From assembly GCA_944325555.1 (NCBI GenBank), contig CALVAN010000016.1, positions 1 to 47,467 of the forward strand: a DNA stretch of 47,467 nucleotides, given 5' to 3'. The position numbers and the translations under genes are program-made. How positions within the stretch are numbered: position 1 is the stretch's first letter; every line of letters begins with the position of its first letter. This stretch comes from Candidatus Gastranaerophilales bacterium (GTDB lineage: Bacteria; Cyanobacteriota; Vampirovibrionia; Gastranaerophilales; Gastranaerophilaceae). Positions 1 through 47,467 of this stretch are shown here, one piece after another. The notes under the pieces were generated by a model. The model saw nothing but the letters and a program-made list of their open reading frames with translations. It had not been told where the DNA came from and did no database searches.

Positions 1-546
1 TTCACACGGCGCCACCTCTCAAAAATGTGACATTTAGTCACATTTTCTCGGCAGAGTGGAAATCCGCCAGGATGACATTTTTTTGTCATTCTGAAGCGCC
101 CGTCTTTGCGGTCTTGCGAGGATTTTGTGTGTTCAGAATCTGACCAATCTGCAGCTGAAGAATCAAGCAGGCAAGATTCTAAAACCCTTGATATTATTGA
201 ATTACAGAGTTTCGGGGGGGGGGGTAAAATGTTGTTATATAAGCATTTCTGAAGGTTTGCTGTTATTTCGTTTTTTTTATTATCCATAATACAAAATCCT
301 GTGTTCGACTATACTAACCAATTTGTTTTCTAATTTAATAATTCCCATTTTTTTTATTTTTAAACATTGAATTTGAAAATTTTCGGGCTTGGTAGTGCTA
401 TTTTTCTTGTGAATAGCCATTTTATGAGAGTGTAACATTTTTTTAACATGTCTGACACTTCACATCGTGCTATAAATGTAGTAAAATGTAAGTAGGAAGT
501 GTTTCATCATTAGTTATAGTTAAGGAATAAAACAAGAGGCATTGGT
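1..546. other. Non-coding host stretch with hairpins and an 11-G run
   Basis: I see no convincing gene here. It holds two clear hairpins. One has 10-bp arms AAAATGTGAC / GTCACATTTT at 22-31 and 37-46. The other is ATGACA / TGTCAT at 72-77 and 84-89. The first 200 bases are richer in GC than the neighbouring AT-rich DNA and read like a dispersed intergenic repeat, which is inference. A run of 11 G lies at 214-224. The last 150 bases are AT-rich and probably carry the promoter of the small gene that follows; TTCACA and TAAAAT hexamers 17 nt apart near 462-490 are a possible but weak candidate. Confidence 0.5.
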
Positions 547-942
547 GTGTTAATTAACAATTTTTCAAATTCTTTTTCTACTCCGCTTAGAGAAAGACAA
601 AAACAAAGAGATGATTTAATTCAACGCAATTACAATCACATATATGCGCATGAAATGGCTCACAAAATGGCAGGCGGTTCTTTTGCGGGGGCAATTTCCA
701 TTGAAAAGAATGCCGACGGAATACCTGTTTCAGGTCATGTACCCATAAAAATGCCTGTTTTGGATAAAACTAACCCTCAAAAAACTATTGATCACGCTAA
801 CACCGTGATAAAAGCAGCAATGGCACCTTCTGATCCTTCTTCTCAGGATTACAAGGTTGCCGCTGAGGCTGCTGATATAAAAAAACAGGCGGAAAATTTA
901 AAATCTAAAAAAGACGGCAGCAAGTTAAATGTTATTGCTTAG
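547..942 (+). CDS. SprA-type putative metalloprotease-like small protein
   Basis: This is a 131-residue protein with the HEMAHKMAGG motif (residues about 36-45), an HExxH zinc-protease signature. It is followed by AGAISIEKNADG, VSGHVPI and a conserved tail region (AAMAPSDPSSQDYKVAAEAA). This order matches the SprA-related family of putative metalloproteases. The substrate is unknown. No signal peptide is seen. The start is a GTG at 547 with a modest AAGAGG upstream. The 3' end overlaps the convergent dgt gene by 11 bp. It is shorter than many family members, which carry long low-complexity N-terminal regions. Family assignment is fairly sure; enzymatic activity is inferred only from the HExxH motif. 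Confidence 0.7.
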   Translation: MLINNFSNSFSTPLRERQKQRDDLIQRNYNHIYAHEMAHKMAGGSFAGAISIEKNADGIPVSGHVPIKMPVLDKTNPQKTIDHANTVIKAAMAPSDPSSQDYKVAAEAADIKKQAENLKSKKDGSKLNVIA

Positions 943-2296
943 TTTTGATTGAATTATAGGTTTTTATAGCGTATTTGTCTGTCATTCCTGATATATAGTC
1001 TATTACAGCTTGTTTGTAGTCCTGTTGGCTATTAAGGTTATATATGACAGTGTTTTGGTATTCTTGCGGACGGTATGCATTTGAACTGTATTTTATAAGC
1101 CATTTTTTAAAGTTATCCGTAAATTCATTGCTGCCGGCTTTTGCAAGTTCATCGATTGTGTTGATACCTTTGTAATATGAGAAGTAGTGTTTGTATATGG
1201 TTTCTATGATTTCATCACATTGTGATTGGGAAATCTTTTTGGCATTTTGTTTTAGATAAATATTTTGGTAGTTGTATTGTTTAATATCATTCATCAGTTC
1301 GAATACGGGTTGTGAAAAACCTATGCCTTTTTGCGGTGATGAATTTTGTACAAGGTCTTTAACAAAAAGACTGATTAAAGAGGTGTTGTTTACTTCGTAA
1401 TCGGAATTTGGCAGGTGTTTTTTTAGTATTTGTTTGAGTTCTTTATTGTTTTGTTTGGTTAATATTCCCAATTTTGTTGCATCTTCAATATCCCGACCCA
1501 AATATGCAATTTTGTCGGATATTTTTACAACTACTCCTTCCCAGGTATAAGGTTGAACCTGTCCGGGTGTTGTTATTGAATACAGGTCTATGGCATTATC
1601 TCTCGGTTTAATAAAATTTTGGTCTACTTCTCCACAGTGATTTAGTATTCCGTCACGTACAGCATAAGTTAATCCGAGGTTGTTTTCTTTGCCTTTGCTG
1701 TTTTGCAATGTAAGAATTTTATCGACCATCCTCAGGCTGTTTCTCTCGTGCCAAAAGCTTGGCAGTCCTTCTCTTTGGCAAATAATTTTAAGAGATTTTT
1801 CTCCATCGTGTCCGAATGGAGAGTGTCCAATGTCGTGCCCCATTGCGATTGTTTCTGTCAAGTCCTCGTTAAGTCCGAGTTTTTTTGATATATTCCTTGC
1901 AATGTCAGAAACTTGTAAAACGTGTGTACTGCGGGAAGAAACCATATCGTTGTCGCATAATGGAAATACCTGCGTTTTAAAACGCATTCTGTCAAAACCT
2001 TCCGTATGCATTATGCGGTTTCTGTCTCGTTCAAAATCTGTACGTATTTCGTTTGTTTTTGTTTCGATACCTGTAAATCTTTGGATTGCGTATTTCCACT
2101 TTGGGTTGTTCTCCGTCATAGCACAATCTTTAAAAGTATATGTACCTTGAGCCATTCCTTTAAAGCTTACTGTATCAGCAACGACAGGTAGGGAAAAGTT
2201 TGTGTTGCCGTTGTATTTTCTTTGCTGCAGTTTTATTGGTCTGCTTATATTAAATAAATTCGTAACAGGTAATAACATAATTAATTTATACCACAA
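932..2296 (-). CDS. dgt: Deoxyguanosinetriphosphate triphosphohydrolase (dGTPase), HD superfamily
   Basis: The protein hydrolyses dGTP to deoxyguanosine and triphosphate, in dNTP pool control. The 454 residues contain the family block ERDRNRIMHTEGFDRMRFKT (about 89-108) and then the HD metal site: H125 in STHVLQVSD, H154-D155 in GHDIGHSPFGH, and H158 and H163. About 65 residues precede the catalytic region and do not look like the usual dGTPase N-terminus. They contain VVADTVSFKG near residue 38-47. A start at the internal ATG of MLLPVTN (residue 7) is also possible. It converges on the SprA-like gene with a short 3' overlap. The family call is secure. Confidence 0.88.
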   Translation of the reverse strand: MWYKLIMLLPVTNLFNISRPIKLQQRKYNGNTNFSLPVVADTVSFKGMAQGTYTFKDCAMTENNPKWKYAIQRFTGIETKTNEIRTDFERDRNRIMHTEGFDRMRFKTQVFPLCDNDMVSSRSTHVLQVSDIARNISKKLGLNEDLTETIAMGHDIGHSPFGHDGEKSLKIICQREGLPSFWHERNSLRMVDKILTLQNSKGKENNLGLTYAVRDGILNHCGEVDQNFIKPRDNAIDLYSITTPGQVQPYTWEGVVVKISDKIAYLGRDIEDATKLGILTKQNNKELKQILKKHLPNSDYEVNNTSLISLFVKDLVQNSSPQKGIGFSQPVFELMNDIKQYNYQNIYLKQNAKKISQSQCDEIIETIYKHYFSYYKGINTIDELAKAGSNEFTDNFKKWLIKYSSNAYRPQEYQNTVIYNLNSQQDYKQAVIDYISGMTDKYAIKTYNSIKTKQ

Positions 2297-2413
2297 TTGT
2301 AGTAAATGCGCTGTGTTTATAAACTATTTGTAACAAAGAAAAAATTTGAACAAATTGTTATCTTAATCGTTAGTAAATACGTAAGAAGATTTAAGCCAAT
2401 CATACTTTTTAAA

Positions 2414-2429
2414 TAGCTCGCAAGAGCTA
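2414..2429. other. Short hairpin with GCAA loop upstream of the efflux operon
   Basis: TAGCTC and GAGCTA form a 6-bp stem closed by a GCAA tetraloop, 40 bp before the TolC-like start. It lies in the divergent gap between dgt and the efflux operon. It could be a small operator or a leader hairpin. There is no T-run typical of a terminator. Confidence 0.35.
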
Positions 2430-2469
2430 ATTGTTTAAAATATAAGATAATAGGATGATTTATTAGTCA

Positions 2470-4065
2470 ATGAATTTTTATAATATATTAATAACAAAAT
2501 TTGTTACAAGGTTAAAATCAGAATTGAAAAATACCCACTTTCTCCACAAAAAAAGCATATCTGCTATAATTGTGCTGTCATTTGTCATTTGTCAGTTGTT
2601 TTCTTGTGCGTATGGTTTTTCTATTCCTTTTAAAAAGAACAAACCTAAAAACAATACAACCAAACCTGCCGTACAAATGAAAGCAGAGGTCAACAAAACA
2701 GTGGAATACTCGCTTGAGGACTGTATAAATATTGCACTGGCAAATGATCCAAACATTAAAGTTGCCAAAACTCAGAAAGATATAGCAAATTCACAGGTTG
2801 GTCTTGCAAAATCAGACTATTTTCCGAGTTTATCTATAGGTAACGGGTTTACCTCTCAGCACAACAAAAACTCGGGACGAGGCGGGGGGTTTTACAATCA
2901 GGGCGGAAGCACGACCTCTGATAACAATTATTATCAGTTGAATCTGGGAGTAAACCAGCTTATATGGGATTTCGGCTCCACTGTTGCCAGAATCAACATG
3001 CAAAAATATAACAGAGAATCTGTCGGCTATGATCTTGAAAATACAATTCTTAACACTGTTTACAGCGTAAAACTCGCTTATTTCAGAGCACTTGCCGCTC
3101 TTGCAAATCAGGATGTTTACGAACGTTCTGTGCGAATTAACAAACTTAACTATGATAGAACGAACGCATTGTTTCAAGAAGGTTTAAAATCAAAAATTGA
3201 TGTTGTAAATGCTCAGGTTTATTTGACGGATGCGGAAATTTCTCTTATAGATGCTCAGGGACAATACGAAAATGCTATCGTTGAACTTAATAATGCAATG
3301 TATTATCCTGATGCCCCTGAATACACACTAAAAAATACGGAAAGTTTTAATTTTCAAAGAAGTAAAACGCCACAAAAAACAGAAGTTAATGTAAACACAA
3401 CAATAAAGAAAAGCGGCAGCAAAGAATATGAGCAAACCGCAATACTTACTTCAGGTATAGAAAAACAGGATATACTTCAAAATTACAAATTTCAGCCATT
3501 AATTATGCCTGTTAATGATGCAATACAAAAAGCTTATGAAAACAGACCAGATTTAAAATCATTGCTTATGGTTGAAAGAGCACAGAAAGAATCATTAAAA
3601 GCAATAAAACGTTCTTATCTTCCTGTTCTTGGAGCAAGTGCCGGCTATAACTACAGAAAAAACAGCGATGTGTCCAACACCGGTTTTAATGTTGGCGTTA
3701 CGCTCAATTTTCCTACATTAAACTTTATGGATATGAAATACAGTATTGATCAAGGGAAATCGTATCTTCAAATGGCAGAGGAAAATATTGATCTGTCGAA
3801 GAAAAATATCCATTTTGAAGTAAAAAATAATTATATTAACATGGTTATATTGCAGAAAAAAATTCCGTTAATGGCACAAAAAGTTCAGCAAACTTTGGAA
3901 AATTTTGAACTTGCAGACGGAAGATATACTGTAGGGCTTGGCAATTTTATCGAATTGCAGCAGGCTCAAACCAATTACAACAATGCTCAACTGGACTTTG
4001 TCAGGGCTGTGTTTAATTATAATGTAGCCAAAGAGCAATTCCAAAAATCCATGGGGGTAAGATGA
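2470..4065 (+). CDS. TolC-family outer membrane efflux protein
   Basis: This 531-residue protein is predicted to form the outer-membrane channel of a tripartite efflux or secretion system. A hydrophobic segment at about residues 31-50 (SAIIVLSFVICQLFSCAYG) looks like a late signal peptide, so the true start may be an internal codon. Two outer membrane efflux repeats follow: YSLEDCINIALANDPNI near 80-96, and NDAIQKAYENRPDLKSLL in the second half, with the typical amphipathic, coiled-coil-rich pattern and a final VGLGNFIELQQAQTNYNNAQ block. It overlaps the adaptor gene by 4 bp (ATGA), so the four genes form one operon. The presence of this family shows that the host has an outer membrane. Confidence 0.88.
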   Translation: MNFYNILITKFVTRLKSELKNTHFLHKKSISAIIVLSFVICQLFSCAYGFSIPFKKNKPKNNTTKPAVQMKAEVNKTVEYSLEDCINIALANDPNIKVAKTQKDIANSQVGLAKSDYFPSLSIGNGFTSQHNKNSGRGGGFYNQGGSTTSDNNYYQLNLGVNQLIWDFGSTVARINMQKYNRESVGYDLENTILNTVYSVKLAYFRALAALANQDVYERSVRINKLNYDRTNALFQEGLKSKIDVVNAQVYLTDAEISLIDAQGQYENAIVELNNAMYYPDAPEYTLKNTESFNFQRSKTPQKTEVNVNTTIKKSGSKEYEQTAILTSGIEKQDILQNYKFQPLIMPVNDAIQKAYENRPDLKSLLMVERAQKESLKAIKRSYLPVLGASAGYNYRKNSDVSNTGFNVGVTLNFPTLNFMDMKYSIDQGKSYLQMAEENIDLSKKNIHFEVKNNYINMVILQKKIPLMAQKVQQTLENFELADGRYTVGLGNFIELQQAQTNYNNAQLDFVRAVFNYNVAKEQFQKSMGVR

Positions 4066-5228
4066 AAAAACAAATATTCATAATAACCGGTATAATAGCA
4101 GCAATATTTGTAGTCAGCGGATTTGCGATTTGGTTTAAAAAAAATCCGGCGGCTGATTACGTGACAGTAGCGGCTAAGAAAAGAACTATTATTGAAGCCG
4201 TAGAGGCATCCGGGACAGTTAATCCTGTAAATACCGTAGATATAGGTTCTCAGGTATCAGGTATGATTAAAGAAATATATGTTGACTATAACTCTAAAGT
4301 AACAAAAGGTCAGTTGCTTGCCCAAATTGACCCTTCCTTGTTTCAGGCTCAGGTTGATAAGGCAAGAGGTGATCTTGAAGCTGCTATATCCAACAAAGCT
4401 AAAATCGAAGCAATGCTTGTATATGATAAAAAGAACTATGAACGTTACAAAAAACTTTATACCAAAAATTATGTCGCCAAAAGTGACCTCGATCTGGCAG
4501 AAGCAACATATAAGTCCGATCTTGCACAACTGTCAGCAGCACAGGGCACGATTAATCAAGCACGTGCAACCTTGCAAAATAATTTGACAAATTTAAAATA
4601 TACCAAAATCGTTTCCCCTTGCGACGGGACGGTTGTATCACGTGCGGTTGACGTAGGTCAGACAGTAGCCGCAAGTTTCCAGACCCCTACTTTGTTCCAG
4701 GTTGCTCAGGACTTGACGAATATGCAAATTGAGGTTAATGTGTCCGAGGCAGATATAGGCAGAATTAAAAAAGATCAGGAAGTTGAATATACCCTTGACG
4801 GTTATGCTGATGAAGTTTTTCACGGAAAAGTTACTGAGGTGCGTATTGCTCCTACTACAGTGTCAAACGTTGTTACTTATACGGTAATCGTGGATGTTGA
4901 TAACAAAGACCATAAAATGATTCCGGGTATGACAGCTAACGTTTCAATTATTACTAATAAGCGTGAAAATGTTATCTCTGTTCCGACTGATGCTTTGAAA
5001 TTTACTGATAAAGCTTTAACCGGCGGTAAAAAGTATAAAGATCAGGGACTTTGGGTAATCAAGGATAATAAACCGGTCAGAATAACTATCAAAACCGGAG
5101 CAAAAGATTCTGACAGAACAGAAATTATATCAGAACAGCTCAAAGAAAAAGATAGAGTAATCCTCAGAAAACGAGGTGAAAACGAAAAAACAACACAAGG
5201 TCCACGTCGACCCATGAGATTGTTCTAA
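4062..5228 (+). CDS. MacA/HlyD-type periplasmic adaptor subunit
   Basis: The adaptor bridges an inner-membrane ABC permease and a TolC channel. The 388 residues begin with one N-terminal membrane anchor (about 5-26). Next comes a lipoyl/barrel-sandwich half with VEASGTVNPVNTVDIGSQVSG, then a helical hairpin (about 95-180, rich in K, A and Q), the second lipoyl half (IVSPCDGTVVSRAVDVGQTV), and a beta-barrel with the MacA-like MIPGMTANVSI segment. Start ATG overlaps the TolC stop (ATGA). It is followed after 14 bp by the ABC ATPase gene. The operon order TolC-MacA-ATPase-permease supports a MacAB-type macrolide, peptide or lipid exporter; the cargo is unknown. Confidence 0.87.
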   Translation: MKKQIFIITGIIAAIFVVSGFAIWFKKNPAADYVTVAAKKRTIIEAVEASGTVNPVNTVDIGSQVSGMIKEIYVDYNSKVTKGQLLAQIDPSLFQAQVDKARGDLEAAISNKAKIEAMLVYDKKNYERYKKLYTKNYVAKSDLDLAEATYKSDLAQLSAAQGTINQARATLQNNLTNLKYTKIVSPCDGTVVSRAVDVGQTVAASFQTPTLFQVAQDLTNMQIEVNVSEADIGRIKKDQEVEYTLDGYADEVFHGKVTEVRIAPTTVSNVVTYTVIVDVDNKDHKMIPGMTANVSIITNKRENVISVPTDALKFTDKALTGGKKYKDQGLWVIKDNKPVRITIKTGAKDSDRTEIISEQLKEKDRVILRKRGENEKTTQGPRRPMRLF

Positions 5229-5242
5229 ATAAAAGAAAAACA

Positions 5243-5950
5243 ATGAAACTTATTGAAATTAAAAATCTTATAAAAACATATTCAACAGGTGATACGTCTT
5301 TTAATGCACTGAATGACGTGTCACTGAGTGTCGACACCGGCGAGTTCGTTGCGATAATGGGGGCTTCCGGCTCCGGCAAGTCCACCTGCATGAATATACT
5401 GGGCTGTCTTGACAAACCTACATCAGGCAGTTATTTTCTTGACGGAATAGACGTAAGTAAAATGTCAATGAATGAGCTTTCGAGAATCAGAAACCTGAAA
5501 CTCGGGTTTGTTTTTCAGGGGTTTAACCTTATCCCGAGAACCTCTGCAATTGAAAATGTTGAAATGCCGATGATTTACAAAGGTGTCCAGCCTGAGGAAA
5601 GAATAAAAAGAGCAAAAGCGGCATTAAAGATAGTAGGATTAGAATACAGAGAAAACCATCTGCCCAACCAGATGTCCGGAGGCCAGCAGCAAAGGGTTGC
5701 AATAGCACGTGCAATTGTTAATGATGCTCCGATTATTCTTGCTGATGAACCTACAGGAAACCTTGATACAAAGACATCTATAGAGGTTATGGAATTTTTT
5801 GTAAAATTGAATGATTCCGGTAAAACTATTATTCTTGTTACGCACGAGCCGGATATTGCACAATACTGCAAAAGAATTGTACGTTTTAAAGACGGAAATA
5901 TTATCAGTGATGAGATAAATACAAACAGAACAGAGGTCAAAAGCGCATGA
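5243..5950 (+). CDS. MacB/LolD-type ABC transporter ATP-binding protein
   Basis: The 235-residue ATPase powers the partner permease. It shows Walker A GASGSGKST at 40-48, the Q-loop GFVFQGFNL, the signature SGGQQQRVAIARA, Walker B IILADEPTGNLD and the switch histidine in LVTHEPD. Length and motif spacing match the stand-alone ATPases of the MacB/LolD/FtsE group. In Escherichia coli MacB the ATPase and permease are fused; here they are separate, with the permease ATG overlapping the ATPase stop. Confidence 0.93.
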   Translation: MKLIEIKNLIKTYSTGDTSFNALNDVSLSVDTGEFVAIMGASGSGKSTCMNILGCLDKPTSGSYFLDGIDVSKMSMNELSRIRNLKLGFVFQGFNLIPRTSAIENVEMPMIYKGVQPEERIKRAKAALKIVGLEYRENHLPNQMSGGQQQRVAIARAIVNDAPIILADEPTGNLDTKTSIEVMEFFVKLNDSGKTIILVTHEPDIAQYCKRIVRFKDGNIISDEINTNRTEVKSA

Positions 5951-7176
5951 TAGATTTTGAATCCACGTTAAAAATTTCACTCCGTTCGTTGAAAGTCAAC
6001 AAAATGCGCTCAATTTTGACGAGTTTGGGTATCATCATCGGCGTGAGTGCCGTAATCATAATGCTTTCCATTGGTGAAGGCGCAAAACAAAGAATTAACA
6101 AAGATATAGCATCAATGGGCTCTAACCTTTTAATGGTTATGTCAGGTTCTACTACCTCAAGCGGTGTAAGAATGGGGAGCGGGACACAACCGACTCTTAC
6201 CATAAAGGATTCGGAAGCAATGTTAAAGCACTGTCCGTCTGTTCTTGAGGTTGCGCCTTCCGTTGGACAGGTGCAGCAGCTTGTTTATTCAAATCAAAAC
6301 TGGTCAACAACCGTCAATGGCATTACACCGGGGTATATGCCGATTAGAATGTGGGAGGTTGAATCAGGCAGAGGTATAACACAAGATGATTTAAAGAATA
6401 CTACAAAGGTTGCTTTGCTTGGTACAACCGTTACTGAGAACCTCTTTGGAGATATGGATCCGCTTAATAAAACAGTACGTATCGGGGGGATGCCGTTTAA
6501 AGTAATAGGTATTTTAAAATCCAAGGGACAAAACGGTATGGGACAGGATCAGGACGATACTGTTTTAATCCCTATAACAACAGCACAAAAAAAACTGTTT
6601 GGTACTGATTTTCCCGGCATGGTTAAGCATATAAGCGTACAGGCTAAAGATGAAAACAGCCTCGAATCAGCTCAGGAAGAAATAACAGAACTTTTAAGAG
6701 AACGTCATAATCTTGGAAAAACAAAAGAAGATGATTTTACAATAAGAAATTTTACTCAAATGTTAGAAACAGCAAAACAAGCATCTAACACCATGGCGAT
6801 TTTGCTCGGGTCGATTGCTTCCGTATCTTTGCTTGTAGGCGGTATCGGTATTATGAACATAATGCTTGTGTCCGTAACAGAACGAACAAAAGAAATTGGC
6901 ATACGTATGGCAATAGGCGCAACTGCAATGGATATAAGAATTCAGTTCCTTTTTGAAGCTTTGCTTTTATCGCTTGCCGGAGGTTTTCTCGGCGTGGTTG
7001 TCGGGGTGCTGGGCAGCAAGATTGTCGGACTGTTTTCTGAAATGACCGTTATAATTTCTCCGATACCTGTACTGATATCATTCGGCTTTGCGGGAATTGT
7101 CGGAATAGTGTTTGGATATTATCCTGCATACAAGGCATCTTTACTAAACCCGATTGAAGCTTTGCGATATGAATAG
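5947..7176 (+). CDS. MacB/FtsX-type ABC transporter permease
   Basis: The 409-residue integral membrane protein has one N-terminal transmembrane helix (about 24-45, SLGIIIGVSAVIIMLSIGEG), a periplasmic MacB_PCD-like domain (about 50-270), and three C-terminal helices ending with YYPAYKASLLNPIEALRYE, the hallmark FtsX/MacB tail. It uses mechanotransmission with the adaptor and TolC rather than classical transport, as known for the family. ATGA overlap with the ATPase gene indicates translational coupling. The gap after it (7177-7383) carries the acpP promoter. Confidence 0.92.
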   Translation: MIDFESTLKISLRSLKVNKMRSILTSLGIIIGVSAVIIMLSIGEGAKQRINKDIASMGSNLLMVMSGSTTSSGVRMGSGTQPTLTIKDSEAMLKHCPSVLEVAPSVGQVQQLVYSNQNWSTTVNGITPGYMPIRMWEVESGRGITQDDLKNTTKVALLGTTVTENLFGDMDPLNKTVRIGGMPFKVIGILKSKGQNGMGQDQDDTVLIPITTAQKKLFGTDFPGMVKHISVQAKDENSLESAQEEITELLRERHNLGKTKEDDFTIRNFTQMLETAKQASNTMAILLGSIASVSLLVGGIGIMNIMLVSVTERTKEIGIRMAIGATAMDIRIQFLFEALLLSLAGGFLGVVVGVLGSKIVGLFSEMTVIISPIPVLISFGFAGIVGIVFGYYPAYKASLLNPIEALRYE

Positions 7177-7306
7177 TGTGCGTGTAAAGTCGGGCATAAC
7201 TGTCTGAAACCCCTGCATTTGTCCGAACATTTAACCCGTAAATATAGCGCAATCCATAACAAAGATGTTAAAAATCATTAAATGTCTTTACTTATGCTTT
7301 ACAAAA

Positions 7307-7334
7307 TTGCATATTTATATTGAAATAGTATAAT
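7307..7334 (+). promoter_or_regulatory. Sigma70-like promoter of acpP
   Basis: TTGCAT (7307-7312) and TATAAT (7329-7334) are spaced by 16 bp and lie about 50 bp before the acpP start. The -10 is a perfect consensus. This is the only strong promoter candidate between the permease stop and acpP. Confidence 0.6.
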
Positions 7335-7383
7335 AATAATAAAATTATTTATACGTAGTTAATTAAAAAGAGGATGAAAAAAC

Positions 7384-7617
7384 ATGAGTACAGTTCTTGA
7401 GAGAGTAAAAAAAGTTGTTGTTGAACAATTAAGCGTTGATGAAAATTTAGTTACTCCTGAAGCAAGCTTTACAGCTGATTTAGGAGCTGATTCTTTGGAT
7501 ACAGTTGAATTGGTTATGGCTTTTGAAGAAGAATTCGGCTGCGAAATTCCTGATGAAGAAGCTGAAAAAATTGCTACAGTTCAAGACGCTGTAAACTACA
7601 TCGAATCTCATTCATAG
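7384..7617 (+). CDS. acpP: Acyl carrier protein
   Basis: The 77-residue acidic protein carries growing acyl chains in type II fatty acid synthesis. The 4'-phosphopantetheine attachment site is Ser37 in the motif [18 protein letters not shown]. Length and sequence are standard for bacterial AcpP. It has an AAGAGG ribosome binding site and its own promoter. It is followed by a stem-loop and then fabF, a common pairing in bacterial fatty acid gene clusters. Confidence 0.97.
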
Positions 7618-7636
7618 TTTATGGCAAACAGATTTT

Positions 7637-7674
7637 GTGGGGAGCATATTTAACATACTCCCCACTATTTTACC
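7637..7674 (+). terminator. Stem-loop between acpP and fabF
   Basis: GTGGGGAG (7637-7644) pairs with CTCCCCAC (7658-7665), followed by TATTTTA. The short, broken T tract suggests a leaky terminator or processing hairpin. That would give more acpP than fabF transcript, which is inference. Confidence 0.6.
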
Positions 7675-7718
7675 GCTAAGTTTACGGTAATCATTCTCAG
7701 AGAAGTAAAGGTTAGAAA

Positions 7719-8975
7719 ATGAGTAAAAGAAGAGTTGTTGTTACAGGTTTAGGGATTGTTTCACCTTTCGGTGTCGGTGTGGATAAATTTTGGAACAGTC
7801 TGTTAGAAGGTAAAAGCGGCATTTCCACAATAGAAAATATTTCGCTTGAAGGGCACACGGTACATATTGCCGGTGAAGTTAAAAATTTTAAACCTGAAGA
7901 GTATTTAGACCCAAAAGATGCAAGAAGAATGGATAGATATACTCAGTTTGCAATGGTTGCTGCTGACGAAGCTATCAAAGATTCAGGTATAGTAGCAGGA
8001 GAAAATGTTGACCCGTATAGATATGGTGTTATTGTCGGTTCTGCTGCAGGCGGGTTTGATACGTTTGAAAAACAACACGATATTATTACTGCAAAAGGTC
8101 CTACAAAATGTTCACCTTTCACAGTTCCTATGATTATTGCTGATATGGGTGCCGGCAGAATCTCCATCAAACATGGGGCAAAAGGTGTTAACAAAGCTGT
8201 TGTTACTGCATGTGCAACTTCTGCTCACTCTGTTGGTGACGCCTTCCGTTCAATTCAATGGGATGATGCGGATGTTATAGTTGCCGGCGGTGCTGAAGCT
8301 GTTATCACAAAACTTGGTATCGGAGCTTTTACAAGTGCAAGAACACTTTCAAAACGCAATGATGCACCGCAAAAAGCTTCAAGACCTTATGACAAGGATC
8401 GTGACGGTTTTATTATGTCAGAAGGCGCTGCTGTACTTATTCTTGAAGAATTGGAACACGCTAAGAAACGTGGAGCTAAAATTTATGCAGAGATTGTAGG
8501 CTACGGACAAACTGCTGATGCTTACGATATTGTTGCTCCGGCATCTGACGGAGCCGGTGCGGCTAAGGCAATGGAACTTGCTATTAAAGATGCAGGTGTT
8601 AAACCTGAAGAAGTTAACTATGTCAATGCTCACGGAACAAGTACAGGTTTGGGCGATATTGCCGAATCTCAAGCTATTGCAAGAGTATTTGGTGACCTTA
8701 AAACAAATCCTGATTTGAAAGTCAGCTCTACAAAATCTATGCACGGGCACATGCTTGGTGCAACAGGTGCAGCAGAGTCTATTGTTTGTATCGAAGCTAT
8801 CAATCATGGTATTGTTCCGCCGACTATCAATCTTGATAATCAGGATGAGGCTGTTGCTGATTTAAATTATGTTCCGCATAAACCTCAAAAAGCTGAAGTT
8901 AAGTATGCACTTTCAAATTCTTTCGGATTTGGCGGTCATAATGCTTCTTTGCTGTTTAAAAAATACGAAGCATAA
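7719..8975 (+). CDS. fabF: 3-oxoacyl-ACP synthase II (beta-ketoacyl-ACP synthase)
   Basis: FabF catalyses condensation of malonyl-ACP with acyl-ACP in fatty acid elongation. The 418 residues contain the catalytic triad of the family: C165 in VVTACATSAH, the histidine in VNAHGTSTGLGD, and the histidine in KSMHGHMLGATGA. The glycine-rich C-terminus NSFGFGGHNASLLF is intact. Full length and no disruption. It lies 100 bp downstream of acpP and is closed by a strong terminator. Confidence 0.97.
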   Translation: MSKRRVVVTGLGIVSPFGVGVDKFWNSLLEGKSGISTIENISLEGHTVHIAGEVKNFKPEEYLDPKDARRMDRYTQFAMVAADEAIKDSGIVAGENVDPYRYGVIVGSAAGGFDTFEKQHDIITAKGPTKCSPFTVPMIIADMGAGRISIKHGAKGVNKAVVTACATSAHSVGDAFRSIQWDDADVIVAGGAEAVITKLGIGAFTSARTLSKRNDAPQKASRPYDKDRDGFIMSEGAAVLILEELEHAKKRGAKIYAEIVGYGQTADAYDIVAPASDGAGAAKAMELAIKDAGVKPEEVNYVNAHGTSTGLGDIAESQAIARVFGDLKTNPDLKVSSTKSMHGHMLGATGAAESIVCIEAINHGIVPPTINLDNQDEAVADLNYVPHKPQKAEVKYALSNSFGFGGHNASLLFKKYEA

Positions 8976-8990
8976 TTAATTTACAATATA

Positions 8991-9035
8991 AAACCAAAAG
9001 CCTCTGACTTAGTCAGGGGCTTTTGGTTTAGTGTA
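8991..9035 (+). terminator. Rho-independent terminator after fabF
   Basis: AAACCAAAAGCC (8991-9002) pairs with GGCTTTTGGTTT (9018-9029), and inner bases TGAC/GTCA extend the stem. It is nearly continuous with a 3-4 nt loop. The arms contain T-rich 3' and A-rich 5' parts, so it could work in both directions. Confidence 0.85.
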
Positions 9036-9127
9036 TATATACTGTGCAAATAGTTATAATATCTACACAAAACACAAGATATCAATTTTTATGCTAATAT
9101 ACTATTAAATATAATAGGAAAATATAA

Positions 9128-10054
9128 ATGATAAAATATGCAGTAAATTTAATAAAAAATACTTTTCACCCTTTGCAGGTGGCAGATAGTGCGCACGTTG
9201 AGCATGGGCAGCTTGTGCTTGTGCGTACGGAAAAAGGGGAAGAAGTTGCAAAGGTATTTGTTGTTAATCATAAGATTGCTAAAGCATGGGAAAAAAAGAT
9301 GCCTGAGGCTGTTCCTCTTATCAGGGTAATGGGCAGGCAGGATATGCAAACCTTGCAGGAAATTGAAATTGCACAGGAAGAGGCTTTTAAAATTTGTAAA
9401 GAGCTTGTGGCTCAGCATAATCTTTGTATGAATCTGGTGCAGGCAAAATATACTTTTGATAAACGAAAAATTACTTTTTATTATACTGCTCCTGAAAGAG
9501 TAGATTTTAGAGCACTTTTAAAAGATTTAACACAGGCTTTTAAACGGGTAAGAATTGATCTTAGACATATTGGCGTAAGGGATGAAACTTCTATTATGGA
9601 AGGCAACGGGCTGTGCGGCAGACCGTTTTGCTGCTGTTCTTTTTTAAGAAAGTTTGATTCCATCAATATTAAGTTAGCCAAAGATCAGGGGATGCCGATT
9701 ACTCCGGGAAAAATTTCTGGTACCTGCGGAAGACTATTGTGTTGTTTAAATTATGAGTACAAAAATTATATCGATGCAGCAAAAGACATGCCGCCTATTG
9801 GCAGCGGGGTTATGACTCCTGACGGGCTTGGAAGAGTTTGTTCGCTGCATTTCTTATGTAATGAAATTGCCGTTAAAACAGAGGACGGAAAGATTAAAAA
9901 TTACAAAAAAGAAGAAATTGAAATGGTTGACGGCGACGTTAACATTGATATTGATATTCAGGATACAAATAACCTGTATCAGGAACAATCGGATTACAAC
10001 GTGGACATAAAACAGCTGGAGGACGACAAAAACAGCTCCACCGGCAATGTATAA
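9128..10054 (+). CDS. PSP1 domain protein (YaaT/RicT-like)
   Basis: The 308-residue protein has the PSP1 signature. Cysteine-rich blocks are GNGLCGRPFCCCSFLRKF (about 158-175) and SGTCGRLLCCLNYE (about 197-210). RicT of Bacillus, with RicA and RicF, forms an Fe-S containing complex that stimulates RNase Y-dependent RNA maturation. The cysteines seen here fit that known cluster binding. Nothing nearby encodes RicA or RicF. The next gene starts 27 bp downstream, probably in the same transcript. Confidence 0.85.
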   Translation: MIKYAVNLIKNTFHPLQVADSAHVEHGQLVLVRTEKGEEVAKVFVVNHKIAKAWEKKMPEAVPLIRVMGRQDMQTLQEIEIAQEEAFKICKELVAQHNLCMNLVQAKYTFDKRKITFYYTAPERVDFRALLKDLTQAFKRVRIDLRHIGVRDETSIMEGNGLCGRPFCCCSFLRKFDSINIKLAKDQGMPITPGKISGTCGRLLCCLNYEYKNYIDAAKDMPPIGSGVMTPDGLGRVCSLHFLCNEIAVKTEDGKIKNYKKEEIEMVDGDVNIDIDIQDTNNLYQEQSDYNVDIKQLEDDKNSSTGNV

Positions 10055-10081
10055 TAAGATTACAGTATGTGGGAATAAACT

Positions 10082-11542
10082 ATGAAATCAACAAGAATGC
10101 AATACTGCATAAAATCTGTTCCGAGTGATGATACTTTTCAGATGGAATCACTGCTAAATGAAATGTCTGCTCAGGGGTGGGAACTTTACACAATGCATGA
10201 GGCTGAAGGTGATGAGGGGTTCAATTTTAACTGTATTTTTCTAAAAGAGATCGATGTTGAACAGGAAACTGATGAAGATGATGACAGTGAGTTCGGCTAC
10301 AGAACACCGATGCAAAAAATTATTTCCGCACAAAACGAACCTTACGAAAAATGCGTTGATATCCAGACAAAAATTAAAGACAAAAGAAAAAAAATTAACA
10401 GTATAAAATCCTTGATTGACGAAACAAACGAAACTCAAAGACAGGAACTTAATAATGAAATGTCTAAAACAATCGAGGAGCTTAATGAGCTTAAAAAACA
10501 GCTTCAAAAGACAATTTCTCCTGAGATTATGCTGGATAAAATCGGGGAAGATAAAATAAGAATAAAACTCAGTGAGGAAAATATTGAGCTTGTTAACCCC
10601 GATGCCGAGGCAAATCTTGTTGCGCAAACCGTAAAAGTCCGTCAGAATCTTGCTGAGGAACTCGGCTATATTATCCCTAAAATAAAATTTGAAAATGATG
10701 AAACTCTGCAGGCGAACGAGTTTGAAATAGATGTCAGGGGCGTTTGTGCAGCAAAAGGCGTTGTTTTTTGCGGATACAGAATGTTTTTTAAAGACGATCT
10801 GAAGCTTGAAAAAACTTCAAAAGATATTATCAAAGACACTGATCCTATTACTGGCAAGCAGGTTCTGTGGATTGAGGAAGAAAAAACAAAAGATTTCTGG
10901 GTTCAGGGCTACAAACCCGAGGAGGTTATTGCACGTATTTTGGAGTATGTCTGCATAAAAAATGTGGATGAGATTTTTGACTACAACGATATTAACAACT
11001 ATATTGAAATAGTCAGTGAAAACAATCTTTACCTTATCGAAAACATTATTCCGGACTTTGTTTCGGTTGCGGAATTAAAGTATATTTTAACAAGCCTGAT
11101 TAAGGAAAGAGTTTCTATCAAGGATATTGTTTATATTTTTGAAAAAATCAATGACTTTGCCGATGAAGAAACAAAAGAGGATTTGCTTAGCCGTGTAAGG
11201 CATTCGCTTTCACGCCAGATTTCAAAAAGCATTGCGAATGAAAACAATGTTATTCAGGCTTTTGAACTATCCGAGGAAACAGTAAAATACCTTGCATCAA
11301 AAGTTTCGGGCAAAAGCAGCGTTATTCGAATAGATAATACAAAAATGCAGACGGTTGTTAACAATATCTATAAAGTTATCGACAAACACAACATAAACGC
11401 TGATGAGATAGTTGTTATTGTTCCTATGGAAATACGTCAGGTGACAAGCGTTGTGCTCTCAAGACTAATGCCGTCCGTTAAGGTTGTTGCAAGAGAAGAA
11501 ATAGCAAACGGCTATACTACTGAAATATATGACAGAGTATAA
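10082..11542 (+). CDS. DUF4177-like domain fused to an FlhA C-terminal (FHIPEP-like) cytoplasmic domain
   Basis: The 486-residue protein has no transmembrane segment. Residues 1-60 (MQYCIKSV, MSAQGWELYTM, FNCIFLK) look like a DUF4177 module. Residues about 90-140 are a charged coiled coil. From about 150 the sequence follows the order of the FlhA export-gate cytoplasmic domain: LVNPDAEANLVAQTVKVRQN, LAEELGYIIPKIKFENDETL, ANEFEIDVRGVCAAKG, VLWIEEEKTKDFWVQGYK, then LIENIIPDFVSVAELKYILT and SLIKERVSIKDIVYIFE, LLSRVRHSLSRQISKSIA. I infer a soluble FlhA-like scaffold outside a flagellar or type III setting, since no export genes are nearby. It is co-oriented with the PSP1 gene. Confidence 0.7.
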   Translation: MKSTRMQYCIKSVPSDDTFQMESLLNEMSAQGWELYTMHEAEGDEGFNFNCIFLKEIDVEQETDEDDDSEFGYRTPMQKIISAQNEPYEKCVDIQTKIKDKRKKINSIKSLIDETNETQRQELNNEMSKTIEELNELKKQLQKTISPEIMLDKIGEDKIRIKLSEENIELVNPDAEANLVAQTVKVRQNLAEELGYIIPKIKFENDETLQANEFEIDVRGVCAAKGVVFCGYRMFFKDDLKLEKTSKDIIKDTDPITGKQVLWIEEEKTKDFWVQGYKPEEVIARILEYVCIKNVDEIFDYNDINNYIEIVSENNLYLIENIIPDFVSVAELKYILTSLIKERVSIKDIVYIFEKINDFADEETKEDLLSRVRHSLSRQISKSIANENNVIQAFELSEETVKYLASKVSGKSSVIRIDNTKMQTVVNNIYKVIDKHNINADEIVVIVPMEIRQVTSVVLSRLMPSVKVVAREEIANGYTTEIYDRV

Positions 11543-11569
11543 TTTCAAAAAATAGAACGAGAACTGAAA

Positions 11570-11896
11570 TCAGTAAGAGAAGTATTTGTCAAAATCAACA
11601 TCATCAAAGCTGCATAGCAATCTATATACTTCGTCATCCTCGTCCATTCTTTGAAAATTGTATTCATTGAACTTCCAGATTTTGGGATTAATTCCTCTAA
11701 CTTGAACAATTCCTTTATCAAATAAAATTTTGAGCTTTTTTTTGATGGTTTCTAAAGGCATTTTAAGATGGCGGCTCAGTTCAACAGCTGTTATGCCGTC
11801 TTCGTGGCTGCATTTTTCAGGTGTCAGGAACATCAGTTCCAGTCCCACTTCCTTTAGTTCTTTGTCTTCGAGTTCGATATCATACATATCCATCAC
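11570..11896 (-). CDS. Small winged-helix DNA-binding protein
   Basis: The 108-residue acidic protein contains a helix-turn-helix with wing: ITAVELSRHLKMPLETIKKKLKILFDKGIVQVRG (about residues 35-68). This resembles MarR/TrmB/ArsR-type winged helices in general. No effector domain is visible. It is transcribed towards the DUF4177-FlhA gene, with 27 bp between the stops. Target and role are unknown. Confidence 0.65.
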   Translation of the reverse strand: MMDMYDIELEDKELKEVGLELMFLTPEKCSHEDGITAVELSRHLKMPLETIKKKLKILFDKGIVQVRGINPKIWKFNEYNFQRMDEDDEVYRLLCSFDDVDFDKYFSY

Positions 11897-12046
11897 TACT
11901 ATACTACGTTATTAAAAGCTCTATATCTTCATTCATATATTGTATATCGGAATAATTATTACAAAACTTTAGATTTTATATAAATGTAAAGTTTACAATT
12001 GTTAATGATTTGTAATAAATAATTTATATCAGTTGAGTTTTTATTA

Positions 12047-12074
12047 TTGACCAATTTTTCTCAGGTGATAAAAT
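12047..12074 (+). promoter_or_regulatory. Promoter of tRNA-Gln
   Basis: TTGACC (12047-12052) and TAAAAT (12069-12074) are 16 bp apart. The expected transcription start falls about 8 bp before the tRNA 5' end at 12090, which fits a monocistronic tRNA unit. Confidence 0.65.
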
Positions 12075-12089
12075 AATATTTGTACACTT

Positions 12090-12163
12090 TCCGGGATCGT
12101 CTAACGGCAGGACAGGTGACTCTGGATCATCTAATCGTGGTTCGAATCCATGTCCCGGAGCCA
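12090..12163 (+). tRNA. tRNA-Gln (anticodon CTG)
   Basis: The acceptor stem TCCGGGA/TCCCGGA is perfect, with the discriminator G and encoded CCA at 12161-12163. The D arm GTC...GAC, the anticodon arm GGTGA-CTCTGGA-TCATC and the T arm GTGG-TTCGAAT-CCAT are all present. The 7-nt loop CTCTGGA places CTG at positions 34-36, reading CAG. It has its own promoter and a terminator, and sits next to the presumed prophage left end. Confidence 0.93.
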
Positions 12164-12165
12164 TT

Positions 12166-12200
12166 AAAAAAACAGGTTAAAAGCCTGTTTTTTTATTTTA
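12166..12200 (+). terminator. Rho-independent terminator of tRNA-Gln
   Basis: AAAAAACAGG and CCTGTTTTTT form a stem around the loop TTAAAAG, followed by more T. It lies 3 bp after the encoded CCA. Confidence 0.85.
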
Positions 12201-12337
12201 TTAAAAATAATCTGTTTTTATGATTTTTACAATTATGAATTTCTGCAAGAGTTTTAGTTACAGGGCAATGCCGAAGTACAAGGTTAACAGTTGCTGAAAA
12301 ATAGTGGCATAAGTCTGAAAAATGTTTTTGGTCAATA

Positions 12338-12484
12338 ATGGAAACGTTAAAAATGTTGGAAAATTATAAAATAGAAAAAGCGGATTTGATTGCCATTGAA
12401 CAGACATTGTCGGAATTTGATTTTTTTGAACCAATAGGGCTGTGTTTCAAATATATCTTGATTTTTTTAGTCGGAATTTGCTAA
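12338..12484 (+). pseudogene. Possible 5' fragment of a host gene cut by the element
   Basis: An open frame of 48 codons (ATG at 12338) encodes LENYKIEKADLIAIEQTLSE, which looks like ordinary globular protein, then runs into a hydrophobic tail YILIFLVGIC near the repeat cluster. There is no good ribosome binding site. One reading is that a host gene was truncated by insertion, with the remainder beyond the right end of the prophage. It could equally be a chance frame. Confidence 0.25.
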
Positions 12485-12492
12485 AAATAAGA

Positions 12493-12631
12493 TTCCTGAA
12501 CTGTCAAAAAAGTCCGATTACTGTCCGTCAATGTCTAAAACAGGACAGTGTCTCAAAACCTTAAATGGCGGGAATTTAGGCACAGTTCAGGAATTTTGGG
12601 ACAGTTCAGGATTTTTGGGACAGGACAGTGT
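12493..12631. repeat. Cluster of transposase/repressor-type binding repeats (left)
   Basis: Two tandem 19-bp units, ACAGTTCAGGAATTTTGGG (12582-12600) and ACAGTTCAGGATTTTTGGG (12601-12619), differ at one base. An inverted copy of the core, TTCCTGAACTGTC, lies at 12493-12505. The related CAGGACAGTG occurs at 12541-12550 and 12621-12630. Arrays of short direct and inverted sites at an element end are typical of MuA and TnsB binding sites. They could also be repressor operators. The same CAGGACA core recurs after module 1 near 16271 and 16397. Confidence 0.6.
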
Positions 12632-12856
12632 TGAAAATTTGTTGAAATTTAAGAGGAACTTTTTAAATAAAAATTAAACAAAGTTTAATAAAATTTAATA
12701 AAATTTAAATTATATAAGTTGGAAGTTTTTTAAAGAAACTCGGAATCTCATATTTTTCATAAGTAAATTTTATTTGTTATTTGTTTTTTTCTTCAGAGAG
12801 TAGATAAATATATTTATTATTCATAAAAAACAATAATTATAATTGATACAAAAGCG

Positions 12857-12908
12857 ACACAATAAGTCGGAAACGGTGTTCCATTTCCAAACTTCCGAGT
12901 TATTGTGT
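12857..12908 (+). promoter_or_regulatory. Long inverted repeat overlapping the start of the first transposase
   Basis: A 16-bp arm at 12857-12872 (ACACAATAAGTCGGAA) pairs with 12893-12908, with one G/G mismatch. The loop is 20 nt. The right arm ends on the GTG start candidate and 5 bp before the ATG at 12913. No Shine-Dalgarno is seen in front of either start. It may be an operator for autoregulation or an RNA hairpin that limits translation of the transposase. Confidence 0.6.
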
Positions 12909-12912
12909 GAGT

Positions 12913-14898
12913 ATGGAAAAATACATAAATATAAATGAAGTAGCAAAGATAAAAGGGTTAAATAGTAACCGTTCAATCAGACTTGCAATACAAAAAGGTA
13001 AATATATCGCAAGAGAAGTTGAGGTTAGAGGTGGTAAATCCTATGAAATACTTTATTCAAGTTTAGAGGCAGAAGTTCAAGAAAAACTTGAAGATGAAGA
13101 AATCAGAGGAACATCTCTTGTTCCAATTTTAAACCAAGAACCAACTTTTATTTCTGAAAAGGCAAAAATGACAGCCTTAGCAAGAGTTGATATTTTACAC
13201 GCCTTGTTAAATATTCGTGGTAAATATTCAACTAAAAAAGAGGCTGATTCAGTATTCTTGGATTTATATAATTCAGGAATGTTACTTCCTAAAGTATATA
13301 ATTTTATAGGTTCAATAAGTAAGACAACACTTTATCAATGGCTACATCTATATAAAGAAAATAGTAGTTATAAATCTCTATTGCCGGGTTATAAAGTTAG
13401 AAAACAAGGAGAATATAATTCAATATTAAATAACGAAATGAAGGAAGTATTTTTCAAATATCTTATGCATCCTAATAAATTTAGTATTGGAAAAGCAATA
13501 AATCTTACGAAGCATATTTTAGAAAAAAGAGGATACGAGAATATTCCTTGTGATTTAACTTTTAGAAGATACGCAGAACATTATAAAAAACATAATTTTG
13601 CACAATGGGTTTTATTTAGAGAAGGTGAAAAAGCATACCACGATAAAGTGGAAGCATATATTGAAAGGGATATTTCAAAATTGGAAGTTGGAGATGTACT
13701 TATTGCTGATGGGCATACTTTAAACTTTCAAGTAATTAACCCTTTTACAGGAAAGCCGACCAGAGCAACTTTGGTCGGCTTTTTAGATTGGAAATCAACA
13801 GCACTGGTTGGATATGAAATTATGATGAGCGAAAACACTCAATGTATAGCTTCGGCATTAAGAAATGCAATCATTAATTTAGGTATGATTCCGAAGGTAG
13901 TTTACCAAGATAATGGTAGGGCATTCAAAGCAAAATATTTCCAATCCTGTGATTTTGATGAAGAAGGGTTTAATGGAGTATATGCAAATCTCGGAATAAA
14001 ATCAGTATTTGCAAAACCATACAATGCAAGAGCAAAAGTAATAGAGAGGTTCTTTAGAGAATTTCAAGAAGAATTTGAAAAAATGATGCCAAGCTACATT
14101 GGAACAAGTATTGAAAACAAGCCTGCGTGGATGAAACGAGGAGAGAAACTTCATAGAGAGATGCATAAAAAACTCACTAATAATTACATCCCAACTGTAC
14201 AAGAATTAATAAAATACATTGATTGTTACCTAGATTTTCACAATTCAAAACCTTGTCCGAACGCTCCTCAAATATCAATTAAACAATGTTTAAACAGTGT
14301 TCAACGCCATCAAATCGATAAAAATATTTTAAATGATTTAATGATGAAAACTGAAGTTAGAACTATTAATCGAAATGGAATTACATTTCTTGGACTTCAT
14401 TACAGAAGCGATTCAATTTTAGGTTTAAGAGATTCTGTTTATATTAGATACAGCTTATTTGATTTAACTAAAATACACGTTTATTCAACTAAAGGCGAGT
14501 TTTTATGTGTTGCAAGACAAGTTGAAAAAGTTCACCCAATGGCAAATCATTTAGGCACTGTAAAAGATATGGAGCAATTCAAACAACAAATTCAAAAGCA
14601 ACAAAGACAATTTAAAAAAGCTCAAAAAGAATTCTTGAAATACTTCCCTAAAGAACAGGCTGAAGTTATTGAGATTGAACCGCAAGAAAGGATTATGGCT
14701 GAGCAACCAATAATTGAAAAACCAAAACAGGAAAGAAAATTAAGCCCTCGTGAACTTCAGATGTATAGACCTATTTTTAATACAGATTATGAAAAATACG
14801 AGTGGTTAATGACAAATGGATGCACTAATCCTGAAGATAGAAAATGGCTTACAAACTACATTCGAAGTGATGAATACTACAATTTATATGGAGATTAA
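12913..14898 (+). CDS. MuA/TnsB-like DDE transposase (module 1)
   Basis: The protein is 661 residues from ATG 12913, or 663 from GTG 12907. The numbering below counts from the GTG. An N-terminal MuA-type DNA-binding HTH (VAKIKGLNSNRSIRLAIQKG) is followed by a second HTH (SISKTTLYQWLHLYKE). The catalytic core has D268 (LIADGHTLNF), D335 (VVYQDNGRAF) and E380 (KVIERFFREF), close to the spacing in Mu transposase. A Mu-type beta-barrel and a charged C-terminal tail follow. It catalyses strand transfer with the AAA partner encoded 3 bp downstream. It is intact. It is clearly different in sequence from the second transposase at 16820, so it is not a recent duplicate. Confidence 0.9.
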   Translation: MEKYININEVAKIKGLNSNRSIRLAIQKGKYIAREVEVRGGKSYEILYSSLEAEVQEKLEDEEIRGTSLVPILNQEPTFISEKAKMTALARVDILHALLNIRGKYSTKKEADSVFLDLYNSGMLLPKVYNFIGSISKTTLYQWLHLYKENSSYKSLLPGYKVRKQGEYNSILNNEMKEVFFKYLMHPNKFSIGKAINLTKHILEKRGYENIPCDLTFRRYAEHYKKHNFAQWVLFREGEKAYHDKVEAYIERDISKLEVGDVLIADGHTLNFQVINPFTGKPTRATLVGFLDWKSTALVGYEIMMSENTQCIASALRNAIINLGMIPKVVYQDNGRAFKAKYFQSCDFDEEGFNGVYANLGIKSVFAKPYNARAKVIERFFREFQEEFEKMMPSYIGTSIENKPAWMKRGEKLHREMHKKLTNNYIPTVQELIKYIDCYLDFHNSKPCPNAPQISIKQCLNSVQRHQIDKNILNDLMMKTEVRTINRNGITFLGLHYRSDSILGLRDSVYIRYSLFDLTKIHVYSTKGEFLCVARQVEKVHPMANHLGTVKDMEQFKQQIQKQQRQFKKAQKEFLKYFPKEQAEVIEIEPQERIMAEQPIIEKPKQERKLSPRELQMYRPIFNTDYEKYEWLMTNGCTNPEDRKWLTNYIRSDEYYNLYGD

Positions 14899-14901
14899 AT
14901 T

Positions 14902-15633
14902 ATGAAAAAAACTTTTATTAGGACAAAAAATGTTAAACAATTTGTATCGTTGATGGATGAATTACAAAAAGTGCCACCTAATATTCCTAAGATGGCATTA
15001 GTTTATGGAGAACATGGGCTAGGAAAATCGCAGACGATTCAGTGGTGGGCTGATAAAAACGATTCGGTTTATGTAAGAGCAACACAAGGAATGACAAGCA
15101 GATGGCTTTTATCTGAAATCGCAGAGGAGCTTGGAGAAGAGGCTTTTTATCATTCCCAAGAAACTTTTACATTAATTGAGAATAATTTAAGGCTTAATAA
15201 CAAGGTAATTATTGTTGATGAGGTTGATTATTTAATCGATAAAAGTATTATTGAAACCTTAAGAGATTTACACGATAAAACGGGTTGCCCTGTGGTTCTA
15301 GTTGGGATGGGAGCAGTAGATAAGAAACTTGCACGTTATCCACATTTAATGGATCGGATTTATAAAAAGCTGAAATTCGAAAAATTTAATTCAGATGATA
15401 TTAAAGAAATTCTCACAGAATTAACTGATTTGAAGTTTAAGGACGATGCTATTGAATACCTTGCGACTCGTACAAACCAATTCAGACAATTAGTTAAACT
15501 TATCAATAGAATTGAAAAATTAATGAAAACCAATCAAATTGAAGAATTAGACGAATACACAATGAAAGGATTATTAAATGAAAGAACGAATATTAAAACT
15601 ATGCAAACGTTTAAACAAGTTCTCGTTGGATGA
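14902..15633 (+). CDS. MuB/TnsC-like AAA+ ATPase (module 1)
   Basis: The 243-residue ATPase is expected to choose targets and activate the upstream transposase. Walker A is GEHGLGKS (36-43) and Walker B is VIIVDEVDYL (102-111). A sensor-like VLVGMGAVD follows, with the RYPHLMDRIYK region typical of this family. It lacks the N-terminal HTH of MuB that the second ATPase has, so it looks more like TniB/TnsC or IS21-type helper proteins. It sits 3 bp after the transposase and overlaps the next gene by 56 bp. Confidence 0.88.
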   Translation: MKKTFIRTKNVKQFVSLMDELQKVPPNIPKMALVYGEHGLGKSQTIQWWADKNDSVYVRATQGMTSRWLLSEIAEELGEEAFYHSQETFTLIENNLRLNNKVIIVDEVDYLIDKSIIETLRDLHDKTGCPVVLVGMGAVDKKLARYPHLMDRIYKKLKFEKFNSDDIKEILTELTDLKFKDDAIEYLATRTNQFRQLVKLINRIEKLMKTNQIEELDEYTMKGLLNERTNIKTMQTFKQVLVG

Positions 15634-16255
15634 GATTGAGACAATATCAGAGATTGATTCAAGCGAACTTAAGCCAATAATTGATGGTTTAATTCATGAA
15701 GAACGGCTAACATATTGTGATGGAACTTATTATTACAATAAAAAAGTTTGTAAAAAACAACAAACAAGTAAACTTCCATTATTTTTTGAATTTCATAAAA
15801 AACAAGATATAGAATACATTATCAGAGGATTTTGCACTGATGTTGAAGTCTTAAAAATGATTGATTTATTTGGTTTTACAAAGCACGTTATGAATAATTT
15901 TTATGCCTATTTAAGGACTGTAATTTATGATAGACAATACAAGGAACTTTTAAAATACTTTGACAAATGTCCAAAACTACCACAAGAGAGAGTTTATATG
16001 AACACTAAAGTTTATCTGTACTTATACAACCATAAATTATATGTATCTCAAAAGTACCTTGCAAATAAGGAAGCTAAAAAACACAAAGAACAAGAACGAT
16101 TAGAGATTAAAAATATTTATTTGAGGAGTTATAGGAAGGTATTAAGTCGTTCATATTCTCATAAATTTCACCTTCACTTGGCTGAAGAGATATGGAAGTA
16201 CGGAAAATCTTTTGAGGAAGAATATTCTGCACTAAATAAAATGTTATTTGCTTAA
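15578..16255 (+). CDS. Unrecognised protein, third gene of transposition module 1
   Basis: I do not recognise this 225-residue family. Residues 1-55 look like a small winged helix (SLDEIETISEIDSSELKPIIDGLIHEERLTYCDGTYYY). The rest is helical, basic and aromatic-rich, with VMNNFYAYLRTVIYDRQ and RVYMNTKVYLYLYNHKLYVS. It overlaps the ATPase gene by 56 bp, which implies co-translation and a role in the same process. The position matches that of TniQ/TnsD-type target selectors in Tn7-like elements, but no zinc-finger or TniQ motif is visible. A role in targeting is therefore only a guess from context. Confidence 0.6.
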   Translation: MKERILKLCKRLNKFSLDEIETISEIDSSELKPIIDGLIHEERLTYCDGTYYYNKKVCKKQQTSKLPLFFEFHKKQDIEYIIRGFCTDVEVLKMIDLFGFTKHVMNNFYAYLRTVIYDRQYKELLKYFDKCPKLPQERVYMNTKVYLYLYNHKLYVSQKYLANKEAKKHKEQERLEIKNIYLRSYRKVLSRSYSHKFHLHLAEEIWKYGKSFEEEYSALNKMLFA

Positions 16256-16469
16256 CATTTCTTAATATAAACAGGACAATTTTTTAATTATTTTTCTTAT
16301 AAATAAACGATTTCAAAAAAATATATATAAATTAAAAAAACTTTGAAAGTTTCTATTTTTAATTATTTGAGCTTATTTTTTTAATTTGTCCTATTCAGGA
16401 CAGAGCCGATTTTTTAGGTGTTTTCAATATAAAAGATTTAAATATAATAATAATTGAGAGGAAATTGCG
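16256..16469. other. AT-rich gap with right-hand repeat motifs
   Basis: No gene is seen. ACAGGACA lies at 16271-16278, and TGTCCT/AGGACA form a 6-bp dyad around ATTC at 16387-16402. These match the core of the repeats at 12541-12630 on the other side of module 1. The stretch between them is almost pure A and T. This could be the right end of a 3.9-kb element, or the operator region of the Mu-type early promoter. Confidence 0.45.
16387..16448 (+). promoter_or_regulatory. Putative early promoter with upstream operator dyad
   Basis: TTTTCA (16421-16426) and TATAAT (16443-16448) are 16 bp apart, just ahead of the second early gene set. The TGTCCT-ATTC-AGGACA dyad (16387-16402) lies about 20 bp before the -35. 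The dyad position suits a repressor or activator. No c repressor gene is visible in the window. Confidence 0.45.
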
Positions 16470-16610
16470 GTGGTTAAACATAACAACAGTAAGCCATTTG
16501 GGCTAGCTTTGTTGTGCTGTAAAAAATTGCCCGATTGTCTTATTCAAAAATCTGACAACAATACTAGCTTGGTTGATATAGCCCAGTTATACCAATCAAG
16601 AGAGGAATAG
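16470..16610 (+). CDS. Possible 46-residue leader protein
   Basis: A GTG-started frame follows GAGAGG by 6 bp and ends 6 bp before the ner-like gene. The product contains LALLCCKKLPDCLI and SLVDIAQLYQSREE and is not recognised. The same DNA carries an inverted repeat (GGGCTA 16500-16505 with TAGCCC 16579-16584, and partly complementary GTTGT/ACAAC parts), so the segment may be an RNA structure instead of a gene. Confidence 0.35.
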   Translation: MVKHNNSKPFGLALLCCKKLPDCLIQKSDNNTSLVDIAQLYQSREE

Positions 16611-16616
16611 AAATTT

Positions 16617-16823
16617 ATGAACAATTGTGCATTTTGCCAAAAGAAAATTTTATTAAAGTTTATTATGAGTGTTTATAATCTTAGAGCTATTGATATAGCA
16701 AGAGAAATAAACATCTCAGACAGCCTTGTTCGTAAACATATCTCAGGAGACAGAGAGTGTCCTTCAGTTGATGCATACATTATTAAGAAGTGCTTCGGAA
16801 TGAATGTTCAGGAGATTCTATGA
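16617..16823 (+). CDS. Ner/Cro-like small HTH regulator
   Basis: The 68-residue protein has an HTH: LRAIDIAREINISDSLVRKHISGDRECPS (about 22-50). In Mu, the small HTH protein Ner is the first early gene before A and represses early transcription. The order here (HTH, A, B) is the same. A CxxC lies near the N-terminus (CAFC). Its stop overlaps the A start (ATGA). The role is inferred from size, motif and position. Confidence 0.6.
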   Translation: MNNCAFCQKKILLKFIMSVYNLRAIDIAREINISDSLVRKHISGDRECPSVDAYIIKKCFGMNVQEIL

Positions 16824-18778
16824 AGCAAACTTTTAATGAAAAACTGAATATTCCCAACTGGATTTCATTAGATGAAGTTTGTAAAATTCTTTCATTAAAA
16901 GAGAAAACTGTAAAAAATAAGTGCAGAAATGCTGAATTAACCTATAAAGTTGTACGAAATGGAAAACAACTTGAGTATTATATTAGTTCAACATCTATTC
17001 CTGAAAATTTATTAAATTTATATTTTACAGAAACTAGAACAAAATCTGATGCTTATAGTGATGTTCCAGAGTGGGCTAAAGCACAGGCAGACAAATATCT
17101 TACAATAATAACAGCTTGTAGCGGATTAAGAGGACAACAATTAAAAGATTACATTAATACTTGGAATAATGTAAATCCTGATTTTAAGACATCATATTCA
17201 AGTTTGATGGATATGAAAAAACGTTATTTATTATATGGATTCAATGGTCTTTTAGCAAAATATGGACACAAAAAATATAAGATTCAAATTCCAGATATCT
17301 ATTATCAATATTTTAAAAATATTTATTTAGTAGAGGGTGCTCCATCTTTACAAAGTTGTTGGGAACAGACGTTTGGCTTTGCAAGAAAAAATGAAGATGT
17401 AAATAAAGAAACATTCCCAAGCGGAATTACGTTTAAGCGAAAATTAAAAGAAGAAATGCCTGAGCAAAGCATTTATTTAGCACGTTATGGCTATTCTGCT
17501 TGGAACACCAAATACGGTAACTATATTGATAGAAATTATGACAACATAATTTGTGGCAAGGCTTGGGTTTCTGATCATGCACAAATAGATGTAGCTTGTC
17601 TTTCGCCTGAAGGAGATGTTATTTTCCCTTGGGTTACAGCTTGGAGAGACTATAAATCTGGCAAATGGTTAGGTTGGTTGCTGCAATATGGACATCCAAA
17701 TTCTGACCATATTTTTCAAACTTTTTATTATGCTGCGAAGGCATATGGCTTACCCGATTCGGTCATTATAGATAATGGAAAGGATTATCGTTCTAAAGAT
17801 TTTGCCGGAGGACGAAGTGTTATGTCAGTTGATAAAACACAAGTAAAAACTCGTTCAATGTTAGCGGAGTTGGACGTTAAAGTTCACTTTGCATTGCCAT
17901 ATAATGCTCAAACAAAGCCAATAGAACGTGATTTCTTAAAAATAAAAGAATTATTATCAAAGCATAGTGTTGGATATAGAGGTGGCAATGTTGTTGAAAG
18001 ACCTGAAAAACTATTAGGTGAAATTAAAGCCGGCAAAATTATGCCATTTGAAAAATTTAAGACAATTTTTGATGACTTTATTGTAAACATACTAAATAAA
18101 CGCCCATCTACAGGGAAAAATCTTCAAGGGATGTCACCTGATGAATTGTTCAATAAAGAATTTACAGAAAAGAGAGTTGCTTCAAATGATGCTCTAAAAC
18201 TTTTCTGCATGAGAACATCAAGGACATTTACAATAGGTCGAAACGGAATTAAAGACAATCAATTAGGTATTACTTATTGGTCAGATTGGATGATTTCAAA
18301 AACAAGTCTTAAAGTTTATCTTCGCAGAGATATCGAGAATTATAAAGAGGCTTGGGTCTTTAGAGCAGATAATGATAAGTTTGTAGGAAAAACAACGGCA
18401 GTAAGAGCAGTCGCAGCATTATATGCTAATGAGGTTTCAAAAGAAGAATTTAAGGAAGCAATGGCAAATAAAAAACGTAATTATAAGATTGCCAAAGCAT
18501 ATATCAAACAAATTCAACAAATACCATTGGAAGAACAATGCGAAAACTACAAAGCCGCATATGCAAGCGTTGAAAAGGAAGCAAAACCTAAAATTACTAA
18601 ATTTGCAAATACAAATATGGACAAAGCTATTCGTAAAAATAAAGAGATGGAAGCCTTTGGGCAATATGATTTATCAATATTCCTTAATGAAGAGAAAAAG
18701 GAAGAAAAGCCACTTTATTTATACGAGACAGACAAAATTCTAGCAGAAAGAGCAAAAGGAGTTGCAAATGGATATTAG
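16820..18778 (+). CDS. MuA-like DDE transposase (module 2)
   Basis: The 652-residue transposase is read from ATG 16820, which has AGGAG upstream and overlaps the previous stop. The N-terminal HTH is WISLDEVCKILSLKEKTVKN. The catalytic residues are D252 (WVSDHAQIDV), D318 (VIIDNGKDYR) and E369 (TKPIERDFLK). A Mu-type C-terminal barrel and a basic tail follow. In the known Mu pathway this protein cuts the phage ends and performs replicative transposition. It overlaps the B-like gene, and the downstream gene order (B, small TM, gp16) shows it is the transposase of the prophage proper. Confidence 0.92.
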   Translation: MKQTFNEKLNIPNWISLDEVCKILSLKEKTVKNKCRNAELTYKVVRNGKQLEYYISSTSIPENLLNLYFTETRTKSDAYSDVPEWAKAQADKYLTIITACSGLRGQQLKDYINTWNNVNPDFKTSYSSLMDMKKRYLLYGFNGLLAKYGHKKYKIQIPDIYYQYFKNIYLVEGAPSLQSCWEQTFGFARKNEDVNKETFPSGITFKRKLKEEMPEQSIYLARYGYSAWNTKYGNYIDRNYDNIICGKAWVSDHAQIDVACLSPEGDVIFPWVTAWRDYKSGKWLGWLLQYGHPNSDHIFQTFYYAAKAYGLPDSVIIDNGKDYRSKDFAGGRSVMSVDKTQVKTRSMLAELDVKVHFALPYNAQTKPIERDFLKIKELLSKHSVGYRGGNVVERPEKLLGEIKAGKIMPFEKFKTIFDDFIVNILNKRPSTGKNLQGMSPDELFNKEFTEKRVASNDALKLFCMRTSRTFTIGRNGIKDNQLGITYWSDWMISKTSLKVYLRRDIENYKEAWVFRADNDKFVGKTTAVRAVAALYANEVSKEEFKEAMANKKRNYKIAKAYIKQIQQIPLEEQCENYKAAYASVEKEAKPKITKFANTNMDKAIRKNKEMEAFGQYDLSIFLNEEKKEEKPLYLYETDKILAERAKGVANGY

Positions 18779-19646
18779 AGCAGAATTAAAAGAATTAATG
18801 GAATCAAAAAACTATAGTATTGCTTTTGTTGCAACTGCTACAGGTCTTGCTAAATCAACAATAAGTATGTGGATTAATGACAATTATAACGGTAAAAATG
18901 ACAAAATCACTGATGCTATAAATAATTTCATTAATCGTGAACGTGAACGTGTTAGTAATAATGACCTCCCTTTTGTAGATATTTCAACTTCTCGTTATAT
19001 AAACGAGATTGGTAGATTGTGTCATACACAAGGTAAAATCGGTGTTTGCGTTGGATGTGCCGGACTTGGAAAAACAGTTGCGGTAAAAAGATATACCAAA
19101 ATGTTTATGGATTCAATTTTAATTGAAAGTGATTCAGGATATACAGCCAAATCACTTCTTAAAGAGGTTCACAGACGTTTAGGACTAGCGGGCAAAGGCT
19201 CTGTATATGATTTGATGGACGAGGTTGTAAGAAAGTTAAACCAATCAGGCAGACTTTTGATTATTGATGAAGCTGAAAATCTTCCATACAGAGCATTGGA
19301 AATTGCTCGTAGAATCCACGATAAAACTGGCGTTGGAGTTCTTTTAGTAGGAAGGTCTATTCTACTTGAGAACTTGAAAGGATACAACAATCAGTATGAC
19401 CAACTCTATTCAAGAGTTAAATATACCAAAATACTCAATAGAATCCAACTTGTAGATATTCAAGACATTCTTAGAGCAGTTGGTCAAAACCCTGATTTAG
19501 CAGATGTATATCTTCAGTATTCAGATGGAAATACAAGAAGATTAGAACACTTAATAACACACAGCATTAGCATTGCTCGTTTTAACGACAAGGCTGAGGT
19601 CGATAGTGCTGTGATCCAAGAAACTTCCAAATTATTAATGGCATAA
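18768..19646 (+). CDS. MuB-like transposition target protein (AAA+ ATPase)
   Basis: The 292-residue protein starts at ATG 18768 with AAGGAG 6 bp before it; a TTG at 18762 is the alternative. Residues 1-50 are the MuB-type HTH (YSIAFVATATGLAKSTISMW). The AAA domain shows Walker A GCAGLGKT (96-103) and Walker B LLIIDEAENL (163-172), with the VLLVGRSILLENL sensor region. MuB binds DNA as ATP filaments and delivers targets to MuA. The gene overlaps the transposase stop. Confidence 0.92.
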   Translation: MDIRAELKELMESKNYSIAFVATATGLAKSTISMWINDNYNGKNDKITDAINNFINRERERVSNNDLPFVDISTSRYINEIGRLCHTQGKIGVCVGCAGLGKTVAVKRYTKMFMDSILIESDSGYTAKSLLKEVHRRLGLAGKGSVYDLMDEVVRKLNQSGRLLIIDEAENLPYRALEIARRIHDKTGVGVLLVGRSILLENLKGYNNQYDQLYSRVKYTKILNRIQLVDIQDILRAVGQNPDLADVYLQYSDGNTRRLEHLITHSISIARFNDKAEVDSAVIQETSKLLMA

Positions 19647-19658
19647 GGAGATATTAAA

Positions 19659-19823
19659 ATGCACGAAGGTAAGAAATTCCGACCCGACACTTCATTATGG
19701 TTAAACATCTTTTTAATAGCTCTTGCCATTTTTATTTTGGGAGTGCAAATCGGTATTAAACATGGACGAGAATTACAACTCGACGATATGAGAATTAAAT
19801 ATGGCTACGACTTTTCAGATTAG
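19659..19823 (+). CDS. Small single-pass membrane protein in the early operon
   Basis: The 54-residue product has one hydrophobic helix (LWLNIFLIALAIFILGVQIG, about 13-32) and a charged C-terminus. AAGGAG lies 10 bp upstream of ATG 19659. It overlaps the gp16-like gene by 23 bp in another frame. Function is unknown. A position between B and gp16 corresponds to the small semi-essential early genes of Mu. Confidence 0.65.
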   Translation: MHEGKKFRPDTSLWLNIFLIALAIFILGVQIGIKHGRELQLDDMRIKYGYDFSD

Positions 19824-20250
19824 AAAAATTCACACATTAAAAAACATATTAGGTATGGATGATGATTTATACCGAGAAATGCTCATGTCCTTTGATGTTC
19901 AAAGCTCAAAGAATCTAACATTTACAGAAGCCGGTATTTTTATAGAGATTCTCGAAGAAAAAGCCATCGCATTAAATAAATGGGTAAAACGAACTAAAAA
20001 ATATGAGAATTTAAATCGTGATGAGGAAATGGCTACAAATGCTCAATTAAGAATGATAGAAGGTTTATGGAGAGATATTTGCTACTACGACACTGATGAA
20101 TATGCAAAAAAATCTCTTAGAAAATTTTTAAGATCAAAATTTAAAGTGGATGATGTTATGTTTCTGACAAAAATAAAGGCAATAAAAGTCATTCAGGCAA
20201 TAACAGCAATCAAAAAAAAATTAGAAAAAAGTGCGGCCACACTTAAGTAG
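19801..20250 (+). CDS. Mu gp16-like protein (DUF1018)
   Basis: The 149 residues show the gp16 pattern: IRKIHTLKNILGMDDDLYREMLMSF at the start, then NAQLRMIEGLWRDI and LRKFLRSKFKVDDVMFLTKIKAIKVIQAI. The family is found in Mu-like phages between B and mor; its molecular role is not established. Length is typical. It belongs to the early operon. Confidence 0.85.
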   Translation: MATTFQIRKIHTLKNILGMDDDLYREMLMSFDVQSSKNLTFTEAGIFIEILEEKAIALNKWVKRTKKYENLNRDEEMATNAQLRMIEGLWRDICYYDTDEYAKKSLRKFLRSKFKVDDVMFLTKIKAIKVIQAITAIKKKLEKSAATLK

Positions 20251-20276
20251 TAGAAGAAAAGTAAAGGAGAAAAACT

Positions 20277-20597
20277 ATGTTAACAATGGAAAAAACAAAT
20301 GAAGAAATGTCAACAATGAGAGACAATCAGTTCTTTGGTGATATTGCACAGGAAGAAAATAATAAAAAAGAATGTGCAATGATGGGCTTAATTAAAAATC
20401 AAATTATTGTTCTTAATGAAGAACTTGATGTTGCGTACAACAGACTAGGACAAGTTGCAACAGATGAAGAGAATTGGAGTGGCAAGTATGAGAGAAAAAT
20501 GGCTTGCAAAATACTTCAAGGGCAAATTGCAATTCTTACAAAGTTGGAAAAGGATATGGAAAACATGTTGACACCAACTAGTATGTCATCTTGTTAA
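20277..20597 (+). CDS. Early-operon hypothetical protein
   Basis: The 106-residue acidic and helical protein is not recognised. It starts at ATG 20277 after AAAGGAG. Its C-terminal half (KNQIIVLNEELDVAYNRLGQ, KILQGQIAILTKLEKDMENM) is predicted coiled coil. It lies between the gp16-like gene and the ribozyme plus Mor-like gene. Confidence 0.6.
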   Translation: MLTMEKTNEEMSTMRDNQFFGDIAQEENNKKECAMMGLIKNQIIVLNEELDVAYNRLGQVATDEENWSGKYERKMACKILQGQIAILTKLEKDMENMLTPTSMSSC

Positions 20598-20606
20598 TAA
20601 TAAACA

Positions 20607-20671
20607 GGTCGAAACGGTCGGCTAACGGTGCAAGCTGACCGTCTTAGAGTAAGGCTCTAACTGATGAGACC
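20607..20671 (+). ncRNA. Type II hammerhead self-cleaving ribozyme
   Basis: Every conserved core base of a hammerhead is present. Stem II strand GGTC (20607-20610) precedes GAAA (20611-20614). Stem III is ACGGTC (20614-20619) with GACCGT (20637-20642), extended by GGCT/AGCT. The cleavage site is GTC with C17 at 20643. Stem I is TTAGAG (20644-20649) with CTCTAA (20655-20660) and loop TAAGG. The core CTGATGA is at 20661-20667. Stem II closes with GACC (20668-20671). The open end is at stem II, so it is type II. It lies between two early genes, 24 bp before the Mor-like start, and cleavage would separate the mor message from the upstream early transcript. Stem II is only 4 bp, which may reduce activity. 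Confidence 0.88.
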
Positions 20672-20694
20672 ACTATAAATAATAAGAGGAGATA

Positions 20695-21000
20695 ATGGAA
20701 TATAAACCTTGGATGGATTATATAAGACCAGAAGATATGCCAAATGATGATTTAAAGACAATTGCTGAATCAGCTGGCATACGATCAGCTTTGGCTTTAA
20801 TTTTTCTAACTCCAGGGTTAACTGTATCAATACCGAGAAACGCATTTACAGAGGTAAAGAAAAGATACATTATAAGTCAGTATGATGGTAGAAAATATAC
20901 AATAAATCGACTTGCATTAGAGTGCGGTTTTTCTCAAAGATACATTTATAAAATAATCGAAAAACATCTTCAAAATAAATCAACAATCCCTAAAGAATAA
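20695..21000 (+). CDS. mor: Mor/C-family transcriptional activator
   Basis: The 101-residue protein matches the Mor family of Mu: an N-terminal dimerisation helix, then GLTVSIPRNAFTEVKKRYIISQYDG and a C-terminal HTH (YTINRLALECGFSQRYIYKIIEKH). Mor/C proteins activate middle or late promoters lacking a good -35. It is the last early gene, after AGAGGAG, with the ribozyme in its leader and a terminator 20 bp after its stop. Expected targets are the promoters of the two divergent late arms. Confidence 0.85.
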   Translation: MEYKPWMDYIRPEDMPNDDLKTIAESAGIRSALALIFLTPGLTVSIPRNAFTEVKKRYIISQYDGRKYTINRLALECGFSQRYIYKIIEKHLQNKSTIPKE

Positions 21001-21020
21001 TATTTGATACATCACTTCTT

Positions 21021-21057
21021 ACTCTAATGCATTTTTCATCTGCATTAGAGTTTTTTT
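21021..21057 (+). terminator. Rho-independent terminator of the early operon
   Basis: ACTCTAATGCA (21021-21031) and TGCATTAGAGT (21041-21051) form an 11-bp perfect stem with a 9-nt loop, followed by T7. It separates the plus-strand early operon from the convergent minus-strand late genes. Confidence 0.92.
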
Positions 21058-21250
21058 ATTCCTCAACCGGGGTAATTAAATCCATTTCGATATTATATCT
21101 TTTTCCGTTCTTATCAACGCAGGTTGCATACTCAATGTCGCCATCGGCAAATGAATTTGTCCAAGTGTAGATAAGTAGTCCTATTTCATTAGTTTTATTG
21201 TTGTAAATTTTAGTTCCGAACAACATATTATTTTTGTTTTTTAATTCCAT
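21056..21250 (-). CDS. Accessory hypothetical protein (cassette A, second gene)
   Basis: This 64-residue protein (LFGTKIYNNKTNEIGLLIYT, FADGDIEYATCVDKNGKRYN) is not recognised. It looks like a small beta-rich domain. It is the last gene of the long minus-strand arm; its stop lies inside the T-run of the early terminator. The short gap to the preceding gene suggests co-transcription with it. Confidence 0.55.
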   Translation of the reverse strand: MELKNKNNMLFGTKIYNNKTNEIGLLIYTWTNSFADGDIEYATCVDKNGKRYNIEMDLITPVEE

Positions 21251-21265
21251 AATTTATACCCTTAA

Positions 21266-21415
21266 TTATAAATACTCTGCTACTAAATAAACTGTTTCAA
21301 AATCGTGGTCAACAACTTGTATATCTTCATCAACATTACCCTCCATATCTGTGATTTTTACTTCAAAATTTTCATCTACATTTTTTAATTTTTCAATTAA
21401 TTCTTTTACTTTCAT
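21266..21415 (-). CDS. Accessory small protein (cassette A, first gene)
   Basis: The 49-residue acidic product begins MKVKELIEKLKNVDENFEVK and ends DFETVYLVAEYL. AAAGGGA precedes the ATG. Similar short proteins with a KELIEKL start and acidic beta strands are common in phages, but the function is unknown. It directly follows 64-bp repeat copy A. Confidence 0.6.
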   Translation of the reverse strand: MKVKELIEKLKNVDENFEVKITDMEGNVDEDIQVVDHDFETVYLVAEYL

Positions 21416-21443
21416 TTTATTTCCCTTTCGTTTTGTGCATTGT

Positions 21444-21507
21444 CATTAATCGAATAGTGTTCAGAATATTTCAAGTAACTATGTGTATTCTGTATCATTC
21501 AGACACA
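21444..21507 (-). repeat. 64-bp structured repeat, copy A
   Basis: The element is bounded on the plus strand by CATTAATCG and GTATCATTCAGACACA, exactly 64 bp long as in the other two copies. The middle has a CAGAATA/TATTCTG stem (offsets 19-25 and 43-49). Read on the minus strand it lies between the 21511 gene stop and the cassette A start. The right end also folds as GTGTC/GATAC with a G-T wobble. Confidence 0.75.
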
Positions 21508-21510
21508 TTG

Positions 21511-21861
21511 TTATAATGTATTAGAATTAAACAAGAAATAAGCCAATTCGGCTGTAATTTTCTTTTCACATATAAAAGAGTTTGATTTTTTATCAAAAGT
21601 GATGTTTCTTATATTATTTAGAATTTTATCTACAACTTCATTAAATTCACTATCGGTGTATTCTCTTTTGATTTCATATAGAATTGAACCGTATTTTACA
21701 ATTTTTATTTTTTGAATTTTTATCTCTTCAATAGATTCAATTTTTTCGTCAATTTCTTCGTATCTAATTTCTAAAAATTCATCATTAACTGCCTCTGTAA
21801 TATCTCTTGTTCCATCAGAGTGTACAACTAAAAACTTTTTTAATTTTAAATCGTCTATCAT
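21511..21861 (-). CDS. Accessory hypothetical protein (cassette B, second gene)
   Basis: The 116-residue charged protein is not recognised. It has FLVVHSDGTRDITEAV near the start and repeated acidic/isoleucine-rich strands (EIDEKIESIEEIKIQKIKIV), then KKITAELAYFLFN. It follows the gene at 21872 by 10 bp. No signal or membrane segment is seen. Confidence 0.55.
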   Translation of the reverse strand: MIDDLKLKKFLVVHSDGTRDITEAVNDEFLEIRYEEIDEKIESIEEIKIQKIKIVKYGSILYEIKREYTDSEFNEVVDKILNNIRNITFDKKSNSFICEKKITAELAYFLFNSNTL

Positions 21862-21871
21862 TTTTCATTCC

Positions 21872-22096
21872 TTATAATTCTGCTTCTGTGCCATCGCTAT
21901 AAATAATTCCTGCGATTCTAATATCGCCACTTGAAGAATCGTTGTAATATTCAATATCATTGAATCCGTTTAAATCGTAGTAATCAAAGCAACCACAAGC
22001 ATTAATTCCTATTCCGTACTTTTTAGAAATTTTTGTTAATTCTTTCATAAATCCTTGGTAGTTCTTTTCATACTTTTCTTCGTTCGTCATTGTCAT
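21872..22096 (-). CDS. Accessory small acidic protein (cassette B, first gene)
   Basis: The start is placed at ATG 22096 (MTMTNEEKYEKNY) because GAAAGGA lies upstream; a longer frame would read through the 64-bp repeat. The 74-residue product is acidic with CGCFDYYDLNGFNDIEYYND and ends IAGIIYSDGTEAEL. Not recognised. A DNA-mimic or anti-defence role would be a guess from charge only. It follows repeat copy B. Confidence 0.55.
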   Translation of the reverse strand: MTMTNEEKYEKNYQGFMKELTKISKKYGIGINACGCFDYYDLNGFNDIEYYNDSSSGDIRIAGIIYSDGTEAEL

Positions 22097-22125
22097 AATA
22101 TAATCCTTTCGTTTGTCTGTACTGA

Positions 22126-22189
22126 CATTAATCGATTGCAATAGCAAAAATCTCAAGCCATTGAGACTATTCTGTATCATTTAGACACA
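22126..22189 (-). repeat. 64-bp structured repeat, copy B
   Basis: Bounded by CATTAATCG and GTATCATTTAGACACA on the plus strand, 64 bp. The central hairpin is TCTCAA-GCCA-TTGAGA (offsets 26-41), flanked by ATAG/CTAT that can extend it across an A-rich bulge. On the minus strand the hairpin is followed by five T, so this copy might also act as a terminator. Confidence 0.75.
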
Positions 22190-22207
22190 TTAAAAAAGAG
22201 TTGAGAT

Positions 22208-22405
22208 TTAATATCCCAACTCTTTTAAAACCTTATTCATATCTTTTTCAGAGGGGTTATTGTCTAACCAATCGTAGGCGAGACTTTCAAACCAAACTTC
22301 AGATGTATTTACAAATTTGAGTTTCCCTAAGATATCAAGGACATTGTCTAGGTTTATTTGAATTTCATATCTAAGAGCTGATTCTTTAAGATTTTTCTTT
22401 GCCAT
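22208..22405 (-). CDS. Accessory hypothetical protein (cassette C, third gene)
   Basis: The 65-residue helical protein (MAKKNLKESALRYEIQINLD ... SLAYDWLDNNPSEKDMNKVL) is not recognised. It is transcribed with the two genes at 22420 and 22585. No motif is seen. Confidence 0.5.
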   Translation of the reverse strand: MAKKNLKESALRYEIQINLDNVLDILGKLKFVNTSEVWFESLAYDWLDNNPSEKDMNKVLKELGY

Positions 22406-22419
22406 AAGCCCCCCTATGC

Positions 22420-22575
22420 TTATAAATCGGTTTCTTCAAGAACTTTCCAATATTCGATGTCATTATTGTTTAGTTCATAAAGTCTTATTACTTCATCCAA
22501 ACTCGAAACTTCGCATTCTCTTATAACGCTATGTTCCATATATGTTTCTTTGAATTCAACAACTATTCTTTTCAT
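22420..22575 (-). CDS. Accessory small protein (cassette C, second gene)
   Basis: The 51-residue product MKRIVVEFKETYMEH...EYWKVLEETDL has a good AGGAGG 5 bp before its ATG. It lies between the DUF4268-like gene and the 65-residue gene, with short gaps on both sides. Function is unknown. Confidence 0.55.
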   Translation of the reverse strand: MKRIVVEFKETYMEHSVIRECEVSSLDEVIRLYELNNNDIEYWKVLEETDL

Positions 22576-22584
22576 TTGAACCTC

Positions 22585-23385
22585 CTATAAAAATCTTTTG
22601 AATGTATCTCTAAAGTCTTCAGCCATTTTTATATGAGATTTGATTATTTCATAAAGATTGCTTGTGTCAGTAATGTCATAATGCAGAACCTGTCTAATTC
22701 TTGAAGATTTTTTACCTTCTAAATCCTGCCAATCTAAGAATCCTAATTTTGTTTCAATTTCATCTTTTGATTTAAGCAGATTATTGAATATGTCTTTGTC
22801 GTTATTAATAAATAGTTCAGTTGCAACATATTTATCTTTAGTATTTACAGTTTGCATTATCTGCACACCTTTTTTACCAATTGAAATATATTGATAATGC
22901 TGTGGAGCAGGATTGATTTGCATTTCGCTTTGTAATTCATCACAGACTTCAAAGTATCTATCCCAGTATTCTTTTTGTATTTGTTTTGCAGGTGTATTGT
23001 TATTTCTAACTTGTTTTGTTGGGATTTCGGGTTTTAAAATAGGTTTAAATTCTATTTTATCCCCGTTCAAAATAGTTTTAATTACAAAAAGTCCACAATA
23101 ATTTTGATTAAAACAATGATTTAATGTTTTAGCGATATTAATTAAATCTTCTTTCTCGTTTGCGATAAACCAAAATATATAGGCTTTTTGATTTCCTCTT
23201 AATCCGCCAACTGCCTCTATTAAACCATCTGCATTTTGTGTTAATTGAGGACAAATAATGTGTAAGCCTCGATTTGGATAATCCTTAAGTAATTCTTCAA
23301 TTACTTTGTCTTTGTGCTTTTCAATGTAATTGCTGAAGTTTTGTCTGCTTTTTAAAACTTCTTGTGCTGTGATTGTTTCTGTCAT
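22585..23385 (-). CDS. DUF4268-like, putative nuclease-type accessory protein
   Basis: The 266 residues have two parts. Residues 1-120 form an alpha/beta region (RGLHIICPQLTQNADGLIEA, KAYIFWFIANEKEDLINIAK). The C-terminal half resembles DUF4268: EYWDRYFEVCDEL, then KSKDEIETKLGFLDWQDLEGKK and SSRIRQVLHYD, ending FRDTFKRFL. DUF4268 proteins often have a nuclease-like N-terminus and occur near restriction or other defence genes, which is family knowledge. A defence role for this copy is inference. AAAGGAGG precedes the ATG, and repeat copy C lies directly upstream. Confidence 0.6.
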   Translation of the reverse strand: MTETITAQEVLKSRQNFSNYIEKHKDKVIEELLKDYPNRGLHIICPQLTQNADGLIEAVGGLRGNQKAYIFWFIANEKEDLINIAKTLNHCFNQNYCGLFVIKTILNGDKIEFKPILKPEIPTKQVRNNNTPAKQIQKEYWDRYFEVCDELQSEMQINPAPQHYQYISIGKKGVQIMQTVNTKDKYVATELFINNDKDIFNNLLKSKDEIETKLGFLDWQDLEGKKSSRIRQVLHYDITDTSNLYEIIKSHIKMAEDFRDTFKRFL

Positions 23386-23412
23386 ATTGACCTCCTTTTA
23401 TAACTACAATCA

Positions 23413-23476
23413 CATTAATCACTCGAATACACGGAATTGGAAGTCGTTTCTTCCAATTCCGTATCATTTAGACACA
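23413..23476 (-). repeat. 64-bp structured repeat, copy C
   Basis: Bounded by CATTAATC and GTATCATTTAGACACA on the plus strand, 64 bp. The centre is a perfect 13-bp inverted repeat ACGGAATTGGAAG / CTTCCAATTCCGT (23431-23443 and 23450-23462) with a 6-nt loop. The stem sequence is unrelated to those of copies A and B, so the hairpin is kept while the bases change. It begins 1 bp after the stop of the 23478 gene and ends about 28 bp before the DUF4268-like ATG. Confidence 0.8.
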
Positions 23477-23477
23477 A

Positions 23478-24032
23478 TTAAGAATCGCTCATATCAATAC
23501 TATATGGGCTGATTTCTTTTAAGTTATTTAATTTCGCTATTCCATGTGGAACAACACTATATCCACCTTTTGGAGATTTTACTATACTTGGGTGGTCTCT
23601 ATATGCTGTACTAACCAAATTTTCTCTTGCTTGATCGTAGGCTTTTCGTGCATTTTGAGGGCTCTTATATACGGTTCTTACACCATTTTCACCCTTATAT
23701 TGGTACGTCCTTGGAATATCTTGTACTTTTTTACTTGCTAATTTTGAAGCTTCTGTTTTATATTTTTTAGACTGTGCTTTTGCTTCATCGGCTTTTGCCT
23801 GTGCCTCTTTTGCGTATTGTGTATATTTTTCCGCCAATTCTTTTTTACCGGCTTGTTTATACTTTCTTGCAATAGCTTGTTCAGAGGCAGCTCTTCTTGA
23901 GAATTCGTAGGCATCATCATCGTATTTATATGATTTATTTAACAAGTAATTTAATTCGTTCTCAGTTTTGGCATTAATAGATTTACTTGCTCCGCCTCCG
24001 CCTCTGCTACCGCCTGAGCCACGTCCTCCCAT
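23478..24032 (-). CDS. MGGRGSGG-type phage protein, smaller copy
   Basis: The 184 residues begin MGGRGSGGSRGGGGASKS, continue with a long charged coiled coil (YKYDDDAYEFSRRAASEQAI ... KKYKTEASKLASKK) and end with a compact region (SVVPHGIAKLNNLKEISPYS). The same start is found in the neighbouring gene and in many phage proteins of unknown function. The glycine-rich start may mark a packaging or processing signal; that is inference. Confidence 0.6.
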   Translation of the reverse strand: MGGRGSGGSRGGGGASKSINAKTENELNYLLNKSYKYDDDAYEFSRRAASEQAIARKYKQAGKKELAEKYTQYAKEAQAKADEAKAQSKKYKTEASKLASKKVQDIPRTYQYKGENGVRTVYKSPQNARKAYDQARENLVSTAYRDHPSIVKSPKGGYSVVPHGIAKLNNLKEISPYSIDMSDS

Positions 24033-24035
24033 ATA

Positions 24036-24686
24036 TTAATCTCCTTTCATTTTCGGAATATCCACACCAATCCAGTTCTTCTCTTCTTGCGACCAAGAAA
24101 GTTTTCTTCCTGATTTTTTGGCTAATCGATTAACTACTTTGTCGATTTGAGCACGACTTGATTTGTGCAGGACTTGCCAATCATAATCTTCCTCACCTCT
24201 TGCATCAGAAGGATTTTTCCATTTTCCTAGGCTGCGAACCGATACGTTTATAAAGTCTCCGTAATCTTCAACCCTAAAGTCGCTACGTCTAATGTATCCA
24301 TCAGTTGAAACTTTACTTATTAATTCATCTTTTAAATTAGAAACTGTGCTGTCCATAGACATTTTGACTTTTGGTGTTCTTGGTTTCTTTTCAGGTTTTA
24401 CACCATTTTTTAGATTTTCTGCACGTTTAGCACGAGCTTTAGCAAGAGCATCAAGACGTTTTTGTTTTAAATCTGCGGCTTTTTTAGCATCAAGTTCATC
24501 TATTCGTTTTCTTATTGCTTCCATCTCTCGAACTCGTTGGTCTATACTATAAGCAGGATTCCCTGAAATACTGTTATACAACCTTATAAGTTCGTTTTTA
24601 TCGGTAATACCTTCCCCGATATTTTTAGGGGCTTTTGAAGCAGCACCTCCTCCACCTTTTCCGCCTCCTGAACCACGTCCTCCCAT
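24036..24686 (-). CDS. MGGRGSGG-type phage protein, larger copy
   Basis: The 216 residues begin MGGRGSGGGKGGGGAASK and have a lysine-rich coiled coil (about 55-105). The C-terminal domain contains FRVEDYGDFINVSVRSLGKW and DYDWQVLHKSSRAQIDKVVN. Only the first dozen residues resemble the gene at 23478. It lies 3 bp from it and 3 bp from the DUF4417 gene, so the three are one transcription unit. Confidence 0.6.
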   Translation of the reverse strand: MGGRGSGGGKGGGGAASKAPKNIGEGITDKNELIRLYNSISGNPAYSIDQRVREMEAIRKRIDELDAKKAADLKQKRLDALAKARAKRAENLKNGVKPEKKPRTPKVKMSMDSTVSNLKDELISKVSTDGYIRRSDFRVEDYGDFINVSVRSLGKWKNPSDARGEEDYDWQVLHKSSRAQIDKVVNRLAKKSGRKLSWSQEEKNWIGVDIPKMKGD

Positions 24687-24688
24687 TT

Positions 24689-25309
24689 TTACCTACCTTT
24701 CTTTTCAAATTTATTCATGTATGGTTCAAACCACTTGAGGTTTTTATACCCCTCAAGTTCGGTCAGTTTGTTTCCATAAATCAAAATCTGCTTTGGTTCA
24801 AGTTGTTTTATCATTTCTTTAAAACCTTGCAAGAACAGTCTTTTAGCATCTTCTGAATTAAGTACTCCAACAGTACCCACTGCAACGATTGAGCCCTTTG
24901 GAACACCTAAAAATGCATATTTATAACTGGATTCATCTGACCAACTAATTGATGGAATAACCTTAATTCCAAGCATTTGCCAGTAACGAGCACACCAACG
25001 ATTCCTGTAAACCTGCCAAATTTGGAACGCTTCAGGATAGTTTGTGTACATAGAAAAGTCTGGGGATAAGACTCCATCATATTTTTTTAATTCTTTAACT
25101 TGAGAATCAGCGTTTTTCCAACATCTTTCAAACCGATAATCATCTAAAAAGAAGTGGGCTGTACCATTTCTGTTAGAATCTACCCGATATGGGATGAGTT
25201 CTTTAACTTCGAACTCATCCTTGTTTATATCAGGTATGCCATAGGAATTAGAGGAGGAAAAGAAACCTTTTTCAATATTTTGTACGTTTAATAAATTTCT
25301 CCAAGACAT
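24689..25309 (-). CDS. DUF4417 domain protein
   Basis: The 206 residues match DUF4417: HFFLDDYRFERCWKN, LSPDFSMYTNYPEAFQIWQV, YRNRWCARYWQMLGIKVIPS, ISWSDESSYKYAFLGVPKGS and IVAVGTVGVLNSEDAK. The family is common in phages and plasmids of gut bacteria and its biochemical activity is not known. The adjacent MGGRGSGG genes are a recurring neighbour type in my recollection, which supports a shared function. Confidence 0.75.
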   Translation of the reverse strand: MSWRNLLNVQNIEKGFFSSSNSYGIPDINKDEFEVKELIPYRVDSNRNGTAHFFLDDYRFERCWKNADSQVKELKKYDGVLSPDFSMYTNYPEAFQIWQVYRNRWCARYWQMLGIKVIPSISWSDESSYKYAFLGVPKGSIVAVGTVGVLNSEDAKRLFLQGFKEMIKQLEPKQILIYGNKLTELEGYKNLKWFEPYMNKFEKKGR

Positions 25310-25311
25310 AA

Positions 25312-25557
25312 CTAATCTACCTTATTAAATTTTTTAATTAACGATTTTAACTTTCTTTGATCCCTCTTAGACATAGAGGATTTATATTTTTGTGCTATTT
25401 CAATAATTTGTTCTGCAATATTTCCGGCTTTTTCTAAGTTTTCTTTATCTTCTATGATTGTTGTTGTTTCTTGATTTTCAATCTTAGCCTGACCATATTT
25501 CGCAAATTGCGAAATACAGTCAAGAAAAGATTTGATTATAGCTGATAGTCCAAGCAT
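25312..25557 (-). CDS. Small helical hypothetical protein downstream of the lysin
   Basis: The 81-residue product starts MLGLSAIIKSFLDCISQFAK and ends KRDQRKLKSLIKKFNKVD. The N-terminus is mildly hydrophobic and the rest is charged helix. Its start overlaps the stop of the 25557 gene. Its location next to the amidase could suit a lysis accessory (spanin or holin-like) role, but no clear TM or lipobox is visible. Confidence 0.5.
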   Translation of the reverse strand: MLGLSAIIKSFLDCISQFAKYGQAKIENQETTTIIEDKENLEKAGNIAEQIIEIAQKYKSSMSKRDQRKLKSLIKKFNKVD

Positions 25558-25847
25558 TAAGTTCTCAACTTCTCAACAGCTTCTAGAAGATGTTTGGCAA
25601 AGGATTCTATTGCATTAACTCCTTGATTAAAACAATAATCGTCCAATGCATTCGGAGAAGTTTTAATTTTCTCCTTTAACTTATACAAGCTGTCTATTGC
25701 AGGCTGAGCAACCTTAGCAAGGTTCTCATATAGTTTTGTGACATATTTTGGGACATTCTTTTCTGCCAAATTGATGATAAATGGCTCAATAACGTCCCAT
25801 AGCTCATTCAAAACTTTCCAATCTTTAAGCCACGAGAATAAACTCAT
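25557..25847 (-). CDS. Helical hypothetical protein adjacent to the endolysin
   Basis: The 96-residue product MSLFSWLKDWKVLNELWDVI ... IESFAKHLLEAVEKLRT is not recognised. AAAGGAG precedes its ATG. It overlaps the amidase 3' end by 23 bp and abuts the next gene, so it belongs to the same unit. It appears to be a soluble amphipathic helical protein. Confidence 0.55.
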   Translation of the reverse strand: MSLFSWLKDWKVLNELWDVIEPFIINLAEKNVPKYVTKLYENLAKVAQPAIDSLYKLKEKIKTSPNALDDYCFNQGVNAIESFAKHLLEAVEKLRT

Positions 25848-26382
25848 AGTAATCTCCTTTCTTAATGAACTTGTATTTGTTGGCTTTTATCTTGTCTCTA
25901 TACCAAGATATTTTTTGTCTAAGGTACTTCCCGACACTATCTGCTGACAAGTGAGGCAAATAATGAAGATAAGTAATGTCTATTTTGCCTTCACGTTTTT
26001 GTTTTGCACGCCTTTGGTCAAATTCATAATGTGTAAATACTGATTTTTTGGATATTAAAATCCCATATTTGACAGTCAAATAAGCTATTAAGCAGCACAG
26101 TGCTTCAATCTGTTTTTGTGTTAAGGGGTATTTTGTTTGTTTTTTATCTGATGTAAAACCTGCCATTCCACATACTGACAGACCAATGCAACCTGTATTT
26201 CCACCGCCACAGTGCATTGCATAATTGCTGTCATAGCAATTTAGATTATCTTCAGGTTTATGTGTGCCTGCAAAAATCTTCCCATATTTATCTACACAAT
26301 AGTGGTATGCTTTTAAATCAGTGTCACAAGGGCTATTAGCACCTGCGGTCCAGTGCAAACAAATTTTTGATAATGATGTCAT
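25825..26382 (-). CDS. N-acetylmuramoyl-L-alanine amidase (phage endolysin)
   Basis: The 185-residue protein cuts the lactyl-peptide bond of peptidoglycan at lysis. It has the amidase_2/PGRP layout: H10 in KICLHWTAG, AYHYCVDKYGKIFAGTH, MHCGGGNTGCIGLSVCG, YPLTQKQIEALCCLIAYLTV, and the second ligand H118 in VFTHYEFDQ; the third ligand is probably in the YLHYLPHL region. No signal peptide is present, so a holin is expected. It follows the collar array in the late arm. Confidence 0.85.
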   Translation of the reverse strand: MTSLSKICLHWTAGANSPCDTDLKAYHYCVDKYGKIFAGTHKPEDNLNCYDSNYAMHCGGGNTGCIGLSVCGMAGFTSDKKQTKYPLTQKQIEALCCLIAYLTVKYGILISKKSVFTHYEFDQRRAKQKREGKIDITYLHYLPHLSADSVGKYLRQKISWYRDKIKANKYKFIKKGDYYEFILVA

Positions 26383-26391
26383 TTTTTCTCC

Positions 26392-26892
26392 TTATTTATA
26401 ACGAATGCAGATATGAACTACTTGTGATGGGGGTTGAACGGTTGTTGATTTTCCATAAATCGTATTATTTGGAGCTGAGGATGTAACTTTAGCTGCTCCA
26501 TTTCGATTCTCTCCATATGACCAAACGCAATCAGTATCATTTCCTGATTTATCAGTCCTATTCATTGTTATTGTATGAGTATGAGTTGGTAAGCCAGCTT
26601 CAATTAAAGCTCCAACATTTTCTCCCGGTTGTAAAAATCTTTTTGTAATATTGTAATCAGGGATTCTGAATTCATCAGATTTCTCTCCGCCTTTGTTGAA
26701 TTTACTTCCAATTACAGAATATAGTAGAGAGTAATCAGATTTTTTAAGAATATAACCATCACAAGGCAAACAATTATGATGTGTATAATCAATTGGATAA
26801 ATTACTAATGACCCTATAAATTCTGGAGTTAGTAAATTCCGATTATATTGGTTTTGATTTAATTGATTTGTTTTAAGTGAAACAATTCCCAT
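26392..26892 (-). CDS. Tail collar-domain protein, copy 1
   Basis: The 166 residues start MGIVSLKTNQLNQNQYNRNL and contain the collar block (DCDGYILKKSDYSLLYSVIG-type: CLPCDGYILKKSDYSLLYSV, then DEFRIPDYNITKRFLQPGEN). A variable middle follows, with THTHTITMNRTDKSGNDTD. The conserved end is IYGKSTTVQPPSQVVHICIR. Proteins with this domain form receptor-contacting tips of tails. It is the last of five tandem paralogues in transcription order, and the middle differs in every copy. Confidence 0.75.
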   Translation of the reverse strand: MGIVSLKTNQLNQNQYNRNLLTPEFIGSLVIYPIDYTHHNCLPCDGYILKKSDYSLLYSVIGSKFNKGGEKSDEFRIPDYNITKRFLQPGENVGALIEAGLPTHTHTITMNRTDKSGNDTDCVWSYGENRNGAAKVTSSAPNNTIYGKSTTVQPPSQVVHICIRYK

Positions 26893-26899
26893 TAGTACC

Positions 26900-27400
26900 T
26901 CAAATGTATTTGATACAGATATGAACTATTTGTGATGGAGGTTGAACAGTTGTTGATTTCCCATAAACAGCATTACTTGCAGAAGCCTTGCTTGTTGTTA
27001 ACTTTAATTGATGTCCATAATCAGGGTTTCCACGTCCCTCTTCAACTATTCCATTTGCATTCCAGTAAAGAGCCGTAACCGTATGTGCATGGTCTGGGAT
27101 ACCTGCTTCGACTTGTTTCCCAACGGTTGTTCCCGGCTGTAAAAATCTTTTTGTTATGTTGTAATCAGGGATTCTAAATTCATCTTCCTGTTCAGTTCCT
27201 TTGTTAAATTTTTTCCCAATAATTGAGTAGAGTTGTTTATAATCAGTAATTTTTAAAACAAAACCCTCGCACGAAAGACAGTCACTCGGAGTATAATCAA
27301 TAGGAAATGTGTATAAAGCTCCTATCTTTTCTCGTGTTTGAGTATTTGTAGAATATCCATTTTGATTCAATTGATTTGTTGTTAAATTCTTGATTCCCAT
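26900..27400 (-). CDS. Tail collar-domain protein, copy 2
   Basis: The 166 residues begin MGIKNLTTNQLNQNGYSTNT. The collar block reads CLSCEGFVLKITDYKQLYSI and EFRIPDYNITKRFLQPGTTV. The variable centre is HAHTVTALYWNANGIVEEGR. The end is AVYGKSTTVQPPSQIVHICI. It is closest to copy 1 in length and N-terminus. Function is as for the other collar copies: host contact or tail-tip decoration, inferred from the domain and position. Confidence 0.75.
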   Translation of the reverse strand: MGIKNLTTNQLNQNGYSTNTQTREKIGALYTFPIDYTPSDCLSCEGFVLKITDYKQLYSIIGKKFNKGTEQEDEFRIPDYNITKRFLQPGTTVGKQVEAGIPDHAHTVTALYWNANGIVEEGRGNPDYGHQLKLTTSKASASNAVYGKSTTVQPPSQIVHICIKYI

Positions 27401-27405
27401 AATTT

Positions 27406-27924
27406 TTATTTATATTTAATGCAAATGTGAACTATTTGAGATGGTGGCTGAACCGTTGTTGAAGAGCCATATATTATGGATGAACGAGAAGCATCAAAAT
27501 TTGATATGCTATACCATTCACCACCACCATGAATATTCTGACTACCGGAAGTTTTGGCAAATGCACCATATGTATTAGACTGATATGGGCTTACAATTGT
27601 ATTTCCACCTGTTATATTCGGCAATCCTGCTGCTACTTTTATACCCACATCATTTCCCGGTTGTAAAAATCTTTTTGTGATATTGTAATCAGGGATTCTA
27701 AATTCATCCTCAGTTTCATCGCCAGTATTAAATGTTGTTCCTATTACAGCATAAAGTTTTTTATAATCTTCGATTTTTAAAACATAGCCATCACAAGCTA
27801 AGCAGTCCTCTGGAACGATATTGACTGGGGCTGTGTATAAAAATCCTATTTTATTTTTAGTTAAAAGATTGAAATTATAACCATTTTGGTTGATTTCATT
27901 TGTGATTAAATTAATTATTTTCAT
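27406..27924 (-). CDS. Tail collar-domain protein, copy 3
   Basis: The 172 residues begin MKIINLITNEINQNGYNFNL, and the first half (LLTKNKIGFLYTAPVNIVPE) is almost the same as copy 4. The middle and end (GLPNITGGNTI, FDASRSSIIYG) are like copy 5 instead. This makes it a mosaic of its two neighbours. It ends with SSTTVQPPSQIVHICIKYK. Confidence 0.75.
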   Translation of the reverse strand: MKIINLITNEINQNGYNFNLLTKNKIGFLYTAPVNIVPEDCLACDGYVLKIEDYKKLYAVIGTTFNTGDETEDEFRIPDYNITKRFLQPGNDVGIKVAAGLPNITGGNTIVSPYQSNTYGAFAKTSGSQNIHGGGEWYSISNFDASRSSIIYGSSTTVQPPSQIVHICIKYK

Positions 27925-27930
27925 TATTTT

Positions 27931-28506
27931 TTACTTGTATTTGATGCAGATATGAACGATTTGAGATGGTGGTTGAACAGTTGTTGACTTTCCATAAATC
28001 CCATTTGACGCATTTCCTGTTGTCATAGTATGTGTATGAGCACCAGCACTAGCTGCTGTCAACGTCCGAGTCCCATTAGAACCTCCAGCTGCCGTTATAA
28101 TTAATGAACCAGGGTCGCCATCATCATAATTTGATCCTGTATAAGAAACCTTGTGTGTGTGAGCACCATTGCTAGACGTTGTTCCACTGTGATTATGTTG
28201 TGGCAGACCAGCTTCAATATATTCTCCAACATCTTCTCCTGGCTGTAAGAATCTTTTTGTAATGTTGTAATCAGGAATTCTAAATTCTTCAGAGGACTCT
28301 TCACCAGTGTTAAATTTTTTTCCAATTACACTATAAAGTTTCTTATAATCTTCAATCCTTAGTACATAACCATCACAAGCCAAACAATCTTCTGGAACAA
28401 TATTGACTGGAGCAATGTATAAAAAACCAATTTTATTTTTTGTTAAAAGATTAAAATTATAACCATTTTGATTTATTTCATTTGTAAAAAGACTAAGTAT
28501 TTCCAT
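27931..28506 (-). CDS. Tail collar-domain protein, copy 4
   Basis: At 191 residues this is the longest copy. It shares the first half with copy 3 (NEINQNGYNFNLLTKNKIGF). The variable middle is long and His/Thr/Gly-rich: HNHSGTTSSNGAHTHKVSYT and AGAHTHTMTTGNASNG. GAHTH repeats are typical of metal-binding collagen-like or short-tail-fibre tips. The end is YGKSTTVQPPSQIVHICIKYK-like, shared with copies 1-3. Confidence 0.75.
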   Translation of the reverse strand: MEILSLFTNEINQNGYNFNLLTKNKIGFLYIAPVNIVPEDCLACDGYVLRIEDYKKLYSVIGKKFNTGEESSEEFRIPDYNITKRFLQPGEDVGEYIEAGLPQHNHSGTTSSNGAHTHKVSYTGSNYDDGDPGSLIITAAGGSNGTRTLTAASAGAHTHTMTTGNASNGIYGKSTTVQPPSQIVHICIKYK

Positions 28507-28509
28507 AAT

Positions 28510-29040
28510 TTATTTATATTTAATGCAAATGTGTACAATTTGTGATGAGGGCTGGACTGTTGGACTTTTTCCATATACATTTGAACTTCTGGAAGCATCT
28601 ATTTTTATTGAATATGTAGCATTATTATATGCACCTTCATTTCTGGTATGATTTGCACCAACTATGTATAGAGCTCCGTTAGATACTCCATTCCCAAAAT
28701 TCTGAGCGTGAATAGGTGCTGTACCCGTAATATTTGGTAAACCTGCTTCTATTTTTATTCCAACATTTTCGCCGGGTTGTAAAAATTTTCCTGTTACATT
28801 GTAATCGGGTATCCTAAATTTACCTGACTCATCTCCTTCATGATTAAACTTTGTGCCAATAACTTTGTATAAATCCAAATAATCAAGAATATCCAGTAAG
28901 TAACCATCACAAGAGAGGCAATCGTCAGGGGTGTAATCGATAGGGTAGATGAATAAAGCTCCTATTCTTTCTTTAGTTAGAGTATTTTTGTGATAGCCGT
29001 TTTGGTTGATTAACGGGGAACTCAATTCCTCAATTTTCAC
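28510..29040 (-). CDS. Tail collar-domain protein, copy 5
   Basis: The 176 residues use a GTG start at 29040 with AAAGGA upstream, overlapping the previous gene by 11 bp. It begins MKIEELSSPLINQNGYHKNT and is the most diverged copy: NVTGKFLQPG replaces NITKRFLQPG, and the end has SPTVQPSSQIVHICIKYK. The middle has GLPNITGTAPIHAQNFG and IDASRSSNVYGKS. It is the first copy transcribed and may be the ancestral one. Confidence 0.75.
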   Translation of the reverse strand: MKIEELSSPLINQNGYHKNTLTKERIGALFIYPIDYTPDDCLSCDGYLLDILDYLDLYKVIGTKFNHEGDESGKFRIPDYNVTGKFLQPGENVGIKIEAGLPNITGTAPIHAQNFGNGVSNGALYIVGANHTRNEGAYNNATYSIKIDASRSSNVYGKSPTVQPSSQIVHICIKYK

Positions 29041-29617
29041 TAATATTCCTTTCTAATTGATTTAATTCATTTCTTAATTCAATTGCTTGATTGTTGTAAT
29101 ATTCGAGCCACGTTTCTCCTGTAGCATCATCTTTTACAGAAGGTTCACACATTGCTCGGACTCGCTTTGTGTCTAATTCATAAAGAGCTCGCTCAATTTC
29201 TGATTTTCGTATTTTTAATTGATTTTGCTCGATCATATTCTTGTATTCTTCAGTGTTTGAAATATCACTTAAAGCTCCATTGATTTCCTTGTATTTATCA
29301 GGATTTAACTCAATATCTTCAGCCATTGCATCAGAAACTCTTTGAAATCCTGTTTTTATTTTTCCGACATATTCAATGTTCGATATAAGTTTTGTTTTAA
29401 TTTCTACTTGCTTTTCGCCTCTATAATCAGCTTCAACAACCCAATCATTACCGTTCCAAATCGCAACTTCATCCTCATTTGTTATTGGAGGTTCTTTAAA
29501 TGTAGCCATCGCAGGTAAAAGATATTCCGATTGTCTTCTTGGATTTTTTATTGCAGGATATTTACCTGAAAATGCTTTTTCCTCTGTGTTGTAACTGTAG
29601 TAGTATTTTGTTTCCAT
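29030..29617 (-). CDS. Tail-fibre accessory protein
   Basis: The 195 residues start METKYYYSYNTEEKAFSGKY and include AIWNGNDWVVEADYRGEKQV, a form seen in phage tail-fibre assembly or fibre-associated proteins. A long helical region follows to the end. AAGGAA precedes the ATG. The gene lies between the H-type fibre and the collar array. Chaperone versus structural role cannot be decided here. Confidence 0.6.
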   Translation of the reverse strand: METKYYYSYNTEEKAFSGKYPAIKNPRRQSEYLLPAMATFKEPPITNEDEVAIWNGNDWVVEADYRGEKQVEIKTKLISNIEYVGKIKTGFQRVSDAMAEDIELNPDKYKEINGALSDISNTEEYKNMIEQNQLKIRKSEIERALYELDTKRVRAMCEPSVKDDATGETWLEYYNNQAIELRNELNQLERNISEN

Positions 29618-29636
29618 CTCTAATTCCTTCCTATGG

Positions 29637-31007
29637 TTATTCGCCCTCTAATGTGAATACTCCGACCGGGACAAGATTGGTTTCTTGCCACATATTTAAT
29701 AGGTAAATGTAGCTTGCTAATGGTTCAAGAATCTTGAACCAAATGTCATTAGGGTTATAATCTTCCGGTTCTAGCATTTGAGTAAATATTTGATTTGATA
29801 ATGCTGTTAAAGAGTATTCTTCATCCTCAAAGCTGACAAAAAGATTAAAGTTCTTTGTTTGACTTGCTTCAGGACACAAGTCAACAACATCTATTATCAA
29901 ATCTTCTTCAACATTGTGAGTTTGACTTGAAGCTGTCGTGTATGTGAATGGTGCGTGTGCTGTAATGTAAATATGAGTTGTAATTTCACCGTTTTCTGTA
30001 TAAGTTTCGTCTTCACTTATACATATTTTGGTAAGGTTCAAATACGTCACAACTCCTATTCGATTAAGGAATTCCACATCAGAATAACATTCCACACCGA
30101 CTGCAAGAGTTTCTTTTACATAAAAATCACCTGTTAGTGAGCCTGAATAATGTTGAGGTTCATCTTCAAATTCACTTAGAGTCTCTATTTCTCCAAATGA
30201 AATATGCTTTGTTTCTTTATTTATAGCAACTATCGTATTTAATTCTTGCGACAATTCTGTATCTGAATAAACGACTGTATCTTTTTCTAAAACAGTACCA
30301 AGAGCGGTATAAAATACTCCTAAATGACTTGATGTGTATTTTAAGACCTTAACTGTTTCAGAACTTAATAAATCAGGATTTCCTCTGGTATCCAACTTAC
30401 AAGAATTCAAACAAAAAGGAGTCAATATACTTTTAGTGCTAATTTCAGGAATAAATTCTAAAGGTATTAAACCATTTTCTCCAATAGGTGCATAACCATT
30501 AGCCTTTCCTTTTTCTTCTATTTTTTGATATGTAGCATCTATATCTTCAGTAATTTTATCCAATTCTTCTTTTGTCACCATTTGCATATTGGGGTTAATT
30601 ACTAACTCAGCAAGTTCTTTATTTGATAATAAAAGTTCTATTCTTATTGTAAGTTGCTTAACCGTGCCACTATCAGGTGTTTGTTTGTAAGTTTCAGGGA
30701 ATTTTGAAATAACAATCAGATGTCCTTCATCATCAAAAACACCGGCTTCTCTTACTGTAAAACCTCCGACATCTGCCGGAACTGTTGTTATACAATAAAA
30801 TCTATCATCTGCCCATTCGCATTTATCAATTAGTCCACGCCAAACTTCCTTAACAAGTTTGGTTTGATCCGTTGTTGGTTCATAATATCGACCATTCCCA
30901 TCCCCAAGTGCTATTTGATAAACATCAAAAGGTGTCCCTTCTTGAAGGCATTTTAATTGTTTTTCTGCACCGTAATCAGTAACTAATGAATAAAATTCTT
31001 CAGCCAT
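29637..31007 (-). CDS. P2 gpH-like tail fibre protein (DUF3751-type N-terminus)
   Basis: The 456 residues begin with the fibre N-terminal domain that attaches to the baseplate: FYSLVTDYGAEKQLKCLQEG, IALGDGNGRYYEPTTDQTKL, GFTVREAGVFDDEGHLIVIS and QLTIRIELLLSNKELAELVI. A linker with NGYAPIGENGLIPLEFIPE and a unique C-terminal part follow. ATG 31007 overlaps the gpI stop, with AAGGAGG upstream. It probably carries host recognition together with the collar proteins. Confidence 0.8.
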   Translation of the reverse strand: MAEEFYSLVTDYGAEKQLKCLQEGTPFDVYQIALGDGNGRYYEPTTDQTKLVKEVWRGLIDKCEWADDRFYCITTVPADVGGFTVREAGVFDDEGHLIVISKFPETYKQTPDSGTVKQLTIRIELLLSNKELAELVINPNMQMVTKEELDKITEDIDATYQKIEEKGKANGYAPIGENGLIPLEFIPEISTKSILTPFCLNSCKLDTRGNPDLLSSETVKVLKYTSSHLGVFYTALGTVLEKDTVVYSDTELSQELNTIVAINKETKHISFGEIETLSEFEDEPQHYSGSLTGDFYVKETLAVGVECYSDVEFLNRIGVVTYLNLTKICISEDETYTENGEITTHIYITAHAPFTYTTASSQTHNVEEDLIIDVVDLCPEASQTKNFNLFVSFEDEEYSLTALSNQIFTQMLEPEDYNPNDIWFKILEPLASYIYLLNMWQETNLVPVGVFTLEGE

Positions 31008-31552
31008 TATACAGCCTCCTTAGAATTTACTGTTATGATTTCTTCTGTAAGACACGCAGAATATGCATGCATTTTGGCATTTGTTGTCAGGTGAAATTGA
31101 ATCTCCTCAAGCCATGAACGTTCATTTTTATATTCGTTAATCAAATCTCTTAGCTTTTGTTCCGTTTCTTCATTGATTGAACGATTAAAGATTTGAAGAA
31201 TAACTTTAAAGTAATAAGGCTTTCCGCCGTAATTAAACCATTCTTCAACACTTCCAACGATGTTTAAGGTTTTAAAGATTTCCTCTAAGGCATATTTAGT
31301 ACCTTTATATCTGTGCATTTTTATAGAGGATTTTATTAAATTTCTTTTTTCCTGTTCACTAAGAGCCTGCAACCAACCCTCATTCCCAGTAATGTGATAT
31401 TGTTCAGCTAAATGTGGCAAGGCATCAGCAGGTACATTGTCAATAATAGAAACTAAGACAGCCTCTAAGTCTATATTGCCAAACCTTTCTTCGCAGATTT
31501 CATCAAATATTTTTAAATTAATGTCATTAATAGGTGCTAATGAATTACTCAT
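31007..31552 (-). CDS. P2 gpI-like baseplate protein
   Basis: The 181-residue form starts at ATG 31552, 8 bp after GGGAGG; an ATG at 31558 is also possible but lies only 2 bp from it. The P2 I family pattern is visible: LAPINDINLKIFDEICEERF, VSIIDNVPADALPHLAEQYH, GWLQALSEQEKRNLIKSSIK and MHRYKGTKYALEEIFKTLNI. It overlaps gpJ by 8 bp. Confidence 0.85.
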   Translation of the reverse strand: MSNSLAPINDINLKIFDEICEERFGNIDLEAVLVSIIDNVPADALPHLAEQYHITGNEGWLQALSEQEKRNLIKSSIKMHRYKGTKYALEEIFKTLNIVGSVEEWFNYGGKPYYFKVILQIFNRSINEETEQKLRDLINEYKNERSWLEEIQFHLTTNAKMHAYSACLTEEIITVNSKEAV

Positions 31553-32654
31553 CGGCATATCCTCCCATTTTTATTTCTGATTTCAACAGATTTGCCCACT
31601 GAAATTCTGAAACTTCGATGTCTTCCGGTGATTCAATTTCGACTTTAAACACTCCATAAACACTGTTTAAAATGGCAATAATCTGTGTTTGAACAACGTT
31701 TTTTCCAAGTTTTTCTTTGAGCAATAATTTGTATTCTTCTAATTTTGCATTTATCGTTGTCATAACGCTTGTTTCATCTGCATCTTGATACAAATAAATT
31801 GTTGCTATTATTGAAAAATCTTTCTTTTCTGGTGATAAAACTTGAACTTTATCTGTAAGAGGTCGAATTTTATCTTCGTTTAAGTATTTTTCAACTATTT
31901 CTAAAATCTCTTCGCTCGGATTCCCATCCTTAGTTAAAGGGTAAATGTTCACAACCCCGGCTGATGGTGAATTTATTGCGACATCAATTATTGATTGGTG
32001 CGCAGACAATGTATGATAGCGATATGCTCCACGACTTCCTGCGTTTGAGAATTTCTCAGGTGCCTGTCTTATTCTTTCTCTTAAGCTGTCCGCTTCTTCA
32101 TCATCAGCACCACCGGAACTTACTGTTGTGTTTTCTACGGTAGAGATATAATCTAAAGGTGTGATTAAATTATTGATTGAACCTAATGTGTAATTATTTG
32201 ATGCACTACCAGGTGTTTCACATATCGCATCCACGCTTACGGATAATTCTCCTGCAAGAATTTTGACATCTTCAAGCGTTTGAAAAATAAAAAGACCGTC
32301 TTTTGTTTCTACTTCACAACCTTTTTGGATACTACAAGTAAAATCTAATGGCTCATCCAGTGAGAATTTTAGAGTTGTTGTTGAACTATTTGCCAACAAT
32401 TTAGTTACACCGAGAGGTTCTCCAATATGTTCCAAAATATCAAGGGGTGCATAACTTAAGAGATTTTGTTTTGCGGTTTCTTGTATTTTCATCCTTAAAA
32501 CGGTTTCACGATACGCACCTACATCAATCATTAGCCGTTCAATTTGTGCAGGCTGAAGGACTTTACCGCTCTTTTCTTCATAAGCTGTAATCCATTCTTT
32601 TGTAATTACATCGGGGTCTCGTTCTATAAAATTAGGTTCAGGCAGCTGTGTCAT
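31545..32654 (-). CDS. P2 gpJ-like baseplate assembly protein
   Basis: The 369-residue protein forms the baseplate wedge with W and I. Family features include PDVITKEWITAYEEKSGKVL, QNLLSYAPLDILEHIGEPLG, the central EADSLRERIRQAPEKFSNAG, and the C-terminal half with VNIYPLTKDGNPSEEILEIV. GGAGG precedes the ATG. The gene overlaps gpW and gpI, as in P2-type tail operons. Confidence 0.9.
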   Translation of the reverse strand: MTQLPEPNFIERDPDVITKEWITAYEEKSGKVLQPAQIERLMIDVGAYRETVLRMKIQETAKQNLLSYAPLDILEHIGEPLGVTKLLANSSTTTLKFSLDEPLDFTCSIQKGCEVETKDGLFIFQTLEDVKILAGELSVSVDAICETPGSASNNYTLGSINNLITPLDYISTVENTTVSSGGADDEEADSLRERIRQAPEKFSNAGSRGAYRYHTLSAHQSIIDVAINSPSAGVVNIYPLTKDGNPSEEILEIVEKYLNEDKIRPLTDKVQVLSPEKKDFSIIATIYLYQDADETSVMTTINAKLEEYKLLLKEKLGKNVVQTQIIAILNSVYGVFKVEIESPEDIEVSEFQWANLLKSEIKMGGYADE

Positions 32655-33009
32655 AAGTAACCTCCGCTATACCTGTTGTGCTTGTATTCTTCAATGTCCA
32701 TTCAACCTTTACTGTTAAATTTGATTCTTCTATTTCGACCTTTATAGAATTTATTTTTATTCGTGTTTCCCACATCGTGATTGCATCAGTTGCTTCTCTG
32801 ACTATATTTGGGGTTGCTTCATTGATAGGGTAATCAATATATTTGTAGATATCAGAGCCGAATGTCGGACGATGCGGAACTGTACCTTTTTTAGTCAGAA
32901 GTATGATTGCAATGCATTGATTTATATCATCAACACCTTCTGCAACTTCTCCGATTGAATTTAGTTTTAATTGCCAATCAACGTAGGTGATTTCATTTAA
33001 ATTTGTCAT
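32638..33009 (-). CDS. P2 gpW / gp25-like baseplate wedge protein
   Basis: The 123 residues show the gp25-like fold signature: DDINQCIAIILLTKKGTVPH and RPTFGSDIYKYIDYPINEAT, then IVREATDAITMWETRIKINS. It sits between the spike and the J gene. No clear Shine-Dalgarno precedes the ATG, so translation may depend on coupling. Confidence 0.9.
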   Translation of the reverse strand: MTNLNEITYVDWQLKLNSIGEVAEGVDDINQCIAIILLTKKGTVPHRPTFGSDIYKYIDYPINEATPNIVREATDAITMWETRIKINSIKVEIEESNLTVKVEWTLKNTSTTGIAEVTYDTAA

Positions 33010-33014
33010 AGATA

Positions 33015-33524
33015 TTACATTGTTTTATTAGGGGCAGATGTCGGACTTCCTTGATTTCCTTTGTGGGTATGAGGATTATATATTTCTCTCATCGCTTGCA
33101 TAGAAGATGTTTTATCCGTAATATCAGCATTTGATTTTATTCCTGCGGTATTTGTGAAAGTCCCTTCGTGTTCGATATTTCCAATAAGTTTCATTGTTGA
33201 AAAAGCTACAGTAAGCGTTTGACTTTCCTTGTTAGCATTTATGTATGAGCCATCTTCAAGATTCATTGATATTTCTTTTTCACTTTGTGTGACTGGAACA
33301 TCTTCAGTTGAATAAATTGTTCCTAAAATGACTCCGTCTTCCGAATTTTCATCCATTAAACACGCAACTAATTCTCCAATATCGGGCATTACATAAAATT
33401 TGTCTTTGAGTGTTTTTGTTTGCAGGACTGGCAACCAGTAAGAAGTCGATTCGTCGTCTTGAAAACTTACACGAGCTTGAGCGTTCAGAGCGTTAATTTG
33501 AGAGACAATTCCAAATCTTAGCAC
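33015..33524 (-). CDS. gpV-like baseplate spike protein
   Basis: A GTG start at 33524 is chosen because GAGGTGG lies 5 bp before it and it overlaps the gpD stop. The 169 residues contain the OB-fold part (FGIVSQINALNAQARVSFQD, YWLPVLQTKTLKDKFYVMPD, IGELVACLMDENSEDGVILG) and then the short beta-helical end with HTHKGNQGSPTSAP, the histidine motif of metal-binding spike tips. It pierces the outer membrane during injection. Confidence 0.85.
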   Translation of the reverse strand: MLRFGIVSQINALNAQARVSFQDDESTSYWLPVLQTKTLKDKFYVMPDIGELVACLMDENSEDGVILGTIYSTEDVPVTQSEKEISMNLEDGSYINANKESQTLTVAFSTMKLIGNIEHEGTFTNTAGIKSNADITDKTSSMQAMREIYNPHTHKGNQGSPTSAPNKTM

Positions 33525-34486
33525 GATTCCACCTCGCAATATGTTTTATAACCATTTGACCTGTCATAAACATGACGAGCTTGTTTTATGTGATATTTAC
33601 CTGAAAAATGCCCAATTCCTTTGAGTTCAATGTTAGTACCGGCAATTAAATACGGATTCCCGATAAACTCAAGTGAACCTTCGATTTTATCATCGGCAGT
33701 TCCTAGTGCTGCTTTTGCTTTTACTATTGCTTGTTTTCTATCAGAGCAACGAGCTGCGATTTTTAAAGTATCACCCTTTGCAACGTTCTCATTCCTCGCA
33801 GTTGCTTTAACGGTTTTCTTTTTCTTTGGATCAAAATAAGAAACTTGAACAGCTTTGTATTTTTGTGATGTCTTTTCTCTAAGATTTATGTGAATTAAAT
33901 CTTGTTTGTAGAATATTTGTGTTGGTTTTGAACCTTTAAGTTTTTGTACATCATAGAAAACAAGATTATTTTCAGCTATTTTGAAAATATAACCGTATTG
34001 TTCTGCTAACTTTGTGAGGAATGATAAGTCTCTTTCTTGATTTTGCGTTATCCTATCAACTCGCACATCTGCAATCTCGCCAACGAGAGTGTATCCGTGC
34101 TTATCTGCTATCTCTTTTGCAATTTGTTTTAGAGTTTTATTTTCATATCCGACAGAATTTTTTTGTCTTAAAGGCTTTTTTATTCCGGTTGCAAGACCTT
34201 TTACTGTAATTGTGTCCGGAGGAGTGTCGTATTCAAGTTCGTCAATTTCAAATACTCCGCAATTCAGAAGTTTTTCTGCCTCATAACCAATATATGCACG
34301 CAAGGAATCCCCTTTAGTTGGAATCCAAGCTCCTTGCCATATTTTTTCGGCATCTTCAAACATAATTACAAGTTCGTCAGATTCTCCATGTTCAACATCT
34401 GTATATTCAATAGAAGTAACGTATGGAGCGACATCTCGTGTTATATTCTTTTTGTCATAAAACAATTCAAAAATTGGGACTAGCAT
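33518..34486 (-). CDS. P2 gpD-like tail hub protein (late control D type)
   Basis: The 322-residue protein is the T4 gp27-type hub. It shows YDKKNITRDVAPYVTSIEYT, WIPTKGDSLRAYIGYEAEKL, LKQIAKEIADKHGYTLVGEI, FLTKLAEQYGYIFKIAENNL and the C-terminal GSLEFIGNPYLIAGTNIELK. ATG 34486 overlaps the gpX stop (TAATG). In P2 relatives it connects the tube to the spike. Confidence 0.88.
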   Translation of the reverse strand: MLVPIFELFYDKKNITRDVAPYVTSIEYTDVEHGESDELVIMFEDAEKIWQGAWIPTKGDSLRAYIGYEAEKLLNCGVFEIDELEYDTPPDTITVKGLATGIKKPLRQKNSVGYENKTLKQIAKEIADKHGYTLVGEIADVRVDRITQNQERDLSFLTKLAEQYGYIFKIAENNLVFYDVQKLKGSKPTQIFYKQDLIHINLREKTSQKYKAVQVSYFDPKKKKTVKATARNENVAKGDTLKIAARCSDRKQAIVKAKAALGTADDKIEGSLEFIGNPYLIAGTNIELKGIGHFSGKYHIKQARHVYDRSNGYKTYCEVESC

Positions 34487-34701
34487 TATTTTTTCCAAGG
34501 GGGCAATTCAAATTGTATAGTCTGAGAAGTATCTAAAACTGGGATTTTTAGTTTTATTCCTGATTCAATAACGGGGTCTTTGGGTACTGTTGGATTCGCT
34601 TTAATAATCTCTTCATAAAGATTGGGGTTATCATAAAACTTGTATGAGATACTATCCCAACGGTCTCCGTCTTTTGTTATGTAGGAATAAAATTCCGTCA
34701 T
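34486..34701 (-). CDS. P2 gpX-like tail protein (LysM-like)
   Basis: The start is ATG 34701, 6 bp after GGAG. The 71 residues hold a LysM-like fold: GDRWDSISYKFYDNPNLYEE, IIKANPTV and SGIKLKIPVL. This protein sits at the tail hub region in contractile tails. It overlaps gpD by one base. Confidence 0.85.
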   Translation of the reverse strand: MTEFYSYITKDGDRWDSISYKFYDNPNLYEEIIKANPTVPKDPVIESGIKLKIPVLDTSQTIQFELPPWKK

Positions 34702-34728
34702 TTTCTGCTCCTGTAAAATCAAAGATTT

Positions 34729-34759
34729 CTACGTCGCCATCGTAGTGCTTTCGCACCGG
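34729..34759 (-). other. Paired short hairpins between gpU-like and gpX-like genes
   Basis: On the minus strand GTGC-GAAA-GCAC (a GNRA tetraloop) is followed at once by CTACG/CGTAG around ATGGCGA. The stretch is GC-richer than its surroundings and lies just after the gpU stop. It could be an mRNA processing or stabilising element. Confidence 0.4.
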
Positions 34760-35179
34760 CTAACGCTTTTTAAATCCTTTTTCATTTTTTTTATCTTCAG
34801 GGACTTTTCCTGTATATTCTCTTAACCGGACATCGACCTGCACAGACATCAAATCACCTTCTGAAGAGGCTTGTTCTACTGCTTGTCCGATTTCTTCTAT
34901 GATGAATACTCCGACATATTCACCGTTTCCTTTGATAAATTTCAAAGGTGTTGCTGTATCTGCGACATCTTTTAGCTTTTTAATTTCATCTTCAGGGACA
35001 CAAAAAGAACGATGAAAATTAAGTTTAATATCTTCTTCCTGCAAATTCTTGCCTAAGAATTGAAGAATGGGTTTGTTTTCAATCCGCTCATGCTGAGCAT
35101 AATTGTATGAGACAGTTTCATTTAAACCGTTAAAGTAAGTGATTAATTCAAATTTTATATCTCCAAGTTGAGCGAACAT
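34760..35179 (-). CDS. P2 gpU-like tail protein
   Basis: The 139 residues fit the GpU family: FAQLGDIKFELITYFNGLNE, YAQHERIENKPILQFLGKNL and EDIKLNFHRSFCVPEDEI, then GVFIIEEIGQAVEQASSEGD. It abuts the tape measure stop, so it is translated from the same message. Its role is tail completion or hub assembly in P2-like tails. Confidence 0.85.
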   Translation of the reverse strand: MFAQLGDIKFELITYFNGLNETVSYNYAQHERIENKPILQFLGKNLQEEDIKLNFHRSFCVPEDEIKKLKDVADTATPLKFIKGNGEYVGVFIIEEIGQAVEQASSEGDLMSVQVDVRLREYTGKVPEDKKNEKGFKKR

Positions 35180-37630
35180 TTAGTAAGCTACCCTTTCCTT
35201 GCGTTCAAATTCTCTTTTAATGATGTTCACAACTTCATCTTTATGTTTTTTAAGCATTTTCAGAAACTCATCCTTAGATTCACTTCCTGATATTGTGATT
35301 GTTGGATTGTAGGTAATGACAAATGATGGAGAAGCTGATTTATTCACTCCTCTTGTGTGGGCTTTTAATCCCCCTGAAAAGACTCCCAACGTCTTGTTCA
35401 TCGCATTTTGAAGTGGCAACGGTTTTAATGTTGATGCAATAGTCTCGATAATTTTTACTTTGTGCAAATCTTTTAAAGGTCCTGTTTTAGCAGGTGAATG
35501 TGGCAGGTGGTCTCTTATAACTTGAGCAACTTTTGCAATACAACCTTTTACTTTTGCAAGTCCTGACATTATTCCGCTTGCAAGCATAGTCGTGATTTTA
35601 CTACCAAATTCAAATGCTTTAGTCACAAGTTCAACTAATTTAACGATTATATTTGCAATCGCTTTTCCAAAACGAACGCCCATTTTTTCTGCGGCTCCAC
35701 CTGTATCATCAACAGGTTTTATAAGTTTTTTGAACCACTCAACAATTGCTTTGATAGGTGCAAGTATAGGAGAGATAGCCTTACCGATTCGTTGGAATAA
35801 TGGCATTAACGGTTGTAAACCTTCTTTTAATCCTTGCCACATACCTTTAAAGAAAGCTGAAATTGGTTTCCAGTATTTGTAAATTACAAGTGCAACAACT
35901 CCAATTGCTAGAGCTATCCAACCTAATGGAGAAGTGAGAAGCGTTACAGAGAAAGCTCTAAAAGCAACAATTGCATTTTTTATCATGCCTGGAATGGATA
36001 GAAAACCTGTTTTGAACGCCTTTAAACCGCTTATAAAATTTGTCGGCAGTGCTTTTAATGATGTAACTGTCCAATCCTTTAGTGATATAGCTGACTTTGA
36101 AATATTTGCAGGCAGTTCAGTAAAAGTTCTTATTAGACCTTTTCTCATCTCATTATCAATTCGCCTTATATCCGCACCGAAGCCCAATAAAGTATGTTTC
36201 GGAAGATTTAAACCAAGTTTATTCCCCGATTTAAAGACGTTAAATGCTGTATCAAGTGAGTGAGAAGTGCTTGTTAATCCTGCATTTTGCAACAACAGAA
36301 CGGCATTTTTAGTGAGAACAGGTGTTAAATCACGAGCATATCCTAAAAATTTGCCGTACATTCCAACAAATTTTCCTATAATTATCGTAGCAGTACCGAG
36401 GGTTGTGAGGAGTATTCCTAATCCGATTGTCCCTATAATTGCACCAAACAAGCCTTTTTGAAGTAGCGGATTGTTGTTTATTTTAGTGAGTAATTCATTA
36501 ATTTTTTGAATCGGTTCGTGCAGATGAGGGAATACAAGCTCTTTCATATTGATTTTGAGCAGTTTAAACTGTTCGTTTGTAGTTTGCATCATATTCTCAA
36601 AGTCAGAATCAACAACACCTTCAGCACTTAGAGCAGATGCTTTAATCCTTTTATATTCGTCAAGATTTTGCATCATAGGTTTAATAAAGTTTAATACCTG
36701 CTTGTCTTGGAATACTTCTGATACTTTGAAAACATCCCCTCCTGAGAGTTGTGTCATCATTTCTATAACTTCAAGAATAGGATCACGCCCTTGAGCTGCT
36801 GCATCTAAAAGAACCTGTTTTAAATTAACTCCAAATACTTCTTCAAAGTTTTTAACAGCAAGTGGAGATGTAACTTTTTGAATAAAGTTTTCTAAGTTAT
36901 TGGCAGCTTCTGAAGCTTCTCCGGCACCTTTCATAGCAACCTGCAACGCAGCACCTAAAGATGCAACGGCAGGTGTGCCTTTCATTCCAAGCATAGCAGC
37001 ACCGGCGGTTAAACTTGGAAATGCTGCTGCCATATCCTTTAATTCAAATCGTCCTTCCTTACCTGACATTGCAAGGATGTCCATTGACTTTCCTAACTCA
37101 TCAATAGGAACTTTTAAGTTATCGCTTACAGCAAAAGCTGTTCTTGAAATATCTTCAATGGCTGCCTGTTCACCTGTAGCAGTTCTTCCTATTACGTTCA
37201 TATAATCAAGGGCTTTTTGCGGGTCAATACCTGATGCAACTAGAACATTCAAACCTTCTGCGATTTCAGGTCGCATTTGGTTTGTGTATCTTGAAATGGA
37301 AGCAAGACGTTTATCCATATCTTCTAATTGTTTTGCGGATAATTGTCCGACATTGCCGAGTTCTCTTAATCTGTGCTCCATCTGAAAGGCTTCGGGAATT
37401 GCTTCTGTTATCCCTAATTTATATGCAAGACCACCACCGATAGCAGTTAATCCTGCACCTAACTTAGTCATATTCTGCCCCAGTTTATCCAACATTTCAG
37501 ATGTATCTTTGATTTCATCCTGCAACTTTGCAAATTCATCGTTGGACTTGCGAACAGCATCTTTGATAACCTTTGACATTTTATCAAAGGCTACAAGGGT
37601 TAATGATACTTTCATCATTGTGTCGAGCAT
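35180..37630 (-). CDS. Tail tape measure protein
   Basis: The 816-residue protein sets tail length. It has an N-terminal coiled coil with FAKLQDEIKDTSEMLDKLGQ, the conserved TMP core (GRTATGEQAAIEDISRTAFA, VSDNLKVPIDELGKSMDILA), hydrophobic stretches near residues 395-425 and 565-590 (LGWIALAIGVVALVIYKYW), and a C-terminal part with IRDHLPHSPAKTGPLKDLHK. The ATG at 37630 overlaps the frameshifted chaperone end; ATG codons at 37618 and 37615 are alternatives. Confidence 0.92.
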   Translation of the reverse strand: MLDTMMKVSLTLVAFDKMSKVIKDAVRKSNDEFAKLQDEIKDTSEMLDKLGQNMTKLGAGLTAIGGGLAYKLGITEAIPEAFQMEHRLRELGNVGQLSAKQLEDMDKRLASISRYTNQMRPEIAEGLNVLVASGIDPQKALDYMNVIGRTATGEQAAIEDISRTAFAVSDNLKVPIDELGKSMDILAMSGKEGRFELKDMAAAFPSLTAGAAMLGMKGTPAVASLGAALQVAMKGAGEASEAANNLENFIQKVTSPLAVKNFEEVFGVNLKQVLLDAAAQGRDPILEVIEMMTQLSGGDVFKVSEVFQDKQVLNFIKPMMQNLDEYKRIKASALSAEGVVDSDFENMMQTTNEQFKLLKINMKELVFPHLHEPIQKINELLTKINNNPLLQKGLFGAIIGTIGLGILLTTLGTATIIIGKFVGMYGKFLGYARDLTPVLTKNAVLLLQNAGLTSTSHSLDTAFNVFKSGNKLGLNLPKHTLLGFGADIRRIDNEMRKGLIRTFTELPANISKSAISLKDWTVTSLKALPTNFISGLKAFKTGFLSIPGMIKNAIVAFRAFSVTLLTSPLGWIALAIGVVALVIYKYWKPISAFFKGMWQGLKEGLQPLMPLFQRIGKAISPILAPIKAIVEWFKKLIKPVDDTGGAAEKMGVRFGKAIANIIVKLVELVTKAFEFGSKITTMLASGIMSGLAKVKGCIAKVAQVIRDHLPHSPAKTGPLKDLHKVKIIETIASTLKPLPLQNAMNKTLGVFSGGLKAHTRGVNKSASPSFVITYNPTITISGSESKDEFLKMLKKHKDEVVNIIKREFERKERVAY

Positions 37631-38096
37631 TGTTCTTCAAGTTCCTCATTGCGATTGTTCGTGTACTTAATTGCTTGATTGCACCAGTATGCAAGGGTAG
37701 GGATGGGCATTTCGCACAGTTCGGAATACTGCCATCCCGTTATCTTACATAAATGAATTATGCTTTGGCTGTCTGGGAGGCTAGAGCAGTAATCGTCTCC
37801 GTTATCGGAGTAACTACTTCCATCTTTTCTTCTTGTTTCGGTGGAACCTCTTTGGCTTTCCCTGTCGTCAACTTTCCCGAAATTTCGCCCTGAAGTGCAA
37901 TTACATCTTCTAAGTCCATTTCTAAGATGTCTTCATACACTAGTTTTTGTCCGTCAATTTCAGCAAGTTCGGCAATTAGTGCGTATGGAATCTCGTCTGA
38001 AGTCTTTGCTTTCATTTGAGCCTGCAACAAATCCTTGCCTTTGCCCTTTTCAATAATTGCAATTTTTCCTGATGGTAAAACTAATTCTTTTGGCAT
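37615..38096 (-). CDS. Frameshift product E-E' of the tail assembly chaperone
   Basis: A -1 slip at G-GGA-AAG (37878 to 37872) would join 75 residues of the E-type protein to an open frame of 85 more residues ending at 37615. The extension has the E'-type pattern ITGWQYSELCEMPIPTLAYW and CNQAIKYTNNRNEELEEQC. That frame has no stop from the slip site onward and no suitable start of its own. GGGAAAG is the same heptamer used by lambda G/GT. The product overlaps the tape measure start by 16 bp, as in P2 and Mu relatives. Confidence 0.82.
37758..38096 (-). CDS. Tail assembly chaperone, E / gp41 type
   Basis: The 112-residue unshifted product starts at ATG 38096, 8 bp after GGAG. It has KELVLPSGKIAIIEKGKGKD, AQMKAKTSDEIPYALIAELA and VYEDILEMDLEDVIALQGEI, matching the E/41/14 family of tail chaperones. 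It binds the tape measure protein and tube during assembly. The -1 slip site lies inside it, at residues G74-K75. Confidence 0.8.
   Translation of the reverse strand: MPKELVLPSGKIAIIEKGKGKDLLQAQMKAKTSDEIPYALIAELAEIDGQKLVYEDILEMDLEDVIALQGEISGKLTTGKAKEVPPKQEEKMEVVTPITETITALASQTAKA
37872..37878 (-). promoter_or_regulatory. Programmed -1 frameshift site GGGAAAG
   Basis: On the minus strand the gene frame reads TCG GGA AAG TTG, so the heptamer is in the X-XXY-YYZ register (G GGA AAG). A second GGGAAAG lies 16 bases downstream but is out of register. Both codons after a slip keep good pairing (GGG, AAA). Confidence 0.8.
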
Positions 38097-38228
38097 AATT
38101 TTTTCTCCTTTAAATTTTTTGTCTTTTAAATATATTTTGGTAGTGTTCAAAAAGTGTTCAAAAAGCTCTGTATTGAATTTTTATGTTGGGGTTGGTATAA
38201 AATATCATCCGAAAAATTTTAGAGCCCT

Positions 38229-39587
38229 TTAAAAGGCTTCTGTGAGTTTTAGTGTTTCATATCTTTTTCTTGTTGTAATTTCTACCGGACTATAAGGTAC
38301 GCTACAAGCTATTAGAGCGAGTGCTAAAGCCCAAAATCGGTCAGCGTGTCCGTTTACTTCTGAGCTTTCTGCATCAAACCTTATATTTCCTGCCTTAGTT
38401 GCAATTCTTCTTATTGAGTGCAAGTCTTCTCTTATTTCATGTTCTTGTGGAATAAATACAGTTTTACTTTCAAAATTGGTTCTTAGGTTGTATGCCATTT
38501 CCTCTTTTGATTTATTTGTGAACATAACTGCTTCTACTCGATATTGTCCGAAGTCTCTTTGTGCTGTTTCAGCTATCTGCATACCCAAGCCTGTTGAGTC
38601 AATGCAACAACGTCTTAATTTTGGATGTTTAAGAATTTCCGAGATGATTTCGTATTGAATGTGAAATGGAGTTTTTTCAAGAACTTTAACTTTTCGTGTA
38701 TATTTGGAATTCTCAAATCGTTCTAAGCACCATATTACTGTTAAGTCTTTTCTTCTTCCGATATCGATTCCAACATACAAATCGCCCTTTATCTCATCAA
38801 GAGATTTTAAAACATCCGGCATCTCACAAGTAGAGATTAAATCATAAGGAAGAAACGCACAGGCTTCGTCTATTGCAACGCAGCAATACTCCTGCAACCA
38901 AGTGTATTCATCAAAACAGTTTTTGCGTTCTTCATTCAGCCATTCTTCACGTTCTTCAGGTGTAGTTGGTCTGCCATAAATTTTATCAATCAGACCTTCT
39001 TCAACTGCAAGTTGTATTGGTGTTTTATGATGAGCCCATTTTAGTTTACCTTTTTGAACCTGATCCAAGAATTTATAATACAAACAGCTTTGACCGTTGT
39101 GTGTAGAAAGTATTCTTAAAGGATAACCCCAAGTAATACAAGGTCGGGCCGCTTTCCATAATTCTTCAGGATTGTTATGGAATGCAAATTCATCAAGTAC
39201 AACTTTTCCGCCTTTACTTCTGAAACCTTTAGGGTTTGAAGATAGTGCATGAATTTTAGTACCATTTGAAAAAGCGATAACATATGCTTTTATATCCTTA
39301 TCCGAATCAAGAATCTGTTCGCCTAAGTCTTTTGCTGCAATATTGAATAAAGTTGCCCATTGCTTACAATAATCAATATATTCTCTGGCAGCAGACTCAT
39401 CCGCTGATGAAAACCAAACAGCAGGAACTGTTTTGTAAACACAATCTCTTACATCTTCATAACTTTGTACATAAGTTGCTCCTATTCTTCGGGATTTCTC
39501 CCATATTTTTACTTTTGATTTATCGTTTATCCACCGCATTTGATACGGTAGAAAAAATGGGGTTTTATTCTTCTTCGTTGTCGTCAT
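38229..39587 (-). CDS. Terminase large subunit (Mu gp28-like)
   Basis: The 452-residue motor starts at ATG 39587, overlapping the small subunit end; a TTG at 39617 is a weaker alternative. ATPase motifs are WEKSRRIGATYVQSYED (Walker A-like region) and GKVVLDEFAFH (Walker B). The nuclease domain begins GDLYVGIDIGRRKDLTVIW, followed by CCIDSTGLGMQIAETAQRDF. It packages DNA into heads by the headful route as in Mu. It is followed by a 130-bp gap before the chaperone gene. Confidence 0.92.
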   Translation of the reverse strand: MTTTKKNKTPFFLPYQMRWINDKSKVKIWEKSRRIGATYVQSYEDVRDCVYKTVPAVWFSSADESAAREYIDYCKQWATLFNIAAKDLGEQILDSDKDIKAYVIAFSNGTKIHALSSNPKGFRSKGGKVVLDEFAFHNNPEELWKAARPCITWGYPLRILSTHNGQSCLYYKFLDQVQKGKLKWAHHKTPIQLAVEEGLIDKIYGRPTTPEEREEWLNEERKNCFDEYTWLQEYCCVAIDEACAFLPYDLISTCEMPDVLKSLDEIKGDLYVGIDIGRRKDLTVIWCLERFENSKYTRKVKVLEKTPFHIQYEIISEILKHPKLRRCCIDSTGLGMQIAETAQRDFGQYRVEAVMFTNKSKEEMAYNLRTNFESKTVFIPQEHEIREDLHSIRRIATKAGNIRFDAESSEVNGHADRFWALALALIACSVPYSPVEITTRKRYETLKLTEAF

Positions 39588-40029
39588 TAGGTACAATTCC
39601 AAGAACTTCTTGTTCAATTTGTCTTACTAAGTCAGGGGTTAAACCTTTTGGTCTATCTTCATCTTTTTTATTCATAACATCTTCGTAATCTTTGACCTTA
39701 GTAAACATTGGGATGATTTTACAGAATGCATACATACGACTAGAGTCTACCTTTTCGCCGGCTTCCATATCTGCCATAATTCCAGTCATTAGCTTACGTG
39801 CAAATTCGTACATTTCATTGTGAAATGTTTGTTTTGATTTAAGAAACATCCTTTTTTTATGATCCCAATCAAATTGCTCTTTCCATCTACTGACTGTTTT
39901 TGTTGAAATATTTACTTTACGAGCAATTTCTTCAATTGAATTTAGCTCATATATATATAAACGTTCAGCTTCATTTAGCAAATATCTTTTATTACTCAAG
40001 TTCTGACTCCAATCTTTTAATTTTGTCAT
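39565..40029 (-). CDS. Terminase small subunit (DUF1804-like)
   Basis: The 154 residues contain an HTH: LYIYELNSIEEIARKVNISTKTVSRWKEQFDW (about 23-54), then helical regions (LMTGIMADMEAGEKVDSSRM) and an acidic tail. This is the usual form of Mu-type small terminases that recognise the left end. It overlaps both neighbours. Confidence 0.85.
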   Translation of the reverse strand: MTKLKDWSQNLSNKRYLLNEAERLYIYELNSIEEIARKVNISTKTVSRWKEQFDWDHKKRMFLKSKQTFHNEMYEFARKLMTGIMADMEAGEKVDSSRMYAFCKIIPMFTKVKDYEDVMNKKDEDRPKGLTPDLVRQIEQEVLGIVPNDDNEEE

Positions 40030-40234
40030 TCAGAGCTTGCATTTCTTTTGTTATGTCCTTAAGTCTGTTCACAGACACGAGAACTTTATCCATATCAAGT
40101 TTTTGTATTTCTTCATACGGATTTAAAAGCGAGCGAATAAGAATAACTAATCCTGATGCTTCTGTATCAAGAGTGCGATATTTCTTTTTTGCTTCGGCAA
40201 GCATTCCTTTCATTTGTAAAATTTCTGGGTTCAT
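39992..40234 (-). CDS. Mu-type coiled-coil protein upstream of terminase (gp26-like)
   Basis: The 80 residues (MNPEILQMKGMLAEAKKKYR, TLDTEASGLVILIRSLLNPY, VNRLKDITKEMQALNDKIKR) look like the small coiled-coil protein that precedes gp27 in Mu-like phages. Function is unknown. It overlaps the small terminase gene by 38 bp. Confidence 0.7.
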   Translation of the reverse strand: MNPEILQMKGMLAEAKKKYRTLDTEASGLVILIRSLLNPYEEIQKLDMDKVLVSVNRLKDITKEMQALNDKIKRLESELE

Positions 40235-40480
40235 TTATGAAGCCTCCTTTTTTAAAATCGGACACCATAAATTGTTGTCGATTTTACTTTCAATTCTTGA
40301 AAGAAGTGCTGCGTGATATTGATTGGTTTCAAGTAAATCTTTTAAGATTTCAAAATTATCTTGAATTATTAACTCAAAAGCCTTAACTTGCGATTGATGG
40401 TAAATATACCAAATAGCAAAAACCAACGCAGGAAAACCGATGCTTTCACATAAAGGTAAAATTTGATTAATAAAATCCAT
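40235..40480 (-). CDS. Holin-like single-TM protein, first gene of the minus arm
   Basis: The 81 residues have one hydrophobic segment near the N-terminus (SIGFPALVFAIWYIYHQSQV, about 13-32), then an amphipathic coiled coil ending KKEAS. BhlA/UviB-type holins share this layout. AAGGAG precedes the ATG. It is followed directly by the gp26-like gene. A holin role would complete the amidase downstream, but sequence alone does not prove it. Confidence 0.55.
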   Translation of the reverse strand: MDFINQILPLCESIGFPALVFAIWYIYHQSQVKAFELIIQDNFEILKDLLETNQYHAALLSRIESKIDNNLWCPILKKEAS

Positions 40481-40520
40481 ATAACTCCTTATTTATTGAT
40501 TAGAAAGAAGAAACGAAAGA

Positions 40521-40545
40521 AAGGACTCCGTGTCCTTCTTTTTTT
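40521..40545 (+). terminator. Strong plus-strand terminator before the divergent promoter region
   Basis: AAGGAC-TCCGT-GTCCTT followed by C and T7 (40539-40545). The T tract is on the plus strand, so it stops rightward transcripts. On the minus strand the same hairpin is followed only by a broken pyrimidine tract. It may insulate the plus arm or end a short plus-strand RNA. Confidence 0.75.
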
Positions 40546-40557
40546 GTTTATATATAG

Positions 40558-40680
40558 CAGTCTAAATCTTTCTATGACTGCTTTTCAAAAGATATATACA
40601 AGTTTTTATTCATTGAACTGTGCAAAGAAAAAATTTTTGCACATATCTTTTGAAACCCATATCGCACAAGGGTTAGACTG
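40558..40680. other. Nested inverted-repeat structure between the two late arms
   Basis: Three nested stems share one centre. CAGTCTAA (40558-40565) pairs with TTAGACTG (40673-40680). TTTCAAAAGATAT (40583-40595) pairs with ATATCTTTTGAAA (40643-40655), 13 perfect bp. GTGCAAA (40620-40626) pairs with TTTGCAC (40636-40642). A smaller CCC/GGG pair lies at 40656-40672. The layout suggests a structured RNA of about 123 nt or a multi-site operator for the late promoters. It holds no gene. Confidence 0.65.
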
Positions 40681-40746
40681 TGAATATATGAATTTCGTAT
40701 AGGGCAATTTTAAAAAGTTGTCATACAAAAGAAAAAGGTTTTTTAA

Positions 40747-41727
40747 ATGAAGTATTTTGAAGTTTTTAAAGCAGGAACTTATCCTCAAGGAAAGTTCACA
40801 AAAAAAGAAATCGCACAAATTGCGAAAAATTATGACCCAACATTCTGTGAAGCTCCAATTACTATCGACCATCAGCAATCCGGACCGGCATATGGTTGGG
40901 TTGATGATGTGAAAGCAGACGGAGAAAAACTTAAAGTAAGTTTTAAAGAAGTTCCAAAAGAATTTGAGCAAGCTGTCAATGATGGGAAATACAAAAAAGT
41001 ATCTGTAGAGTTGTACAGAAACTTAGATGGTAAAGGTGCATACCTTAAAGCTGTATCATTCTTAGGTGCAGCAATGCCACAAGTTAAAGGCTTAGAAGCA
41101 ATTAAATTTATGGAGGCTGAATCTGACACTTACGAATTTGAGTCAGATGATGAGACTGAAAATTTTTCAGAAGAAGACATTGAAGATTTAAAAAAGCAAG
41201 TTTCTGATTTGGAAACACAGGTTGCTAATTTCAAGGAAAATAACAAAAAACTTGAAACTATTAAATCTTTGAAGGACAAAATTTCAGCTTTGAATGATGA
41301 AGTGGCAACGTTTAAAGAAAAAGCTCAAGGCAAAGAAGAAATTGAAAAAGAATTATCTGACATTAAAAATTCCATTAAGAAAAGAGAATTCGAAGAATTC
41401 ATTGAAAAACAGATTGATAAGGGAATATTAGTCCCTGCAAATAAAAATGTTGTTTTATCTGTTTTACAGGAATTGGACAATGTCAAGAAATTTGGCGAGG
41501 ACTCAGCAGTCATTACTGACTTTAAATCTTTTATTGAGTCCTTACCAAATCAAATTAAATATGGCGAGCTTGCTACTAAAGAAAGGCAAGCAGACCAAAC
41601 AGATGAGGATGTTGAAAAATTTGCAAATGCAGATGAGGACAGCCTGCAAGTATTTAAAGAGGCAAAAGCATTGGCAGCAAAAAACAACATCTCATTCAAA
41701 GAGGCACTATTAAGACTAAATAAGTAA
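40747..41727 (+). CDS. Mu I-like head protease and scaffold
   Basis: The 326 residues begin with the Mu-type I protease region: FKAGTYPQGKFTKKEIAQIA, APITIDHQQSGPAYGWVDDV, KKVSVELYRNLDGKGAYLKA and VSFLGAAMPQVKGLEAI. From about 130 on it is an acidic coiled coil (EDIEDLKKQVSDLETQVANF) serving as scaffold. In Mu, I and Z share this frame. It is the first gene of the plus arm. Confidence 0.85.
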   Translation: MKYFEVFKAGTYPQGKFTKKEIAQIAKNYDPTFCEAPITIDHQQSGPAYGWVDDVKADGEKLKVSFKEVPKEFEQAVNDGKYKKVSVELYRNLDGKGAYLKAVSFLGAAMPQVKGLEAIKFMEAESDTYEFESDDETENFSEEDIEDLKKQVSDLETQVANFKENNKKLETIKSLKDKISALNDEVATFKEKAQGKEEIEKELSDIKNSIKKREFEEFIEKQIDKGILVPANKNVVLSVLQELDNVKKFGEDSAVITDFKSFIESLPNQIKYGELATKERQADQTDEDVEKFANADEDSLQVFKEAKALAAKNNISFKEALLRLNK

Positions 41728-41760
41728 TAACCCCGAAATATTAATACAAAAGGAGTTTAA

Positions 41761-42720
41761 ATGGGAAGACTTGAAGAATTACGCATAAATGCGTATCTCT
41801 CAGAGGTCGCTCGTGGGTACAAAAATAATGCATTTGTTGCACAATATTTATTCCCTGAAATCACTTCTGAGAAAGAAAAAATTGACATTTTTGAATTTAA
41901 CAAAGAAGCATTCAATCTTTATGATACTGAACGTGCTATCCGAGCTAATTCAAATGTTATTTCACCGCAAGGTTTCAAAAAGCATACAACTACTTTAACA
42001 GAACACGACTTATCCTATCCGATTGATTATCGTGAAGAACAGGAAGCCGAAAAAGTTAAGTTGCAATTGCACGCTACAAATGTTGTAACTGAAGGTTTGA
42101 AACTAAAACTTGAGAAACAATGTGCAGATTTAGCTCAAGACCAGTCAAAATATCCAAATGAAAACAAGGTTATATTATCAGGAAAATCTTGTTTCAACTG
42201 GAAAGATTCAGACCCTCAAGGTGTAATTGAAGATGCAAAAGATGCAGTATCAGCTAAAATTGCTCAAGACCCTAATACTATGATTATTGGGCAGTCAGCT
42301 TGGAAATTGCTTAAAAAACACCCTCAATTAAAAGAGTTAATCTCTGACAATTTAAATAAATTAGTAACTCTTAATTTATTAAAAGAAATCTTTGAAATTG
42401 AAAATATTATCATCGGAAAATCTATTTTCTCAGACAAAGATGGTAATTTTGTCAGAGTATGGCAAGACAATATTGTCTTAGCATATGTTCCTGCACTTGG
42501 CTCTTCAAGAACAGAGTATGACCCTTCATATGGTTATACAGTTCGTAAAAAAGATGCTCTTCAAGTTGATGAGTATCAGAAAGAAGGTAACAAGGTTAAA
42601 TATATCAGAGCTACTGATATTTATACACCATTCCTTGTTGGTCCAGAAGCAGGCTACTTGATTTCAAGTGTAAATGACCCTGCTTATGACCCAGAGCAAG
42701 ACAAGGGAGGTGAAGGTTAA
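41761..42720 (+). CDS. Major head (capsid) protein
   Basis: The 319-residue protein follows the protease/scaffold gene, where the major head gene T lies in Mu. It has an HK97-like layout with NAFVAQYLFPEITSEKEKID, NVISPQGFKKHTTTLTEHDL, NTMIIGQSAWKLLKKHPQLK and ending YLISSVNDPAYDPEQD. AAAGGAG precedes the ATG. Assignment rests on position and general family resemblance. Confidence 0.75.
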   Translation: MGRLEELRINAYLSEVARGYKNNAFVAQYLFPEITSEKEKIDIFEFNKEAFNLYDTERAIRANSNVISPQGFKKHTTTLTEHDLSYPIDYREEQEAEKVKLQLHATNVVTEGLKLKLEKQCADLAQDQSKYPNENKVILSGKSCFNWKDSDPQGVIEDAKDAVSAKIAQDPNTMIIGQSAWKLLKKHPQLKELISDNLNKLVTLNLLKEIFEIENIIIGKSIFSDKDGNFVRVWQDNIVLAYVPALGSSRTEYDPSYGYTVRKKDALQVDEYQKEGNKVKYIRATDIYTPFLVGPEAGYLISSVNDPAYDPEQDKGGEG

Positions 42721-43037
42721 TGGCTAAATTATACAAAGTTAAACACACCTCCATTATGCACAATGGGAAACTTTACAAAGAAGGAGCAACCATTGAACTT
42801 GAAGATAATTATGCAAAACGTCTTGAAGATTTTGTGCAACTTCTTCCAAATCAATCGACTTCTTCAAAAACAAAAACTCAGTCTCAAAATAACACCAAGA
42901 AGACTGAAAACAATCCCCCTGCAAATAATCAAACAAAAGCAGGTACAGGTACAGCTAAAAACCAAACTAAAACAGAAACCGTAAAAACAGATGAAGTTAA
43001 AGACGGAGAAGCTGGAGGTACTGATGACAACAAATAA
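42720..43037 (+). CDS. Small head-associated protein with low-complexity tail
   Basis: The 105 residues start with a compact part (LYKVKHTSIMHNGKLYKEGA, TIELEDNYAKRLEDFVQLLP) like DUF7210-type phage proteins, then a Thr/Asn/Lys-rich tail. Its ATG overlaps the head gene stop by one base. Role unknown; position suggests head structure. Confidence 0.6.
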   Translation: MAKLYKVKHTSIMHNGKLYKEGATIELEDNYAKRLEDFVQLLPNQSTSSKTKTQSQNNTKKTENNPPANNQTKAGTGTAKNQTKTETVKTDEVKDGEAGGTDDNK

Positions 43038-43365
43038 AACTTATACACCTATTTTAATTGATTCAGTATTAGCAGCAGCAGACCTGCAACAAAAAAGATT
43101 TGTAGGCTTTGACGGTAATTGTTGTACAGCAGGTGCTAAAGCACTTGGTGTTGTTGATGTAACAACTGAAAAAGGACAATACGCTCCTGTTGCTGTTCTT
43201 GGTACTCTTCTCGTTGAAGCCGGTGGCACTATTGCTGTCGGAGATGCGATTGCATCCGATGGAGAAGGTAGAGCCGTTAAAGTTGCTGATTCAGCAATAG
43301 CAAACGGATATGCAAAAGATGCAGGAACTGAAGGTCAAGAAATCAGAATTGTACGAGGAATATAG
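43024..43365 (+). CDS. Capsid decoration protein (DUF2190-like)
   Basis: The start is ATG 43024, 5 bp after GGAGG, giving 113 residues. The repeated beta pattern fits DUF2190 cement proteins: RFVGFDGNCCTAGAKALGVV, YAPVAVLGTLLVEAGGTIAV and GDAIASDGEGRAVKVADSAI. It overlaps the previous gene by 14 bp. It probably stabilises the head surface. Confidence 0.8.
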   Translation: MTTNKTYTPILIDSVLAAADLQQKRFVGFDGNCCTAGAKALGVVDVTTEKGQYAPVAVLGTLLVEAGGTIAVGDAIASDGEGRAVKVADSAIANGYAKDAGTEGQEIRIVRGI

Positions 43366-43367
43366 TT

Positions 43368-43886
43368 ATGGATTATTGCACGATCGAAGATATTGAAACA
43401 CACACTTCTACCCCTACTCTGATACAGCTCACTTCTGATGATGGGCAAGAAGAGGTCGATCGTGTTGTTGCTCAAGAAGCTATCCTTTACTCTTCTACGC
43501 TCATCGATGGGTATCTGCGTGGCAGATATACTCTACCCTTAGATACCCCTTCTTGTTCGCCGGCGTTAAACGGCGTTTCGGGTTCTGACTCCGTCAGCCC
43601 CCTGCAGCCTCTGCCGGCGAGCCGCTTTCCTTTACTGAGAATTCTTGCCATTGATTTAAGCATATACAGACTTTATACAAGACGTATGCGAAATGAAATG
43701 CCTGAAGTAATTGAAAATAATTACAAAAATGCTATTGCTACCTTAAGAGATATTCAAAAGGGTGTTATTACCCTGCAAAGCGAAAATGATTCTCTTGAAA
43801 CCGCATCTTTTAATGCTGAGGAATATAAAACCAACAAAGATATAATTGACAGGCTTTTTAGCAAGGAAAGAATGCTTGAATATTAG
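43368..43886 (+). CDS. Mu gp36-like head-completion protein (DUF1320) with an inserted segment
   Basis: The 172 residues match DUF1320: YCTIEDIETHTSTPTLIQLT, AQEAILYSSTLIDGYLRGRYTLPL-type block and LAIDLSIYRLYTRRMRNEMP, then the C-terminal helix. Between TLPLDTP and LLRILAIDL an extra stretch of about 22 residues (SPALNGVSGSDSVSPLQP and on) is encoded by GC-rich palindromic DNA not expected in the family. The reading frame is kept, so the protein is likely still functional. Confidence 0.8.
   Translation: MDYCTIEDIETHTSTPTLIQLTSDDGQEEVDRVVAQEAILYSSTLIDGYLRGRYTLPLDTPSCSPALNGVSGSDSVSPLQPLPASRFPLLRILAIDLSIYRLYTRRMRNEMPEVIENNYKNAIATLRDIQKGVITLQSENDSLETASFNAEEYKTNKDIIDRLFSKERMLEY
43557..43620. repeat. 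GC-rich palindromic element inside the gp36-like gene
   Basis: TCGCCGGC (43557-43564) and GCCGGCGA (43613-43620) are a perfect terminal inverted repeat. Inside, CTGAC-TCC-GTCAG (43585-43597) forms a second hairpin, flanked by GGG and CCC. Base composition is far above that of the surrounding gene. The insert is read through in frame from 43557. Confidence 0.7.
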
Positions 43887-44292
43887 AGAGATTGAAAATG
43901 CTATTATTGAAAAATTAAAAACATCATTCCCTGAAGTTTTAGTTCAAGGTTTCCCGGATAAACCTGCCGAATTTATCTTACTCCATCCAATTGGAGCTTT
44001 GTTGGTTCATTATCAGGGAAGCAATTACACATCAACCAATGCTCTTGGATTTATCTCTCAAGATAACAAAAAAGAATTCTCAATCACTGTCGTAACAAGA
44101 AACCTACGTTTCAACGCAGGAGCTTATGAATATATTGATAAAGTGAAAGCCGTTTTAACTGGTTTTGAACCTGACGGATGTTCTAAATTATCAGCCTCAA
44201 AAGATTTTTTCATTTCTGAAAATGGTGGAATTTGGCAGTACGGTATTAATTTTGTGCTCACCACCCCTAACATACAAGACTTAGATATTTAA
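43876..44292 (+). CDS. Mu gp37-like protein (DUF1834)
   Basis: A TTG start at 43876 is preferred: AAGGA lies upstream and the protein then begins LNIREIENAIIEKLKTSFPE, as in DUF1834. An ATG at 43846 in the same frame is possible but adds residues unlike the family. The 138 residues include VLVQGFPDKPAEFILLHPIG and GAYEYIDKVKAVLTGFEPDG. It overlaps gp36 by 11 bp. The family acts at the head-tail junction. Confidence 0.78.
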   Translation: MNIREIENAIIEKLKTSFPEVLVQGFPDKPAEFILLHPIGALLVHYQGSNYTSTNALGFISQDNKKEFSITVVTRNLRFNAGAYEYIDKVKAVLTGFEPDGCSKLSASKDFFISENGGIWQYGINFVLTTPNIQDLDI

Positions 44293-44311
44293 TTTACCCC
44301 AAGGAGTTTAT

Positions 44312-45544
44312 ATGCCTGCAAGTTTTTTACATGGTGTTGAAACCATTGAAGTAACAACAGGTGCAAGAACAATTTCAACAGTAAAAACCGCTGTCGTTGG
44401 AATTGTCGGAACTGCACCGATTGAAGATGTACAAGAAGAATATAAAACAATAAATGCACCGACTTTAATATTAAATGAAGTCGAAGCTGTTAAATATTTT
44501 GGTAACCATAAGGCTGGATACACAATACCTCAAGCCTTAAAAGCAATATTTGACCAAGGTGCAGGAATTGCGATTGTTATAAACGTTTATGACCCGGATA
44601 AACACGAATCTGTTGAAGATGTTGCTGTTAGTGATATAAACGGTGGTATTGATGCAGAGACCGGTAAACGAACAGGAATGAAAGCCTTTGAAGATTGTTA
44701 TTCTTTGTTTGGCTATTATCCTAAAACAATCATTGCTCCTGTTTATTGTGAAGATGCAGCAGTTATGACTGAAATGAATACTCTCTGCAATAAAATTCGA
44801 GCAATGGGTATTGTTGATGCACCTGTTGGAGCAACTGTTCAAGATGTAATTAGTGGTCGTGGTCCAGAAGGCACGATTAATTTTAATACATCTTCAGAAC
44901 GTTTGATTTTGTGTTATCCGCATTTAAAAGTGTATGATTCAGAATCCGATTCAATAAAATTGCAACCTTATTCTCAAAGATTAGCAGGAGTTATTGCTGC
45001 GAAAGATGTTGAGAAAGGTTATCACTGGTCGCCTTCTAATACAGAAATACAAGGAATTGTTGGAGTCGAAAGACAACTAACATCTATGATTAATGACCCA
45101 ACTTCCGAAGTAAACGCATTAAATGAATGTGGTGTTGTAACGGTATTTAATTCTTACGGTTCAGGTTTTAGAACTTGGGGAAACCGTTCAGCTGCTTACC
45201 CGACATCTACAAATCCTACAAACTTTATTTGCGTGAGAAGAACTGCTGATATTCTTCATGAATCAGTTGAATATTCAATGCTTCAGTTTATGGATTATCC
45301 AATTGATAACGGTTTAATTGATTCTATCTGTGAAACTGTTAATCAATTTATTCGAACACTTATCGGAAGAGGTGCATTGATTGATGGAAAATGTTCTTTT
45401 AATGCAGATAAAAATCCTGCAACAGAAATTGCAAACGGACATTTAACTTTCGATATTGAGTTTATGCCTCCAACTCCTGCTGAGAGAATTACGTTTGAGT
45501 CATTTATTGACATTGAACTATTGAAATCACTTGGAGCATCTTAA
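44312..45544 (+). CDS. Contractile tail sheath protein (FI/gpL type)
   Basis: The 410 residues follow the FI family: FLHGVETIEVTTGARTISTV, KTAVVGIVGTAPIED, IPQALKAIFDQGAGIAIVIN and RTADILHESVEYSMLQFMDY, with LTFDIEFMPPTPAERITFES at the end. AAGGAG precedes the ATG. The phage thus has a contractile tail. Its stop overlaps a small CxxC gene. Confidence 0.93.
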   Translation: MPASFLHGVETIEVTTGARTISTVKTAVVGIVGTAPIEDVQEEYKTINAPTLILNEVEAVKYFGNHKAGYTIPQALKAIFDQGAGIAIVINVYDPDKHESVEDVAVSDINGGIDAETGKRTGMKAFEDCYSLFGYYPKTIIAPVYCEDAAVMTEMNTLCNKIRAMGIVDAPVGATVQDVISGRGPEGTINFNTSSERLILCYPHLKVYDSESDSIKLQPYSQRLAGVIAAKDVEKGYHWSPSNTEIQGIVGVERQLTSMINDPTSEVNALNECGVVTVFNSYGSGFRTWGNRSAAYPTSTNPTNFICVRRTADILHESVEYSMLQFMDYPIDNGLIDSICETVNQFIRTLIGRGALIDGKCSFNADKNPATEIANGHLTFDIEFMPPTPAERITFESFIDIELLKSLGAS

Positions 45545-45723
45545 TGTACGCAATTGTTAATAAACGAGGAGCCTTAGAGGTTCATACGGATGAGGCAGAT
45601 ATTTGTTTTAACTGCAAAAACCTCTTTAAATGTCCGCTGATACAAGCAATCAGCAAGGAATACGTTATTATGCACTATTCAGACGTGGAGATTAGGGACT
45701 GCGGTCTATTTAAAAAATCTTAG
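45544..45723 (+). CDS. Small cysteine-rich protein between sheath and tube
   Basis: The 59 residues (MYAIVNKRGALEVHTDEADI, then CFNCKNLFKCPLIQAISKEY) carry CxxC and a third and fourth cysteine (CGLF), so they may bind zinc. ATG overlaps the sheath stop (TAATG). Sheath and tube genes are usually adjacent, so a protein here is likely made with them. Function is unknown. Confidence 0.65.
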   Translation: MYAIVNKRGALEVHTDEADICFNCKNLFKCPLIQAISKEYVIMHYSDVEIRDCGLFKKS

Positions 45724-45732
45724 GGAGTTTAT

Positions 45733-46254
45733 ATGTCAAAAATAGAAATTAATAAATTAACTAACGCCAATGTTTATATGAATGGTGTTAACTTATTAGG
45801 AAGAGCAGAAGAAGTTCAACTGCCACAGATAAAACATAAGATGGCTGAACATAAAGCTCTTGGTATGGTTGGTTCAGCTGAGTTTTTCGCAGGGATTGAT
45901 AAAATGGAGTGCAAAATAAAATGGAATGCACTTTATCCTGCTGTTATGGCAGTATGTTCAAATCCTTTCTTAGCTACGATGATTCAGGTTCGTGCAAACT
46001 TAGAAACATACAACGGTACAGGAAGAATTAAGGAAGTTCCTGCTACTGCATTTTTAATAGGTACTTTTAAAGAATTTCCGCTAGGAAATATAAAACCTCA
46101 AGAAAATGCAGAATATGAAACAACAATGTCAGTTACTTATGCAAAATTAGTAGTTGACGGTGTAGAAATTTTTGAAATAGATGTTCTTGAAAATATCTAT
46201 AAAGTTGGAATGGTTGATATGCTCTCAACATTCAAAAAGAATACGGGGGCTTAA
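45733..46254 (+). CDS. Major tail tube protein (FII/gpM type)
   Basis: The 173 residues show the FII pattern: LTNANVYMNGVNLLGRAEEV, QLPQIKHKMAEHKALGMVGS, AEFFAGIDKMECKIKWNALY and LIGTFKEFPLGNIKPQENAE. GGGAG precedes the ATG. It forms the inner tube under the sheath. Confidence 0.93.
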   Translation: MSKIEINKLTNANVYMNGVNLLGRAEEVQLPQIKHKMAEHKALGMVGSAEFFAGIDKMECKIKWNALYPAVMAVCSNPFLATMIQVRANLETYNGTGRIKEVPATAFLIGTFKEFPLGNIKPQENAEYETTMSVTYAKLVVDGVEIFEIDVLENIYKVGMVDMLSTFKKNTGA

Positions 46255-47467
46255 TGAGCGAAGAAACTATACTTAAAAAAGCCAATTCTAAAAAAGGATT
46301 GACTGAAGAAATTGCAACACGCAAGCGAGCTTTGAATTTTTATTCGCTCGCTAATATTCTTCCTGATCCTGACATTGTTTTACGCAAACAAGGCAAAGAT
46401 ATTAGAATTTACAAAGAACTTCTTTGTGACCCTCACGTTTTTGCGTGTATTCAATCTAGAAAATCTGGTGTTTTATCTTTAAATTGGGAGATAAACAGGG
46501 GATTAGATAAAGACAAGAATGCTGAAGCAATAGAAGAATTACTGAAAAAATTAAATATCCATAAACTAATCTCTGATATTTTAGATGCTACATCATTCGG
46601 TTATCAGCCACTTGAGATTATATGGAAGAAAAGTTCTTCCGGTCACGTTCTGCCTGCAAAGATTATTGCAAAACCTCCTGAATGGTTCTGTTTTGATGAC
46701 GATAATAATCTTAAATTCAGAACTAAAGATAATTATTACGGAGAAATAGTCCCGGATAAAAAATTTTTACTTGCTCAAAATAATCCTAGTTACAACAATC
46801 CATATGGTGAAAGAACTCTTTCTCGTGTTTTTTGGTCTGTAACATTTAAAAAGGGTGGACTTAAGTTTTGGGTTGTATTTACAGAAAAATACGGAATGCC
46901 TCACTTAATAGGAAAACACCCAAGGGGTGCAAGTAAGGATGAAACGAACACTCTAGCAGATATGTTAGAAGATATGGTTCAGGATGCAATTGCAGTAATT
47001 CCTGATGATTCTTCAGTAGAAATCCAAGAGGCTAATAAATCTTCTTCAGCAGAAATTTATGAAAAGCTCATTGATAAAATGAATGCTGAAATTTCGAAAG
47101 CTATATTAGGTCAAACTCTAACTACTGAAATAGGCTCAACAGGTAGTTATGCTGCATCAAATACACACTTTGCAATAAGGCAAGATATTGTTGATGCAGA
47201 CAGAAAACTTGTTGAAAGTGTAATAAATCAACTGATTCAATGGATTTATGAAATAAACTTTTCAAATCAAGAAGTTCCGGTGTTTGAGATGTATGAACCG
47301 GAAGATGTTGATTTAACTTTAGCTCAAAGAGATAAAATACTTTCTGAAACTGGAGTTAAATTTACAAAAGAATATTTCATAAAAGCATACGGTCTTGAAG
47401 AAGAGGATTTTGATATCCGAGAAGATATTATACCTGCAACAAATTCTCAGTTTAGTGAATTCAAAGA
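46254..47467 (+). CDS. Portal protein, Mu gp29-like (DUF935), 3' end outside the window
   Basis: At least 404 residues are visible from ATG 46254, which overlaps the tube stop. DUF935 features are RKQGKDIRIYKELLCDPHVF, ACIQSRKSGVLSLNWEINRG, FGYQPLEIIWKKSSSGHVLP, WVVFTEKYGMPHLIGKHPRG and AILGQTLTTEIGSTGSYAAS. In Mu this gene follows the large terminase; here it follows the tail tube, far from the terminase. The frame is open at the right edge. Confidence 0.92.
   Translation, partial: MSEETILKKANSKKGLTEEIATRKRALNFYSLANILPDPDIVLRKQGKDIRIYKELLCDPHVFACIQSRKSGVLSLNWEINRGLDKDKNAEAIEELLKKLNIHKLISDILDATSFGYQPLEIIWKKSSSGHVLPAKIIAKPPEWFCFDDDNNLKFRTKDNYYGEIVPDKKFLLAQNNPSYNNPYGERTLSRVFWSVTFKKGGLKFWVVFTEKYGMPHLIGKHPRGASKDETNTLADMLEDMVQDAIAVIPDDSSVEIQEANKSSSAEIYEKLIDKMNAEISKAILGQTLTTEIGSTGSYAASNTHFAIRQDIVDADRKLVESVINQLIQWIYEINFSNQEVPVFEMYEPEDVDLTLAQRDKILSETGVKFTKEYFIKAYGLEEEDFDIREDIIPATNSQFSEFK

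What the first reader, a model, noticed from the sequence alone, without database searches (positions are those of the whole stretch)
20607..20671. Complete type II hammerhead ribozyme in the leader of a Mor-like activator
All core bases (CTGATGA, GAAA, A15.1-U16.1, C17 and G10.1-C11.1 pairing) and three stems are present in a 97-bp gap between two early genes. Self-cleavage after 20643 would split the early transcript and leave the mor message with a short stem I leader, a way to uncouple the late switch from early expression. Hammerheads are known in phages, but I know of none described as controlling a Mu-type Mor gene.
Basis: partly seen in the sequence, partly recalled or inferred. Interest (0 to 1): 0.85.

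Follow-up and report, generated by a model that had tools for sequence, protein, structure and literature searches.

The report
Self-cutting RNA before phage mor gene
A prophage of an uncultured gut bacterium carries a small self-cutting RNA (a hammerhead ribozyme) exactly between its early genes and the gene for its presumed late-gene switch; relatives keep the ribozyme at that spot, so it almost certainly splits the early message there, although phages are already known to carry such ribozymes.

Summary
Window 20607-20671 is a complete type II hammerhead, with cleavage expected after C 20643, in the 97-bp gap between a small early gene and a Mor-family gene (Pfam Mor, E 7e-6). It is not chance. 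Forty-three distinct relatives keep the core; all three stems covary (99.3% of cells paired, 12 of 20 pairs with compensatory changes, 0 of 500 shuffles as good). The window matches a model built from these relatives at 94.8 bits, but Rfam Hammerhead_II at only 22.4 (cut-off 37).

In 288 genomes of the host family (Gastranaerophilales-type gut bacteria) 63 copies were found: 42 directly before mor, 13 one gene further upstream. Mor genes in the gemA operon context have it (40 of 42 distinct); 28 Mor-family genes elsewhere do not. It starts at the upstream stop codon and ends about 23 nt before the mor start. Best explanation: it cuts the early mRNA between cistrons, leaving hairpin-capped ends and a separate mor message. 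Cutting and its regulatory effect were not tested.

Hammerheads in Mu-like early operons are already known as a class; sampled other Mu-like phages carry theirs further upstream. New here is the conserved position directly before mor. New member of a known kind.

The parts
20607..20671 (+). type II hammerhead ribozyme (complete core and three stems)
20606..20606 (+). A immediately 5' of stem II, invariant in 43 of 43 distinct relatives; probable tertiary contact with loop I (inferred)
20614..20642 (+). stem III hairpin (10 bp); would become the 3' end hairpin of the upstream product
   Evidence: sequence; covariation
20643..20643 (+). C17; cleavage expected after this base
   Evidence: hammerhead numbering on the sequence
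20644..20660 (+). stem I hairpin; would become the base-paired 5' end of the mor message
   Evidence: sequence; covariation
20661..20667 (+). CUGAUGA core strand
   Evidence: CUGANGA in all 43 relatives (N is U or C)
20685..20691 (+). Shine-Dalgarno-like AGAGGAG of mor
   Evidence: sequence
20695..21000 (+). Mor-family transcription activator gene, 101 aa
   Evidence: Pfam PF08765
20277..20597 (+). small ORF of unknown function just upstream; its stop codon ends 9 nt before stem II
19801..20250 (+). gemA-like early gene
   Evidence: Pfam PF06252
16790..19646 (+). Mu-type transposase A (16790-18778) and AAA target-DNA activator B-like gene (18762-19646) of the same early operon
   Evidence: Pfam
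21022..21057 (+). 10-bp inverted repeat followed by seven T, an intrinsic-terminator-like end of the early transcript (9-nt loop, outside the limit of the scan)
   Evidence: sequence

Best explanation
A type II hammerhead ribozyme is transcribed as part of the phage's early polycistronic RNA (transposase A, B, gemA, small ORF, mor). Once RNA polymerase has passed 20671 it folds and cuts its own strand after C 20643. The upstream message then ends in the 10-bp stem III hairpin with a 2',3'-cyclic phosphate. The mor message starts with a 5'-OH and the stem I hairpin, 51 nt before its start codon. The likely purpose is to cut the early RNA between cistrons, so that the early genes and the late-switch gene mor have separate message lifetimes and translation, with hairpins shielding the new ends. 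Shown here: the ribozyme's structure, its selection, its conserved place and its spacing. Inferred: cleavage in the cell, protected ends and the effect on mor.
For: Core conserved and all three stems covarying in 43 distinct relatives, including stem II, which appears as GGTC/GACC, GACC/GGTC and GAGC/GCTC. Of 63 model hits in 288 genomes of the family, 42 lie 13-139 nt before mor and 13 lie 379-407 nt before it; of the other 8, 1 is a second-copy type at a contig end, 5 sit in other phage early operons and 2 are chance matches in coding sequence. In dereplicated Mor loci, 40 of 42 with gemA or the small ORF upstream have it, and 0 of 28 in other contexts do. The upstream stop codon ends -1 to 11 nt before stem II and the start codon lies 14-32 nt after, so it fits between two cistrons without touching either coding sequence. 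No + strand promoter-like site lies between 18926 and 20845 and a terminator-like repeat follows mor, so mor is probably read from upstream. Precedents (PMC3088659): tandem hammerheads cut polycistronic prophage RNA in vitro, those at ardA also in E. coli; in haloviruses HF1/HF2 a hammerhead 13 nt before a helicase start coincides within 3 nt with a mapped 5' end.
Against: No cleavage or RNA data. Two sister Mor loci in the gemA context (L140, L147) have no hammerhead, one having only a plain hairpin, so it is dispensable. Phage Mu has gemA and mor overlapping by 4 nt with no ribozyme between them. Folding shows no consistent change in ribosome-site accessibility on cleavage. Most HHR-free Mor genes form one clade, so the context correlation is few evolutionary events.
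Confidence: 0.72

Rival explanations
1. Regulated or timed switch: cleavage is conditional, for example blocked while ribosomes terminate at the upstream stop codon (whose position overlaps the stem II strand) or responsive to a factor, and so gates mor expression at the early-to-late switch.
For: The stop codon lies -1 to 11 nt from stem II in nearly all relatives and mostly -1 to 3 nt in 182 hammerheads with the same stem II in viral contigs; a terminating ribosome would cover that strand. The downstream gene is a late-switch activator.
Against: Minimal spacing is equally expected from genome compactness. No aptamer-like domain: loop III is short and variable, down to UUUAU in L144. Most such ribozymes in other phages precede unrelated genes.
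Confidence: 0.13
2. The ribozyme mainly serves the upstream cistron, as a self-made 3' end (hairpin plus cyclic phosphate) that stabilises the early message, and mor is only the next gene.
For: It abuts the upstream stop codon more tightly than the mor start; stem III is 10 bp.
Against: When an extra gene is inserted upstream of mor, a ribozyme still directly precedes mor in every two-ribozyme locus, so the position relative to mor is kept.
Confidence: 0.1
3. A passive or selfish module: near-identical hammerhead copies act as sites of recombination that let gene-plus-ribozyme cassettes be gained or lost, with no function in expression.
For: A gene-plus-ribozyme unit is present or absent between related phages.
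Against: The copies keep a catalytic core with compensatory stem changes rather than primary sequence, so ribozyme structure is under selection.
Confidence: 0.04
4. Chance or decayed motif.
For: Rfam score is below its cut-off.
Confidence: 0.01

Closest known systems
Type II hammerhead ribozymes of phages and prophages (Perreault et al. 2011, PMC3088659; Rfam RF02276)
   Same: Same core, same permutation (stems I and III closed, stem II open), same setting between phage genes, often near others of its kind.
   Different: Stem II is 4 bp instead of the 2-bp Rfam consensus and there is no loop I to 3'-tail pairing (mean run 2.38 against 2.37 for shuffled pairs; GC-stem-II phage hammerheads 3.57 against 2.91); scores below the Rfam cut-off. 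Hammerheads with the same GGTC/GACC stem II are common in other phages.
Hammerhead/twister association with Mu-like phage genes (stated in PMC10085705, citing work not held here)
   Same: Ribozyme in the early operon of a Mu-like phage.
   Different: In the sampled Vibrio, Shewanella, Microcystis-phage and gut-phage Mor loci the hammerhead lies several hundred bases before mor; where gemA is annotated, it is upstream of gemA. Here it is directly before mor.
HHphage hammerhead of haloviruses HF1/HF2 (PMC3088659)
   Same: Hammerhead just before an early gene's start codon; mapped 5' end near the cleavage site there.
   Different: Archaeal virus, helicase gene, core with an insertion found only in hammerheads from salterns.
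Phage Mu gemA-mor junction
   Same: Same gene order (gemA then mor).
   Different: In Mu the genes overlap by 4 nt and no ribozyme is found in 8000-11500.

Membership tests
Type II hammerhead ribozyme | CUGANGA and GAAA core strands | tested here: met
Type II hammerhead ribozyme | three helices with A15.1-U16.1, 10.1-11.1 pair and H at position 17 | tested here: met
Type II hammerhead ribozyme | stems I and III closed by loops, stem II open | tested here: met
Type II hammerhead ribozyme | Rfam RF02276 gathering score | tested here: not met
   22.4 bits against 37. This is a curated score threshold, not a structural feature; a lineage model gives 94.8 bits
Type II hammerhead ribozyme | loop I to 3'-tail pseudoknot (in most known members, not all) | tested here: not met
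   an invariant A 5' of stem II and a conserved U-N-A-K-G loop I suggest another contact
Type II hammerhead ribozyme | self-cleavage | not testable with these tools
   needs RNA
Mor transcription activator (downstream gene) | Pfam PF08765 above its cut-off | tested here: met
   26.4 bits against 24.9; gemA upstream as in Mu
Mor transcription activator (downstream gene) | activation of a middle or late promoter | not testable with these tools
   needs experiment

The most novel reading that the evidence does not exclude
A self-cleaving ribozyme fixed in front of the late-switch activator of a whole lineage of Mu-like phages acts as a timing device: it folds only after the ribosome leaves the upstream stop codon, so translation of the early genes sets when the mor message is released and the phage commits to late expression.
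Probability: 0.12. Interest if true: 0.75.

Novelty: new member of a known kind. Interest (0 to 1): 0.42.

Why it matters
What bacterial hammerheads do is an open question, partly because the genes next to them are described as not constant (PMC3088659). Here one gene junction keeps the ribozyme across a prophage lineage down to about 39% Mor identity, the junction has natural ribozyme-free counterparts (L140, L147, Mu), and spacing to stop and start codons is tight. That gives a defined system in which a single core mutation could show whether phage ribozymes set mRNA lifetimes or the lytic switch.

Tried and rejected
Chance motif: rejected. Hidden ribosome-binding site released by cleavage: folding of longer and shorter uncut RNAs disagrees (0.31 against 0.65 unpaired; cut 0.65), so not supported. 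Usual loop I to tail pseudoknot: not found. Lineage-private ribozyme subtype: rejected, because GGTC/GACC hammerheads are common in other phages. General rule that phage hammerheads precede mor: rejected; of 118 hammerheads in the first viral sample none was followed directly by a Mor gene detectable with this lineage's profile, and in the second sample only five contigs were, two of them carrying the same sequence. Other ribozyme classes in the window: none over Rfam cut-offs. tblastn of this Mor against named phages: no match. Rfam RF02276 search of the own genome found nothing at E 10, a sensitivity limit, since the lineage model finds the one copy. Papers on Gastranaerophilales and ribozymes: none.

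Full report
What is there. The sequence at 20607-20671 reads GGTC-GAA-[ACGGTCGGCT...AGCTGACCGT]-C-[TTAGAG...CTCTAA]-CTGATGA-GACC. This is a type II hammerhead: stem II open at the outside, stems III and I closed. The minimum-energy fold is exactly this structure. Rfam's Hammerhead_II model finds it at E 0.012 but at 22.4 bits, below the curated 37, so a default Rfam scan misses it. The gap it fills (20598-20694) lies between a small ORF (20277-20597) and an ORF that Pfam places in the Mor family (E 7.2e-6, 26.4 bits against a cut-off of 24.9). Upstream on the same strand are gemA, a B-like AAA protein and a Mu-type transposase. A terminator-like repeat follows mor at 21022-21057, and no + strand promoter-like site was found between 18926 and 20845 (such scans are weak evidence).

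Host and relatives. The nearest Mor relatives are mostly in assemblies labelled Candidatus Gastranaerophilales, Galligastranaerophilus, Adamsella, Scatousia and Melainabacteria, so the window is most likely a prophage contig of that gut lineage. That is inference, because the genome itself is unnamed. In the loci fetched around Mor relatives, a hammerhead lies a few tens of bases upstream of mor down to about 39% amino-acid identity of Mor.

Selection on structure. I aligned 43 distinct copies. With the hammerhead structure written in, 99.3% of cells pair (shuffled 86.3%), 12 of 20 pairs have changes on both sides, and the covariation score is 0.378 against 0.128 for shuffles and at most 0.069 for slid partners; no shuffle of 500 reaches any observed measure. 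The shuffles ignore relatedness, but the slid controls keep it. All three helices have compensatory changes, including stem II (GGTC/GACC, GACC/GGTC, GAGC/GCTC). The core stays intact; C17 becomes A in one copy (L198), which hammerheads tolerate (general knowledge), and a few copies have one U between CUGAUGA and stem II. The A just 5' of stem II is present in all 43 while the base before it varies freely, and loop I is conserved as U-N-A-K-G. Together with the absence of the usual loop I to tail pairing this suggests a different tertiary contact, which is inferred.

Specific placement. A covariance model of the 43 was run over 288 genomes of the family. It found 63 matches in 43 genomes. Forty-two lie 13-139 nt before a Mor gene and 13 lie 379-407 nt before it, one cistron further upstream. 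Of the remaining eight, one is a copy of the second type at a contig end, five sit between early genes of other phages, and two are chance matches inside coding sequence. In a sample of 386 genomes of the phylum all matches fell in the same family except one in another family of the same order (strict filters may lose weak matches). After removing identical Mor proteins, 40 of 42 Mor genes with gemA or the small ORF upstream have the ribozyme (one with a large insert in stem I, one partly masked by N and counted as present). The two without are sisters (L140, L147). None of 28 Mor-family genes in other contexts have it. Twenty-two of those 28 form one clade, so this contrast rests on few evolutionary events.

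Geometry. The stop codon of the upstream cistron ends between -1 and +11 nt from stem II in 51 of 52 measurable copies, and the next start codon lies 14-32 nt after it, most often 23. The same compact geometry holds for 182 hammerheads with the same stem II in viral contigs, where the upstream gap is mostly -1 to 3 nt. The ribozyme thus occupies precisely the space between a stop codon and a ribosome-binding site. Where related phages carry an extra gene before mor, it comes with an extra ribozyme, and one still directly precedes mor.

Mechanism. Cleavage at 20643/20644 would leave the upstream message ending in a 10-bp hairpin with a cyclic phosphate and a mor message starting with 5'-OH at a base-paired 17-nt hairpin. 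From general knowledge of bacterial mRNA decay such ends are poor substrates for end-dependent nucleases. I take the function to be segmentation of the early transcript, giving mor its own message stability and translation. I found no consistent sign that cleavage unmasks the mor ribosome site. Translation-timed cleavage is possible from the geometry but compactness explains the geometry equally well.

Known background. Type II hammerheads in prophages, often flanking single genes, are established. Some were shown to cut polycistronic RNA in vitro and, at ardA, in E. coli, and the HF1/HF2 copy lies 13 nt before a helicase start with a mapped transcript end within 3 nt (PMC3088659). A later paper states that the strongest associations of bacterial hammerheads and twisters are with genes of Mu-like phages (PMC10085705). 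I confirmed that class in other hosts: of 15 Mor loci related to Mu's, five carry a hammerhead above the Rfam cut-off, but hundreds of bases before mor; in the annotated Vibrio and Shewanella records it is upstream of gemA, while the gut-phage record is unannotated. Two of the five, L431 and L434, have near-identical scores and may be related phages. In Mu itself gemA and mor overlap and there is no ribozyme in the region. I found no report of a hammerhead conserved directly before mor, but the two most relevant papers were not held.

Verdict. It is a new member of a known kind, with an unusually clear and conserved gene association that makes the function of phage hammerheads testable.

Noticed in passing
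12907-15633 and 16790-19646: Two Mu-type transposase plus AAA ATPase pairs lie in tandem; the first pair (Mu-transpos_C, TniB-like) may belong to a second transposable element next to the prophage.
   Followed up: no
26392-29040, - strand: Five tandem paralogous ORFs of about 166-191 aa that share N- and C-terminal motifs, resembling a repeated tail-collar or fibre gene.
   Followed up: no
L212 and L225, upstream of their Mor genes: Both share an inserted structured stretch (CTTGGATTATTCGGG...CCGAAAATCCGCAA) just before CTGATGAG; in L212 it enlarges stem I of the hammerhead. No Rfam match.
   Followed up: partly
L139:1361-1480 (same in L174): Hammerhead with an insert of about 55 nt containing its own hairpin in loop III, core intact.
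   Followed up: no
L140, - strand, before mor (same in L176): In place of the hammerhead there is a plain 10-bp hairpin GTGCAGGGAA-AA-TTCCCTGCAC, a natural comparison for the role of the ribozyme.
   Followed up: partly
182 GGTC/GACC hammerheads in viral contigs: Phage hammerheads with this stem II mostly start within -1 to 3 nt of an upstream stop codon, whose last A is often the conserved A before stem II.
   Followed up: partly
23478-24686, - strand: Two adjacent ORFs both begin MGGRGSGG, suggesting a duplicated minor phage protein.
   Followed up: no
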